From contig JAJTUP010000022.1 in assembly GCA_021399435.1 (NCBI GenBank), positions 186,001-250,000 on the forward strand: a stretch of DNA of 64,000 nt, in the 5' to 3' direction. The DNA comes from Diaporthe sp. PMI_573. Taxonomy: Eukaryota > Ascomycota > Sordariomycetes > Diaporthales > Diaporthaceae. Shown one piece after another: positions 1 through 64,000 of the stretch; the stretch's first letter is position 1, and every line of letters begins with the position of its first letter. The translations under genes and the position numbers were made by a program. The notes under the pieces are model-generated. The model ran no database searches. It saw only the letters and a program-made list of their open reading frames with translations, and was not told the origin of the DNA.

Positions 1-3000
1 AGTGCTGCTACCGCAGGTGACCTGCTCGGATTGATCTGCTAATCTAATCTGGTGGGATTCCCATTGTCGAACGCTTCTAGAAAGATCCGGTGAGCTCAAT
101 CTCCCTGCAGTGTCATCGTGTGCGGCGCGGCGTGGCGATGGTACCCTCGAGTGTTCCTCGTGGGGCTCGTGGTCGCGCTGGCGATGGAGACAGAAGGGAT
201 GATCACGTCTGTGGTTTAGTAGTTCAATCTCGCAGCAGAGAACTCTAATACATTGCCTGCCTTGGACGTTCAGCCACGGTGTTCGTCATCTTCTGGAGAC
301 CCGTGTATGTGGCCTCCGGTGGTGGTGGAGACAATGTCTCCGGCCGAGGTCGCGGGCCCGGCGACAACCCTGAGTCTTGGCCCCACGACGGCGCCGGGAT
401 GTGCAGTTGAGATGTACGCCTTCTACTGTGTATACAGAAACGGTGCTTTCTGATATCAAACGGTGCACATTGTTCAGTTGGTTTGTCTTTGCCCAGAATG
501 CAAGACCAGGCTCCCATACTCTTGCCAGCTCAGCCCAACCGAACCCCAAACCATGAGCTCTCGAGACGAGACGAGAGGAGGCGGCAGAAACTTGTTTCGT
601 TCCAGAAGTCGTCTTGGTCTGTCACGGCTTTGGGCCCCTTTGCTGCTCATGCTGACTCACCACACACTTCTCCTGCAGGGGGCCCGTCACAAAAGCCAAC
701 AAGTTGACAGCCTTATCACCAGACCATTATTACTTCTTACGCCATTGCACTGTGACAATGGCTTCCTCCAACGCCGTCGTTGGGGGGCTTCAGGTCCCGG
801 ACGCCGGCCGGCGTTTCATCGCTCCCGCGTGCGTGGTTTCGGGAACCTGCACGGCCGCCTCCAAGCTCTGACTATCGATGGCTCCCGCGACGCTGGGAGG
901 AACCAGACCTTGCCTGGCGTGCGTGCCTGTGTCTAGTGCATGTATGTATGTAGTTGACCAATTCTCGGCCGCCACCGTTTTGCCTCGACGGAATGCCAGT
1001 CCAATCCCCGGGGGGAGAGAGGATGGACCAGCTCTCCTCCACCAGGACCCCGGCACCCGGGAGGCATACCGTAGTACATGAGATTGAGGAGCCAAGGACG
1101 CACGTCTAAGTCATCAGACCACACCGAGAAGCAACAAAAAATCACAATTGCAGCCACACAGCACATCGGACGGAAAACTAGATTGCCCAACCAGCAACTC
1201 GTCACAATCTGGGCAGCGAGGCCGCAAATGCCGACTGGCCGGGGCCCTGTTCATTTTTTTAAGTTTCAGAGACGCCCAGCCGCCCACCTCCCCGACCCAC
1301 GTGTGCCGAGTGTGTGTGGTGGCTGCAGTGGTCCAGCGTGCTTGCATGCTTGATCGGCCAAAGAAACCTTTGATCTGCCTTGTTGGACAGTAAAAGAAGC
1401 ATGCTCTCTGTCTGTCTGCCCACCGAGGTGATCGCCAAAGATACCTGATGCAGAGAACCCAATCGAGCCAGGGCCCACCCGGCTTTGGATAGATTCCGCC
1501 GTTCTTTTTGCTTCGGGGGAAAGGGTCTGTTCTCTCTTCTTTCGAACCTGGACTGAACAATTCTCCCTCTCTGGTGGGCAGGCAAGGGGCCCGGGAATGA
1601 GAGTCTACAGTAGATGGATAGGCCTGTTGATCCTGCACGTGCTGAGGCTTCTCCTCCCTCCCCCTCGGTCACGTATTCGCAGTAGAGCGCCGCCGCCTTG
1701 CAGAATCCATCCACCCTGACGTACACACGCATCATGCGTGTGGTGTGTCATGTAGAAGATGGACGGCTGTCTTTGAAGCCCGCCGCACTCGTCCAGCCTA
1801 CTACGCAAGGGCGACCTAATGCAGGTGGAGGAAAGATTCCTACAGCTTTTGGCCCGCGTGCCTCCAACGAGGTGCAAACGGCAGCCGCATCGCACCATGG
1901 ACGGAGGGACGCTTATGTGCGTGCAGGGATGGAGGGGGGAAGGGGGACGACCACCCATCATCGCTTCACCCAGCTAGGACAATGCCATGGTAGAGGGCAG
2001 CTGGGCGAGTTCTCAGACTTTCCCTTGCCGCCTCTTCCTCTGCAAGCCTGTTCCAGAAGGACGGAAGGGGCGGCCACTGCTGATCCCAGAAGCTCTCAGT
2101 AGGGGTGAAGGGGGCGCGCGGACCTGTGACTTTATTCTTTCTAAACCCTCCGCCTGGGCGCCGTTCTCCCCAGTGTGTGGTCGAGAGGCGGGCCTGCGCA
2201 CAGATGGTGGTGGTCTGTTCCTCCCTCCCTCCTCTCCCTGTGCGGCAATGGCTCGCATGAACAAGACCCACCGCCGGTAATGCGGGGAGCAGGTAGGTGA
2301 ACTCTGGGACAAGGTGAGAGCTTCTAGCTTAGCTTAGCTATCTACCCCTAGCACAGGGGGGAAAGAGGAACAGGAGTGTGGGCTCTCGCCCGGTCAGGCT
2401 AGAACAAGGTTAGCTCGGGAGAGGAAACTGCGGCTTATTCCTTTTCCCACCCCTGGGTCGTTTCCGCTCGAAACAATCCGTCAAAACGGGAATTGTGTGG
2501 CGCAACAAGAAGAGTAGTCAAGGAAAAAGGTTCTGGAACCCAACGGGGTGTGAGTGGGTGGGACCGCGGCCAGGAGCTTGGGGAGGTAGCATGAGCATGA
2601 GCATGAGCATGAGCATGAGCATGAGCATGTGTTGTATGCTGTGACACTGACTGCCGGGCGCAGCGTGTGAAGCTGAAGATGAATTAGGTTTGCTGGACAG
2701 GTTGCAAGCTGGGTGGCTCAGACTGTAGGGTGTGATAGATGCTTGGAAAGGGCAGAGTGGGCGGGCACGTATATAGCACGGAGATATGGAATGTCCGCAT
2801 GATAGGCATATAGGTAGATAGATAGATCCACACGCTGACAGCTGATGGCCGGGAGGGACACAAGATGGGATAAGGTACGGCTCGTGTGTGATGTTCGCTG
2901 CACGCTATGATGGAGTTTGAGCGATCACTGATGAGGTGGTCAAGGGATTTGAGTCGGGAACTGGTCGGATCACGGCTAACCGCAGGTGTGGGCTTACACA

Positions 3001-3484
3001 CAGACGTACACGTACAATTCACTGGCAGGTGGTTCACCATCAAGGAGTAGAGAGTGTAGACAAGATGCAGTGCGTTTTGCAGGAGAGCGTTTCTCCCGGA
3101 TGTTCGATTCAAGCAGTTTGGTATCATAGCTTCGTGAGGTACTGCTGAAGACCTCGGTAGCCACAGGCTAAAACAACCCCCCCCCCCCATTATGTATTCA
3201 TCCCGCGCCCTTCTCCCTTCGGCCCTGCGCCTCCTTTTCCGAGGCTGTCGCCTATCTCCCTCCCGCAGACGAAAGTGACTGCTGGTGTTGTTGAGGACAT
3301 AATGATTGAATGTCCGACGCCGTGATGCCAATGCATGTGGTTGTGTTTCGGTGGGAAAAAAAGAAAATCCCCGCCAAATCTCAAAACGCTGAACCCATGA
3401 GCCGTTGTTGTGCTCTTAACGCCACAAAGTAGACAAAGCAAAATTCAAAACCATGCGACTTCAGATTACTAGGCATGGCGTGCC
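1..3484. other. gene-free stretch
   Basis: No convincing gene is seen on either strand. The open frames here are short, overlap each other on both strands, and have proline/arginine/serine-rich random-looking translations with no recognisable domain. Visible structure is limited to a hexanucleotide repeat near 2591 and an 11-base C run just before 3190. The right end is the 3' flank of the minus-strand gene that ends at 3485. Confidence 0.5.
2591..2628. repeat. (ATGAGC)6 microsatellite
   Basis: Six perfect copies of the hexamer ATGAGC run from 2591 to 2626 and are followed by a degenerate partial copy. The repeat lies in non-coding DNA, so copy number is likely to vary between strains. Confidence 0.9.
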
Positions 3485-4687
3485 TCATAGTTGCAATTTT
3501 CCGGTGAGCTTGATGCTCATCCTCCTCCGTGCGGCATTGAAACTCGACATCCTCTTGCCGGTGGTGGCGGTGGTGTTGGTGCTGGTTGCGGACAGGGGAG
3601 ACATCGGCGAGATAGGCGACTCGGCGAGCTCTGAAGTTGGCGTCCGGGCGACAGACAGCAACTTCTCGTTGTTCCTCTCCATCCTCTCGTTCCTTTTGGC
3701 GACGCGGACTATCTCGTCGTACGTGACCGCCGCCGGGCTGGGTTGTGGTGGCGGCCTCTGCGGTGGTGGCGGGAAAGCGAGCTCGGCGGTCTCCTCCGTC
3801 GCCACCTGGCTCATCTCGTGCGGCGCTTCGCACAACGGCTCGCCCAGGATGCTGCGCTTCGACGGTGACGTCGCCAGGGGCACATTGTCTGTTGAGGATG
3901 ACAGGAAAGCTTGGTTCATCCTCGGGGTGCTTCGCCTCTTCATCAGGCTCAGTGTCCTGGCTACACCCTTGAACATCTTGGTAGGCGTCTTGGGGGTTCT
4001 AGGGCGGTCGTCCTCCTGCTCTGCCTCCTTGGGCTCCTGAAGCACGTCCAGCGAGTACACGCTGCCGTTGGCATAGGGGTCGATCTGCAGGAAGGCCGGT
4101 TTCGTCTTTTTGATTGTGTTGTGGGTGGCTAGGGGCTGCATGCTGCTGCTTCGGGGAGGGTGGGCTGTCCGTGCCGGCTTGGTGGAGACCGAGTCGGAAG
4201 ACGTGCTTGTGACAGACATCCGCCGCCTCTTGACCTCAGCGTCCTCGTGGGCAAGCGACTGTGCAGCTAGATCCATGATGCTCTGCCGTCTCTCGAACGA
4301 GGTGGGCGAGATTGACCGCCGGTTTTGTGGCACGTCCACGACAGACGGCTTCCCCGAGAATATGACTGACACCACCCGGGCCGTGACCTCGTGGCTCCTC
4401 CGATCTTTCGCAGGCGAAGGGCAGACATCGTCGCTACTTGAGTCGTACTCGAAGTCTGAGAAGTCACCGGCCGTGGAGGAGGCGTCCTCCTCCGAGGACA
4501 TGTACTCGTCATGAGGTGTTTGTGTGAAGCTGGGCGGGTCTGGCATTGTCAACTTGAGGCCAACCAGGTTGTCGAGTAGGCGCGATGCTCGCAGGGCGCT
4601 CTTCTGTGGGAGGACGGGGGCTTGTTCCTCTGGTTGTTGGCCACCGTGTTGGCTGTGCTTTGTTGGTATCATGACTTGGTCCTCCAT
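3485..4687 (-). CDS. conserved disordered protein of unknown function
   Basis: A single-exon frame of 400 residues. It is rich in Ser, Pro, Thr and Arg, with no transmembrane segment and no catalytic domain that I recognise. Near the N terminus is a short hydrophobic/basic block (around residues 33-45, LPQKSALRASRLLDNL), then an acidic serine patch (SSEEDASS...SDFEYDSSSDD). Later come several basic serine motifs of the RRxS type (RRRMS, RRSTP, RRRMSIKL), which look like kinase targets. The C terminus contains a short helical stretch beginning YDEIVRVAKRNERMERNNEK. The frame stays open upstream to 4957, but I chose the ATG at 4687. The 80 bases before it are pyrimidine/A-rich and G-poor like a fungal 5' leader, and a TATA-like sequence lies about 110 bases upstream. 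An ATG at 4879 is the alternative start. The overall pattern resembles a family I associate with Sordariomycetes, but I cannot name it or give a function. Confidence 0.7.
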   Translation of the reverse strand: MEDQVMIPTKHSQHGGQQPEEQAPVLPQKSALRASRLLDNLVGLKLTMPDPPSFTQTPHDEYMSSEEDASSTAGDFSDFEYDSSSDDVCPSPAKDRRSHEVTARVVSVIFSGKPSVVDVPQNRRSISPTSFERRQSIMDLAAQSLAHEDAEVKRRRMSVTSTSSDSVSTKPARTAHPPRSSSMQPLATHNTIKKTKPAFLQIDPYANGSVYSLDVLQEPKEAEQEDDRPRTPKTPTKMFKGVARTLSLMKRRSTPRMNQAFLSSSTDNVPLATSPSKRSILGEPLCEAPHEMSQVATEETAELAFPPPPQRPPPQPSPAAVTYDEIVRVAKRNERMERNNEKLLSVARTPTSELAESPISPMSPLSATSTNTTATTGKRMSSFNAARRRMSIKLTGKLQL

Positions 4688-4796
4688 TGCAGCGTATGTG
4701 TTGGAGTGAATGGAATCGGAAGAGGTGCGGCTGTGAGAGGGACTGCTGGTTGTGTAAATATGGACTCGGCCGGCGGCCGCGCTGGGGAGAGCTTCG

Positions 4797-4803
4797 ATAT
4801 ATG
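4797..4803 (-). promoter_or_regulatory. possible TATA box of the 3485-4687 gene
   Basis: The minus strand reads TTCATATATCG here, about 110 bases upstream of the chosen ATG at 4687. It falls inside the open frame that extends to 4957, which argues that the longer frame is partly promoter and leader. This is inference from position and motif only. Confidence 0.35.
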
Positions 4804-7800
4804 AATGCTCGGCCGCCTGGCGATCAGTCTTGGGCCGGTGCACCTCCCTGGGTGGATAGTCGTGCTCCACCGGGGACATGTCGGTGGAGAAGACGGTGAG
4901 GTTTGTTTCTTTCTTGGGAGGGGCCAGGGCCGACAGGGTAATCTGTGGTGCGGACAAGGGAGTATATGAGAGACAATGTCTTTTCGGTAAAAAGCAGGCC
5001 TGCGTCCAGCGACTGCTACGTTATGGGGTGAGCAGCTGTTTTTGTATGCCACCTGTGGGGTCTCTAGGTCAGATGGTTGAATTGGGACAGATATGAAGGG
5101 GCTCCTGGTGGTAGAATATTCCGAGATATGGGAGAGAGGATGTTTTAATGAGTTGGCCGGTCTTGTCCTGGGACTCCGGGTGGGTGTGTGAGCGAGCAGA
5201 CCAGAGCAGACGCTGGAAACGAAAAGGGAAGCGGGCATATCCCTGAAACTGGAGATACCCAGCAGGCCCATGTCGGTGGTCCCCTGAAGCCGAGGTGGGG
5301 ACGCGCTGGGGGCAGGGGGGCTGGAGTGAGGGCCCCTGTCCCTGCTAGCCACGCACCACGGTCCCCTTCCTTAATTGCCCTCATAATACTTTGCAACGGA
5401 GCCAAGGCAGGACGGAAACGGTGACTTACACGCCTCGCCCGGGAATGGTGCGGGTCTCGCTGCCTCTCTGTCTCTGCGCCTGTGTCCGTATCCGCCCCTT
5501 GAGCACTACTGCTGGTTACCAAGTACGGCACTCTGGGTAAACTGCTCGGGCAAGCCACACAAGGTCTGGAGGTGTGTCTGTCTCGTCGATGCATGCAGGT
5601 TTCAAGTTCTCTTGTTTGCGCCACCAAGGGGATATCAAGCTGCCTTGCAGTATTCTGGCGCCGGGCGTGATTCGCGGTTTCACAGGCTCGCCGCGTATCG
5701 ATCTGCACCCGGGATGGGCAACCCGTGTTGTGTCGAGTCGACGCACAAGAAACGGCTCCGGTCGAGGTAGGGGCTCCTACTCGGCGTCGAGCTCTCACCT
5801 GGCCGAGGGCCACCGTGGTCCTGGCACGGCAGATCCTGTCTCGGCACGACGGACTGACTGATTGATCGCTTGCGGTCGCCTGGAGGCGGCGAGCCAAACG
5901 GTGTTTCAGGTAGAACAAGCCCATCAGAGGATGATTTGCTCGGCGGGTACGGCCACTCGGCCTATCTTGAACGTGGGGACTTTTACCACTTTGAATCCTC
6001 CGAGTGGTGCTTAGCAGTTTTTGTGCTCTATCTGGTCAGGCTGGCCAAGAGCCCGTCGCCATCGACAGACCGGACTGATTGATTGACTGTTATCAAGTCA
6101 ACCCAACTCGAGCCAGGTCAGGCCCGGTCAACCCACGTTTTGGCGTTTTGTTGGCGAGCACATGGCGCTCGCGAAACAAATAGAGAAACAAGAGCGGCCT
6201 CACCGTCGTCGTCATAGCATCATCAGCCCTGCCTGCGGCTTGAGCCTTGTCACCCGTCCGTAACATCTCTTGTTTCCCGCCCTGGCCTGCCCCGGCTGCC
6301 CCGTCCGCGCCGTCGAAGCGAAGAGATCCGGTGCATTGCGAACATCCATGGATGCCAAGGCCAGTCAGGTCTCGCAGTGTGGGTGGCTGGCCTTTCGTCA
6401 TCCGGTCTCTTATCGGGACCGCCAGCCCTGGAGCGTTTCCTCCCAGCGATCCACCGTTTTCTCCCCAGGCTGTCACCCATGATTGACCCCCAGCCGCTGA
6501 TCCGGCCAGGGTGGCACAGGAGACGTGAGATGGATGTGTGCTACTAATGGCTTGCCTGGCGTGCCTGGCTGGCCTGGGCTGCCTGGATGTCTGGTAGCTG
6601 TGGTTCTTCCTCCCATCTCTTGATCGATTGGCAGGGTCCGCAAGCATCCCGGAGACCTTGGGGGATGCGTATGGCTTCTTGATTGGCTTGACTGCGCTGC
6701 CAGGCTGCCCAGCTAGTTCGCCCCCATCGCCCTCGCGCCTTCGCTACCGGTGACTGGCTGGCTGGATGGATGGCTGCCACCAGACACGGGCCAACAGGTT
6801 CAGTGGCCGACCAGCTCTCCAGGGCTTGTTCAACCTGTCAGAACATGATTTCTTGTTCGCCACCTCTGCCCGGCAAGTTTTTTCCAGAAGTGCATCAACT
6901 GTTGGACTATGGCGACGGACATTGAGCATTCCGAAAAGAGCCATCTACTGTGGGTCCTCTCTGCGCGAGCGAAATTGGACAGGTTCGTCGCAGCTCGCTT
7001 GGCCCCTCCTCCATATCTTAGATGGGCAGATGTGCGACTGGCAGTGCTTGGTGGCTTGCATGCATGCGAAAAGAAAACTCGGCCGACCACGCCGAATCTG
7101 GGGTTCGGAAGACCATCCAACGGCGCCAGTTACGCAGCGCATGCAGCAAAGGCGTCAGCCAGCCGCACTCTGTCTGGTAGAAAACGGAACACACTCAACG
7201 GCGCGCGCCCCTGTCACCGAGCCTAGACCTGCAGGGTTGCGTGCGTGCTCCTGCCAATGCTCTGCTGTGAGGACATTGGCGGAAGCAGGATTCCACGGCC
7301 TGTAGGTGAAGGATACGGGACTGCGAATGTCTGACAAAATCTTCATGATGCCGCCCTCGGACTCTGGGTCATCAAGATATTGAATCTCACTGGAGGTTTC
7401 GGCAAAGAACCGAGTTAGCCCAAAAAAAAAAAAAAAACAGCGGCGCCACGCCAAATCGAAATGAGCTGGTGATCAGTGCTCACACAGATGCAGATTACCA
7501 TGCTCCCTGGAGCCGCTGGCCAAAAACCCATGTTATTTACACGGCTTGCCGCAGTTGCCGCCCTGCTATTGCACAGCGGAACGGCCGCCCGAGGTGAGCT
7601 CTTCAAAGCTGATCTTATCTTACCACCGCATCGGCCCTGCTCAGCCTCTTGATCTCGCAAATTCGGCCTCCAGTGCTGGCTTCAACATCAGCTTATACGA
7701 TCAGGTGGGTGCATCTGAGTGCAAGCGAGTGCCTGTGGGTTCCAGGTCAACCTCCCTCCGAACCGCGGGTGCAGGGGTAGTGTGCCCAGGACTAGTACTG

Positions 7801-10800
7801 GCCGCTCAGAGCTGGTGGCACCTCCAAGTGGTTGCAATACAGGCTGAAGCATTTCGTGCATGAGCCAGTCAGAATGCACATTGGCGCCCTCTCCCCTATT
7901 CACAGGCAGGACCATCACGGCCTGCAGCCTGCGGAGGGTGTGGGATGGTGGGATGGTGGGATGCCTCCCTCACCGCAACGAGTACTGGCAGACTGGCAGA
8001 CTGGCAGGCCGGGCCATTCATATCGTTTTCCTATTCCGCCCGCGTCTGAATGCCCTCGCTCCACCCACAAATCACTGCCCCGAACCATCCCGAAATCATC
8101 CATGGTCGTCACCCGCTAAATCCCATGGCGCGAAATCTGTCGATATGCGAGAAACTCAATGTCGGCTGTCAGATTTGAGTAGAGCTTGGGCGGGGGCCGC
8201 TACTCCTGTCCATCATTATCACCGTCATCTCTATCCGACAGATCTCCGTCTTGGGCAACGTTCGGGCAATGACCACATCTGGCGTGCCCCTTTTCAAGGG
8301 GCCCCACCAGAGTGCGTTCCCAGGAAGAACATTCGATGCCCCAGATTTTGGCGGCGACTGATCCCTGCTCGGCATTGTGCGTCCTGTGGAATGTGACCGG
8401 CAGGGGCCACTTCGCAGCAGACCAATCAGAGGGTTGAGACATTCTCCCGCTGGAGAGGGCGGATCTCTGACAGTTCCCACCGCACACGGACCTCCCCATT
8501 CCGCTTCAGGACGACGGCTCGGTTCGAGGTTGTTCATCATCAAACCTGTCAAAAACACTTCTCAAACAGCATCTGAACTACAGACGGACGGCCGCTGTGT
8601 GTTGTTTGCATGTGTAGGATTTTTATCCGGTCGCCAGCCATCGCAGCCTAGGCATCACAGCCCTGGTAGTCATCTGCGGCTGACGGGGGCCATCGTGACC
8701 ACCGCGCACGTTCAGCCGGCCAGGGCCAAAATGCTGCGCAGTTGCCATTGCCCAGTCCGGGGCCGCGGAGCAAGATCGAGGTGCGGGCTCAGCCTTGCCC
8801 CGTGCATCGCGAGACGGAGAGATTACTCTTCTAGCGAATAATGTAAGCCTACCTCCCGCCCAAGGTCGACGACCGTTTTGCTGCCGTGGGGAAGCACATG
8901 CGCCACGGCGTCCGGCGGGGTATTCGATTTCTTGAGTGATAAACCAAGGTTTGCTACCATCTCACTTAGAGTTCTGATGTGGGTGCACTTTCCTCGGGAG
9001 ACGGCCTGAAAGGCAATTGCGCGCTGCCGCCGTCATCCTGCAGCAGTCGGCTAAGCGAATCGGCCGTGGGTATGGCCATCAAGCGATAGAGACCCTGATT
9101 CTGGCTCGGGCTCGGGCACTGGCAGCCTCGGCCTTGTTGGCCTCGTCGGGCCACGTCGACGATATGGTGCGATGATGCATAGTTCTGCCCAGTTTAGTCC
9201 GGCATGTGGTTGCACTGGCAGAGGGATACATCATCGTTCAGATGCCAATCCCGGCTCTTGAGTAAGGCGTGCTGATAACAACCTTGGAGTCACCCAAAGA
9301 TCTGGAGGAGGGACCATCCCACAATCACGACCATGTCGTCATCGTCCTGCGTGGCCCAAGCTCCTATCCCTGTGGAGCTGCTACTCGTCCAGCGTGGGTC
9401 GGTAGCGCGACTCGCGCCCGCCACAGCCCAGAACGCATGCCTGACACCTGCCACACGCACCAGCCGCAGGTGGCTGAGGTACGTACACTTTTGCAAGCTA
9501 CCGCAGTTGCAGCCCGCGCGGGACGGGCGAAGCAGGCTAAGCTTAATTCTATAATTGGACCACGTACCAAGCATCAGAAGCCCACTTTGGCGCAGTGCCT
9601 CTCGGCTACTATTATCAGCTGCCATATCGACGACAACAACAACAACGACAGCGACAACAATGTTGTGCCTTACTAACCAACCCGCCAGGAAGCAAGCATG
9701 GTGAGGGGAGTGTAAAAAGCGATCGGCGTTATTTGTGCCATGAGGTCAACAAATCTTTCCAGTTGGGGACCTCCGACGAGTCATACCATCGCGACACACC
9801 CGTGCTGCCTGTCCCGCAAGCCGTCGGCCGACAGGTAAGCGAGAGGCCACAACGAGAGCAGCCACATCTGCTTGGTGCACTACACAGCGCAAGACGCTGC
9901 CCGGCGACCCGATATCCCCGCAAATCAGCCTTAGTTTTAGGCAGATCGTTAGGCCATCAGATCGTGGTGGCGCCCGTGATATGCTGCATGTCATCACAGG
10001 GCGCCACAAGTCTTATGCAAAGCATCATCTAAGACGTGGGATGTGGGTGTGGATGTGGACGCCCACTCGCAGCCGCTCCGGCCAGCTTCTTGGGTTAAAT
10101 CATCGCCAGCCCTAGCCCCACCAGATGATGCGAACTACTAAGACATTGGCGTCCGCTGCGATTTCAGCTGCATGAATTGCACCAGCGCTCTGCGTTAGCA
10201 TTCCCACCGCGAGTGCCCTAGCATTGGCATGCCTGCTCTACTTGCGGTAGCCTAGTTAGTATGTGACGGTTAGTCTGGCCTTCGGTCCCGATGCAAGATA
10301 ATGCAAGACAGACACAGATGCGCCGGCGGCCGGTGCTAAGATGCTGACGCCCGATGCTGATGCTTTCCACTAAGCGCAACCTTGCGCAGGGCAAGAGGGC
10401 CGTCGACCTGGATATCACGTGGGGGGGGGGGGGCGGTGACCAACCGACGGCGCAGAACCACGCCGCCATGCAACCATATGTGTAATAACCCGTGGGCAAA
10501 ACCCATGATGCCGAAGCACCCGAGGGAAACTGTCGACTCGGGCATCAACTGAACATCTGGCACCGAACTCTGTCGGGAGACGACAGCCTCTGCTGGCTCC
10601 GTGAACCAACGGCCCAATCGGTCACTACCGGCCAGCCCCAACGTTCCCCCGAGAGCGCCGGATATGTGTGATCGGGCAATTAAGATTGCCAACATGTCGC
10701 GCAAGCAGAAACCGAGTTGAAACTGCAAGAGCGAGCAAAAGAACAGGCGAGTACGAGGATATTGAGACATGCACTGTGAGAAGTAGCACTACGTTCCATC

Positions 10801-10986
10801 TATCACCCGTCCGGAATCCGGGATTCAAGTCCTGCGAATCCCGACAGAGGGGCACCTAGCAGCCTCAAAAAGATACCACAGAGAGACTTCGCAGACCATA
10901 GAGCATCATCTCTGCAGTCCTTAACAACATCTGAACAACAAGTAGGCGAAAAAGAGAAAAAGAGAGGCGATTATCGCCGGGAATTG
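4804..10986. other. gene-free stretch
   Basis: More than 6 kb without a supportable gene. Open frames are short and mutually overlapping on both strands, and none shows a domain, a signal peptide followed by a mature chain, or spliceable exons with family resemblance. There are homopolymer runs (A15 near 7422, G12 near 10422) and small tandem repeats (GACTGGCA near 7988, GGGATGGT near 7942). Base composition looks like that of the flanking genes, not like the AT-rich island at 14-18 kb. Confidence 0.45.
10957..10961 (-). terminator. Pol III T-run terminator of tRNA-Lys
   Basis: On the minus strand a T5 run lies 26 bases after the tRNA 3' end, and a second T5 run follows at 10949-10953. A short perfect hairpin (GGCGA TTA TCGCC, 10966-10978) sits between tRNA and T-run. 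Confidence 0.5.
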
Positions 10987-11113
10987 AGCCCGACGTGGGG
11001 GTCGAACCCACAACCTTGAGATATATCTCTGTCAGAATCGTGAGGACCTCATGATGATCCTCATCATCATCTGTACTAAGAGTCTCACGCTCTACCGATT
11101 GAGCTAGCCGGGC
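10987..11113 (-). tRNA. tRNA-Lys(CTT) with canonical 54-nt intron
   Basis: Reading the minus strand from 11113: acceptor strand GCCCGGC, TA, D stem GCTC/GAGC with A box TAGCTCAATCGG, anticodon stem TGAGA/TCTCA with loop CTCTTAA (anticodon CTT), T arm GTGGG-TTCGACC-CCCAC, and acceptor 3' strand GTCGGGC with discriminator T at 10987. One G-T wobble is in the acceptor stem. A 54-nt intron (11023-11076) interrupts the gene directly after position 37, the normal site cut by the tRNA splicing endonuclease. Removing it leaves a 73-nt tRNA with all stems paired. The intron itself is rich in ATG/CAT repeats that can fold back on themselves. Cytosolic Lys-AAG decoding tRNA; the gene looks intact. Confidence 0.93.
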
Positions 11114-13493
11114 GTCTGTGAGGACGCCTTGTTCGTTGGAGAATGGGATGGAGGATGGACTATATTGTTGGCTATCGCCGGGGCGGGCGTGCGGCTGGGC
11201 GTGCAAGTTTTGCGGCGCTAAGCTCGATCGGTATAAGTGTGGACTAGGTATGGGCCAATAGGGTGTAGTGCTTCTACGGGGTGCTGGTGGGAACTGGCGA
11301 ATGGAAGAGGTGGAGCGCTGTGGGTTGGCATGGGTGGTAGGTTAATCGGCCCAGAGATTCATCACCCAGTCGTCGCGTATCAAGATACCGTGTTCAGACA
11401 CGCACGCATGGGCGCAGATTTTTTTTTTCCAACCCCTCCCTACGCAACTCCCGCGCAAAGAGCGGTGACAAACAATATCTCGTCGACCCCGTACCTTGTT
11501 ATTTATGGTGGTGGTGTGGGCCTTTCCGTACAGCTTGTGAGGATCCATAAGCTTAGCGCGTCAGTGAACATGATGTTGCATCGAACGAACTACAGGCTAC
11601 TCGATAAACTCGAGGGGCAATCTGTGTTTACGCGTTTACCATAGGCCAGCACCTGCCTTCAGTAAATACACGTCTCGAGAAAACTCACGAGTGGATTTTC
11701 CTAAGATGTTATCCTATAGAATGGCCTCAGATGAGAGGCTGTCTTTTGTCCGCGCAAGAGAGTTCAGCACTCTTCTTGCGGTCACCCTTTCCCACCAGCC
11801 ACAGGGTCAATAACTTTTTTTTTCCCGCCTTTGGGGTCCCATGGGGACAGTTCGAACCCACCGCCCCCCTTGCAAACCGCCGGGGACAGCCGACCACGAT
11901 GAAGCTTGGTGGGGGGATGGGTCCATCTTCGGGATCGCCAGACTGACTCGTCTTTTGCTGCAGCCTGCAGTTCGGAGCTTTTTGCATGGTACTGATTTTA
12001 GACCGGGATGTCGCAGAGCCGGTTTGCTTTGCGATACGGTCCTGACGGTTCTCACAAAACGGTCGATTTCGCCTGGGAGCCGAGCCAGAGAAAAGGACGT
12101 GGGCCCCGTGTTGTGGGGGGAGGGACGCAAACCAGAGATCACCATCGTCCACCCAGCGTGTGCCCCTGTTCCCGCCACAGCACCTGAGCACCTGACCTGC
12201 CGCTCTTCATCTCGAGCTGCATAACCCCCGCCACAACTTTGTGCTGCTGATCGGCGGGCTGACGAGTTATCACAGGCAACAAGCCCTGCTCTGGGGGAGG
12301 CGAGCGATCATTATCAACACCACCAGGCTGGCATTGCCCTCCCAGCTCCACACGAGGCGGAACCTTCAGCCTCGCCGGCAACGACCACCACCGGCACCCT
12401 CTGCAGCCGTCCATCCATGGACACAAACCCCTTGGCACCAGCCTCTGCCTTGCTTCCCGCCGAGGACCCCACGTGTTGTTGGCGGCTGCTGCTGCTCGCC
12501 CGGACTGACTCGACACAATGACCGTGGTCCCCCCACGGAGCGCCACCGATCCGAGTCGCGGGGGACAGGATGGTAGGCGCGGGCTATTCATTCAATAGAC
12601 TGAACGGCACTCGCGACGTCGCACCAAATGAAGGATCAGCACCGCAGCGGCTCCAATTGCGATGGGCTCATCCACACTGCTCAGCTCGACATTGCGCCAT
12701 CCAACGCGCGTGTGGGGTCTCGCCTACTCTCGCTGGCCTGCGAATAATCTTATATCCGGTGCTGCAATTAGTGTACTGACTACGATACGGGCTCGCACGT
12801 GCCATGCTGTGCGAGATACGTCGTTCTCGCGCCACAGATATACTGTGTAGTAGCTGGTGGCGCTGGCCATCGATGGTGGGTTTCTTGACAACCCCGGACC
12901 CATTGTGACGGCATGTGGGTAAGGCACGTACGATGTTTCTTTGCTTGAAACATTTCTTTCTGGGGTGCCCGACTCGGTGCAGGCACTGCAGGGTGAGATA
13001 TACCGGTTGCCGCCTGTTTGGTAAGGCTGAGCCGTCTCAGATATAACAGCGCCGAAAGAACTCAAGGGTCTGACAGCTCTAAGTTGACAGCTGAAAAAAA
13101 AAACCGTGCTTTAATAATGAGGGCTTTATACTAGATCTATTTCAAGATAACCTTCTCCAAGTAGCATCCTCGTGCTAGACGGAAGTAGCGGCCATCTTGA
13201 TCATCTGATAGATACCCTTGGAACCATTGACCACGTTGACCAGGTCAAGTGTCTTGACCTCCGATGGCGAGAGGTGCTCACTTGTCGTCTACAGGAGTCA
13301 TTCCGATTCTCATTGTTCACAGAACTTTGCTTGATCTGAATTGGTGGTTGTTGGAGCGCTGTCCAAGATGTTGGTTTGGTCGAACTAGCTAGAGACACTT
13401 CCTACCACAATCACGTCTGGTGGAGGTAGTGATGCCCTTGTCGTGTTAACTTTTTTATTGCACCATGTATAGGCCCGCCAGTGCCTTGCAGGT
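11114..13493. other. gene-free stretch
   Basis: No gene is supported. Frames such as those around 11.7-12.6 kb overlap on both strands and translate to low-information sequence. A T/A-richer zone starts near 13.07 kb (A9 run, TTTAATAATG) and marks the left border of the AT-rich island. Confidence 0.45.
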
Positions 13494-14316
13494 CTACCTG
13501 TCGGCCACCCGCCAGCGGCCAGAATTGACGCCTAGGCTATAGTATGGCTGCACCAAGCCCAGTTCCCTGTGCAACGCCTCCCAGTCGTAGTCTGGGGCGC
13601 GCATTGGGTTGAAAAAGACCTCTTGGACGTAGACCATAACAAGATTCCAGAAGCAACATGCAGCCAGGTAACATGCCGTGTAATATGCTGATCTCCGCCG
13701 TCCGGGCCCCAGCATCCTCGAAATTATCAATAGAGTGATGGGAATGAGGAGGAGGTTGACCACGTCGAGAGAGATATGGTAGGCGAGGTTATAGGCCTGA
13801 AGTGCCCGCAAGAGAGGTGGTCCGGATGAGATAAGCCCAAATCGGTCGGGAATGCATAGTACTCGGGACTGAATCCAGTACGCTCGTCGGGCAATCATGA
13901 GGAGTTTCGGACTCAGCTTGCCGCCAACCACCTTTCTTGGCATCGGGTTGGTGAGGAAGGCGAGGATGCGCCTGGGCTCATACCAGGTCATGTCTGCGGC
14001 CTGCTGGTGGCGGAACTGTTCCCAGTCAGCTCGTTTAATGAAAGTTGATCGCGGGTACGTTAGACGTAACGAAGCAATGCAGGTATGCATGCGCTGTTTG
14101 ATGATACCATAGGCACATTTTGCTTGAGGTAGGGTAATACTGAGATGCCTGAACACTTACATGATATGCCCTGAGAATTAAGGATTGATGTATAACACAC
14201 TTTGATCGGGAATTGGGCCGGAATCTGGATGAAGAGGTATTGGGAGACAAGCTGCTTGAGCTTTGCTTCCTAATATAGTGGATGAAATTTAGTCGAGCCA
14301 GATCTGTGAGACACAA
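13494..14316 (-). CDS. hypothetical membrane protein, possibly 5'-incomplete
   Basis: Two frames on the minus strand can be joined through an intron at 14094-14160 (GTAAGT donor, CAG acceptor, phase 0). Joining exon 14161-14316 to exon 13494-14093 gives 251 residues without a stop. The 3' exon has two clear hydrophobic spans, one around LDVVNLLLIPITLLIISRML and the next around YLAACCFWNLVMVYV. They are followed by a polar tail ending in VADR. This looks like the C-terminal part of an integral membrane protein. The branch site is weak and the N-terminal exon is low complexity, so the first exon and start are uncertain. The 3' exon has gene-like composition while the DNA upstream turns AT-rich, so the 5' part of an originally longer gene may have been lost. 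I do not recognise the family. Confidence 0.4.
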
Positions 14317-14611
14317 TAGAATTCAATTCAGGCCTGGCCTTGTGGGTAAAAGTCAACGGAAACGGGCCTAGATGCAACCCGTTTGGTGACTAAATGGACT
14401 ACCTGTAGCCTTACATGTCTTAACACACGGTCTAAGTCAACCAACAATCTTAGTCTAGGACTGGCAGAGTATCAACTAGATGGTGCCCAAAATTTATAAG
14501 CATCACGAGGACGTGCTTTGCTCCAGTGCCTGCTATGCAGCCGCAGTATCTAGTATTCCACCTAGGCAGTACTAGGCACACAACTTTCTATAAGATGACC
14601 TAGTATGAGAC

Positions 14612-14644
14612 AGTTTCCTATAGAATGACATATTATAGGAAACT
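14612..14644. repeat. 11-bp perfect inverted repeat
   Basis: AGTTTCCTATA at 14612-14622 is repeated as its exact reverse complement at 14634-14644, with an 11-base AT-rich spacer. A degenerate version of the left arm (TTTCTATAAGATGACCTAGTATGAGACA) lies directly upstream, so the segment looks like a partly duplicated palindrome inside the AT-rich island. Confidence 0.7.
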
Positions 14645-14992
14645 TATCTAGAGGATCATCTGCTTTAGAATAAGCAAGTCTAAAGACAGATGTATCCATG
14701 AGATATACCACAGCTTTGTCTAACATTTTTCCTTTTCATTGCGCGCCGTCAGGAATAGGCCTTGGTAACGACAGGCTGCAGTTTGGTGGAATCCCATTCC
14801 AAAAGTAAGCCCTCTGAGTGTAGCGAATTATATAACCCAGAAGTGGGAGGACGGCATCATCATCAGCGCCGCCAGTGTACGACATCCTACCCTGTAACCT
14901 GCTATTTCCACGACATCTGTCTGACTAGCAATGACAAGAATGAAACCAACGCCACGAAGAATACAACAGCGCCTAACAGATCTCGTACGCCC

Positions 14993-15349
14993 TCATTCGC
15001 TGTCTTTAGCCTTCCCCTGCCCTCCGATGACATATCGAAAGAGCCCATCAACCTCTCCCCGTCTTTTAGCACTGCCGCTCAAGAGCCGCAACTTCCGCAA
15101 CCTTGGCAGGCCTAATGCTGTGATTCCAGCTTGATGGAGAAAACGATTGACAACGGGGCGAGAAGTGGCTAGCCCTAGGAGCGAACAGGTGAGTATCAGA
15201 GACTCTAAGGCCGGCCATTGTAAGGTCCTGCTGGTTGGTGTAGAGCCGGATGCCAAGTTCCTGATATTCTCGAAGAACTCGTCTACGGCCTTTCTACTTA
15301 TAGTTATAGAGAGCTCCTCTAATAGTATCGTTATACCGAACCATATCAA
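14993..15349 (-). pseudogene. relic of a fungal F-box-type (DUF6546-like) protein
   Basis: The minus-strand frame reads ...LQWPALESLILTCSLLG..., then VVNRFLHQAGITALGLPRLRKLRLL, then VDGLFRY. This order (WP-L-S-LTS-L, IN-LL--AG--AL-MPKLR-MEL, FRY) is the C-terminal region I associate with a large family of fungal F-box-domain proteins. No F box, no upstream leucine-rich part and no sensible start or splice site is visible; the frame upstream is closed by stops in AT-rich DNA. I therefore read it as a fragment of a dead gene. The assignment rests on recalled family pattern, not on an alignment. Confidence 0.5.
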
Positions 15350-17925
15350 GCGTTGTATGAGAAACCAACATATACTTTAGGGTCCTGTGCTACCTTAGCC
15401 TAGAATATATAGGCGCTTTAGAGTTGTAAGCAGCTCTAGGGTTAGTTCTGTAATCCTAAAGTATTTGGTGTACTTGTCATGATGATCTAAATCTTAGGGG
15501 TAGAGCTCCTCTAGCCCGGGTAATTTTAAACAGAGGCTTATGGCTGTTTGAGTACTTGTTGCCTCTTTCTCTTGATATTAAATTAAGAAGCTCTTTATAG
15601 CTGGTATTTTCCCGATTATATAGCCAGGGCAGTTCTTCTCAAGTAGACGAGGCTTGTTAGTTAAGTATAAGAATACAGTATTCTTATAAAGTATTGTTAC
15701 CCTTTGTGTATTAAGACTGCTGGTGGTGTGAGTGGAAAGATAGAGTGTAAGACGTAAGTTTGTATTATGGTCCTATTTCTTGAGAAGGGCTAATAGCGAG
15801 AACATGGTTTGAGATAGGTTGTGCTCAAGGAATAGCCTTTCCGATGTACCGCCATCGGCGCGGTTATGGAATGATACTGCTTGAAGCCATTTGCGACGCT
15901 TGGAATGAATTGATATCGTTGTTTTAAATTCGGACAAGTTATCTGGGCTAAGACTGAGGTTCCTGAAGTAAGCTGCTTGAATAGGTACTGCTAGTCTTTG
16001 TTGATAGTAGTATATCGGGCGAGGGTATGATCCGAAGCTGCTTTTCGGGTAATATAGTTTAAGATAAAGCTAATTATGGCGGGAGGTAACGAGGCCCAAT
16101 GCTTTGCTATTATGGATGTTGGGTTGAAGGTAATGAAGTGTGGTGGCCTGGAGTGAGCTTACAATGTAAATGTGTACATAGATGGAGATCGAACTATTCC
16201 TGGGAGTGGAGTCAAACGTTGGGAAGACAAGTCCTTTGTAAAGTCCACTCTTTCTTTTGTACCAGGTCGCGGCACGCCAGGGCCTTCAACGTGGCGCACT
16301 CGCCTGATCGAGCGATGCCTGAGAACCAGTGCACAGTAGAGCGGACTAGGAGTACTTGAACTGTTGGCTGAAATCCCACGGCTTCAGGTGCGAACAGATT
16401 ACTTTGGCCGCATCTTTCAATTTAATTCTCTCTTCCCAAAGCCATCATCGTTATTCTGCAGTCTTGGAGTGCTTGATTCTATCTGGAAAATTTGATCCTT
16501 GAAGTGTCCTTGCTCAGAATGTCCTTGCTCCTCCCTCGTGTCGGTACTGCTTTGAGTTAATAGGTCGAAGCCTCGACCATGATGACGTTCCAATTCGAGG
16601 TTTCTCTGACATCCTATGGATTGATACACGCTCGTTAAGTCCTGCCAAGTTTCTCAATTTCCCCTTTGGAAAGCCTAAAAGTTCAAGGGTAACCAAGCCA
16701 CCAGTGCTGCGACTGCATACCAGACTTGATTGTCAATTGATGTCATTCTGAATTAGGCTTTTGAGGTGAAGGTACTTATCAGTTACGTGATCGATTGTTA
16801 CTGACACCAGGCTTGACTGCTGAAGCAAGTCAACCTTGGGTGTACTGTGTGTCTTTCTCGCATGATACGCCTGATACGGAACCAGCCAAATGTGCTAGAA
16901 GATGTTGGGATAAACATCTAGACGTATTCTTCGTACAGAGGACTTGAGATGATCAGTGGATCATAATTCCTCGATTAAACTTATCTAAAGATATGGATGA
17001 GTTGAAATTCAAGATTTGGCAACAGTATGACAAGCCAAGGGCGAGAAGAATGACCCCAAAACGATCGCCAGTACACCTGAATACTGGCAGCCTTTGCTAT
17101 TTTCGGACGTGAGATTGGACGAGTGGCAATGCATGCCTGATACTTCGAGCCTCTGCAAATATACTACGAAGAAATCTATCAGCTGCAAGAATGCATAAGA
17201 AGACATGCTTTTCTTGCCTTTCGCCTTGGTGAGATGAGATGAGATTAAGACCAGAACCAGTACAAGTTTTTTTAGTCATGCACAACTGCTTGATCTCTGC
17301 CAAGTACCAATATGAGATTTCAGACATCAAAAGTGATCAGATGTCAGGAGGCCACGGGAACTTTACAGGCACTGAGTATGCAACAGGTTATCTTCACAAT
17401 TGGACAAAGGTGGATTTGGAAGAGCAGCACTTGAGCGTTAGCATGGCCATTGTGTGTTCCAAAAAGTGCCGAGCTCATTACCCGAAGGTTGCCGAAACAG
17501 ACTCGTCTGTAGACATCATTTGGTTAGATTTATGGAAAGAAGGATGAGTGAAGTCTGCTCTTATATCAAGCTACAACAGGGCGTAGGGCTGTGTGAACCT
17601 GGCTGCTAAAGTGGAGTGGTGGCAGAAACGGCTGTGAATAAGCACATTCACAAACACAATGTGAAGTAAGGGGTTGAGTAGGATCATTTGTAATGATTGG
17701 ATGTCCTTGGTGCAATTGTTTGAAGGTTGAAAAGGGTTGGCAGCTTCAGCATGGCACAGGTTCGAAGAGACAAAGGCTTGGGGCATCATACAGCAGATGT
17801 GGAGAGAAAAGAAAGGCAGGCATGGACACATTCGTCTCAGTAATCACTACTCATTCCAAGTCGATCACAGTGTGGCAATGTCTTAACAAAGGAGGTTCAG
17901 TTAAAGAAGGGCAAAAAAGAAAGCC

Positions 17926-17931
17926 AAAAAA
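17926..17931 (-). terminator. Pol III T6 terminator of the initiator tRNA gene
   Basis: On the minus strand a T6 run starts 11 bases after the 3' end of the tRNA, with another T6 run at 17913-17918. This is the expected distance and strength for RNA polymerase III termination and argues that the interrupted tRNA gene is still a Pol III unit. Confidence 0.7.
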
Positions 17932-17941
17932 CAACTTGTTG

Positions 17942-18065
17942 TAGCTACAACTGGTTTCGATCCAGCGACCTCCGGGTTATGAGCCCGGCGCCTGTTATTG
18001 TTAGTGTGTGTCAGAATTTGGCAATTGGAACAAGTCAACTCACTCTTCCCCTGAGCTATGTAGCT
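17942..18065 (-). tRNA. initiator tRNA-Met(CAT) split by a GT-AG intron
   Basis: Exon 1 is 18044-18065 (22 nt), the insert is 17992-18043 (52 nt), and exon 2 is 17942-17991 (50 nt). Joined, they give 72 nt with acceptor AGCTACA/TGTAGCT plus discriminator A, D stem GCTC/GAGC, anticodon stem CCGGG/CCCGG with loop CTCATAA, and T arm GCTGG-ATCGAAA-CCAGT. The A1:T72 pair, the GGG/CCC pairs next to the anticodon loop, the T loop ATCGAAA in place of TTCRA, and the short D loop are the hallmarks of a eukaryotic initiator tRNA. A box TAGCTCAGGGG, B box GGATCGAAACC and a downstream T6 run are intact. The insert is not at 37/38 but inside the 3' strand of the D stem. It starts GTGAGT, has ACTAAC (branch A at 18001) and ends AACAG, so it has the form of a fungal spliceosomal intron. 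Without its removal the D stem cannot form. Alternatives are a non-functional copy or an intron acquired when the locus was transcribed by Pol II. Confidence 0.85.
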
Positions 18066-18523
18066 GTTGGATGACAAGGATTATTGCTCATTCAAGTTTG
18101 GGGGTTGAGAAGAAGAAATTTTCTGAGAGTGAGTCACAAAGGTCGGTGTTGCCGAGGAACTCGCTTCCGGCCACCATCTATCTTATCAGATCGGGAGCGG
18201 GCCGGCAGCATCCCAGCCGCCAGCCTCCCGACCGCTTCCCATCCAATGATGTCAGCGTCTTCCCACACTCAATATTACGGGGTAATCAACGCGTACTGTA
18301 CATGTCCTCCTGCTCCCACATTACCATGAGGCCGGAACCAATGGAGTCTGTACTTTTCAACTTGCAGCCAACCCATAAGTGTCTCTCAGGTCACCGAGAA
18401 ACTTATTCCAGGACGGCCATAATGGACTCCTTCTAGCCAGAAACCCGGGGCCAAAACCCGGATACTGACTGCCCATGATAATATCTCTTGTATTGTCTCT
18501 TTTGCAACTGATCTCTTTCCTTT
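18066..18523. other. intergenic between initiator tRNA and COY1 3' end
   Basis: This holds the upstream flank of the minus-strand tRNA and the 3' flank of the minus-strand COY1 gene. No further gene is seen. Confidence 0.5.
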
Positions 18524-20863
18524 TCATGGCTTATCATCAAAAGCACCCTCCTTCCAATTCCCATGCCCTGCACTCCCAGCCCCACTCCCACTACCACCAG
18601 CAGCAACCACGGCGGCTGCGGCCGTCTGCCCGAAGTTGGTGGCCTGCTGGTCCGCATCTGATGACCCCATATAATACAGTGAGAAGAACACCAACAGGTG
18701 CAGCGCGACACAGTACGCCGCGAACAGGTTCCTGCTCGTCCTGGACGCCAGCACCATCCTGGTGACCGAGTACACCACCCTCTCCGGGAAGCTCATGCGC
18801 TTGTACGCCCGCGCCGACTCCCTCCCTCGGAACGCCGCGAACGGGCTGATGTTAGACTCGTAGGCTGCGCGGTACCGGTCCATCCCGCCAGACCCGCCGC
18901 CGTTCCCCCCGATGGTCACGGTTGACGGGTTGGGGTTGTCGGCGTAGGACGAGGACGAGGTCACCGCGGCGGTGCTGTTGCTGCTGCGGTTGTAGGACGA
19001 CACGTAGCGAGTCTTCTCGTAGAGGTTGAGGTTGTCCTTCTGGAGCGCTGCGATCTCCTGCCGGAGCTGAGAAACGCTGCGGTGGGTCTCGGAGAGCTCT
19101 TGCTCCAGCTGGGCGTTGCGCTTCTTGAAGCGATCTCTTTGCGCCGTGATCATAGGGAGGATCCCAGAGCCGCCGCCCATGGGCTCACCGCCCGAGTCCC
19201 GCGGATTGAAGCCGCTGATTATAGATGACGTGGGTGATGTACGACCGCCTCCACCCCTGCGGCCCGGTGCCATGGACGGCGCGTATCTGCTCACGTATGT
19301 GCCCGCCACGGATGCTCCTGACGGGAACGCATTGGCATGCTCCGACTGGATGGTGGCGAGGTCGTTCTCCAGCTTCTCATTCAGGTTTTGAGATTTCTCA
19401 AGCTCCGCATTGGTTCGAGACATCTCTTCAGACAGATCCGATAGTCTGCCCTGGAGGTCCTGGTGAGACACCCGTAGAATCGTCAATTCCTCACTCAGCT
19501 TCTTGTTCCGCGCCAGTAGCAGCTGCTCCAGCGTATCTCCCTTGCCCTTTGCAGCGTCCCCGTTTTGGTCGTCTATAAGATCCTTGGTCTCATCATCGTC
19601 GCCTGTCGAGAATTCGATGCTCTTGAGCACCTCTAATTCCTGCCTGATATCGTCGTAGTCGCCCCATTTCTGCACCTTCGCCTTCAATGCGTCCCGGTCT
19701 TCCTTCAAAGAGCTCACCTCCCTTTCCAGCGTGCGCAGCTTGGCGTCCAGATCTCGCTTCAAGGACTCCTTTTCTACCCTCGACGCATCCAGTTTTCGTA
19801 TCAGAGACGAGTTCTCGGATCTCATGCGCATGTAACCCGGGTCATCCTCCAGAGATGTGGCTTGCTGGCTAGGTACCTGTGACTTGGCCTGCGCAAGCTC
19901 GAGCCGCATTTGTTCGTTGCGCGCCTCGACTTCCGCCAGTCTCATGCTCGTTCGTTCCAGATCCGAGTGAACCATCTCAAGCTCGGCGCTGGTGACGTGG
20001 CCCTTGGGCTCGTCCTCGTCATCTTCAGACTTCCCAAGACGTTGGTTAACCTCATAGCTGGCCTTGACCTCGTTGAGCAGGCGTTCCTGGTTCTCAACCT
20101 TGTCTTCCAGGGTCTTCTCCTTTGCCGCCCAATTGTCTTTCTTCTCGTCCAGCACTGCGATCCAGGACGATTCGACTTCCTTCACCTTGCTTTCGAGGGT
20201 CTCTTCCAGCTGTTTCCGAGCCTCTCTTTCCGACTGTAACCTCGACTCTGTATCCTCCAGCTGCGCCGTGAGCTCGGCCACAGAGCCCTGCAGGCGCTCG
20301 TTCTCTTCCGTGACTTTCGGTAGGGTCTCTTCGGACACAAGCATGGAGTCGACAGCCGCTTCGAGTAGGGGATACGGATCCGGTGCGTCGGAGAGCGATG
20401 TGTAGGCATGGAGGAAGGCGGAGTTGACCGACTTGGAGTGGTTCGTCAACAGATCGATGAATGTTTGGTACGCTGTCGACATGTCAGAATCATACCGAGC
20501 ATGGCGGCGCGAAGGGTCCCATTACCCTTCAGCAATCCCTTTATCTCGGACAGCTTGGTAGCGTCGTCGAGTTTCCTAAAATCCTTGGTCTTTTGCGCCA
20601 AATCCTTCCTCTGGACGGTCGAATCCCGCTGGTACGTTACAATCTCGGAAGCAGTGTTGTCGAGGCCGGAGACCAAGGTGGTCATGTCGATATCTAGAGT
20701 AGCAAACAGTCAGCTATGCGCAATTTGGCGACTTGAGAACGCATGGCGAGCAGGACGCACTCCTCCATGCTGAGATGGCGGCCTGAAACTTGTTGGTCGT
20801 GTTGTCCAGAGCTGACGCAGCTCCAGGCGCAGAGGGAGCTTGATCATTCGTTGGCTCGGCCAT
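18524..20863 (-). CDS. COY1: Golgi membrane golgin, CASP/Coy1 family
   Basis: Three exons: 20761-20863, 20526-20693 and 18524-20472. The introns are GTGCGT...CTCTAG and GTAATG...GACAG, each with a CTGAC branch site. The joined frame encodes 739 residues. The N terminus (FQAAISAWR, then LAQKTKDFRKLDDATKLSEIKGLLK and AYQTFIDLLTNHSKSVNSAFL) is the conserved start of CASP. Then comes a long heptad-rich coiled coil. The CASP C-terminal signature follows: MITAQRDRFKKRN, LYEKTRYVSSY, MDRYRAAYESNISPFAAFRGRE and FPERVVYSVTRMVL. One C-terminal anchor (LFAAYCVALHLLVFFSLYYM) precedes a short Gly/Ala/Ser-rich tail. Family knowledge: a tail-anchored golgin in intra-Golgi retrograde traffic, with Coy1 as the yeast protein. 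The gene is divergent from VPS3 with 438 bp between the start codons. The longest single-exon frame begins at 20482, but the upstream exons restore the conserved N terminus. Confidence 0.93.
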
Positions 20864-21301
20864 TATTGCTGCGTTGCGGTCATGAAATACAGAATAGGCA
20901 GGTCAGCAGCTCAGGAGCTGAAGCTCATGGCAACACGCAGTGGTCGCAATGTGGGCTCGAGCACCGTCGTTGAAGGAGGTATGTCGAGGGTGATGTGTTA
21001 TTTCTGGTCTGTTCGGAGCACGGAAGCACGCCTGCTGGGCTGGCTACCTAGGCATGCAGGCTGCGTGCCAGCGATCCGGGGAACGTCACAGGGGTCCGTC
21101 CCTCTTCTGCCAGCCGGGCCAAGCTTCTAGTGGCTGGCAGGCAGGCAGCTGTACCACAGTGCAGCAGTAGCTTGCCCGCCCTGCCAGCCCACCTCGGATT
21201 ACACCCATCAGCTCGACCCATTGCGCCGCGTACCCTTGATCCCAGAGCTCCACGCCCGCTGTCACCGGCGCTGATAATGATTACAGAGTGTCTGCGATGA
21301 C
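20864..21301. promoter_or_regulatory. shared divergent promoter region of COY1 and VPS3
   Basis: The 438 bp between the COY1 and VPS3 start codons must carry both 5' regions. At the VPS3 end a two-codon upstream frame (ATG ACA TGA, 21297-21305) overlaps the VPS3 start so that its stop shares bases with the main ATG at 21302. No clear TATA box is seen. Confidence 0.5.
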
Positions 21302-24300
21302 ATGAGCGGCCTCGAAATGGGTTTCGACGGCCAAGCGAGCCAGGACAAAGCAGATGTCAGCTCCGGCGCACAGCGGCTACCGGCGACTGGGCCCTTCGTG
21401 CTGCGCACGCTGCTCGAGGACGTGCCACTCTCCGAGGACGGGGACAACGACGATGTCAAGATCAACTTCGTCGAGTATCTTGGTAAGACCAGCCTGGTAA
21501 CTCCGGCTTAGCAATTGGCCCATTCTGACTTCTACTTGCCAGGCGGAAACCTCTACATAGGCACCTCTGCCTCGGAACTCCTACACTTCGTCCAGATCCC
21601 GCCCGATCCCGCCGACAGAGCCAGCCAGCCAGTCTTCATCCTCGCCTCAAGGTTGCGCCCGACATATATCGAGAGTTCGGTTGCCGGAAACGCAAAGCCC
21701 GGGGTGCAGCAGATTCTCCTGCTGCCCAGAGTCCAGAAGGCATGCGTGTTGTGCAACAATACCGTCACATTCTACTCCCTCCCAGAGCTCAGCCCCGTCT
21801 TTGGGACCGTACGGGTCAAGAACTGCTATTGGATTGGAGGCCTGGATCTAAACATCTCAGAGAACGATAATAATGGCCATGATGACGGGCGTCCCGTCGG
21901 GGAGACCATCTTGTTGTCACTTGCCCGCAAGATACAGGTCGTTCGGGTTGGTGAGGATGCCAGAGTGTTCAAGGTGAGACATCACGGCGCAATGGGGGCG
22001 AAACGAGGCCTGCGTGTGTGCTGACATGGGCGAAGCAAATCGATTTCGCCGGCAGCACGATTTCAGTCCGGAGAGATTCGATAGCATGCGTAGCCGACTC
22101 GAGGAACTACGCTCTCTTGGATGTAACCCGCCAGCTGAAGATACCCCTTATGGCCATTTCTTCCCTCGACGATTCGCAGCCGAATATGGGCCAGGCTCAG
22201 AACATTGCTGGGAATTCCGACGTCGGGATCTTGCGCAGCGCGTCTTCGGCACAAAATAGACCTTCAAGCTCAGGCACCAACGACGGTCACGGCCATAGTC
22301 GGAGTACAAGTCTAGGAAATTTCATGTCCCAGGCCATCAAAAGGCAGAATAACAGCGAAGGCTATGACTCCGATCATCAGCAAGGATCCGACACTCCGCA
22401 GCGATCAGGCAGCCCTGCGCAACAATCCACTCAAGGCCCAGTCTCGACAGATAAATCTTTGCCCAGCCCTCCCAGTGGAATGGCCCAAGCTTCAAAGCCT
22501 CCTGCTGCCGCTCCGGTGATTTTGAAGGCACATATAGCATCACCCACCTCTGAAGAATTTCTTCTTGTGACCGGCACTGGTCCTCATGATCCTGGCATAG
22601 GCATCTTTGTGAACCTCGACGGTGACCCCACAAGACCTACTCTGGAATTTGACAGATATCCCAAGGAGATAGTTGTCGATGGAGGAGTCGCGGACTTGTC
22701 ATCCTCAAGGCCGTCCATGGGTGAAGAAGAGGAGGGTTACGTTCTTGCTTCGATGGGCAAGGAATTTCAGGACGGTCTCCACAATGGCCTTGAAATACAG
22801 CGCTGGGATTTGAATGTTGGTGAGGAAGTGCCTACCAAGCACTGGCTCGAGGCTCCTTCAACCGAAGAATCTCCAAATGATGCCAAGACACCTTCACTTG
22901 GTATCAAGTCACTCATGGGGACAGAGGAATCCAATCTTCAAGAAATTGTGGACAAGCTTTGCCAAAAGAAGTTTTCTCCGTTCTCTGGAAGTCAGCTGGA
23001 ATCATCGGCAATGTCACTCAAAAGCTTGGATTCTCGGACAGCTCTTTCAATGGAGAGAGTTTCTAAAGAAAGGGAACTCTTCGAAAGGGACGACGACGAA
23101 TCCCCATTGCCTGATGGCTGGGAAGCTATGAGGAACGAAGAAGAGCAGGATTTCGCCAAGCGATTTGCCACGACCACCTCCCGCCTCGCAGTCTGGTCCG
23201 GGAATCACATATGGTGGGCGGTCAGGAACCCACTACTTCTGCAACTTGATGCGAAGATTGAGTGTTCAGCCATGGAGGCACACGAAGCACCTCACACGGC
23301 AGAGGAACGCCGTCAGTTGTTCTCCATCCTGGCAACAATCAGAGGAAGAGATGCAAGAACCGAGCTCGAGTTCATGACATTCAGTTATATCAAGCAGAGG
23401 GCAAGCGTGCTTTTATTTACGAGCTTCCTTCACTCAAAGGAGACACCTTTCCCGCCCGAGCTTAAGGCCATGGAAGAAGTACTCCTCGATTCGAGCTTAG
23501 ACCCGAGAGTCGTTCTCGGTCTGATCCCAGGCTTACGAAATGAAATAATCGAGACCAGGAAGGGGATTTGGATATTTGGGGGCGTCAAAGCAGCAGTTGA
23601 GAGGTACATGGCCTCTGAGAAGTTCAATCAAGAAGGGCAGACTATCGACAGTCTGGGGCAAACAACCCTCCTATTTGTCAAATCATACCTTTGGGGCGTC
23701 CGTCGCAAGAAAGGCATGGCAAGCACAGCAAACGCGAGCGAGGTGTTCAGAACCGTGGATGCTGCCCTGTTGGTGGCTCTGCTGGAGCTTGACAAAGACT
23801 CGCCAAAGGGCATGGGCAGGAGTGGTAGCATTCGATCCGAGGTGTACGAGCTAGTGGACAAAGGTGTTGATTGTTTTGACCGAGCCGTGGACCTACTCGA
23901 ACATTACAACCGTCTCTTCGTCCTGAGCCGTCTCTATCAAAGCCGCAAGATGTCGGCCGACGTCCTGGCGACGTGGAGGCGCATCATTGAAGGCGAGCAA
24001 GACAATGGCGGCGAGTTCCGCGATGGTGAGATGCGCGTGCGCGAGTATCTTTCCAAAGTCAGCAGCCAGCCTCTCGTGCAAGAATTCGGCATATGGCTCG
24101 CAAATCGCAATCCGAAGCTTGGTGTGCAAGTCTTCGCAGATGACAAGGGCCGCGCTCCGAAATTTGAGCCAGCGCACGTCGTCGGCATCCTGCGTGAGCA
24201 AGCGCCCGATGCCGTGAAATATTACCTAGAGCATCTGGTGTTTGGGAAGGGGCACACCAAGTACGTGAATGAGCTCATCACATACTACCTCGACATCGTC

Positions 24301-25047
24301 ATCCGCGAGCTCCAATCTTCACCCCAAGCCCGCGAGGCCATAGCCTCCACGTATCAAGCGTACAGGGCGCTGAGGGCACCAAAGCCGACGTACAGGCAGT
24401 TCCTCAAGGATAATGCACCTCCGGACGACGAAGTCTGGCACAGTCGGCTACGCCTTCTGCAGCTGCTTGGCGAGTCACATGAGTACGATTTCAAGGCCAT
24501 CAGGTCGAGAATCAGCGAGGCCCTGCCTGCCGACAAGGCGGAGGAGCAACTGCTGGTCCCAGAAGCAATCATCCTCGACGGGAGGGAGCGCAAGCACGAG
24601 GAGGCGCTCCGGCTCCTCGTCCACCGCCTGGGAGACTTCGACACGGCAGTGTCGTACTGCCTCTACGGCGGTGCGAGCATCTACATCCCCCAGTCCGGCC
24701 GGCGCGAGTCCCTGCCCAGCGAGGAGACCCAGGCGGGCCTGTTCCGCGCGCTGCTGGGCGAGTTCCTCGCGATCGAGGACGTCAGCGACAGGGTCGAGCA
24801 GACGGGCGCCCTGCTGGAGCGGTTCGGCGGCTGGTTCGACGTCATGGACGTGCTGGAGCTGATCCCGGAGGAGTGGTCCGTCGACGTCGTGGCCGGCTTC
24901 CTGGCGACGGCGCTGAGGCGGCTGGTCGCCGAGAGGCACGAGACCGACATCGCGAGCAGGCTGAGCTCGGCGGAGAACCTCCGGGTGAGCTGGGACCTGA
25001 TCGCCAAGATGGACGAGAAGGGGCCCACGGTTGAGACGGGCGGTTGA
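21302..25047 (+). CDS. VPS3: CORVET subunit Vps3 (TGFBRAP1 family)
   Basis: Three exons: 21302-21482, 21543-21973 and 22036-25047, joined by GTAAGA...CCAG and GTGAGA...GAAG introns with CTGAC branch sites. The product has 1207 residues. The N-terminal third is a CNH-type beta-propeller: a LYIGTSASELLHF strand pattern, then QQILLLPRVQKACVLCNNTVTFYSLPEL and CYWIGGLDLN. A Ser/Gln/Pro-rich loop of roughly 100 residues (about 255-365) interrupts it. The rest is alpha-solenoid with the Vps39 domain 1 and domain 2 regions. The end has the typical EAIILDGRERKHEEALRLLVHRLGDFDTAVSYC block, followed by LLERFGGWFDVMDVLELIPEEWS. Family knowledge: Vps3 is a Rab5/Vps21-side subunit of the CORVET tether that acts in early endosome fusion. 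The Vps39/Vam6 paralogue (HOPS) is the alternative, but the N terminus fits the Vps3/TGFBRAP1 type better. The tiny uORF overlapping the start may tune translation. Confidence 0.87.
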
Positions 25048-27056
25048 GATCGGCCAGGCGCTGTGATACCCGATAGTAATTTGATTCACAACACATTGGA
25101 ATGAATCGATGCTGACGCCTCCTGCGTTCTGATTATGACTGTGGAATGCCAGCAGGAACCATCCGCCGGCTGCCTCCATACCCTCCAGTTTCCCCCTCCC
25201 CGTGTTTCTTTTCTGGCACCCTTCTTCTAGTGCTGTAAGCCTTGTAGTGCCCAGGATCGTTCCCCGAGGCCTGCATTGCTCCCGCATTTCCACACCCATG
25301 TGCTTGCCCACAACATCTCGAGGTGTGGTTGTGAGTAACTGGATAAGAGATTACAATACTGTCCTCTGCCCATGCTAGACTATCACTTTCTCGGCAGTTT
25401 CTACTCGATGATCGTAGGCGAAAACGTTTGCCTTACTCCCCTGGCTGCCCGGGATTCGACATTCTTTCCAGTACGATTCTTCCACGGTCGATTGGCAAGA
25501 CGGTGAAGTCTTCACTTGTTCTCGCTCCTGCTATTTGACGCTGTTGTAGCACTTGCTATAGCCTCAGGGCTGAGTCCGAGTCACGTAAGCGTTGCTACTG
25601 CATTGCAAAGACAACGATGTTGCTCCACGGGATTATAGATTGGTAGCAGGATATGGACTCAGACGCATGATCAGATTCAGAATCGGACAGGACCTCAACC
25701 TCGGATCTCCCTTGGTGCAATAAACCGACCTCGAAATGGATGACAAGACGTAAGAAACACTGGGGCAATGGTAGGACGAACATGGCAGATGAGACGTTCG
25801 TGAGCATACATTTGCGCCAAGTTCAGCCACGCAGCTGGCCAAACATGTCGAGAACATCTCGTACCTCTCCCACGCAGCTTCCACTCTCATCTCAATCTTC
25901 CCAGAACACTGCTGAAACCCCTCGAAGACAGCAATTCCGGCACCCTCCGGATGAGTTTGTTCCATCTAGCCGAGCGGCTGTTCGTATGGGATCACAGACA
26001 GTCAGCAAGAAGATCTCGACCGAGTCGATTCCATGTGGTGCGACATGATCCATCAAACAACCCTTGAAAATGTGATTTTGTCTCGGTTGTGACAGTACTT
26101 GTCGTGAAACCACTGGAAGCCGAAATTCCAGGAAATGCGTGACGATCGTGGTGTAATTCGGGCATCATATGAACATCATGCCCATCCGAAATGTTGAATT
26201 ATCAGAACAAAACAAGAAATGAGGTGCTGACCTCGGCCGGTACGAGACATCGTACAACTTTGGTGGAAGAGAATGCGTCGTAGCATCAACAAGCCATGTT
26301 CGGAGGTGCCCGAGCGGATTCTCACCTGCTTTGCCCATATAAAAGTCCACACAAGGAAGCTAGATGGAGAGCGCTGGTAGTTTGAAGGTCAACCACAAAA
26401 TCCACCCAATATCCCATTCCATATCAGATATCCGCACCATGTGATGAATATAGGCGCATCACGACAGCAACCAACGCCCTTTGTTTCCAGAAGCATCCGA
26501 GGCGACCGGCGCCGCGACCTATCTCCTGCCCACCTCCTCCGGCGCGCAGCGGTCGTACCTATGGAAGTAGCATTGCACCGGCTCCCAATCAGCTACGACC
26601 CGGTAAGTATGAGGATCATCGGTAACCAAGCGGGAGAATTATACAGAGCGCGCAAAGCCCTCACTGCGGAGAAAGTCCTGGATCGGTAGCGTTTCTAAAT
26701 TTCTATGCTGGGTGGTCTTTATCGACAATGGCCATCTCCCACACAACGCCTATTCGGCACTAAACCCACTTACAACCCCACCACTGGCCCGTTGCTATGG
26801 AAAAAGGAAACCATTAGCTGTCGCTCAGCGGTGACTGTGTGTGCTGGGCTATGCGGCGACGAGGCGCGGTTTATGCTCCGTCGGATGCTGGTCATCGGCC
26901 TGGGAGGGTTTCCTGCCCACTCGATACACACATACATCTCCAAAAGGATATGGGCACCCAGTGACAAGTGCTGGCGGCCCACGACGACTCACACGGTCGT
27001 GATCATCACCGCCCTTTTCTGTGGTATCATCCATATTGCCAACAGGATGCCCTCCC
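25048..27056. other. gene-free stretch between VPS3 and EFM7 3' ends
   Basis: This interval lies between convergent genes. No gene is supported. A minus-strand frame at 25633-25965 starts MEQTHPEGAG and has a helical stretch (SGKIEMRVEAAWERYEMFSTCLASCVAELGANV) that might be an exon of a small coiled-coil protein. I could not connect it to neighbouring exons or to a family, so it is not called. Confidence 0.4.
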
Positions 27057-28256
27057 TCAAGGCGCAGTCCTCTTCAGCACGGCAAAGACAAGCCACCTCT
27101 TCCGGCCCACGGGGTCCTCAATGCCCCTGTCCAGGACCCATTCCCTCTCAAGACCGTCGCAGTCCCTCTCCCAGATACTCTCCACCTCGAGTCCCAAGCC
27201 AGCCAGGCACTGGCCGTCAAAGAACCCCCTCATCTTCTCCCGGCCCGTATGGAAGCCCGCGACGACCCATGCCCTCGCCTCAGCGGTGTCGGCCAAGAAC
27301 CACTCGACAGACTTGAGCAGGTTCTCGTGCTGCCACGGCATCCACAGGCAGTCGCACACAAACACCCGATCGAAGGCGCGGCGGCCCTTCTCCGCGAGCG
27401 GGGTGGCCAGCTCGCCCCACGCGTGGCCCTCGACCTCGACGGGGGCGACGGACCCGGAGGGCGACAGCTCGGCGCGGGAGTTGCGCGAGGCGTTGGCGGT
27501 GAGGTTGGAGATGACGACGGGTGCGGGGTAGTCTGTCAGGACAACGCGGTTTGCGCCGAGGAGGGCGGACAGCAGCGAGGGCAGGGCGGTCCCCGCGCCG
27601 AGCTCGAGGACGGAGCGGCCTTTGACGCTGAAGGTGGACAGCGCGGGGCCCAGGGGGCTCTCGACGCCGCCCTGCTCCGGGCCGAGGCCGAGGGTGCCGG
27701 ATTCGACGAACTCGGCCAGCAGGAGGGAGGCGTTCCAGAGGTAATGGCTAAAGAGCTTGCGGTCGTCGTCGCCTACCGCGTCTGCCAGGCTGATGTGCAG
27801 GGGCCCGGGCAGATAGGGTGACTTGTACAGGAGCCCGTGATCGGCATCGCCATCTGCGAGGCGTTAGCAAGAGTGTCCGTCTTCATGTCTCTGTCTCTGT
27901 CTCTGTCTCTGTCTCTGTTGGGCAGTGCAGTGTAATGTGCACAGGGACTCTTCTTGGGCAGGGCAGGTTGGTTCGCAGCCGAGAGGCGGATCATTATAAT
28001 AGCAGCAGCTGCAGTAGCAATAGTACAGTACAGTACACAGGGCAACGCCATTCAACCGCTCCGAGCCAACATGCGCATAACCAACCGCCTGCCCCCCTGA
28101 GCACCTCACCTCACCTCACCTCACATCACATATCGAGACACACTCACGTTGGTTCATCACATCATCCGGGAAGATCACGCCGAGCGACGAGCCGAAGAAG
28201 TCCTCGGGGTCCTCGGCAGGAGCACCCGTGAGGGTGATGCGAGAGGTCAAGGCCAT
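27057..28256 (-). CDS. EFM7: Efm7/Nnt1-type protein lysine methyltransferase
   Basis: Two exons: 28148-28256 and 27057-27853. The 294-nt intron starts GTGAGT and ends CTAACGCCTCGCAG. The joined frame encodes 301 residues. Exon 1 (MALTSRITLTGAPAEDPEDF..., then GVIFPDDVMNQ) carries the conserved fungal Efm7/Nnt1 N terminus. In exon 2 the SAM-binding glycine motif I (VLELGAGTALPSLL) begins near residue 118. A later block, DRVFVCDCLWMPWQHENLLKSVEWFL, ends in AWVVAGFHTGREKM, followed by an RKRWLVFAVL C-terminal strand. This is the seven-beta-strand methyltransferase family 16 layout. Family knowledge: Efm7 modifies the N terminus and nearby lysine of translation elongation factor eEF1A; older annotation calls it nicotinamide N-methyltransferase. 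It is divergent from the AhpD-like gene at 29721. Confidence 0.85.
27886..27918. repeat. (TGTCTC)n microsatellite in the EFM7 intron
   Basis: Five to six copies of TGTCTC (GAGACA on the coding strand) lie within the EFM7 intron. A second short repeat, CACCT/CTCAC type, is at 28102-28130 near the donor. Together they explain much of the length of this intron. Confidence 0.85.
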
Positions 28257-29720
28257 CTCTACCTATGTCCGGTATCTCCAGTATTGGCTGGTTGTGTAAT
28301 GTGTGTTTGAGTCCCCCTCAGCCAGCCAGCCGCTCTCCTGCCTTTGCTCCAGCCTGCCCTCTCTCGTCCCTGTGGTGTGCCAGTGCCAGTGGCTGGCTGG
28401 CTGCCTGCCCTGCCTGCCAGTCTTCCGTCTGGCAAAGCTCAAAATAGCTCCCCACGGCACGTATCCGCAGTGAGTGTGCGTATCAACACCAGAGGCCCTG
28501 GTCCAATAGGCGACGGGCAGACGAGGCGACAACAGCCGACAGGGATGATGATGAAGAAATCAATAGGGCAATTAATAATCGATAAACCAGGTACAACAAC
28601 GTGTCTGCAGCTTCGCGTGTGAGCAGCAGCGGTAGCGAGAAAAAAAACTCGGTGTTCGTTTCACACAGCCCTACTGTTAGCAAGTAGCAAGCACTTCGCC
28701 GCACGGCAAGCATAGCCACCCTCGGCGCCTGGCAGTGCCCTTGTGGCCCCGTGCCCCTGTGCCTGCAGTTTGCTGTGTGTGCTGTCGGCAGTAGCCCACT
28801 ATTTTTGGGTCCTGCTCCTCTCTACCACAGTATTCCCTAGCAGCAACGGCCCTGCGCAAACGACACCACACGGTCCACACCACACCACAACCACACACAC
28901 ACCCTACGTACCAACACGCGCGCAACACGGCTCGGCAGAGAGTCTCCGATGCGGCCTCCGGCCCCCAATGCTGCTCTGCTTCGTGTCCCATGCATATACC
29001 CACCCACCCACACACACACACACACACGATCTGTCGCGCAGTGCATGCTTTCTTCGGTTGAGGGCTTCCTTCTTTGGTCTGTTGGTTTGGGTGCTTACCA
29101 TCAAGAGCCTCCTTCGCGGCAAACAGACAGGCCAGACTGGAAGAACCGGGGCATAACGGTGGGGGCCTACCTTCCATCCCATGACTCCTGCTGCACGATG
29201 GATCTTGTGTCTCCCACCACCCACTCCTACCAGAAAACCCTCGATCGGCATCCCACCGGAATATCATTGCAGCTTGCCAAGGGCTCCCAGGCCCGGAATT
29301 TGGGGGCCATGATGTCGTCTGTCTCTGCCTGCCTGTCTGTCTGTCTGTCATTTGTTGCTGACGGATTCGAAAGTCCTACCTCCCCTTCGCCGGGAGTCAC
29401 ATCTGGTCCCCAGGTTCCACTTTGAAGCGCCTCGTCCCGTAATCCTCCTCCTACGGGTCTACTAGACTGCCTACTTTGCCGAGGGATCAATAGTGACCTT
29501 CTCGTCTGATTAATTGCCGACAAAGCTTGAAAGCCGAAGCCCGCGGCGCTTGTCGAAACACAAACTAGATTGACTATTCGTGACATGCGCACGGCTCAGC
29601 CAGAGCTAAGAAGACAGCCCCCACCTCGAGGTCCCTGTGAAAGGTCCCGGAAGGATTCCATCACAAAGTCGCGACCTCACCACCATCACCACCACCCCCA
29701 CCACCACAGTACAACCACAA
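28257..29720. promoter_or_regulatory. divergent intergenic region, EFM7 and AhpD-like gene
   Basis: This 1.46-kb interval holds the 5' regions of both divergent genes. No gene is seen. It contains a CA-rich tract (28990-29030), a TCTG/CTGC tract near 29320-29347, and a CACCA-rich leader directly before the ATG at 29721. Confidence 0.45.
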
Positions 29721-31021
29721 ATGTCCGGAAACCGCCCCACCTCCCTCACCCCGCGGCTGCTGGACACCCTGCGCAGCCAGCCCGGCATGCCAGGCGACAT
29801 ATGGTACGCCGTCGTCGCCACCACGCTGTGCGTCCTGAATAGGCCGGAAGAGATCCAGGACGTATACAGGCACGCCGTGGTGGCAGGCGCAGGCGCAGGT
29901 ACCGCGGGTGTGGTCGCAGATCACGCGCGACAACTGAGAATAGCGCGGCGCCTGCGCGAGGCTTTGCTCAAGACGTCCGCCATAGGCGGGCTGCCAAAGG
30001 TAAGCAGGCAATCAAAAGCAAGCAAAGCATGGCGCGGCAAGCCTTTACGAGAGGGCAAACCACGACGCCCGCGTCTAGCGGCACCCCCATCCTCCTTCCT
30101 CATGCCCTGACCATCACCCTGCTCTCCCCGTCCCCTGAAGCCTGCTTCTGCTCCCGACCCACCCGACTGACCCGTCACCTTTCCTGCCCTGACCTATTTG
30201 TCCCCCGCGTGCACGTAGACCATCAACGCCCTTCAGGAGCTCAAGAAGGCTGTGCCGCCGGGGTGCCTCGACGAGCCGCAAGGCGCGTCCCCGACCAACC
30301 GCCGTCGCGATGTCTACGACACGTCCGCGCCAGACATCCTAAGGCGCGGCAGGCGCTTCTTTGACGGGTGCTACGGCAAGGTCGCCCCGCGCGTCATGAC
30401 ATCTCTGGACAACTGCGGCACCGAGGACCTTGGCCTCGCCGTGCGCCTAGCATATGGCTACCTCCTTAGCACCACCTCCGTGCTGTCAGAGGCCGAGACC
30501 TCCTTCGTCATGATAGCGGGCCTGATACCGCAGGATGTGAGTCCGACCCCTCACAATCTCCCCGGGGCCATCATGAGGCGTGGGCGAGACATCCCCGCGG
30601 TGCCTAGTAGCAGAGGGGATGGGGGATGGGGGATGAGATTGGGTGGGTGCACGTAGCGCGTTGGGCGCCGCATGTGAGGTACCCGCCCGACAGGCGAAAG
30701 CACAACAGGAAAACGAGTCGCAGTGGCGCCGCCCCGGAAGGGCAGAGGGGGCCTGAGGAGAGCGAAATCCAGGAGAGGGCGGACAGGATTGGTGCAGAGC
30801 CTGAGCGGCAAGCAGCGCCGGAGCTAATGCGGGCACGACAGGTAAACCCCCAACTCAAAGGGCACCTTAGGGGTGCCCTGAACGGCGGCGCAAGCGTTGA
30901 GCAGGTGCGCGCTGTGAGACAGGTCTCCATCCAGGTCTGCCGGGCGTCGGGCATGCGACTGCTCACGGCCGACGACCCTCCTGACCGCTGGGGCTGGCGG
31001 GCCGAGGTTCAGGACCTCTGA
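29721..31021 (+). CDS. AhpD/carboxymuconolactone decarboxylase-like protein
   Basis: Three exons: 29721-29999, 30219-30536 and 30842-31021, all joined in phase 0. The introns are 219 nt (GTAAGC...CGTAG) and 305 nt (GTGAGT...GACAG). The 258-residue product has the fungal CMD-like/AhpD-like arrangement. An N-terminal helical half begins LTPRLLDTLRSQPGMPGDIWYAVVATTLCVLNRPEEI. A middle segment with RRFFDGCYGKVAPRV follows. Then comes the C-terminal core GLIPQDVNPQLKGHLRGALNGGASVEQVRAVRQV plus a last helix. The join QD-VNPQLKGH across intron 2 supports the exon calls. Classical AhpD-fold peroxidase partners use a CxxC motif; I see none here, only isolated cysteines, so enzyme activity should not be assumed. 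No signal peptide is seen. The substrate is unknown. Confidence 0.82.
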
Positions 31022-32764
31022 GCAGACCTGCCCGTGAGCAATACACGGCCTTGCTGTCTCGCCGCCGTCGGACGTGGGCCAGGCTGAGGTGTGAACTAAC
31101 CAGGGTGCCAGGACATGGTTGGACTGAGAGACACGCACCGCACAACCTGAATTCCCGCGCTCCGGAGGGCGAACGTTCCGTCCCGCTGCGGAACAAGACT
31201 AGAATTCTTGGGAATGGGGCGTGGCGTTGCTAGCTGGCAAGAAAGCAACTAGAGGTGGCGATATACCTAGAAACAACTGCGAAGTTGATGTTAGACCCTG
31301 TAGACCTAGATGGCATGCTTGAGAGAGGCCCATGAGAGAGGATTAATGCATATTGTTTGAGAAGGTACCATGAGATTGCAACCCGCCAACAGACACATGC
31401 CATGACAGCCATTGGGGGCCAAAAGCTCGGGGTAGAGGCGCTAGGCCTGGGGGCACGCATCTCCGGGCGTCGTGCTATCATCGCCCACTGCTGCAAGCCT
31501 AGCAGAGGCCAGTAATTCAGTCCGTGAGTCAGGCAGCTAGTGGTCCTCGCCCTTGCTTACCCAGGCGCCGCCGCTGTTCCGCGTCCCTGGGGAGTCCAGA
31601 ACACCCTGAAAGCTGTGTGGGAATGAGGCTCAAAATTGCTGACCGGGGTGGAGGGGTGCATGTGCGTGTGTGAGAGTATGTGTTGTCCTCCGCCGATTCG
31701 CATGAGGCGAGCGGGCCCCCTTGCGAAGAATCCTGGCGGCCGCACCTTGCCTTGCTTCCTTGGGCGAAACCTCTTGCGAATCCTTCCGGACGCGCTGTCC
31801 CGCCGTGGGTCCCCATTTGCTCCCCTGTGGTGGCGGCGGTGTGTGCCAAGTCCTCAAAGTACCACGCGCCCAAGCGAGGGTCCATGCTGCCCTCTCGGGC
31901 AAGGGTGCGCAGGGGGTGGTGGTAGTAGGATTGCGGGCTTCCTCCACTTTTTGTCTATCATGCCCATTAGTGCTTTACTATCACTGTGGCATTTGCTCTG
32001 TACTGTAACATGCGCGCCTGTATTGGGAGGGGTGGAGGTCGACAACGCATCACGTTGGATCGCCATTCCACCCTGGAAACGACATGGAACGTGCGGGCAC
32101 AGGCAGCGACCATTGTTCACAGTGCACAGTACTAGAAGTATTAGAGTGCACAGGATGTATTTTGGTGCTGAGATTGACCGGGCCATCACGGGGCAAGTGT
32201 GATGTTGGGCTTTGCCGCAAATCTCCGGACGTCGGACGGGACGATGAGGGAATTCCTTCGTCGCATGGGAACAGCAGTGGAGACCACGGCCCATCCATCC
32301 ATCCACACAACAATCATCTTTTGTTGAGGCGGCTCTACCTGGCGTCGCCTTGAAACGCTGACTGACTGCTATGCAGCGCAAATGGATGCGGTAGGTAGCA
32401 CGGACGTACATATGGTATACAAGTGATTGGTATTAACTGTGGCGGTGGATTGACCTGGGGCCTGCATTGTTTGACACACCGTCGATGCGGAGCTGGTAGA
32501 TACTGAGTGTCCGATGCTGACTCAAGCCCTTGTGCATGATGTTTATGATCGCCGACCTAGATTGACGAGGATCCCGAGATCACCAGCAACACCTTCCAAT
32601 GGGGTGTGGCTCCTCATCTCGGATAGCCTATGTCCCGAGCCAGGTCTAAGACTTGTTCGCGCAACAGGCCCCCCTACCAAGAACAGCATTATACGGGTCT
32701 CTGCTCCATGGGCTTCGTAGTCGCGGGGAATCTACGTGCGTGGGCCCAGGCGTCAACATCCAGC

Positions 32765-33019
32765 CAGCCCGTCTGCAAAAGAAACCGCCGCTAACTCCAA
32801 GTACCACCAAAACCTTTCGTGTTAGTATCCTAATTATTCCACAACCACATCATATGTGCTTGATTATTATTAAATCATCATCTTCAGAATAGGTGTCTGA
32901 TTTGAATCATATTAAAATATTTGTTAGAATCGATGGTTGTGGTGGTAAAATAGGTGGAAGGGTTGCGGGGTCCTGATTTTGGTACAAAGCTACCGGCGGT
33001 TTCTTTTGCAGACGGGCTG
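32765..33019. mobile_element. MITE-like element with 26-bp terminal inverted repeats
   Basis: CAGCCCGTCTGCAAAAGAAA followed by CCGCCG (32765-32790) recurs as its exact reverse complement at 32994-33019, giving 26-bp perfect terminal inverted repeats. The same five bases, CCAGC, flank both ends directly (32760-32764 and 33020-33024), as a target-site duplication would. Inside the arms there is weaker inverted similarity (GTACCA and CCACAACCA in both arms). The 255-bp interior is much more AT-rich than its surroundings and has no coding capacity. This fits a non-autonomous DNA transposon whose perfect ends suggest recent movement. The superfamily is unclear: the 5-bp duplication does not match TA (mariner), TTAA (piggyBac) or 8 bp (hAT). 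Confidence 0.78.
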
Positions 33020-36000
33020 CCAGCCAGATGGGGCGGCCGATCGACAAAGTTGATGGAGCCAAGCTTTCTTATTTGGAATGGTCAACGTAACAGACCGCTG
33101 AGGTAAGGTTGGGGGGAGGCGGGAGGGGCATGGAGAACGTGGTCTGCCGCAAGCTGATGGTCTTGCAGTGTGATCAATCAATCATCGATTGACATGCCTC
33201 GAATGTGGGTACTCTCTGGAGGAAGATGACGGGCACGATTAACCGAAAGGGGTGAGCTCGAGCGTGCGGTGTTGCATCAGTCAGATCTTGTCTGGAGGTG
33301 GTGAGCAGGGGCGGCGGGAAGGCTAGTCGACCCAGACTGTCGGTGTCGGCGCAAATCTGGCGTGCCTCTTGGGCCTGGCTGCATGGTGATGTGATGTGAT
33401 GGCGAAGGATCATTTAGTTTCTGCGCCCTGCCATTATCACCTTCACCGAGCTCGTTTGCTTTTTTGGCTGCAGGTGGCTCCACCTGCCACCATGCTTGCC
33501 TGCGAAGCTCCAGCGGCGCCGAAGCCAAGTTGTACCCGAGAGGAGGAATCTCTTCGTGTCTGCTAGGCAAGCTGCTGGGCGTGGTGCTTGAACCCTGCCA
33601 CGGGTGGCGATCAGAATGCCGAGACCAGGCAAATGGTCAATATTTAATATATGTTTTTTGCACTACGTCCATTAGCTTGGAGGATCCCAACAAGCATCAG
33701 GCATGGACGACAGGTGATGGCAGGTCTCCATACCCGACACCATGGGACCGTAGTCCCTGCGGGGAGGTCGAGGGCGTCGATGGCGGCCAACATGCCGCCA
33801 AATGGCGCAGTGTCCCCGGCGCCGACATTCCTAGGGTCCATCTCATCTTAACGCATTCCAAGACTGGGTTGGCCCGCAGACGGGAGCTCCCAGTAGTTAC
33901 CAGACTGGCGGTGTCGCGGAAGACGGCTCCTCCACGTTCATCCGAACCCTGTTGGTACTCTCGAGCTGCTTGCCCCCGCCTAGTGCGTAAGTTCTTTTCT
34001 GTACCCAAGGGGAGGTGGTAGTCGTAACTTTGCGACATCACGCTGTTGTTCGTGGCTAATGCAGCACGGGGGGGGGGTTTAGACAGTACCGTGTCGTTCC
34101 AAGGCCCCATCAAAATGAGCTGACGCCAAGCGAGGCCGGCTCACGAGGAGGCCAGGTGTGTCTCTGATTCCTGGACCTGATCTGGACTGCCTCCCCCACA
34201 CGGTGAGGAGCAAGGGATGATTCGGTTAGTCAAACTAACACCTTGCTGGATGCAACTCCCGACATCTGTAGCAATGTCTAGCTTTTCGCTCAGACTCCAG
34301 GCCGACGACCGAGGCGGCGGTGAGAAGCACTGGTCGATGTGCCTGGAGCAGTCTGTTGCGTACCTGCAGCTCATGGCCAGTATCGAAGTGAATGAGCGGC
34401 CATGAGCTGCCGGTCACCAGAGCGGCATTCAGAAGTCTCTGCTCTGGCATTCATGCAAATTGTCAGTTGTTGGTTGGACCCGAGGAGCTGGTTAGTCCGT
34501 TCTGGCAGTGGGACGACGCCCGCGATAAGAAAGCCACCCCCATTCAATCACCCGCACTCCCTGGTCCCCGGTGCCAGAGCGTCGGGTCTCGAGCAGTGGG
34601 GACCACGTCGAATTTGCCGGGGATCCTCTGAGAGGGAGGTATAGTGGAGCTGCTATCGAATATGTGAGCATGGATTCTGTCCTCCGTCATCTGCACCGGC
34701 TAGGGTGCCGGCACCACCTAGGTAGCAATGTAGGTACGTACCATAGTACGCAGAGGATGTGACTGGAACAGTCAGCACCTCTGCCTGGGTCACTCCGTAC
34801 TCATTTCCAAATTTAGGTCTCGTGGGAGCCTACGACATGCAGTAGCGTGGGCAAAGATCACAGGGCCCACCGCCAGAGATGTATCCTTGCTGTTAAGACT
34901 TGTGTGTTAAAACCTTGATTCCTGTCACGTTCAGTTCTGTCACGACCCCGGCGATCTGGGCCCATTGCTGGAGCTCAAACAGGGCCAGCATGGTTGTTGA
35001 GCGGGTTGTAGTACCGAGCTCTTCCTAGAATTCTGAATGGTGGTTTTGGAGTGTGGTACGAGTTTGAGGTCCTTTTGGTGGGGGTAGAGCAGTTGGAGAT
35101 TTGTGGTGTCTTTCCCCGGATGTCGCGGTGCGTGGCCGAAATGCAAGGTAATCAACCGCGCTCTGTTCCCATCATCCGCGCTGTGTAGCAGTCGAGGTCC
35201 TGGTTGCCGATCTCGAGTGAGAACACCCGCGATGCCAGTCAACATGGCATCGCTGCTTGAGGTGTGGGGCAAGCCTGCAGACGCTCATTCCGCTGGCGCC
35301 GCGACAAGGCCAATCGTAGCCAGTTGAGGTCACATGCGTGCTTGGGATTATAAGGGCCTCAATATCGGATCGAACATGTTCCGCGGTGATACGGCCATAC
35401 AAGGCTTTGAAATGGGAGGGTCTCTGTGGACATCGACGCTTCGTGTCAGCTCCCCTCTTGCAGTACACCAGGTCTTTTTGGGAGGCCCGCATGATGCTTG
35501 CCGGCCTCTCCAGGGGCAAATCGGCCGCGGCAGTGCAACCAACGTGTGCAAATGTTCCGTTCCGATTCAGGCTATGTAAAACGAGCGCGGGTGGTTCCTC
35601 GGCCTGCTTCAGACCTGTATGTAGTCGAAGGGAGAGAGATTTCCCTGGTCGACAGACGTAGTCGCTGTTCCCCTACGAAATAGCCCCGCGGCGTGTAGTC
35701 GACTCAAGCATGCTAGTTCGCGGTACACGCGGCACAGTGGCAAGACGGCACAGCTGGGGTCAGGTTGTCCAGGGAGACTTGCCGGCGCCGCCAGGAGGTC
35801 CTGACAGCGGAGAGACCCGTCCCCGATTGAACCTCGCAAGCTAGGCCTGGCAAAGCTAGGCCTCGCGGAGCTGCTTGTTGAGGCGGAGAAGATGCTTCTT
35901 GGAGAGGTCTTGGAGAGGCTCCGAAAAGGCCCTTGAATTGGGGTTGCTTGCGAGACAGGGTGGGTTGCTTCTCATCTGTCTCGTCAGTCGTATGTATGCA

Positions 36001-39000
36001 CAGTTCACACTGGGTACTGCGCTTGGTGGGAAGAATGGGCCGTGGCCAAGGTGCAGCCACGGCAATGTCGTCGTTAGAGGCGCCGGCCCCCACAACAAAA
36101 GGCCCGCTTGACATGTGGGAATGCCGACCTATCGACTGCTTGCCCAACAAAGGATGTGTGTAGTACAGTTTCACCGACACAACAAGTTTCGACGGGGAGA
36201 GGATGAGCATCCGGGTGCGACCACGAACAGCGAGCTTCTGGAAGGGAAGAAGGCCGCTGGGTGTGTCGCGCAAATGCACCTGCAGCATATGGGCTTTCCT
36301 TTGGCGTAGCTTGGGAGATTGGGGTGGCTTTCTTGTCGATAGGACGGACCCCGAGACGATCGCCCATGAGCCCAAGAGCCCAAGAGCCCAAGCAAGCCCC
36401 GACGTATACTGCCCAAAGGAGACTGGCCTAGCAGGTGCATAACGTAGACATGACCGACCGGTCAAGAGTCCCCAGGAAAGCACATTCCACCTCCACCTCC
36501 GCCTCCACCTCCACCTCTTGTCATGATGTACCTGTCTGTGCACACGAGGGAACATCCTCACTCTATCGGGGTGGACTAGCAGTACTGTGTACTGTTAGCA
36601 GTACAGATTGACCTCGTCCTGTCATCAAATTGCGCAGCCGAGGGGCAGGCAGGTGCAGTGCAGCCCAGACAAGCCTCTGGCCGGCGTTGCCGCTCTCGCG
36701 CCTGCCTTCATACCATTGGTCGCTTTCCGGAAAGGGCGACGACATCAAGAGCACCTGGGTAGGTGGGGGCATTCTCCTAGGCCCCCGATTCGGGACCGAT
36801 GATCGTATCTCGCCCTCAATTTCCCAAAGGGTCCTCTTGTTCTGCAAGCTGTACCCAATCGCGACACCTGTGGGGCGCAATGACGAGATACCCAGAGACC
36901 CGCCCAGACCATTCGAATGCCGGACTGACTGCCAGCCAGCCAGTACAGACAGACCATGCAGTAGACGGCAGGACTCTGCACTAGGTACTATGTACGTGCC
37001 ATCCTATCTCTGCGACCTGTAAACAATAACCACTCGAGGCCTCAAAGCGCTGCTGTTAGCACCTGCCGCCTTTGGGGGGGGGGGAGGGGCGCCGCCAGGT
37101 CTACTGCACTTGGTTGGTAATCTACATCCATCATCCATATACTTTGGACAGGCTACGGTCTTCTACTGCGCTGTGCTGTGATGCCTGGCTGCAGACACGG
37201 GAGCCACCTGACAGCCACCACCAGCGGGCGCATGATATTTCATACAATACCGTTCGTCCTGTTTGACGAGTTCGTGTCAGAGAGGAATCCTGAGAGGCAA
37301 GGACAAGGGCCAGGGTCAGAGAGCAACGGCCCACTCCAGAGCAAGAGCAGCATGTTGCTGCTTGAGCCTTGCACGCCCGCAGACGACGTTGGTTCTGTTG
37401 TCGTGATCCGGACCACCCTCCCGCGTTTCAAATCTCCTTGGGTGTCCTGCTGGCTCACCATACAGACGCCAGCATCGCACCGCATGGCAGCGCAGCGCTT
37501 CAACAGGGACCTGCAAGGGTGCGGCGCAGGCCTTCAGACACCTGGTCGGTGCTGGGCAGCAATAGGAGTCGTCCCTTGAGGGTACCGGCTGGCTCGGGAC
37601 ACCAACGACGGTGACTTCGTGGTACGGGCAGCGGGCAGCGGACAGCGGGCCTTGCATGTCCTGCCTGTCTCGTCAGCCCTATGCGCGCCAGCACGTAGCG
37701 AATCACCAAGGGCAGTCCGTTGGCAGACAGGCCGCAGGATTCGGATGTCCAATAGCGGGACCAGGGTCTCGAGAGATTCTCTCATTTGCGAGAGCTTGCC
37801 AGGCCGGCCATCTGCGTCGTCGAGGTGCCCTGTCCCGGATCAAGCCAACAACATCGTTCATGGCATCCACTTGCGAGCGGATTGGTAGCATGCAAGGGCT
37901 GACCGCAACTCCCCGACGAGTCAATGCATCCCGTTCCCTGGCCTTTCATTTGGGAAGCATGTCAGACTCTGCATCAAGCATACTTTCCACATGTCTCACG
38001 GATCCATCCACTCCATCCGGAAGATTGCAACTCTCCCCAATACGACCCGTGCCGCCCGCCAATGGGAGCCCTGCTCCTTCATACATGATGCGCTGCATAC
38101 CACGAGGCAACCCTGCTGGTCGCCCTGGCTACGATCCAGCCATTCGGCGTACCCAGCGATCCTACAGCCCACCATCACACCCTTTCACGCCCGGCCCATC
38201 TCCATCGAGCCCCCGAACGTGGGTATGGGCACTGTCCGTTGATTGTGGATCCCACGTCGCGTGCCATTGTGCACGGGGACCTTCCTTCGAAGCATCTGCT
38301 ACAAATCCCAACTGAGAGGATTTGGCCCCCTCAAACCAACTCCCTCCCTCACCAGCCGGACGTCAGCACTCTGATTTCTCGCTTGTCACCTGTCGAAAGA
38401 CAAAGCGAAGCGGTCCCCTTTTCCTTGCATGCTTCTGGCTCACAGGTCACTGGCTACAAGGCAGACGATGCCTCATCCATCTTGGCGGCGAGCGAGTGGT
38501 CGTCGCTAGCACAACGGACATGAGCACGGTCAAGGCCTATAGCTACTGTCCTTGTTCAACTGATTAACCTACATCGAACGCCCGCGGCCTCTAGGGTAAT
38601 ACCGCTGTAGACGCACGGCCGCCATGTTCGTGTGGAGGTGGCCTTGTCCATCTTTCCCGTGGAGTAGCCCCGGGAGCGCAGGGCTGCAAGCGCCATTGGC
38701 AGGCCAAAGAGCCTGGGACGCCCGAACACATCGGACCCATCCAATGCTGTCGTCTCAGAGCTATCATCATACGAGGCCGCCAGGCACGCAACTTTCAAAC
38801 TCTATCGTTCCTGCCATCGACAAGAATGCATGGTTGCAAGGGTGCGTTATGGAATATTTGTCCCCATTGAGTCCTCCAGAATGGCTGCATGCTTGTCAGC
38901 AAGCCACAACCTCTTGTAAGCGATGTAGGTCATATCTGATGCCGAGTCTCAAGTCAGTGTCGGACGTCCTGATGGCTGTCTGATGCCCACCATCAAAGCC

Positions 39001-42000
39001 CTGGCTCGTCCTTGACTGTCCTGACTGGGTCATCTCTTGTCGGTTGGCATGAGTGCTGAGATTACGAAGTCACGCGTTCATCTCGAGCGATGTTACGAGG
39101 GCGCACGCCTGGTGTGCAATAGAACTGCGGCGCGGCCATCCGGTCCAGGTATTGCTCGAAACGCTTGACGCAGAGCAGATGACCCAATGCATAACATCCA
39201 GGGCATCATCGCGGCGTAGCATTGCAGCTTGGACCTGCTGTGATAAGGACCCAGCAGTCTGGAGGCAGCCGGGAACGATTGGATGGGAAGCAACCGACGC
39301 AAAGGACGTAAATGCAGCTGCAGGGCCGAAAAAGCCAAAAGCAAATCCCAAGGCGCCCTCTGCATTGGCCCTACACCGGCTCCCACACTAACACATACTT
39401 GGGTTCGGTGAACACGGCCCGCCAATGAAGTGGCAGGATCCCGAGCGCCATCTTGCCCACCAGTGATGGCAACCGTTTGCAAGCTCGAAAACCTTGGCTT
39501 CCTGGATAGCCTCCTGCCACCGTGCAGGGTAGGGCCAGCTTTCTGCGATGGTCGGCAAGGGATTGCAGCAGCAATTGCCTACCCTACGACCTACGGGGAT
39601 GGCAGACACAGCCTCCTCACCTCTCTCTCTCTCCCCCGGCTTTTCTTTTTTTATTCATGGGCAAGCCATCCCCACAAATGCAGGGACTTTCCCGGCCCAA
39701 GCTTTTCTGACCATCGCATTTCCTCCAATCAGGTGGCAGGAACATTCTGTCGGGAGTCTGTGTGGGACCTGGCTTTGCCCAGAGGACGTCAGCCACAGCT
39801 AATCCGCATCAGGAGGCAATCCTCGAGGGGCAGATCTTCACGCCGACTCATCAGAAAAGGATTGTTTGCTGCGTGCCGTCACATGGTGTCACCATTGGTT
39901 TTGGTTTCACAGAGCAATGATAGACCATTGCTAGAGAGACAGAAGGCGGGAGAGATTTGAGCCTGTTCCTCGGCGTTTGACCCAGATTCATCTGCTTGTC
40001 CAACCCGGTCAAGTTTTTGACTTGCAGCAGATAGAGACAGGCACGCCTCGTCAGACAGGGACTTCTGAACCATGCCTAGGCCAAATTGTGAGGTACCACG
40101 GGAGAGGCTTGATGCTCGCTGTTTGAAGGCTTACTGCGATGACACGCATTTGAGATGGAACCTTGGCAAATATGAACAGCGATATCCATATGCTCAATTG
40201 GCAATATGTACGAAACTACCGAAAAAAAACTAACTCCGGTGTAGCCCGGATAGCAAACGAAACTTCTTTCTTCGGAACAAGCTTCTCGTACCCGAGGAAC
40301 GATGAGCTTCGCGGGGTGCTGTTTTGGAGCGCGTGGATCTTTGTTTTAGCGCTCAATGCTCCAGAACCAAAGAGCCCCTCCAAGCGAAAGCAGACATGCA
40401 GGCTGGGCCCAGGACAGAGTGCGGAGCGGGAGAGGCTCATTTTCGTTACCCCGAGGCATGTTTCAAGATAAGAAAGGCAAGTCTTACTCATACAAATGTG
40501 GTCTCCACCTGTCGCCACACACCCGAAGCTTACTGACCGACCGAGGAGCGTGGATGCATCCCAGCGTGTGAATAGAGTCGCAAACGGAGACCCCGCCGGA
40601 GCAGGTTCTGAGTTGGCAATGACAGCAACAGCAGTCACCACTACCTAAGCATATTTGTAAGGCAGTCATCCCATACAACCACTGACAGCTCACAGCGGCT
40701 CATTAGTCTGCCATTTGTGGCCGGACGAATGCTTGGGAGGTGGGAGCGAAGCAGCTGGGCCATTACCGCAACGAGACAAGCGAATGCAAACAAGATGCTG
40801 ACTGTGCACGGAAAAGGCTTGGTGAGAGCTCACTTCGTACTCGGTATGTGTGGGCGGGCAGACAGCAACAATCCCATGGCACAACAGTGGTGAGAGTACG
40901 ACCTTCGGTTCTGCATGGACATTAGAAATAGCGATGACGACTTGTCAGCATCGACATCAATGCCTGCTGCTGCTGCAGCAGCGGCAGCAGCAGCAGCAAT
41001 GCAGTCACCCTGCCGATGAGCCTCTCACGCGGGTGAGGTGATCTGATGCTGAGAGGAAAAGGGGGACATGACACCACACAGTAGCCAGAAGAAGGGTAGT
41101 GCGGTAAGGCTGTGCACTTATTTCGGGAACGGCACGCCTGTGGACTGCTCCTTGGTGGCCTAGTACGGGCATTGGCCCCTAGTCGCAAGCGACCGACCAA
41201 CCGACTGGTGTTCGGGACAATAGACCTTCCGGGGCGCACGCTGCTTGAAAGGGTGGCCTTCCTCATTGCCTTGTGGGCTGTACAGTTGCAGCGCACACTC
41301 GACGTACGTCAAGTACCACGTCGTTGCCTACTATGGATGTTCATCATGATGCTTACCTGCGTTACAGGAGTGAGGTATGCTTGATTCCTGACCGCCAGGC
41401 ACGGCCACGGGTAGCCGTGTGCTGCATGGACCCGCGGTGTGGACTGCACGCACTATCGCTTTTGGCTGGTGCCTATCTCGCATGTTCGCAGCACAGCGCA
41501 AGAGACATGCATCGTGATCGATCACCAAAACAAAAATAGCAGAGATATGATATGACAGTGAGAATAGGGTCGCCCGCAGGCTCTCGACCTTGCAGCGGCT
41601 GCCTCTGGCAAACAAGGGCGCTCGCGGCACTTGCTAACCTCAGTACAAGTCAAGGAAGTGGGCGATGTTTCAGGGGCTTGTCCTTGTCAACCCAGGCCCG
41701 AAGCGATCTGGATCGTCGCCCACAGCTGTGCTTGTGACCTCACCAGCCCAGGCCCTGATCCCCGCCGACCGTCGGTGCCGAGCCCGACCAAGGCTCGGAA
41801 GAGGTGGGAGCCAGATTGATAGTGCGCTCTTGGCCTGTCATTGCTCAGATGACTGGCTGACGCTATTGGACAGGGCCCGCGAAAGCCCTGCCCTGGGACA
41901 AACCTACAAGGTGATAGGTACGTGGAAGATGGGAGATCCAGCTATATCATTAACATTATATGGGGCGTCTCTTCCGCAATCGGGCATCGTCGCGGCCATG

Positions 42001-45000
42001 AACCGTGAGAATAAGCTTCGGGGAGGTGCCAGCGAGTGCGACACTACCTCACGTCTCCCCGGCCCAGAGCCAGGGCGCTGGGAAGGAGACGGACGGGGAT
42101 CACAGACTCCCGTGCACATCGACGAGTCTGGCGCGGCGTGGCTCCGAGGGAGAAAAAAAAGGAGGTGTAGGGAGACATCAGATTGTCTATTACTGTTACC
42201 GTCTTCTTGCGCAATGATAATGCGAAGCTGAGATGGACTCCCAGTGCACAGCAGATGAGATCATAGGACACACTCAATCTTGCGAGCAGGCATGATCCTG
42301 AAGTGTGTGCGTGCAGAGAGCGGTGGATACGGCATTGAATCAACTGGTTGCTCTTGTGTACAGAGAAAATAAGAAACGAGAGACATGCGGTGACAGGCCA
42401 GGCAAAGTTGACTTGGGGGCACAACAGCCAGTGACCAACCGACCCAGGTGACCTCTGGGACATTGGAACAAGAGAAAAACCAACGTCCACACTAACATGA
42501 TAGACGGACCTTGGCCAAGCATAACGGCAGCAGCGATGGCTGGCCGAGCACAAGCAGTCCAGAAGAGACTATCATCACGCGGGTTGATGGCACCACACGG
42601 ACGGGTGCTGGTGGATGGGCCAAGCAAGACGTACCCTGAGGTCCCAGGTCCGGTCCCAAACCCTGCCACGCCGGCGTACCATGAGCAAGTAAGCATAGGC
42701 GGTGGATCGCAAGATGCTCTATCCATATGCATGTCTCAGTCAGAATATAACGGGATCTCCATGCCTGTCTTGGACCAGAAATCTTGGAAATGTCTCGCTT
42801 GCCCACCCTCGTCCCCGCAGCCGCTATCTCGTTTCCGGCGAGGTCGCTTGACGAAGCAGAGCGGGAGAAAAGAAAAAGTGTGCGAGAGTTCAGATCACCC
42901 GCAGCTTTGCAGTCCTCGTGTTTCCCAGCAGCCGTGGGAGGCCAAACCCTGGGAGGTGCTAGGTGCTGCAGCGACAGCAGAATATCGGCCACCGGGGCTA
43001 GAGAGACACGACCATGACCAGACGGGACTACTGTGTAAGCAGCAGCGCAGCCCAAGCCCAAAGCCCAAGCTACCTAAACTATGCCAGGACCGGGGGGCGG
43101 GCAGGGCGGGCGGGCGGTCGGTGGGAAAGGAAGCCAGCAAGGCGGGCGGGCGGGAGCGACGGCCAGGAGGGACTGGGGGAGGCTGTGACTTCAAAATAGC
43201 GGGTTCCCAAGGTCCCATCCTGGTCTGCGACAGATGACGCCGTCACTTCTTACCCTCTGTGCGCGCTGCGGCCTGGACCGCCAGGCATTGCTACTGTGTA
43301 CTCTCACTCAGTATGTCTGTCTAGTAGTGATGAGGGCAAGGAGGGCTCCCATCCCCGGAAGTGGAATTAATGGCACCTATCCAGTCTGCTGCTGTATGTG
43401 GCCGACAATACACAGTACCCTCAGATGGGCCCTGGAGCTAAGCATTGTCGGGTCCATTCCATTTTTCACGCATCTCCGTGGATTTGACCTTTACGATTAA
43501 ACGGTCACTAACACTAGCAGGAGGCCTTCCCGCACGCAAGGTCATCCAGCCAAGGGCCGGCTAGGCAATTTGCCCATGACTTGACTAACAGTACTAAGTG
43601 GCCGAGACCCTTCAGTCAGAAGCAAGCAACGCACGCACATCGCACTACAGGTCGTTGACACCAGTCGCAAGTGTCTGGTCGCCATCACAGCCATCGCCCA
43701 GGCCGGGTCTGTTCGTCAGGAGAATGGCTCAGGGGAGCGCATCTGCTAGTGCCAAGCAGAGGAAAAAGCATAGTCGGGTGAGGAGAGCGGGCCCCCAGAG
43801 GCCTTACCAGAGAGGGCCTTACCACACCAGAGGCCCCGGTAATAAGCGAGGAGGGCTACCTATCGTGCTAAGTACCGCAGGTACGTACACGCTGTGCCGT
43901 GTAGGCGGCGGGAATGTATAGGCGATGGGCAGGGCGGCAATCAGTCCAGAATTTACAGGGCGATCGAACGAGTCGGTGCGCGCCCCGGCACTCTGTAGGG
44001 GGACTGCAGGATGTGACAATACACAGCAAGGCCTAAAATACATCATGTCGTAAGTAGACTAGTAGGAAGACCCTTTTTGACCCAGGAGAATGGGCGCGGT
44101 CCACATGGAACATGACCGCAATTACCGCAGAAACGAACTGGACCAACATCAATTACCACCTCCAACAAGCATCACATCTCATCTAACCTCATCACATCAT
44201 CACATCATCACACAACCCAACAAAAATAAGACGCTATGGCGCAGTTTTCCGCAGCCCACGGCAGACTATTCGAGTTTGAAAAGGAAATGCCATGCATAGT
44301 ATACCATGCTAATCCATCCCGGCCCCCCTTTGCCAACATCAACAACAGGCTCTGGGGGCGCATTGCGCGTTCGTCTTGTCTGCCAAGCTTGGGTGGTGTG
44401 CACACACAACACAGACATGCTAACAGTATTCAGACGGTATGTAGCAATGTAGCAGAGTAGCAGAGTAGCAACAGCATAGCCCACGGCCCACGGTCCCTGT
44501 GTCTCGTCTGCCGTCCCAAAAAAGGTCACCCTGAAGGATCGAGAACCCGCAGCGCATTGCATCTGTTTACCACGAGGCTTTGAGATGGTTGAATCCTTCG
44601 ACTATGCATCAGTGGGATCGACATGGTACCAGAAAGAATGCTACCGCACTGACTCCCAGCCCGTGGCCATGTCTCCCATGTCCCATGTCCCATGTCCCAT
44701 CTCCCATCATTCCCCGGGCAGCCCACAAGGCCCGTCCAGAAAAGGTACTTTTGCCAAAAGCGACTCTGGACGGCCTGGACGGCGTCGAGGTTACTGCCCA
44801 AGTGGGATAGGACCCGTAGGCAGCAGTAAACCGCACTCAGATAGATGCGACACCTATTTTGGTAAGCAACCTGCAGTTTACGTGCATCCACAGCCCACAC
44901 AGGCACACAGGCAGGCCCAGGACCCACAGCCTTGGGCACCGGACTGTGACGACGGACAGTGAGAGCGAGAGGACCAAGAGATCAAGTGGGAGGGCCTGCG

Positions 45001-45292
45001 CGCGGAATTCGCTTTGGGCGTGGGTGGGCCAGGCAGAGAGGCTAGGCTTGGCCCAGGGCAGGGCACCCTTCGCGGGCAACAGACCCCTGCTCAGTCCCGT
45101 CGATGGCTTCCACCCCTCCCCTCTGGTCCCACGCCAGCAGTCGAGCAGTCGAGCAGTCGAGCGAGAGACCGGGCGACCTGCGCTGCACTGGGCTGCCCGG
45201 GGACCCCCTGGCTGCCCTCCCACACCAATTGCTGACATGGGTGCAGGCCGGGGCCAGGGGGCAGGGGGTAGGGGGGTGGGGGTACGTACCGA

Positions 45293-45337
45293 CCTGCCCT
45301 GCCCTACCCTGCCCTGCCCTGCCCTGCCCTGCCCTGC
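45293..45337. repeat. (CCCTG)n microsatellite
   Basis: About nine copies of the pentamer CCCTG, one with an A for G, lie in the presumed leader or promoter zone of the downstream transcription factor gene. Confidence 0.85.
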
Positions 45338-46163
45338 CGCGTCCAGTACCTGCTGCTGCACAGCGCGGTACGGGGGTACGGGGACCTTGTATCTTTTTGC
45401 TTCGCCTCTGGCCCTACCTCAGATCCAATATGGAGCCCATCGACCCAAGCCATCCGCCCGCCGCCAGACACGTAAAACACCACGCCGTCTATATCAACCC
45501 CGAGGGCCCCCAACCCATCTTATCCCAGCTGACTCCCCTTCCGACCTCATGTTCCCCAGACACTCCTGTCATATCCACGGCCTCGCTGCGCTCCATCTTC
45601 ACGGTTCCAACATCGCCAAACACGCGCTCTCCACGGCCACCCAACACCGCCTGCCACCCACCGCCTGCCCTTGGCACCTCCCGGACAGACGCCCTCGATT
45701 GCGACAGACACTCTCCAGTTCGGGATATCTCGAGGTGCACGACCACTCAGCACGTGCGAAGACGATCAAGGGATCTCACAAGAGAGTTTGAAGAGCTAGG
45801 CAAAGTCCCACAACAGCCCGGCACAAGACTCGCAGACTGCCCCGTCGGTTACCGTCACCCTTCTTCCCACGAGTCGAAAACCAACACAAGCTAGGAGCAC
45901 GTATGAGCTCCTGATCTCGGCCGAAAGATTTCATCCTCTGGGACTTCCAGGCTCTCACCAGCGTCCCACCTCAGCACCTTCCTGTCAGGGTCTGACCGTC
46001 TGGTATGAGCCAGACATCTGCATGTAAGGCTTACTACGCCTCGCCTCGTCTGTCTGCTGTGTGAGACGAGCCATCTTGACTGACCCCGTCGCCATAGCCT
46101 GAGCTCCGTCGCCACTCTCGGACTTGACCTCTTTTACCGAGTCATATCAGTGTCGCCACCACA

Positions 46164-48492
46164 ATGGTATCTCTTGAGCATCACACATTCGCCATGCTGC
46201 CCAGGCACATGAGCGAGGAGCAGGACCACCTGAGCTCCATCTACCCTGATCCCCCCCAAGGCGCCTTCTCTGCTGCCGGCATGGACCTGGGCCTCACTTC
46301 CGACGTCTACTTCCCCCGCCTCGGCCAGGAATTCCCCCCGAACATGAACGGCTTCGACCACCACCTGCCATATGCCGCCGACGGCCCCACTGGCTGGTCT
46401 TATGGTGGTCGCATGTCACCGCCCATCTTCCAAGAAGACAGAGAGATGGGCATCCCCTCGAACATGTCAACTGCTTCTGCTCCATCGGCTCCTTCCTCAG
46501 CAGTCGGCTCACCACAATCGGCTCACGGCCAGCCAGCACCAGTGCCTGAGTGGGCGGGCCCTCAAGGCATCGCCCTGAGCCCCGGCATCGTCGGCTCCCA
46601 CGAGTACTTCACCGGGTCCGAATACAACAGCTACGCCCCACAAGGTATGGAGGATCTCGCACCTTTCACATTCGCAGACACTTCAAAACCACCCGGATTT
46701 GTTGGTGAGTCACCAAAGACTTCTACATCCGTTGCTCCCGAGCATTTCCAGCAAGAACAGCAGAGTTCTGGTCCTATCTCCCCTCCTGTGTCCTGCCAAT
46801 CACCATGTACTGTACTCGCCGAGCCTTGGTCTGCTGTGGATGCTTGTTCTGTTGCCTCGCACGCGCAGACGTCGAGTTCGCCAACCTCTCCCCCGTTGTC
46901 CAGAAAGTCCAGTGTCTTCTCTTCTCCTGATTCCGTAACTGCGTTTTCTTCTCCCACTGCGGCTGGCTGGACAAGTCCGACAACGCCTCAACTGGTCTCT
47001 TCTTTCTTTTCCCAGTCTAGTGGTCATTTTATTGCTCCTCTCGGGTCTTCTTGTTGGTTTCCTTTAATCATCTTCAGCTCTCCAAAGAGACATTTTGCTG
47101 ACCTCGTAATTCTCATCAGACCCAAGCTTGATCCACCACGAGATCAGCCGGCCGCTCATGCCGCCTTATGACGCTGGTTTCCAGCAAAACTCATCCGCAT
47201 ACCCCAACTCGCCCGCTCTTACTGCATCATCACCTCACCTGAGGACGGGCAGCCAAAGCCCGTTCATGCCATCCAACGCCAACTTCCACTACTCTCCTTA
47301 CCAGGCACCAATGGATCAAGCACGGCGGCCCAGTCTTGTCTCGTACCAATCCGGTCATTCTGGGGCATACAGCGACAGTGACTCGAAGGAGAAACAGCGA
47401 TGCCCACATCCCGACTGCGGAAAGACCTTCAAGGACCTCAAAGCCCACATGTTGACGCACCAGACGGAGCGCCCTGAGAAGTGCCCCATCACCACGTGCG
47501 AATACCACATCAAGGGCTTTGCGAGGAAATATGACAAGAACCGTCATACCCTCACCCACTACAAAGGCACCATGGTTTGTGGCTTCTGCCCAGGCTCCGG
47601 CTCTGCAGCGGAGAAGTCCTTTAACAGGGCAGACGTGTTCAAGAGGCACCTGACGGCGGTGCACGGCGTGGAGCAGACACCTCCAAACAGCCGCAAGAAC
47701 AAGAATGGCGCCTCCACCTCGGCGTCCACGGGCAAGAAGCCAGGCCCGGGTTACGCTCCCGATGCAACTGGCAAGTGTTCGACATGTTCGCAGACCTTCA
47801 GCAACGCGCAGGACTTCTACGAGCACTTGGACGACTGTGTGCTGCGCATTGTCCAGCAAGAAGACCCCGCTGAGGCTGTCAACGCGAGGAGGCTCGCGGA
47901 GGTCGAGAACGACCGCGAGGTACACGCCACGCTGGAGAAGAACAGCCTGCCGACCACGACACAGACGATGATGACGGAGGACGATGACGACGAGGAGCTG
48001 ATGGAGGACGATGAGGGCTCGTTCCTCGACGAGCAAAGCCTGATGGCACTCGGCGTCAAGACGTCGGCCTCGCCCACCAAGAAGTCCAAGGGCAACCCAG
48101 CCAACGGCGTGCAGAAGTCGAGAGGTCTGACACACTCCCGTGGCGGTGTCTCAATGTCCAAGTCTAACGCCAGCAACCGGGCGCGCAAGCACCGGAGGGA
48201 GTACCCATCGTCGTGGGGTTTCGACAAGGGCCAGATGACGATGAAGAAGCGGGTGATGGCCGTCTTTGACGGACCCCGCCGGCTGGCCAAGGACGACATG
48301 ATGCTGTCCACGGAGCGCGAGGTGCGGGTACCGCTGGCGGACGGCAAGTCCTACGTCACAGACCTGGACGTCCAGACCATGAAGCGGGCCGAGGGCTTCC
48401 TCAACGCCACCGAGGAGGAGAAGGGCATCTGGATCTCGGATGACCCGACCGAGGAGGACATCAAGGCCATGCTGGATGCTCAGATGCATTGA
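46164..48492 (+). CDS. C2H2 zinc-finger transcription factor
   Basis: Two exons, 46164-46704 and 47120-48492, encode 637 residues. The ATG has a good context (CACAATGG). The Ser/Pro/Gln-rich N-terminal half looks like a regulatory region. Four zinc-finger units follow. Finger 1 has C275, C280, H290 and H294, with an unusually short nine-residue spacer. Finger 2 has C302, C307, H323 and H327. Finger 3 has C334, C337, H357 and H362. A last C2HC unit has C400, C403, H416 and C420. An acidic tract (DDDDEELMEDDEGS), basic Ser/Lys-rich patches (nuclear targeting likely) and a conserved-looking C terminus (DDPTEEDIKAMLDAQMH) close the protein. The intron has a strong GTGAGT donor and a CTGAC...ATCAG acceptor, but its 415 nt carry no in-frame stop, so a retained form is possible. 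The stretch before the ATG is long and gene-free, as is common for developmental regulators in filamentous fungi. Targets are unknown. Confidence 0.85.
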
Positions 48493-49685
48493 GCCGGCAG
48501 CCGTTGATGATTATCCGCCCCTATATACCCTACACAGATTCGGGATGCGGGACAGGCCCGACGCGCAGGAGAGAGAATCTTGATACCCATTTTCCATCAC
48601 TCCTCAACACTCACACATGCGCGGGATACGGTTTTGTATTTCTGGGAAGCGAGCAAGTAAAAGTGACGTTTTTTTATTTTTTATTTTGACTTTGGATCTT
48701 CTTTTCTACATTTCCTCTCGGGGACTGCGGCATGGGCGGGCGGCATACTTTCTTGGTGTGAAAAGATCCGGGGGACAAAAGGGTGTCTTGCACGATGCGG
48801 ACCATTCCTCCCGACCTACTTACTTCCTACTACTACAACTATTCGCCTGATGGCTGCGACGATACCCGGGTTACATGGTTATATACTTTTTTGGGAGGGG
48901 TTCTCCTGGTTTGGCCCTCCTGTTTCTGGCTTGGGTCGGGAATGCGCGGAGTTATGTTGGATTGTCTTGGTGTGGGAACAACCACCGTTTATAATCTGTG
49001 CTGCCTTTGGATCATGATGAATGGATCTGAGCGCGCGTGATGGGTTTAATACTCTTTGATACCAAAAGCCTTTTACCTACTGTCCAGTTCCCTCTTCTCC
49101 TGCTCCTGTGATGACTTCCGCTCGTCTCCTCAAGCGAGCTGCGCCACTAGATGTGGTTCCTTAGACCGACCGTGCCAGATTTGATTTTCTGTAGCATCTC
49201 GGACTCAACGTGGATGAAACCCGTAGAGTCACTGCACCCACGTGGGCGGTTACTGTAAAGGATGCGCATGTGTTGTCTCGACCAGAAACGTCCACACTCA
49301 GCAGGTGCAGAGGCAAACGCAGTGGACAAAGGCCAACAGAGAGACCAGCACCAAGATAAGTGATGTGGCCCGTGCGGCCCACCAGAGCAGGCTCCAAGGC
49401 CCTTGGCCTAGACAGTTCCTGGCTTAGCAGGGCCGAGAGCCAGGGAATTGGTAATTGAATGATGGCCGGCCTTCCGCTCAGCTCACTGCACAACTCCGAA
49501 CACTTCAACGTGGCATCAAGCTCAACAACACCCAAGAGCACGCCACCTCCCCGCCAGCTGCGTCGCCATCCACTTCGCATCCCGTCTGCCACTATGGGCA
49601 CCTGATCGACGCCACTGCTCTCGTTTGTTTTCCCTTACCAGACGACGTAATCGAATCCTCAAGCTCCGGGGGAAAGGTCGTCAAG
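48493..49685. other. intergenic, 3' of the C2H2 gene and promoter of HRD1
   Basis: This holds the T-rich 3' flank of the transcription factor gene (TTTTTTATTTTTTATTTTG near 48668) and the promoter of HRD1. No other gene is supported. Confidence 0.5.
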
Positions 49686-52613
49686 ATGCGCTTGGCCATG
49701 TACGCCGGGGTATGTTGGCGCCCCAGCTCCAGCTCCAGCTCCAGCTCCCCTCCTCCGAGCACATCCCACCCCCTTCACCCGACTTGCACTGCTGCCGATC
49801 CATCCTTATGGCCCAGCATCTATGGGAGCTACCCAGTCGTTGCAGCTGTGCTGATGATCGCGAGATCGGCCCGGAGCTGACATGAGTGTTTTCTATAGGC
49901 CTCGGCGGCCCTCGCGGCCGCGGTTGTCACGTCCGCATTCTACCAGCGCGCCAACTTCTACTCCGCCATGGTCTATCTGTCGCAGAGCAACCTCTGCTTG
50001 ATGGTGAGTCCCGGCCCAACCCCCCCAACCCCCAATTCCGTCGCATCCCACACGTCGACATTGAGGCACGCGACCATCGGTGACAGAGCGGGCCGACACT
50101 GATGATCGTCACCCTCCCACAGATCCTCGTCAACCTCGTCTTCCTCATCTACGGCTCCTTCATGTACGGACTCCAGCGCCTCTGCTTCGGGACCCTCCGC
50201 CCCGTCGAGGTCGAGCAGCTCTACGAGAAGGCCTGGTTCGCTATCACCGAGACCTGCCTCGCCATGACCGTCTTCCGCGAGGAGGTCGGCGCCTTCTTCA
50301 TCGTCATGTTCACCGCCCTCATCACGGGCAAGGTCTGGGGCTGGATCGGCGAGGGCCGTGTCGAGGTCTTTGAGCAGCAACCGCCTGCGAACCCCCGCCT
50401 CTTCCACGCCCGCCTCGTCGTGTCGCTGCTCTCGAGCATCATATACAACTCCTGGCTGCTGAGCTACTGCATCAACACGGTCATCGCGCAGGCGAAGCCC
50501 ACCATGATGGTCATGTTCTTGTTCGAATTTGCGGTCCTTGCGGTTGGGTCCCTCCACACGGGCCTGCGATATGTTATCTCGCTGGTTGAGGCGAGTGTTG
50601 TCAAGAGGCAGACCGCACAGAGGTTGGCGCAACGAAGGCGCGAGGTCAGAGAACAGAGAGCGGAGAGCCTGCGGAGAAGGGCGGCCGGCGAGGAAACCGA
50701 AGATGCCGAGCCACTACCGGACGAGGAGGACATCGATGAGATGGATATTGAAGTCCCCGGCTGGGATACGAAGGGCCAGTGGATCTTGTTCCTGGACCTC
50801 TTCGCTGGTGAGTCTGAGTGGAGTTGATCGATATGGGAACGCCCCTAACAAAATAACAGATCTGCTCAAGCTCTCAGTTTACACCGCATTCTTCTGTGTC
50901 TTGCTCGTCTTCTACGGTCTACCCATTCATATTATGAGGGACCTCTTCATGACCACAAGAAGCTTCGTCAAGCGGCTGACAGCCCTGCTCAGATATAAGC
51001 AGGCACTGAGGGACATGGAACGATACCCAGACGCCACGGCGGAAGACCTGGGCCGCGAGGATACTTGCATTATCTGCCGAGAGGAGATGCGGCCTTGGGA
51101 CCCGAACGCCGGACAGGTGGAGAGAACCAGACCGAAGAAATTGCCATGTGGCCATATTTTGCACTTTGGCTGTCTCAAGAGCTGGTTAGAGAGGCAGCAA
51201 GTTTGCCCGACCTGTCGCAGCTCTGTCGTCGTTGACCAACCACCGAGAAATGGCCAATACCGGCCCAGAATGGCGTTCCATATACAACCAAACCTACCTG
51301 GCGGGCAGAATCAGCCCGCACCACCGAATGGTCAGGCACCCGGTGGGCAGGATGCACAGCTTAACGGGCAGGCCGGACAGGGCGGTCAACAACAACCTGC
51401 AGGCCCTAGGGCCGCCATGCGATACATCAACCTCGGCCCGATAAGATTAGGGTTTGCCCAGGGCGGGCAGGAGGTGGCAGAGCTGGCGAACCGAATGGGC
51501 GTCGATCTTCATGGGCCTAATGCCCCAGCGGCAGCACAGGCCCATATTCCCGCAACAAGTCCTGCAGATCTCTCGACAATGGAAGCTGTTCGTAATAGGT
51601 TGCTGGAGGTCGATCAGAGGATCCAGCAGGAAGTTCGTGAGATACAGCAAGGCATACAGAACGTCCACACTGCCCAGCACGAACTCCAGCTGATCAACAT
51701 GATGCTTGCCGAGCTCACACGCATCCGGCAGCAGAACCTTGGCCAGCAACACCCCACAGCCCAGCCTGGCCAGCCGACACCTACTCCTAATGGGACGGCT
51801 CCGGCTCCGGCTCCGGCTGCTGGTGTACCTCCCCAACAAGCGGGTGCTGCGCCAATACCACCACCGGTTATATATCCCGCCGGCCAAATGCCCCTCCCGA
51901 CAATGCCCCAGGCGTCAAACACTTTCATTCCTAGGATGAGCTCACCCACTGTCACACGCCACGGGGCTATTCCACAGCAGGCAGCGATTCCCTCTGGCAG
52001 CGCAGACCTTCCCGAGGGTGTTGTGATCCCGCCGGGATGGTCCCTCATGCCTCTTCAGCGACTCGACGCGGGTGCGGTCCCGGCAAATCTGCCTCAAGCG
52101 CACGGCGGTGCCACACCAGGTCACGCGCCAGAGGGGCCTCAGCAGACTGGTAATGGCCAGCCTAACGGAGCGATTCCACCCCAGTCGTCGAGCAGTACTG
52201 GCGGAGCGGCCTCGGGCCTTAACGGAGGCACCACATCTGAGGACGTCCACGGCACAGCCGCTCAACAAGCTCCTCGTCAGTCGACAGCTGAGCCACCCCA
52301 GGTGGCAGCCCCAACACCGGTGACACCTGTCTGGGGCGGGCCGGCGCAGCTCTTTGGCGGCGACAGAAGCGGCGGCGCTTCGTTGCCATTTGGCCTAGAA
52401 CAAGCTGGCTCCAGCCCGTCCGCCTCCCAGACCCGCGAAGCGGAGAACAGCAGCACCACTCAGGAAGGTGGTGACCACGGTGGTGCGAGCGGGCCTGGCG
52501 AGCCGAGCGCGTCAGCTCCTCCTCCACCAGCGGCTGAGGAGCACGGGGACGCCTCTTCGACCGCTGCTAAGGGCAAGGCGCCTGCTACTACGGTCGAAGA
52601 CGAGGAGGATTGA
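49686..52613 (+). CDS. HRD1: ERAD E3 ubiquitin ligase Hrd1 (synoviolin)
   Basis: Four exons: 49686-49709 (only 8 codons), 49899-50003, 50123-50807 and 50860-52613. The frame is intact and gives 855 residues. The N terminus ([33 protein letters not shown] then [38 protein letters not shown]) is typical of Hrd1 membrane segments. Several more hydrophobic spans follow up to about residue 297. The RING-H2 domain spans residues 341-390, with C341, C344, C368, H370, H373, C376, C387 and C390. The remaining 460 residues are a Gln/Pro/Ala/Gly-rich disordered tail with one helical segment ([21 protein letters not shown]). Family knowledge: it sits in the ER membrane and ubiquitinates misfolded ER proteins during retrotranslocation. 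The first intron carries an AGCTCC repeat. The gene is convergent with a UCHL5-type deubiquitinase. The long tail exceeds the yeast protein but is common in filamentous fungi. Confidence 0.94.
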
Positions 52614-53833
52614 TTAAGTTGTGGTCGCGGGTTTTGGAGCGGGTTGGGTTTTAGCACTTCTTGTAGCACCTATCGATAGCGAGACATACGAGATACCAAA
52701 TCATGGAAATCAGTCTTCAGCGGAGAGATGTCGTGTTGCTGGTGATTGCTGGTGACTGCTGGTGACTACGTAGGTACTAAAGTGTGCAGCAAGCGCCATG
52801 CCCTCACAGCTTCTATACTTTACTGCTTGACTCCCGATATTGGAAAACCGGTTTGCTGCTACAGTTGCCCACTTGTTTCTTCCCGTACAGAAGTGAAGGG
52901 CGACTGTTCTGCCGTTACAGGCGCTCCGTCAAGTTGGCACATGTCACCATAGTTGTGCTCATCCTTGCCGCCGACCTCTGGGCAGTCCAACCTGCATCAA
53001 GTGGCGCACTTGTTTCAAGCGCGTGAGTGGGTGGCCTTGTCGAAACAAGAGTGAGCCTCGGATCGTTCCGTTCCGCCTGGCTCCACGCCCGCGCGAGCGT
53101 CCCGTCGTCTCGTGACTTGTGTGGTGGCACGCCCGTGCCGATCATTCCGAGCGTGGAAAACCTACCCCCGTATAACCGCGTCATATAAGTGGTCGGTCTC
53201 AAGACTAAACCCTGATCATCGTCGCTGGCCAGCACCTGAGAGCTACGTCTTCGTCCGCTGGTGATCACCATGGGCTGAAGGGCTCGCTGGCTTGGCTTCG
53301 ATGGCGAGGGAAGTGTAATGTCAATCGTCCTGTGCAAAGACACTGAGCTAAGAGCACTAGTTAAGGCACCTGCGAGCGTGTCGCCGCGCTGGTTGCCATG
53401 AAGACTCAAGTCTGGTCCAGGAGAATTAGCAGAGATGCGATCTTACTGATGCCGCGCATTCTTGGGCGGATTTGAAGTTGCTTCCCCTGGCAGGAGCAAT
53501 CTTTTGGTTACGTGGTACCTGTATTTACCGGCCAGAGACGTTTCGCAGCACGACTCAATCACCTAGAAAAGTCCCAGTGAGCATTTAATGGACAGTCATC
53601 ACGCCTGTCCCTGGTAGATGCCGAGCGCACGCCTCAGTGGGCAACTGTGAAATGTCAGCCTTGCCAGTTGCATGTGTTTCTCGGGGAATCTGATTGCCAT
53701 GGGATCCCTGCGTCAAGACTTGATATGCCTTTTCCATCTGTCAAAATTAATCCAGTGGGTCTCGATAGTTGAGGCCCCAGGATGTGTTAAGAATGAGCCG
53801 CCGTGAAGTCCCTCCCGCGACCATCGTCCACTA
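52614..53833. other. intergenic between convergent HRD1 and UCHL5-like genes
   Basis: This is the 3' flank of both genes. No further gene is supported; the frames around 52915-53409 have no recognisable content. Confidence 0.5.
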
Positions 53834-54975
53834 CTAGCCCGCCATCTCGACATCTTCGCCACCCGCTTTCCTCTTCGTCTCGGCCCGATGCTTCATCTTC
53901 CCCGTCGCATCGTCCACCCACTTCTTGTACGCGTCCTCGCCGCCCTCCTTCAGCTTCGAGGCGACCACCCCCTTCAGCACCTCCCCGGCGAACCCGACAA
54001 AGTTGTGCCGCCTGAGCGCGTTCTCGAAGCGCCAGTCCTCCCGCTTCCGCTGCTCCCGCTCCAGCAGCTCGTGGTCCCCGATCTCCCTCGCCCTGATGCG
54101 CAGGTCGCGCACCATGGCCAGCAGGTTGAATCGGATCTCGGCCGGGTCGTACCGGCTCACCCTCCGCTGCAGCACCTCCATCACCTTGGACGGGAACTCC
54201 TCCTGCGTGCAGGCGCCGTGGCTGATGGGCGCGGGCTGCAGGCCGTCCATCTCGTACAGGGTGCCGCCGACGGGGGTGTAGGCGACGAAGTGGTAGACGT
54301 CCTCGGCCTCGCCGGTGGTCCGCTGCGTCTCGTCGGCGAAGGGGCTGCTCTTGGCGAAGGAGTTGTGCACGTCGCGGATCAGCTCGCTGTTGGACAGGGC
54401 CTCGCCGCGGAACTCGGGCGGCAGCGCCATGGTGAAGTCGCGGAAGTCGCGGAGCTTCTCCCCGATGTCGATGTGGCCCGCCTCGCCCTCGGGCGACGCC
54501 TCGTCCTGCTTGTTCATGAGCACCGACAGGAGGGCCTGGGTGCCGCAGGCGTTCTGGATCGTCTGGGAGGCGAAGAAGATGCGCTGGGCGGCGTCGTGGT
54601 CGAAAGTGCCCTCGTGGGGCTTCTCGGCCGAGGTGTAGGGTGTGTCGGTGGGGTACTTGAAGAGGAAGATGACGCCGTAGACAGGGTGCAGCTGCGCAAG
54701 AGAGTTGGGATCCATCGTTATGAGCTCCTCAAACTGCACATCTTTCACGCCGAGGTTGTCCAGGAGGTATGTAAAGACGCCCTTGTGAATGTCAGCGAAC
54801 GTCACGTCTCGCCCAGGTAAGCGCGGCTATAGTAGCTCGTAGGTGCCGGGCCAGGACGGTGAGAACATACCGCATCGGACTCAACTAGGACCAGTTAGAA
54901 TTTTGAAGCTTCGCTGACCACGGAGGATGCTGGGGCAAAGGCGCAACACTCACTTGTATTCCAACCGCCACTCAT
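53834..54975 (-). CDS. ubiquitin C-terminal hydrolase, UCHL5/UCH37 family
   Basis: Three exons: 54954-54975 (22 nt), 54871-54884 (14 nt) and 53834-54781. They join to MSGGWNT-IESDA-GVFTYLLDNLGVKDVQFEEL, the expected UCH37 N terminus, and encode 327 residues. Catalytic residues of the peptidase C12 fold are present: oxyanion Q85 and nucleophile C91 in ASQTIQNACGTQALLS, H176 in DVYHFVAY, and D191 in LYEMDGLQ. The C-terminal ULD-type helices (FENALRRHNFVGFAGEVLKGVV) end in a basic tail with an acidic last segment. Family knowledge: these enzymes trim ubiquitin chains and in many eukaryotes dock on the 26S proteasome through Rpn13. The 14-nt second exon is a micro-exon that simple gene finders tend to miss; the frame beginning at 54805 instead reads through the intron. 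Confidence 0.92.
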
Positions 54976-55932
54976 CTTGACGGTTTGGGGAGGGGGGGCA
55001 GTCCGCGACAAGGAGAAATAAGTTCAATCACCGGACGCAGGTCGAAGAGACGGTGACGGGGTGGGTAAAGCACAGAGAAAGCGGAGGCGCGACCAGTCGA
55101 GAAGCGTGCCTCACACAATGCCGGCCTGGTGAGGTTGAACGCTCAGAGTTATCGGTTGAGCTCGCTGTAGAAGATGGAGAAAGAGCTTCGCGAGGCGTGT
55201 GGTGGGGAGCTCCCCTATGACGTTGGGAGACCCTGGCGAGCCGCTGCAGCTGTCTTATCGATAAGGCTTAGAAATCAGATTGCCCCTTGGGCTCTCCCAG
55301 GTGCTGGAGGATATGCGAGCTTGTATATGGGCAAGGCTTATTATACGGGTAACTTAACCATTTTGACTTCTATTGAAGTTAGCAGCTGTTTGCTTGGACG
55401 CGGGCGGTGGTGTCACTCTGCAGGCTTACTTGGCGAGGGTTTTCTTGGGAGCTTGTGTGAGCGTGTGTCGATTGTGGATGTGAGGGGAAAGAGGGACCGC
55501 CTACATACTGCTTAAGAAGCGTATGTACACGGATTAAAAACGAAACCACCACTTAGTCTCAGTCAGGCCGTGTCTTGACCAGTGGCCAGCACCAATTGAT
55601 TGACTGATGATTTCAGAATATTTCAGAAACCGCAAATATTGAATCTTTCTCGGAACCACTTGACCAATCAAGGTGCTGAATTTCCGCAGTTGTGAATGGC
55701 TGTCACAATGCCCCTTAAACAACAGAAGACCGTAGATTGCTGCAACCCAAGCGCCCAGAGCTTCCAGACCATCTTGTCACAAGACTCGGGCCAGAGTTTC
55801 GAAATGTACACACTTTTCAATTTAGCTTGAGCATGATGTTTTGCGCTAAATAAATGAGGATGCTTCCGGCACGTCTGCAATCTGTAATTGACTATTCTAG
55901 AGTTAAGACGCAAGAACTTTCCCAATCCCCCG
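54976..55932. other. intergenic, UCHL5-like promoter and GMC oxidoreductase 3' flank
   Basis: This holds the 5' region of the minus-strand UCHL5-like gene and the 3' flank of the minus-strand oxidoreductase. The right half is AT-richer. No gene is supported. Confidence 0.5.
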
Positions 55933-57812
55933 TCAGATCTGCTCCCACTCTTTCTTGATCAGGTCGGCCGCCTTTTCCGCAACGCCATAGACCAAGGCCT
56001 GCAAATTCGCATTCGACACGAGGGGCATCATGCTCGAGTCAACCACACGCAACCCCCGGACGCCATACACCCGCAGGGAGCTGTCGACAACGCCCCCGAG
56101 TTCCAACGGCAGCATAGCACACGCACCGCCCGGATGCCACATGGAGATGCTGCTCGTCCTGGCCAGTCTCTTCGCGTGGTCCAGATCCCCTTTCAGGTCG
56201 GCGGCCGGGTTCCGTCGCTGCAGTGGCTGAGCGAGGATCTTGCTGGAGAACGGCTCCGAGGCGGCGATCTTCTCGATCTGGAGCAGGTGCTCCGCCAGGA
56301 TCTCGACGTCCACTGGGTTCGATAGGTAGGCTGGGTCGATGATCGGCGCGTCGGCAGGATCTCCGCTGCGTATATGCACAGATCCACGGGAGATCGGGTT
56401 GGACAGGAGCACGGTGATGGTGACGAATTTGCCCGGTGAGGTACCAGTGGGTGATTTTGGGCACCAGGATAAGTCGACGGGCAGGCCGTCCTGGGCACGA
56501 AAAGGGAGGTATGCACCTGAAGGGGAAGCCTGGTCGAGTAGGGCTTTCGACGCGAGAGAGTACATCGCTTGGGCGGCGCGGTCTGTTTCTGGAGGGCGGT
56601 TCTCCCGGATAAGGTTCAGCAGTCTCTCCTGGCCGAGCCCAGAGCCGTGGTCTAAGACGGGGAGATATGCATAAGCATCGATTCCCGTGGAGGTAAGTAG
56701 GCCGGACCTGTTTGTCGCGTATTCCTGCATCGCTTGCCCAATTGCTTCAGGCTCCTGTCTTGCGAGTGCATCGAGGGTTTCCAGAGAGTCGACTGCCTTG
56801 TAGGAGACGCCACAGACTAGGTGGTCCTGGAGATTTTCCCCCACTCCCGGCAGATCTTTGACGACTTCGATACCGTGCTTTGTGAGCAGCTCGGGGTTTC
56901 CTATGCCGGACAATTCAAGTATTTTAGGGGACTGAAAGGCACCGGCAGCGAGAATGACCTCCTTGGTGGCGGTGACGGTCTGGACCTCACCGTTGTGGCG
57001 ATATTGAACGACATTGGCCTTTATCTCGCCAGAGGACTGCGTATGAAACAGAATCTTCTCGACGTTTGCGCCGGTGATGACAGCGAGGTTCTCGCGGTCC
57101 TTGACCGGGTGATAGTAAGCAGTGGCAGCATAGCTTCTTTCTTTGGTGGCCGGATCAACGCTGTTGATATGATTGAATGAGCCGACAGAAGCTTCGGTGA
57201 AGGGATCTTTGCTTGTACGTAAGCCTTTGCTCTGAAAAGTGGCAGCCCAGGCCTCTTGGGTTGGTACAGAGGAATTGCCGGGGAATGAGGTGAGAATGGG
57301 TCCATTCGCAGGAACATCCTCAGCAGCCCACCCCTCAATACCCAGTGCTATCTGTGTGTCTTTGTCCACAGAGGGACTGGTATACGTCCGTTTGATGTAT
57401 GTCTGGAGAGTTTCCCAGTTCCAGCCTTCATTTCCGAGAGCCTCCCAGGAATCAATGAGCGTCTTTGCAGGAGGGACGAATACATGGGCATTGATAGCAC
57501 TGGAGCCCCCGAGTGCCTTGCCCTGATTGACAGTGGCACATCTCCCATTGAGTCCTGCCTTTCGAATAGTTAGCTTATTTTCATCTAGTCAGCTGTGAGC
57601 CTTACCTGTGGCACTGTCTGAAAACCCCAGTCGGCTTCCGTTCCCAACAAGGTGGTGTATAGAACCGGAGCCTTGACACGCAGGTCGTCGCTATGGTCTG
57701 TTCCGGCCTCCAGCACAAGGACCCGGGATTGAGGAACTTCGGAGAGACGGTTGGCGACAACCAGGCCGGCTGTCCCACCTCCAATGATGACGAAGTCGTA
57801 GGATGGTAACAT
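55933..57812 (-). CDS. GMC-family FAD oxidoreductase
   Basis: Two exons, 57606-57812 and 55933-57558, are joined over a 47-nt intron (GTAAGG...AGCTAACTATTCGAAAG) to give 610 residues. The N-terminal FAD-binding Rossmann motif is FVIIGGGTAGLVVANRLSE (GGGTAG at residues 11-16), followed by VLVLEAG. The second GMC signature, GKALGGSSAIN, lies just after the splice junction. At the C terminus HPGGACAMLPLELGGVVD carries the likely active-site His544, and PLVSNANLQALVYGVAE carries the partner Asn587. No signal peptide is seen, so the enzyme is probably intracellular, unlike secreted glucose or aryl-alcohol oxidases. It oxidises an alcohol or sugar-type substrate that the sequence does not reveal. 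Neighbours (PTH11-like receptor, purine permease) do not form an obvious biosynthetic cluster. Confidence 0.9.
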
Positions 57813-59969
57813 CTTCTGATCTGTCCAGAGTTTCTGAGATTGGGTGATATGGCTCGAGTCAATTAGCAGAGATGAAGTGTTGGTAGAATAGAATTCGAGG
57901 TGAGCAAAGGAGCGTCAAGTGCTCACTATTAGTGCATCAGTGTCTTCATGTTGGAGTGGATTTCTCATGCAGACTGAAGTGAGACTAAACTCATCAGATC
58001 TTCGAGAGACCCAATGACCATTTCCAATTTCCCCGAGCTTTTCCCAAACGTATCACATTCACCTGACGTGTGGTACTTTCCTGGGTAGTGCAGATAAAGT
58101 GGAGCGGCTTGCCATTGCCAAGTCTGCACACTGTGTGTTGGTTGGGAGTTGGAAGCAGTTCGTCCTGCCCTACAGTGGTTCTAACAACGTTCACAAACTT
58201 CCCTCCTGGTGGCTTGTCACATTCAGCTGAGTATTTTCAAGAGCATAATCTCCGCCAGGCTCAATGAGTGTGCATCGACCCCCACTCCGAACCCAACAGT
58301 GAGTGAGCCTCATCAATACTTGTACCACCAATGAGACTGGTTGGAGGATGTGATCAACCACGGGGCCAAAACCACTGCGTGATTCCCCCGGGAAAGTAGG
58401 GCCAGGTGAGACAATAAAGGTGTAGCGAGGCTGAGCCGAATATCAGCATTGATGTTACACTGGGCAGTCACAGTAATTGTGAGCACGCAAGCATCTGCTG
58501 GTAGCCTTGGAAACTCAGTAGCCAGCCATCAAATCCCTGAACCAACATGAGCCCTAGATGCATATACTGCGTCCGAATCACCTGATTATGGAGAAAAGCC
58601 ATCCCAATAATGATACAAAAGGCATTGATCGCCGATGGAAGCCCGTGCCGAGGTGTTTGCTTGTGGGTCAAATGGTGTTTTTCACGTTGGTTCTATATTT
58701 CAGAATGATACACTCCGCCATGCAAATAATCCACATCTGAGGAATCCGATAGAGTGGATACCACTGTGGCAGAGCAGATGCACAGCGGTATCACATCTTG
58801 CCCTTGCCCAATGGTTATCTGGAGACAGACGGGAGCCACAATAGGCGGCCCGAAGCGGACATCATTAGGCTGACCCAAAGACATTGAGTAACCTGTGCCA
58901 GTAACTCCGCTACTGTCATAATTTACCTAAAGGCTTGACAAATCATGGATGACCTGAGAGATCCACTTGTGGAAACATGATCTATCACCTTAAGACAGGC
59001 GATCAATGAACAGCCAGCCAACTGTCTTTTTCATGCGTACAGTGTCATTGAATACATCCAGAATCCTGATGTTAGGTTCGACGGAATGTGCACACATTCC
59101 GTAGAACTGAGCACGGTCCTCACATTGCTCTCACAGAGAAAGATGACGTGGTTCTCACCAAGAGTTCTGTCACTCTCAGCCCGTTGTAAGGTGTGACTCC
59201 AGCTAACAGCGTACAATACAGACTGACCTACAGGGTTTCCTTCTGTTCTTGGCTGTACAGGCTATCGTGAGCAAAGGCTCCAACATTGTCTTCTACGCAG
59301 TAGCACGGGTATCGGGAATAGCAAACTAAAGGAAGATCTACAGTGCTTGTACCTTGCTAGACCGGTCGGTGGAACAGGATTAAAGAGAACTGAGGGCTCA
59401 AACAAGACCTTCCATTTTGCCTTTAGTGCCAACAATTTATACAGACCACATTTCTTGGCCCTATATGAGGTGTGGGTCTTCTCTACACCGGACTGCCTGG
59501 GAGGAGTCAGCATCCATTAATGCGAAAATATCCACAGTTGCTTGTCCTCGTTCTCCACATCCGATGATACTGCTCAGCGCTGACTGTGTTGGCAAAGAAT
59601 CCTACCAACATGTTGGGGCCAGAAAGGGTTCTCGAAATAGTAATAATGCTTCCAAGAAATGATATGCATACTTCAAACCCTGCCATCCTCAACAGTGACT
59701 TGTCATTGCACCTGTCATTGCACAGAATGAGATGATCAATGCCCGTTGCTCTACATCACGGATGAGATCCCAGCAGCTAAGATCAGATCTGCCACTCAGA
59801 GACTGTGCCGTAGACCGGCGGATATAATTGCGCACTTGATCTACTTGGCTTATGCTGCTGACCATCTCAAGGTCTTGCTTCTCGCCTCAATGAGGCCTTC
59901 AAACAACACTTCAGTATTTTCCTTTCTTACACAAACGAATCTTATTCAGTTACCATTCAAATCAGCATC
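57813..59969. other. intergenic between divergent oxidoreductase and PTH11-like genes
   Basis: This is 2.16 kb of moderately AT-rich DNA between the start codons of two divergent genes. No gene is supported on either strand. Frames such as 58070-58267 and 59417-59662 have no recognisable content. Confidence 0.5.
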
Positions 59970-61298
59970 ATGGCAAGGGGTCCTGCTGCTGTGGCCGTTC
60001 GTGTCATAATCATTTGTTTCATTGGAATAGCGCTTTCTATCACCGCAGTGGCGCTTCGGCTGTGGTCAAGGTACATTCAGAGAGCGCCACTAGCTTCCCA
60101 TGACTGGATGGCCAGCATCGCCCTGGTACTGGCTCTTGGTTCGACTTCCATAAGCGTGGCATGTAAGCTTACCCTACTGGCTATTTTGTTCACGGCCATC
60201 ACCAGAGAGCCTCAAATTCTGCAGTGCTGATAGTCCACCAGCTTCATTCAATGCAGGCATTGGTTACCATCTCCAAGAACTTATAGAAAATGAGCCTGCC
60301 AAAATCTCCCTTTTTTTCAAGGTTCGTCAAGGAGATCCTGATCGTGACGTCTTGATTGCTGACAAGTACATTTAATTAGTTGTATGTTTCTGGGCAAATC
60401 ATGTGGGCCGCTGCAAATTCTTGTGTCAAATTTTCCATCCTGCTGCTCTACATGACGCTCTTTCCAGGACGCAGATTTACCCTACTCTGCTACGGAACAA
60501 TGGCCTTGACAACAGCGTATTTGATATCAGTCATCCTTGAGGCCCTAGTGCTCTGTCACCCTGTGCAGTATAGCTGGGACAGGTCAATACCAGGTGGTAC
60601 TTGCACGGGTGAAAACATTGCCTATCTTGTGGCCGCTGTCACCAATCTTGTCATCGATGCCTGGGTTGTCATGCTACCAATGCCGAAGCTCTTTAGCCTC
60701 CAGATGACACTCACCAGGAAATTGAGCATAGCGTCCATGTTTGGTCTTGGAGCTCTGTGAGTGCTCAGACTCCCTCCCCTTTGCTATGTTTCTGTTCATA
60801 TGTGTGACTGACCTTGCCTTGTTCTTTCCGAACAGAATATGTGTCCTTTCACTTCTCCGTGTCATTGAGATCGCTAAATGGGACCTCGATGACGTAACAT
60901 ACACCGTCATTTTAGTGCAGATTTACACAGTCCTCGAGCCAGTACTAGGTGTTGTCAACACGTGTCTGCCCACGATCAAGCCTGCAATACTGGCAATCGC
61001 AGGCAGGAAGCCCAACCAACTGGACACACCTCCAAAACACTCTGTTACTACACGGCTCTCTTCTCGCAAGGGAAGCAGAGCAGCGGGTTCAAATCAGAGG
61101 AAATTACACGGTCATGAAATAGATACAACGTTGGCACGTACACAGGATTTCGAAAGGCTTGATGACGATGTTCCACTCACAGAGATCGTTGTCAGAGGAG
61201 GCCCTGGAGAAAGAAGACCTGGTTGTGGGGCGGCTATTACTATTGAGCGGCAGTGGGTAGTTGACAACAGACAGAAGACTTATCCGGGTGGCACTTGA
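59970..61298 (+). CDS. PTH11-like seven-helix membrane protein (fungal rhodopsin-like domain)
   Basis: Four exons: 59970-60162, 60257-60321, 60380-60756 and 60836-61298, giving 365 residues. Seven hydrophobic segments can be followed: VRVIIICFIGIALSITAVAL; the WMASIALVLALGS span; the QIMWAAANSCVKFSILLLYM span; the LCYGTMALTTAYLISVILEALVL span; the IAYLVAAVTNLVIDAWVVMLP span; a sixth across the exon 3/4 junction (IASMFGLGALICVLSLLRVIEI); and TYTVILVQIYTVLEPVLGVVNTCLP. The motif C-P-Q/S-Y-W of the family appears as CHPVQYSWDRSIPGGTC. The basic and acidic cytoplasmic tail lacks other domains, and there is no CFEM domain before the first helix. Family knowledge: PTH11-type receptors form large, fast-evolving families in Pezizomycotina, some with roles in surface sensing in plant pathogens. 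The ligand is unknown. Confidence 0.87.
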
Positions 61299-62072
61299 GT
61301 TGCAGCATTAGACCTCACTGGCACTTGTGTCCAAAGCTTCGGGGGCCAGAGGGACTACCGAAGTTTGACAAGTTTGACTTTATTGAATGATTTCATCTTA
61401 CAAAACAACACATAACCAGCTCAAACATTGAAAAGGCATCATCGCACATACGTTGGTACCAAGTTGACATCTTATCTCCCTCGCCGGCTTCTCAAACAGC
61501 CGTTGGGTTTCCAGTATCTAGATTTCAGGAATAATGAGATCAGCTCTGTAACCGTTGTAATTAGACCTTGCAGTATTCTTGGCTAGGTCATTAAACCTGC
61601 AGCCACTTGCCCAAGTTAGCCTCACTATATTGGAAGATACCGATGGACTCTGGGATGCACCGTTATATCCCCATGTTGACTGCTCAGTGAGCTTGGATAA
61701 TTAAGTCATACACCTTATGTGCCAGAAATCCTGTTACTGTACTTGAAAACATCAGATTCATTTCGTGATACGGCAATCCTTCTCGTCATCAACAATTGAG
61801 CGCCGTGCAGGTCTGTCTGAACTCCCTGAAACTATCTTAGAAGAAATTTGGACTCCAATGGACTACCATCTAATCTATTGGTTGCGTAATTTGCCCACGC
61901 CCTGGTCAAAGTGTCTTACCCACAGCTTGTTCCATACACGATCCCCTCCAGGGAATCGGTGACATGTCTTCATAGGGAGTACCAGCTCTCGGACTCTTTG
62001 CACGAAAGGCAAATCCACGATAAATGTGTCGTGCAAGGTCATAGAGTGCTCCGTCAAAGTCTGGGCGACACG
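61299..62072. other. intergenic between convergent PTH11-like and AzgA-like genes
   Basis: AT-rich 3' flanks of two convergent genes. No gene is supported. Confidence 0.5.
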
Positions 62073-64000
62073 TTAGTGGTGAGACGTCCCCGTCACCTGT
62101 TGCGGTGCCACAACGTCCATCTCGTGCGCCTCCCCAGCGCTCCCGTCCCGGCGGTGACTATCAGACGGCATCGCCGAGACCCTGTGGGTGGAGGCCGCAA
62201 ACGACGTGCCGACGTGTGAGGTGCGCGTGCTGTCAATGTCGACCTCGGACATGGCGAACTCGTCGTGGTGCTTTGCGGCGTCGGCCCCGTCCCGCTGCTG
62301 GCGCTTCCGCTCGTCCTCCCAGAACTTGCCCTTGCTGAAGACGCGCACGATCCACGGCTTCTCCCCGGCGGGCTTCCAGGTCCAGTACTCTTTGTAGTGG
62401 TAGTCTTTCGGCTCGAGCCCGCCGCGGCTGAGAGTCATTACCGCCCAGATCATGCCGTTGAGGGCGGTGTATACGAAGAGGCCGCTGTGTCTTGTCAGCA
62501 TGGCCGCCGCGGAGGCCTTTTGGTGCACAGGGGATCAGGGTGAAACTTACGCGATGAGCCCGTACGCGACGCTATAGCTAAAGGGGATGAAAGCGATCGT
62601 CACGAAGGATGGTATAGCGTCGCCGACGTAGCGCCAGTTGACCGCGGTCACCTGCCGTATCATCAGACAGCCAACCTGAGTAGCATATGCCTGGTCAGTG
62701 ACGACTCGTCTGGGACGAGGAGGCAGGGGTTTCTCACCAGAATTAGGGTGCATCCAGTGGCCCAAGGGGGTATTGAAGCAAATATGGGGGCGAAGAAGAC
62801 AGAAATCAGGAAGCACAGCCCTGTCACAATAGCCGTGAGTCCTGTCCTCCCACCTTCAGCTATGCCTGCTCCGCTCTCAATAAAGGCGGTGACTGGCGAG
62901 CAGCCCAGTAGCGACCCGATGGAGATGCATGCAGCATCGGTGCAGTAGGCGACTGTCGATCGGGGGAAGTCCCCGTCCCCCTTGCGCGTCTTGTTACAGA
63001 AACGTGCCATGGAGTACAGCGTCGCGGTACAGTCGATGATATCGACATACAGGAAGGTGAACAGCGCGAGGGCGAAGCTGGCGCCATAGTTGCCGGACAG
63101 ATCCCACTGCTGGGCGTTGAGGGTGTGAGTGATGGGGTGGAAGCTGACCACCTTCTTGAAGAAGTCGAAGCGCTGGTCGCCCTCGTCAGTGTTGGGGAAG
63201 TAGGTGAAGGGGGTGCTGCGAGGCCACGACAGGATCGAGACGAGGGCGACGCCGATAATGATGGCCGCCTTGACCCGGAACGCCATCAGGAAGGCCGTTA
63301 GGAGCCCGCCGCACATGACCCCGAGCCACATCTTCGAGCTCGTCATGAGGTGGCTCATACAGGCGCCCGTCTTCAAGTCGAGGTACGCGGCATCGCAGCC
63401 GGCGATGGCCAGCGGTGTCTTGGGGTTGCCGGTGATGATTCCGATGCCTTCAGCGTACGACATGCCGACCATGGTTAGGAACAGCCCGATCCCTACGCCG
63501 CTCGCTGTCTTGATCGTTCCCGGGATTATCTTCACGAGCCAGTGTCGCATGCCCGTCAGGGCGAGGATGATGAAGATGAAGCCCTCCACGAAGACTGCCG
63601 TCAGGGCTAGCGAGTATGGTACAGGGCCCTTGCCACGAATACCGACTACTTGATAGGCAAAGTATGCGTTGAGACCCATTCCTGGACTGCAGGCACGTTT
63701 AGCACTTGGGGTTTCTAGGAAAAGAAAGGCTGGCAATAGGATCGACTCACGCCAATGCCACGGGGAGGTTTGTGAAGAACCCGAAGAGAATGCTGGCGAG
63801 CCCAGACAAGGCCGCGGTCGCGGTTATAAGATCTCGCTTGACCACTGCAGATGTTAGTGTCGCGCACTCGACTGCTTTCGCCTCCTTCGTTGTCCTTTTC
63901 CAAGCCAAATATGTCATTCTCTTACCGTTCTGGCACAATACATATTCCTGCTCGTTCGCACAAGTATCGTTTTGGCCAAATGCTGGCTCGCAAATGCAAG
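62073..64000 (-). CDS. azgA: AzgA-type purine permease (partial, 5' end outside window)
   Basis: Five exons are visible: 63926-64000 (continues beyond the right edge), 63751-63844, 62738-63686, 62551-62675 and 62073-62484. All introns are GT-AG and all joins keep the frame. Conserved AzgA-family blocks are present: VKRDLITATAALSGLASILFGFFTNLPVALA, joined to PGMGLNAYFAYQVVG; then LTAVFVEGFIFIILALTGMRHWLVK; then ASGVGIGLFLTMVGM; then SFALALFTFLYVDIIDCTATLYSMA; and CISIGSLLGCSPVTAFIESGAGIAEGGRTGLTAIVTGLCF. The C-terminal cytoplasmic tail follows KDYHYKEYWTWKPAGEKPWIVR and is charged and Ser/His-rich. Family knowledge: AzgA of Aspergillus is a plasma-membrane proton symporter for hypoxanthine, adenine and guanine. 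The first exons, including the start codon, are not in the window. Confidence 0.92.

What the first reader, a model, noticed from the sequence alone, without database searches (positions are those of the whole stretch)
17942..18065. Initiator tRNA-Met gene interrupted in the D stem by what looks like a spliceosomal intron
Seen directly: removing 17992-18043 (52 nt, minus strand) restores a 72-nt tRNA with every stem paired and all initiator hallmarks (A1:T72, GGG/CCC anticodon stem, ATCGAAA T loop). The removed piece begins GTGAGT, has ACTAAC with the branch A nine bases from the end, and ends CAG. This is the same form as the mRNA introns in this window. Established: nuclear eukaryotic tRNA introns sit after position 37 and are cut by the tRNA splicing endonuclease, as in the tRNA-Lys gene 7 kb away. 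The endonuclease should not be able to recognise a site inside the D stem. U6 snRNA of fission yeast is a precedent for a spliceosomal intron in a Pol III transcript. Inference: either the spliceosome processes a Pol III tRNA precursor here, making initiator tRNA supply depend on mRNA splicing, or the copy is silent. Intact A and B boxes and a T6 terminator favour a live gene. I know of no described family of such genes.
Basis: partly seen in the sequence, partly recalled or inferred. Interest (0 to 1): 0.92.

Follow-up and report, generated by a model that had tools for sequence, protein, structure and literature searches.

The report
Spliceosomal-type intron in initiator tRNA genes
In this fungus two of the three genes found for the tRNA that starts protein synthesis carry an insert that looks like an ordinary mRNA intron, so the mRNA-splicing machinery probably has to help make a tRNA.

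Summary
In this fungal genome (nearest named relative a Diaporthe) my pattern searches found three initiator tRNA genes, on three contigs. The window copy (17942-18065, minus) and one on C24 are interrupted at the same place in the D stem by 52 and 53 bases; the third (C152) is uninterrupted. Removing either insert gives exactly the 72 bases of the intact copy, so the ends are fixed by homology. They fall on GTGAGT...ACTAAC...CAG, the form of mRNA introns nearby. The inserts differ by four substitutions and two indels; the exons do not differ. A box, B box and T run are intact in all three. The same genome holds a canonical U6 gene (U6 is a Pol III RNA) split by two introns of this type. No RNA data were available, so splicing is inferred. 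The intact copy means dependence of translation on splicing is possible, not shown. I saw no report of a spliceosomal intron in a tRNA gene in the (capped) listings of ten searches of an open paper library; one review supposes D-arm insertions in eukaryotic tRNA genes to be pseudogenes. Best reading: spliceosome-processed initiator tRNA genes, about 0.75.

The parts
18044..18065 (-). Exon 1 of the initiator tRNA-Met gene: acceptor 5' strand, A box, D loop and the first half of the D stem 3' strand
   Evidence: Identical to bases 1-22 of the uninterrupted C152 copy; this 22-mer is found at 4 places in the genome with up to 3 mismatches allowed, all exact: three genes and one relic
17992..18043 (-). 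52-base insert with the form of a U2-type spliceosomal intron
   Evidence: Borders fixed by comparison with the intact copy; homologous 53-base insert at the same site in C24
18038..18043 (-). 5' splice site-like GTGAGT
   Evidence: unchanged in the C24 copy
18000..18005 (-). Branch-site-like ACTAAC; nine bases follow the branch A to the end of the insert
   Evidence: unchanged in the C24 copy
17992..17994 (-). 3' splice site-like CAG
   Evidence: unchanged in the C24 copy
17942..17991 (-). Exon 2: rest of the D stem, anticodon arm with CAT at 17979-17981, T arm, acceptor 3' strand
   Evidence: Identical to bases 23-72 of the C152 copy
18048..18058 (-). A box TAGCTCAGGGG, upstream of the insert and intact
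17953..17963 (-). B box GGATCGAAACC; A to B start distance 95 bases (96 in C24, 43 in C152)
17926..17931 (-). T6, Pol III terminator-like, 10 bases after the tRNA

Best explanation
Two of the three initiator tRNA-Met genes found in this Diaporthe-like fungus contain an ordinary U2-type spliceosomal intron inside the D stem. The gene is transcribed by Pol III from its intact A and B boxes and stops at the T run. U1/U6 recognise GTGAGT and U2 recognises ACTAAC; the lariat leaves, and the joined RNA is the same 72-base initiator tRNA that the uninterrupted third gene makes. Unspliced precursor cannot make the mature D arm and would be expected to be degraded. Shown: the gene structure, identical exons, the motif set, two diverged copies, and introns of the same type in a U6 gene of the same genome. 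Inferred: Pol III transcription, spliceosomal removal, use of the product in translation.
For: Insert ends fixed by an intact copy and falling on GTGAGT/CAG with ACTAAC between; about 9e-6 for a loose version of that set by chance. Second copy on another contig with the same site and an insert that differs by 4 substitutions and 2 indels, with 72 of 72 exon bases the same; if the 6 events were spread evenly over 125 columns, all falling in the insert has probability 0.005, or 0.028 for the 4 substitutions alone. Promoter boxes and T run intact in all three. mRNA introns of the window have the same form; the one in the Hrd1 (synoviolin) gene at 50808-50859 is also 52 bases, GTGAGT...CTAACAAAATAACAG. 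A canonical U6 copy (L025, C138) carries two such introns of 52 and 64 bases; joining its exons gives a 99-base U6 that fits the Rfam consensus by eye. None of 21 inserts that ARAGORN reports in other tRNA genes of this genome has the GTR...CTRAY...AG form.
Against: No RNA evidence of any kind. One uninterrupted copy could supply all initiator tRNA. Identical exons could be kept by gene conversion from the intact copy. By reading, exon GA plus the first two insert bases GT can pair with GCTC (one G-T pair), so a D arm could form in the precursor and bury the 5' splice site; the minimum-energy fold also pairs GAGT, in a different hairpin. Among 8 genome-wide places with CTAAC, YAG and a B box at tRNA-like spacing, only the two initiator genes are tRNA genes with such an insert, and the backward control pattern gave more matches, 22, so this is not seen as a general habit of tRNA genes here. 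The SRP, RNase P and U3 matches show no such intron. A divergent, intronless U6 copy (L023) scores highest of five U6 matches, so the interrupted U6 may not be the only one in use.
Confidence: 0.75

Rival explanations
1. The two interrupted copies are silent: an mRNA-type intron landed in a tRNA gene, the gene was copied once, and only the C152 gene makes initiator tRNA.
For: A review states that insertions in the D or T arm of eukaryotic tRNA genes are mostly found in one of many synonymous genes and are supposed to be pseudogenes (PMC4090602, passages). An intact copy exists. A 24-base 5' relic lies 3.6 kb from the C24 gene, so initiator fragments do get scattered.
Against: Two of three copies, exons unchanged while the insert drifted, splice signals kept, promoters and T runs intact.
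Confidence: 0.12
2. The interrupted copies are spliced as part of longer Pol II transcripts, and the tRNA is cut out afterwards by RNase P and tRNase Z.
For: The window gene lies 458 bases downstream of, and in the same direction as, a 652-codon ORF; the C24 gene lies downstream of same-strand ORFs of unknown standing. Pol II transcripts are the usual substrate of the spliceosome.
Against: T runs 10 bases after both genes and intact internal promoters.
Confidence: 0.08
3. The insert is removed by the tRNA splicing endonuclease and ligase, as non-canonical introns are in the red alga Cyanidioschyzon and probably in nucleomorphs.
For: Introns in D arms are known in those lineages (PMC4090602, passages; PMC9602550, abstract start).
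Against: The ends and the branch motif are spliceosomal. No bulge-helix-bulge was seen at the junctions, but the same check failed on two canonical introns used as controls, so it carries no weight.
Confidence: 0.04
4. Assembly or sequencing artefact.
For: No raw reads were available.
Against: The insert is found on two contigs of 1.0 and 1.4 Mb with unrelated flanks and with different sequence.
Confidence: 0.01

Closest known systems
Spliceosomal (mRNA-type) introns in fungal U6 snRNA genes, as in Schizosaccharomyces
   Same: Short mRNA-type intron in a small Pol III RNA; also present in this genome (L025)
   Different: U6 is a spliceosome part and its intron is thought to come from reverse splicing near its catalytic bases (PMC10484740, passage); a tRNA is not part of the spliceosome. 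In L025 the introns hold the B-box-like GTTCGATTCC; in the tRNA genes the B box is in the exon
Spliceosomal introns in lichen rDNA
   Same: Spliceosomal introns in a structural RNA not made by Pol II; absent from the mature rRNA, and yeast removed one from Pol I transcripts (PMC8527467, passages)
   Different: Pol I, long pre-rRNA, different gene class
Spliceosomal introns in fungal U3 snoRNA genes
   Same: mRNA-type intron in a small structured RNA (PMC5832005, passages)
   Different: Different RNA class; the one U3 match in this genome looks uninterrupted
Canonical nuclear tRNA introns (position 37/38)
   Same: Insert in a nuclear tRNA gene; the window's other tRNA gene (10987-11113; tRNA-Lys) has one
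   Different: Site in the anticodon loop, cut by the Sen endonuclease; none of 21 inserts reported in other tRNA genes here has the GTR...CTRAY...AG form
Non-canonical D-arm introns of Cyanidioschyzon and nucleomorph tRNA genes
   Same: D-arm position in eukaryotic tRNA genes (PMC4090602, passages)
   Different: Attributed in that review to the tRNA splicing endonuclease in Cyanidioschyzon, with the mode unknown in the nucleomorph; the word spliceosome does not occur in its main text

Membership tests
U2-type spliceosomal intron | GT...AG ends at the true exon borders | tested here: met
   Borders fixed by the intact copy; one of the two possible registers is GTGAGT...CAG in both copies
U2-type spliceosomal intron | Branch-site motif at fitting distance | tested here: met
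   ACTAAC with 9 bases after the branch A in the window copy; same motif in C24
U2-type spliceosomal intron | Removed by the spliceosome through a lariat | not testable with these tools
   No RNA data held
Functional initiator tRNA-Met gene | Mature sequence with CAT anticodon, A1:T72, GGG/CCC anticodon stem, intact promoter boxes and terminator (hallmarks recalled) | tested here: met
   72 of 72 bases equal to the C152 copy; boxes and T run
Functional initiator tRNA-Met gene | Transcribed and aminoacylated product | not testable with these tools
   No RNA data held
Canonical nuclear tRNA intron | Located one base 3' of the anticodon | tested here: not met
   Insert after base 22 of 72, in the D stem
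Bulge-helix-bulge (archaeal-type) tRNA intron | Bulge-helix-bulge across the two junctions | tested here: inconclusive
   Central helix at most 2 of 4 pairs, but two canonical introns used as controls also failed
tRNA pseudogene | Decayed exons, promoter or terminator | tested here: not met
   No change in 72 bases in either copy; A and B boxes and T runs intact. A silent gene without decay is not excluded
Introner or other mobile intron family | Many similar copies in the genome | tested here: not met
   A 211-base query with the insert found only the three initiator loci at E up to 10, the insert itself at two (the tool scores only its best candidates, 3 here)

The most novel reading that the evidence does not exclude
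The spliceosome matures a tRNA: two of three initiator tRNA genes of a filamentous ascomycete are Pol III genes with a U2-type intron in the D stem. The pool of initiator tRNA, and so the capacity to start translation, is then partly under the control of pre-mRNA splicing, and the tRNA endonuclease is not the only route for nuclear tRNA introns.
Probability: 0.7. Interest if true: 0.92.

Novelty: new variant of a known kind. Interest (0 to 1): 0.84.

Why it matters
Nuclear tRNA introns are understood as the business of a dedicated endonuclease, nearly always at one site. A spliceosomal intron in a tRNA gene would show that the spliceosome can act on short, highly folded Pol III transcripts other than its own U6, would link translation start to splicing capacity, and would mean that annotation programs miss or miscall such genes, as ARAGORN does here. 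It also gives a simple test system for whether splicing needs Pol II.

Tried and rejected
Bulge-helix-bulge check at the junctions: rejected as evidence because both canonical controls failed too. Search for the insert as a repeated element: only the two initiator loci. Flank comparison for a segmental duplication: of six flank pairs, two show a weak resemblance (C24 and C152 downstream, 12 of 200 shuffles reach it, and BLAST runs on into it; C152 and C133 upstream, 8 of 200), the other four do not; beyond TCCAAC before the gene, C24 and C133 share no alignable flank. Neither the copying route nor the direction of gain or loss could be settled. Search for relatives outside this genome: none in viral contigs, genome contigs or plasmids, which are collections of viruses, prokaryotes and plasmids and can leave out records near the window's genome. 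The screen for other tRNA genes of this type is incomplete: only CTAAC-type branch sites with a GGNTCGANNCC T arm were covered (8 places, against 22 for the pattern read backwards; two are the initiator genes; the six others, read by eye, are one ordinary mRNA intron, one degraded tRNA-like stretch and four without a visible tRNA). Of 54 tRNA matches (63 of 2509 candidates scored) 47 were read and ARAGORN called a tRNA in 44; seven were not fetched. To my knowledge ARAGORN looks for introns only in the anticodon region, so it could not have shown a D-arm insert; some of its inserts (for example L034, L046) look mis-split. The four places with two mismatches have no exon 1 or T arm near them. 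One protein search with the Hrd1 ORF gave mostly unnamed metagenome proteins and served for a gene name and one intron.

Full report
What is there. On the minus strand at 18065-17942 lies a 124-base gene. Taking out 18043-17992 leaves 72 bases that are identical to an uninterrupted initiator tRNA gene on contig C152 of the same genome (Rfam tRNA 65.5 bits). The insert sits after base 22, inside the 3' strand of the D stem. Because the intact copy fixes the borders, there are only two possible registers, and one reads GTGAGT...CAG. ACTAAC lies so that nine bases follow the branch A. With the ends fixed, a loose motif set (GTRAG, CTRAY, YAG, two registers) has a chance probability near 9e-6.

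Copies in the genome. The window is part of an 83.7 Mb, 217-contig assembly. A protein of the window (Vps3-like) is 92% identical to one of Diaporthe australafricana and 95% to unnamed proteins, so I take the source to be a Diaporthe or close kin (inference). The anticodon-arm pattern with up to two mismatches was found at 7 places (7 also for the pattern read backwards). The 3 exact ones are the initiator genes on C24, C133 (the window) and C152; the 4 others have two mismatches and no exon 1 or T arm nearby. Exon 1 with up to three mismatches was found at 4 places, all exact, against none for the backward control: the three genes, and a 24-base relic without a second half 3.6 kb from the C24 gene. 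C24 has a 53-base insert at the same site. The two inserts differ by 4 substitutions and 2 indels, none in the three splice motifs, while the 72 exon bases do not differ. If the six events were spread evenly over insert and exons, all six in the insert has probability 0.005; for the four substitutions alone 0.028. That no event hits the motifs is weak evidence, as there are few events. Gene conversion from the intact copy is another way to keep exons identical.

Signs of a live gene. A box, B box and a T run 10 bases after the gene are intact in all three copies. The insert lies after the A box and stretches the A-to-B start distance from 43 to 95 or 96 bases. In the predicted fold of the unspliced RNA the acceptor, anticodon and T stems form and the mature D arm does not. 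Two cautions: the energy model does not fold the intact 72-base RNA into a cloverleaf either, so these folds are only a guide; and by reading, exon GA plus the first two insert bases could complete a D stem with one G-T pair, which would bury the 5' splice site.

The same form as mRNA introns. Introns placed with the help of protein alignment in the window are GTAAGA...CTGAC...CAG (Vps3-like gene, 21483-21542), GTGAGA...CTGAC...AAG (same gene, 21974-22035) and GTGAGT...CTAACAAAATAACAG (Hrd1, 50808-50859, also 52 bases). Two more, at 63925-63845 and 63750-63687 in a permease-like gene (name recalled), were read by frame alone. My small intron script listed only the first of these in the stretches it scanned; the others were read by eye.

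A precedent in the same genome. U6, a Pol III RNA, was searched because fission yeast U6 has an mRNA-type intron that is spliced (PMC10484740, passages). Five matches were found (47 of 4699 candidates scored). L025 on C138 is a canonical U6 split by two introns: GTGAGT...GCTAACGTCAATCCAG (52 bases) and GTACGC...GCTAACTTCACTACAG (64 bases). Joining its exons gives a 99-base U6 that fits the Rfam consensus by eye (it was not scored), and each intron contains the B-box-like GTTCGATTCC. L026 and L024 carry single introns of the same type but no first exon that I could recognise; L027 is truncated; L023 is intronless and divergent, yet scores highest. So spliceosomal-type introns in Pol III genes are part of this genome, though L023 leaves open whether U6 splicing is obligatory. 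The SRP, RNase P and U3 families each gave one match over the whole model (26 of 576, 14 of 5155 and 24 of 1082 candidates scored). None holds a GTRNG followed by CTRAC on the searched strands; the RNase P match has 346 bases for 301 model positions. The habit is therefore not general among small RNA genes here.

How wide it is among tRNA genes. In 47 of the 54 tRNA matches, ARAGORN reports 21 inserts, in the anticodon region, and none has the GTR...CTRAY...AG form. A genome-wide pattern for CTAAC, YAG and a B box at tRNA spacing gave 8 places (22 for the backward control); only the two initiator genes are tRNA genes with such an insert. Other branch motifs were not screened.

Mechanism. I hold that Pol III makes an interrupted precursor, the spliceosome removes the insert, and the product joins the pool from C152. 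Steps shown: structure, homology-fixed ends, two diverged copies, same-genome U6 introns. Steps inferred: transcription, splicing, use. The strongest rival is that both interrupted copies are silent. A review holds that D- and T-arm insertions in eukaryotic tRNA genes are mostly in one of many synonymous genes and supposed pseudogenes (PMC4090602, passages); here two of three copies share the insert and neither has decayed. Pol II read-through is a lesser rival, since the window gene follows a same-strand ORF by 458 bases.

Literature. Ten searches of the open library gave no paper on a spliceosomal intron in a tRNA gene in the listings that I saw. Those listings were capped (for example 25 of 107 papers, 20 of 69, 10 of 170), most subscription papers are not held, and the main survey of U6 introns in fungi is not held. 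A 2017 paper says that U3 and U6 are so far the only small structured RNAs known to be often interrupted by an intron (PMC5832005, passages). Spliceosomal introns in lichen rDNA are described, and yeast removed one from Pol I transcripts (PMC8527467, passages). The kind, a spliceosomal intron in an RNA not made by Pol II, is therefore known; a tRNA as host appears new as far as these searches go.

Noticed in passing
L025:1383-1600 (G000:C138, near 750735-750832): Canonical U6 gene split by two spliceosomal-type introns (52 and 64 bases), each with a B-box-like GTTCGATTCC inside; the middle exon is only 9 bases (AGAGAAGAT).
   Followed up: partly
L024 near 1533 and L026 (reverse strand) near 1441: U6 copies that begin near AGAGAAGAT without a first exon that I could recognise, with single introns at different places; by eye their upstream sequences resemble each other, as in a repeat.
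   Followed up: no
L023:1501-1599 (minus), G000:C35:1172277-1172375: Intronless, divergent U6 copy; it scores higher in Rfam (54.2 bits) than the unspliced canonical copy (44.4).
   Followed up: no
L020:8442-8465 (minus), G000:C24:637942-637963: 24-base 5' fragment of the initiator tRNA in the uninterrupted form (ends GAGC), 3.6 kb from the interrupted C24 gene, with no second half.
   Followed up: partly
window 17942-18065: With introns allowed, ARAGORN reports this gene as tRNA-Val(AAC) with a 31-base intron, so automatic annotation could mislabel it.
   Followed up: yes
L026 intron, window insert, L020 insert: The U6 intron of L026 and both tRNA inserts begin GTGAGTTGA; whether this is common descent or the shared consensus was not tested.
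   Followed up: no
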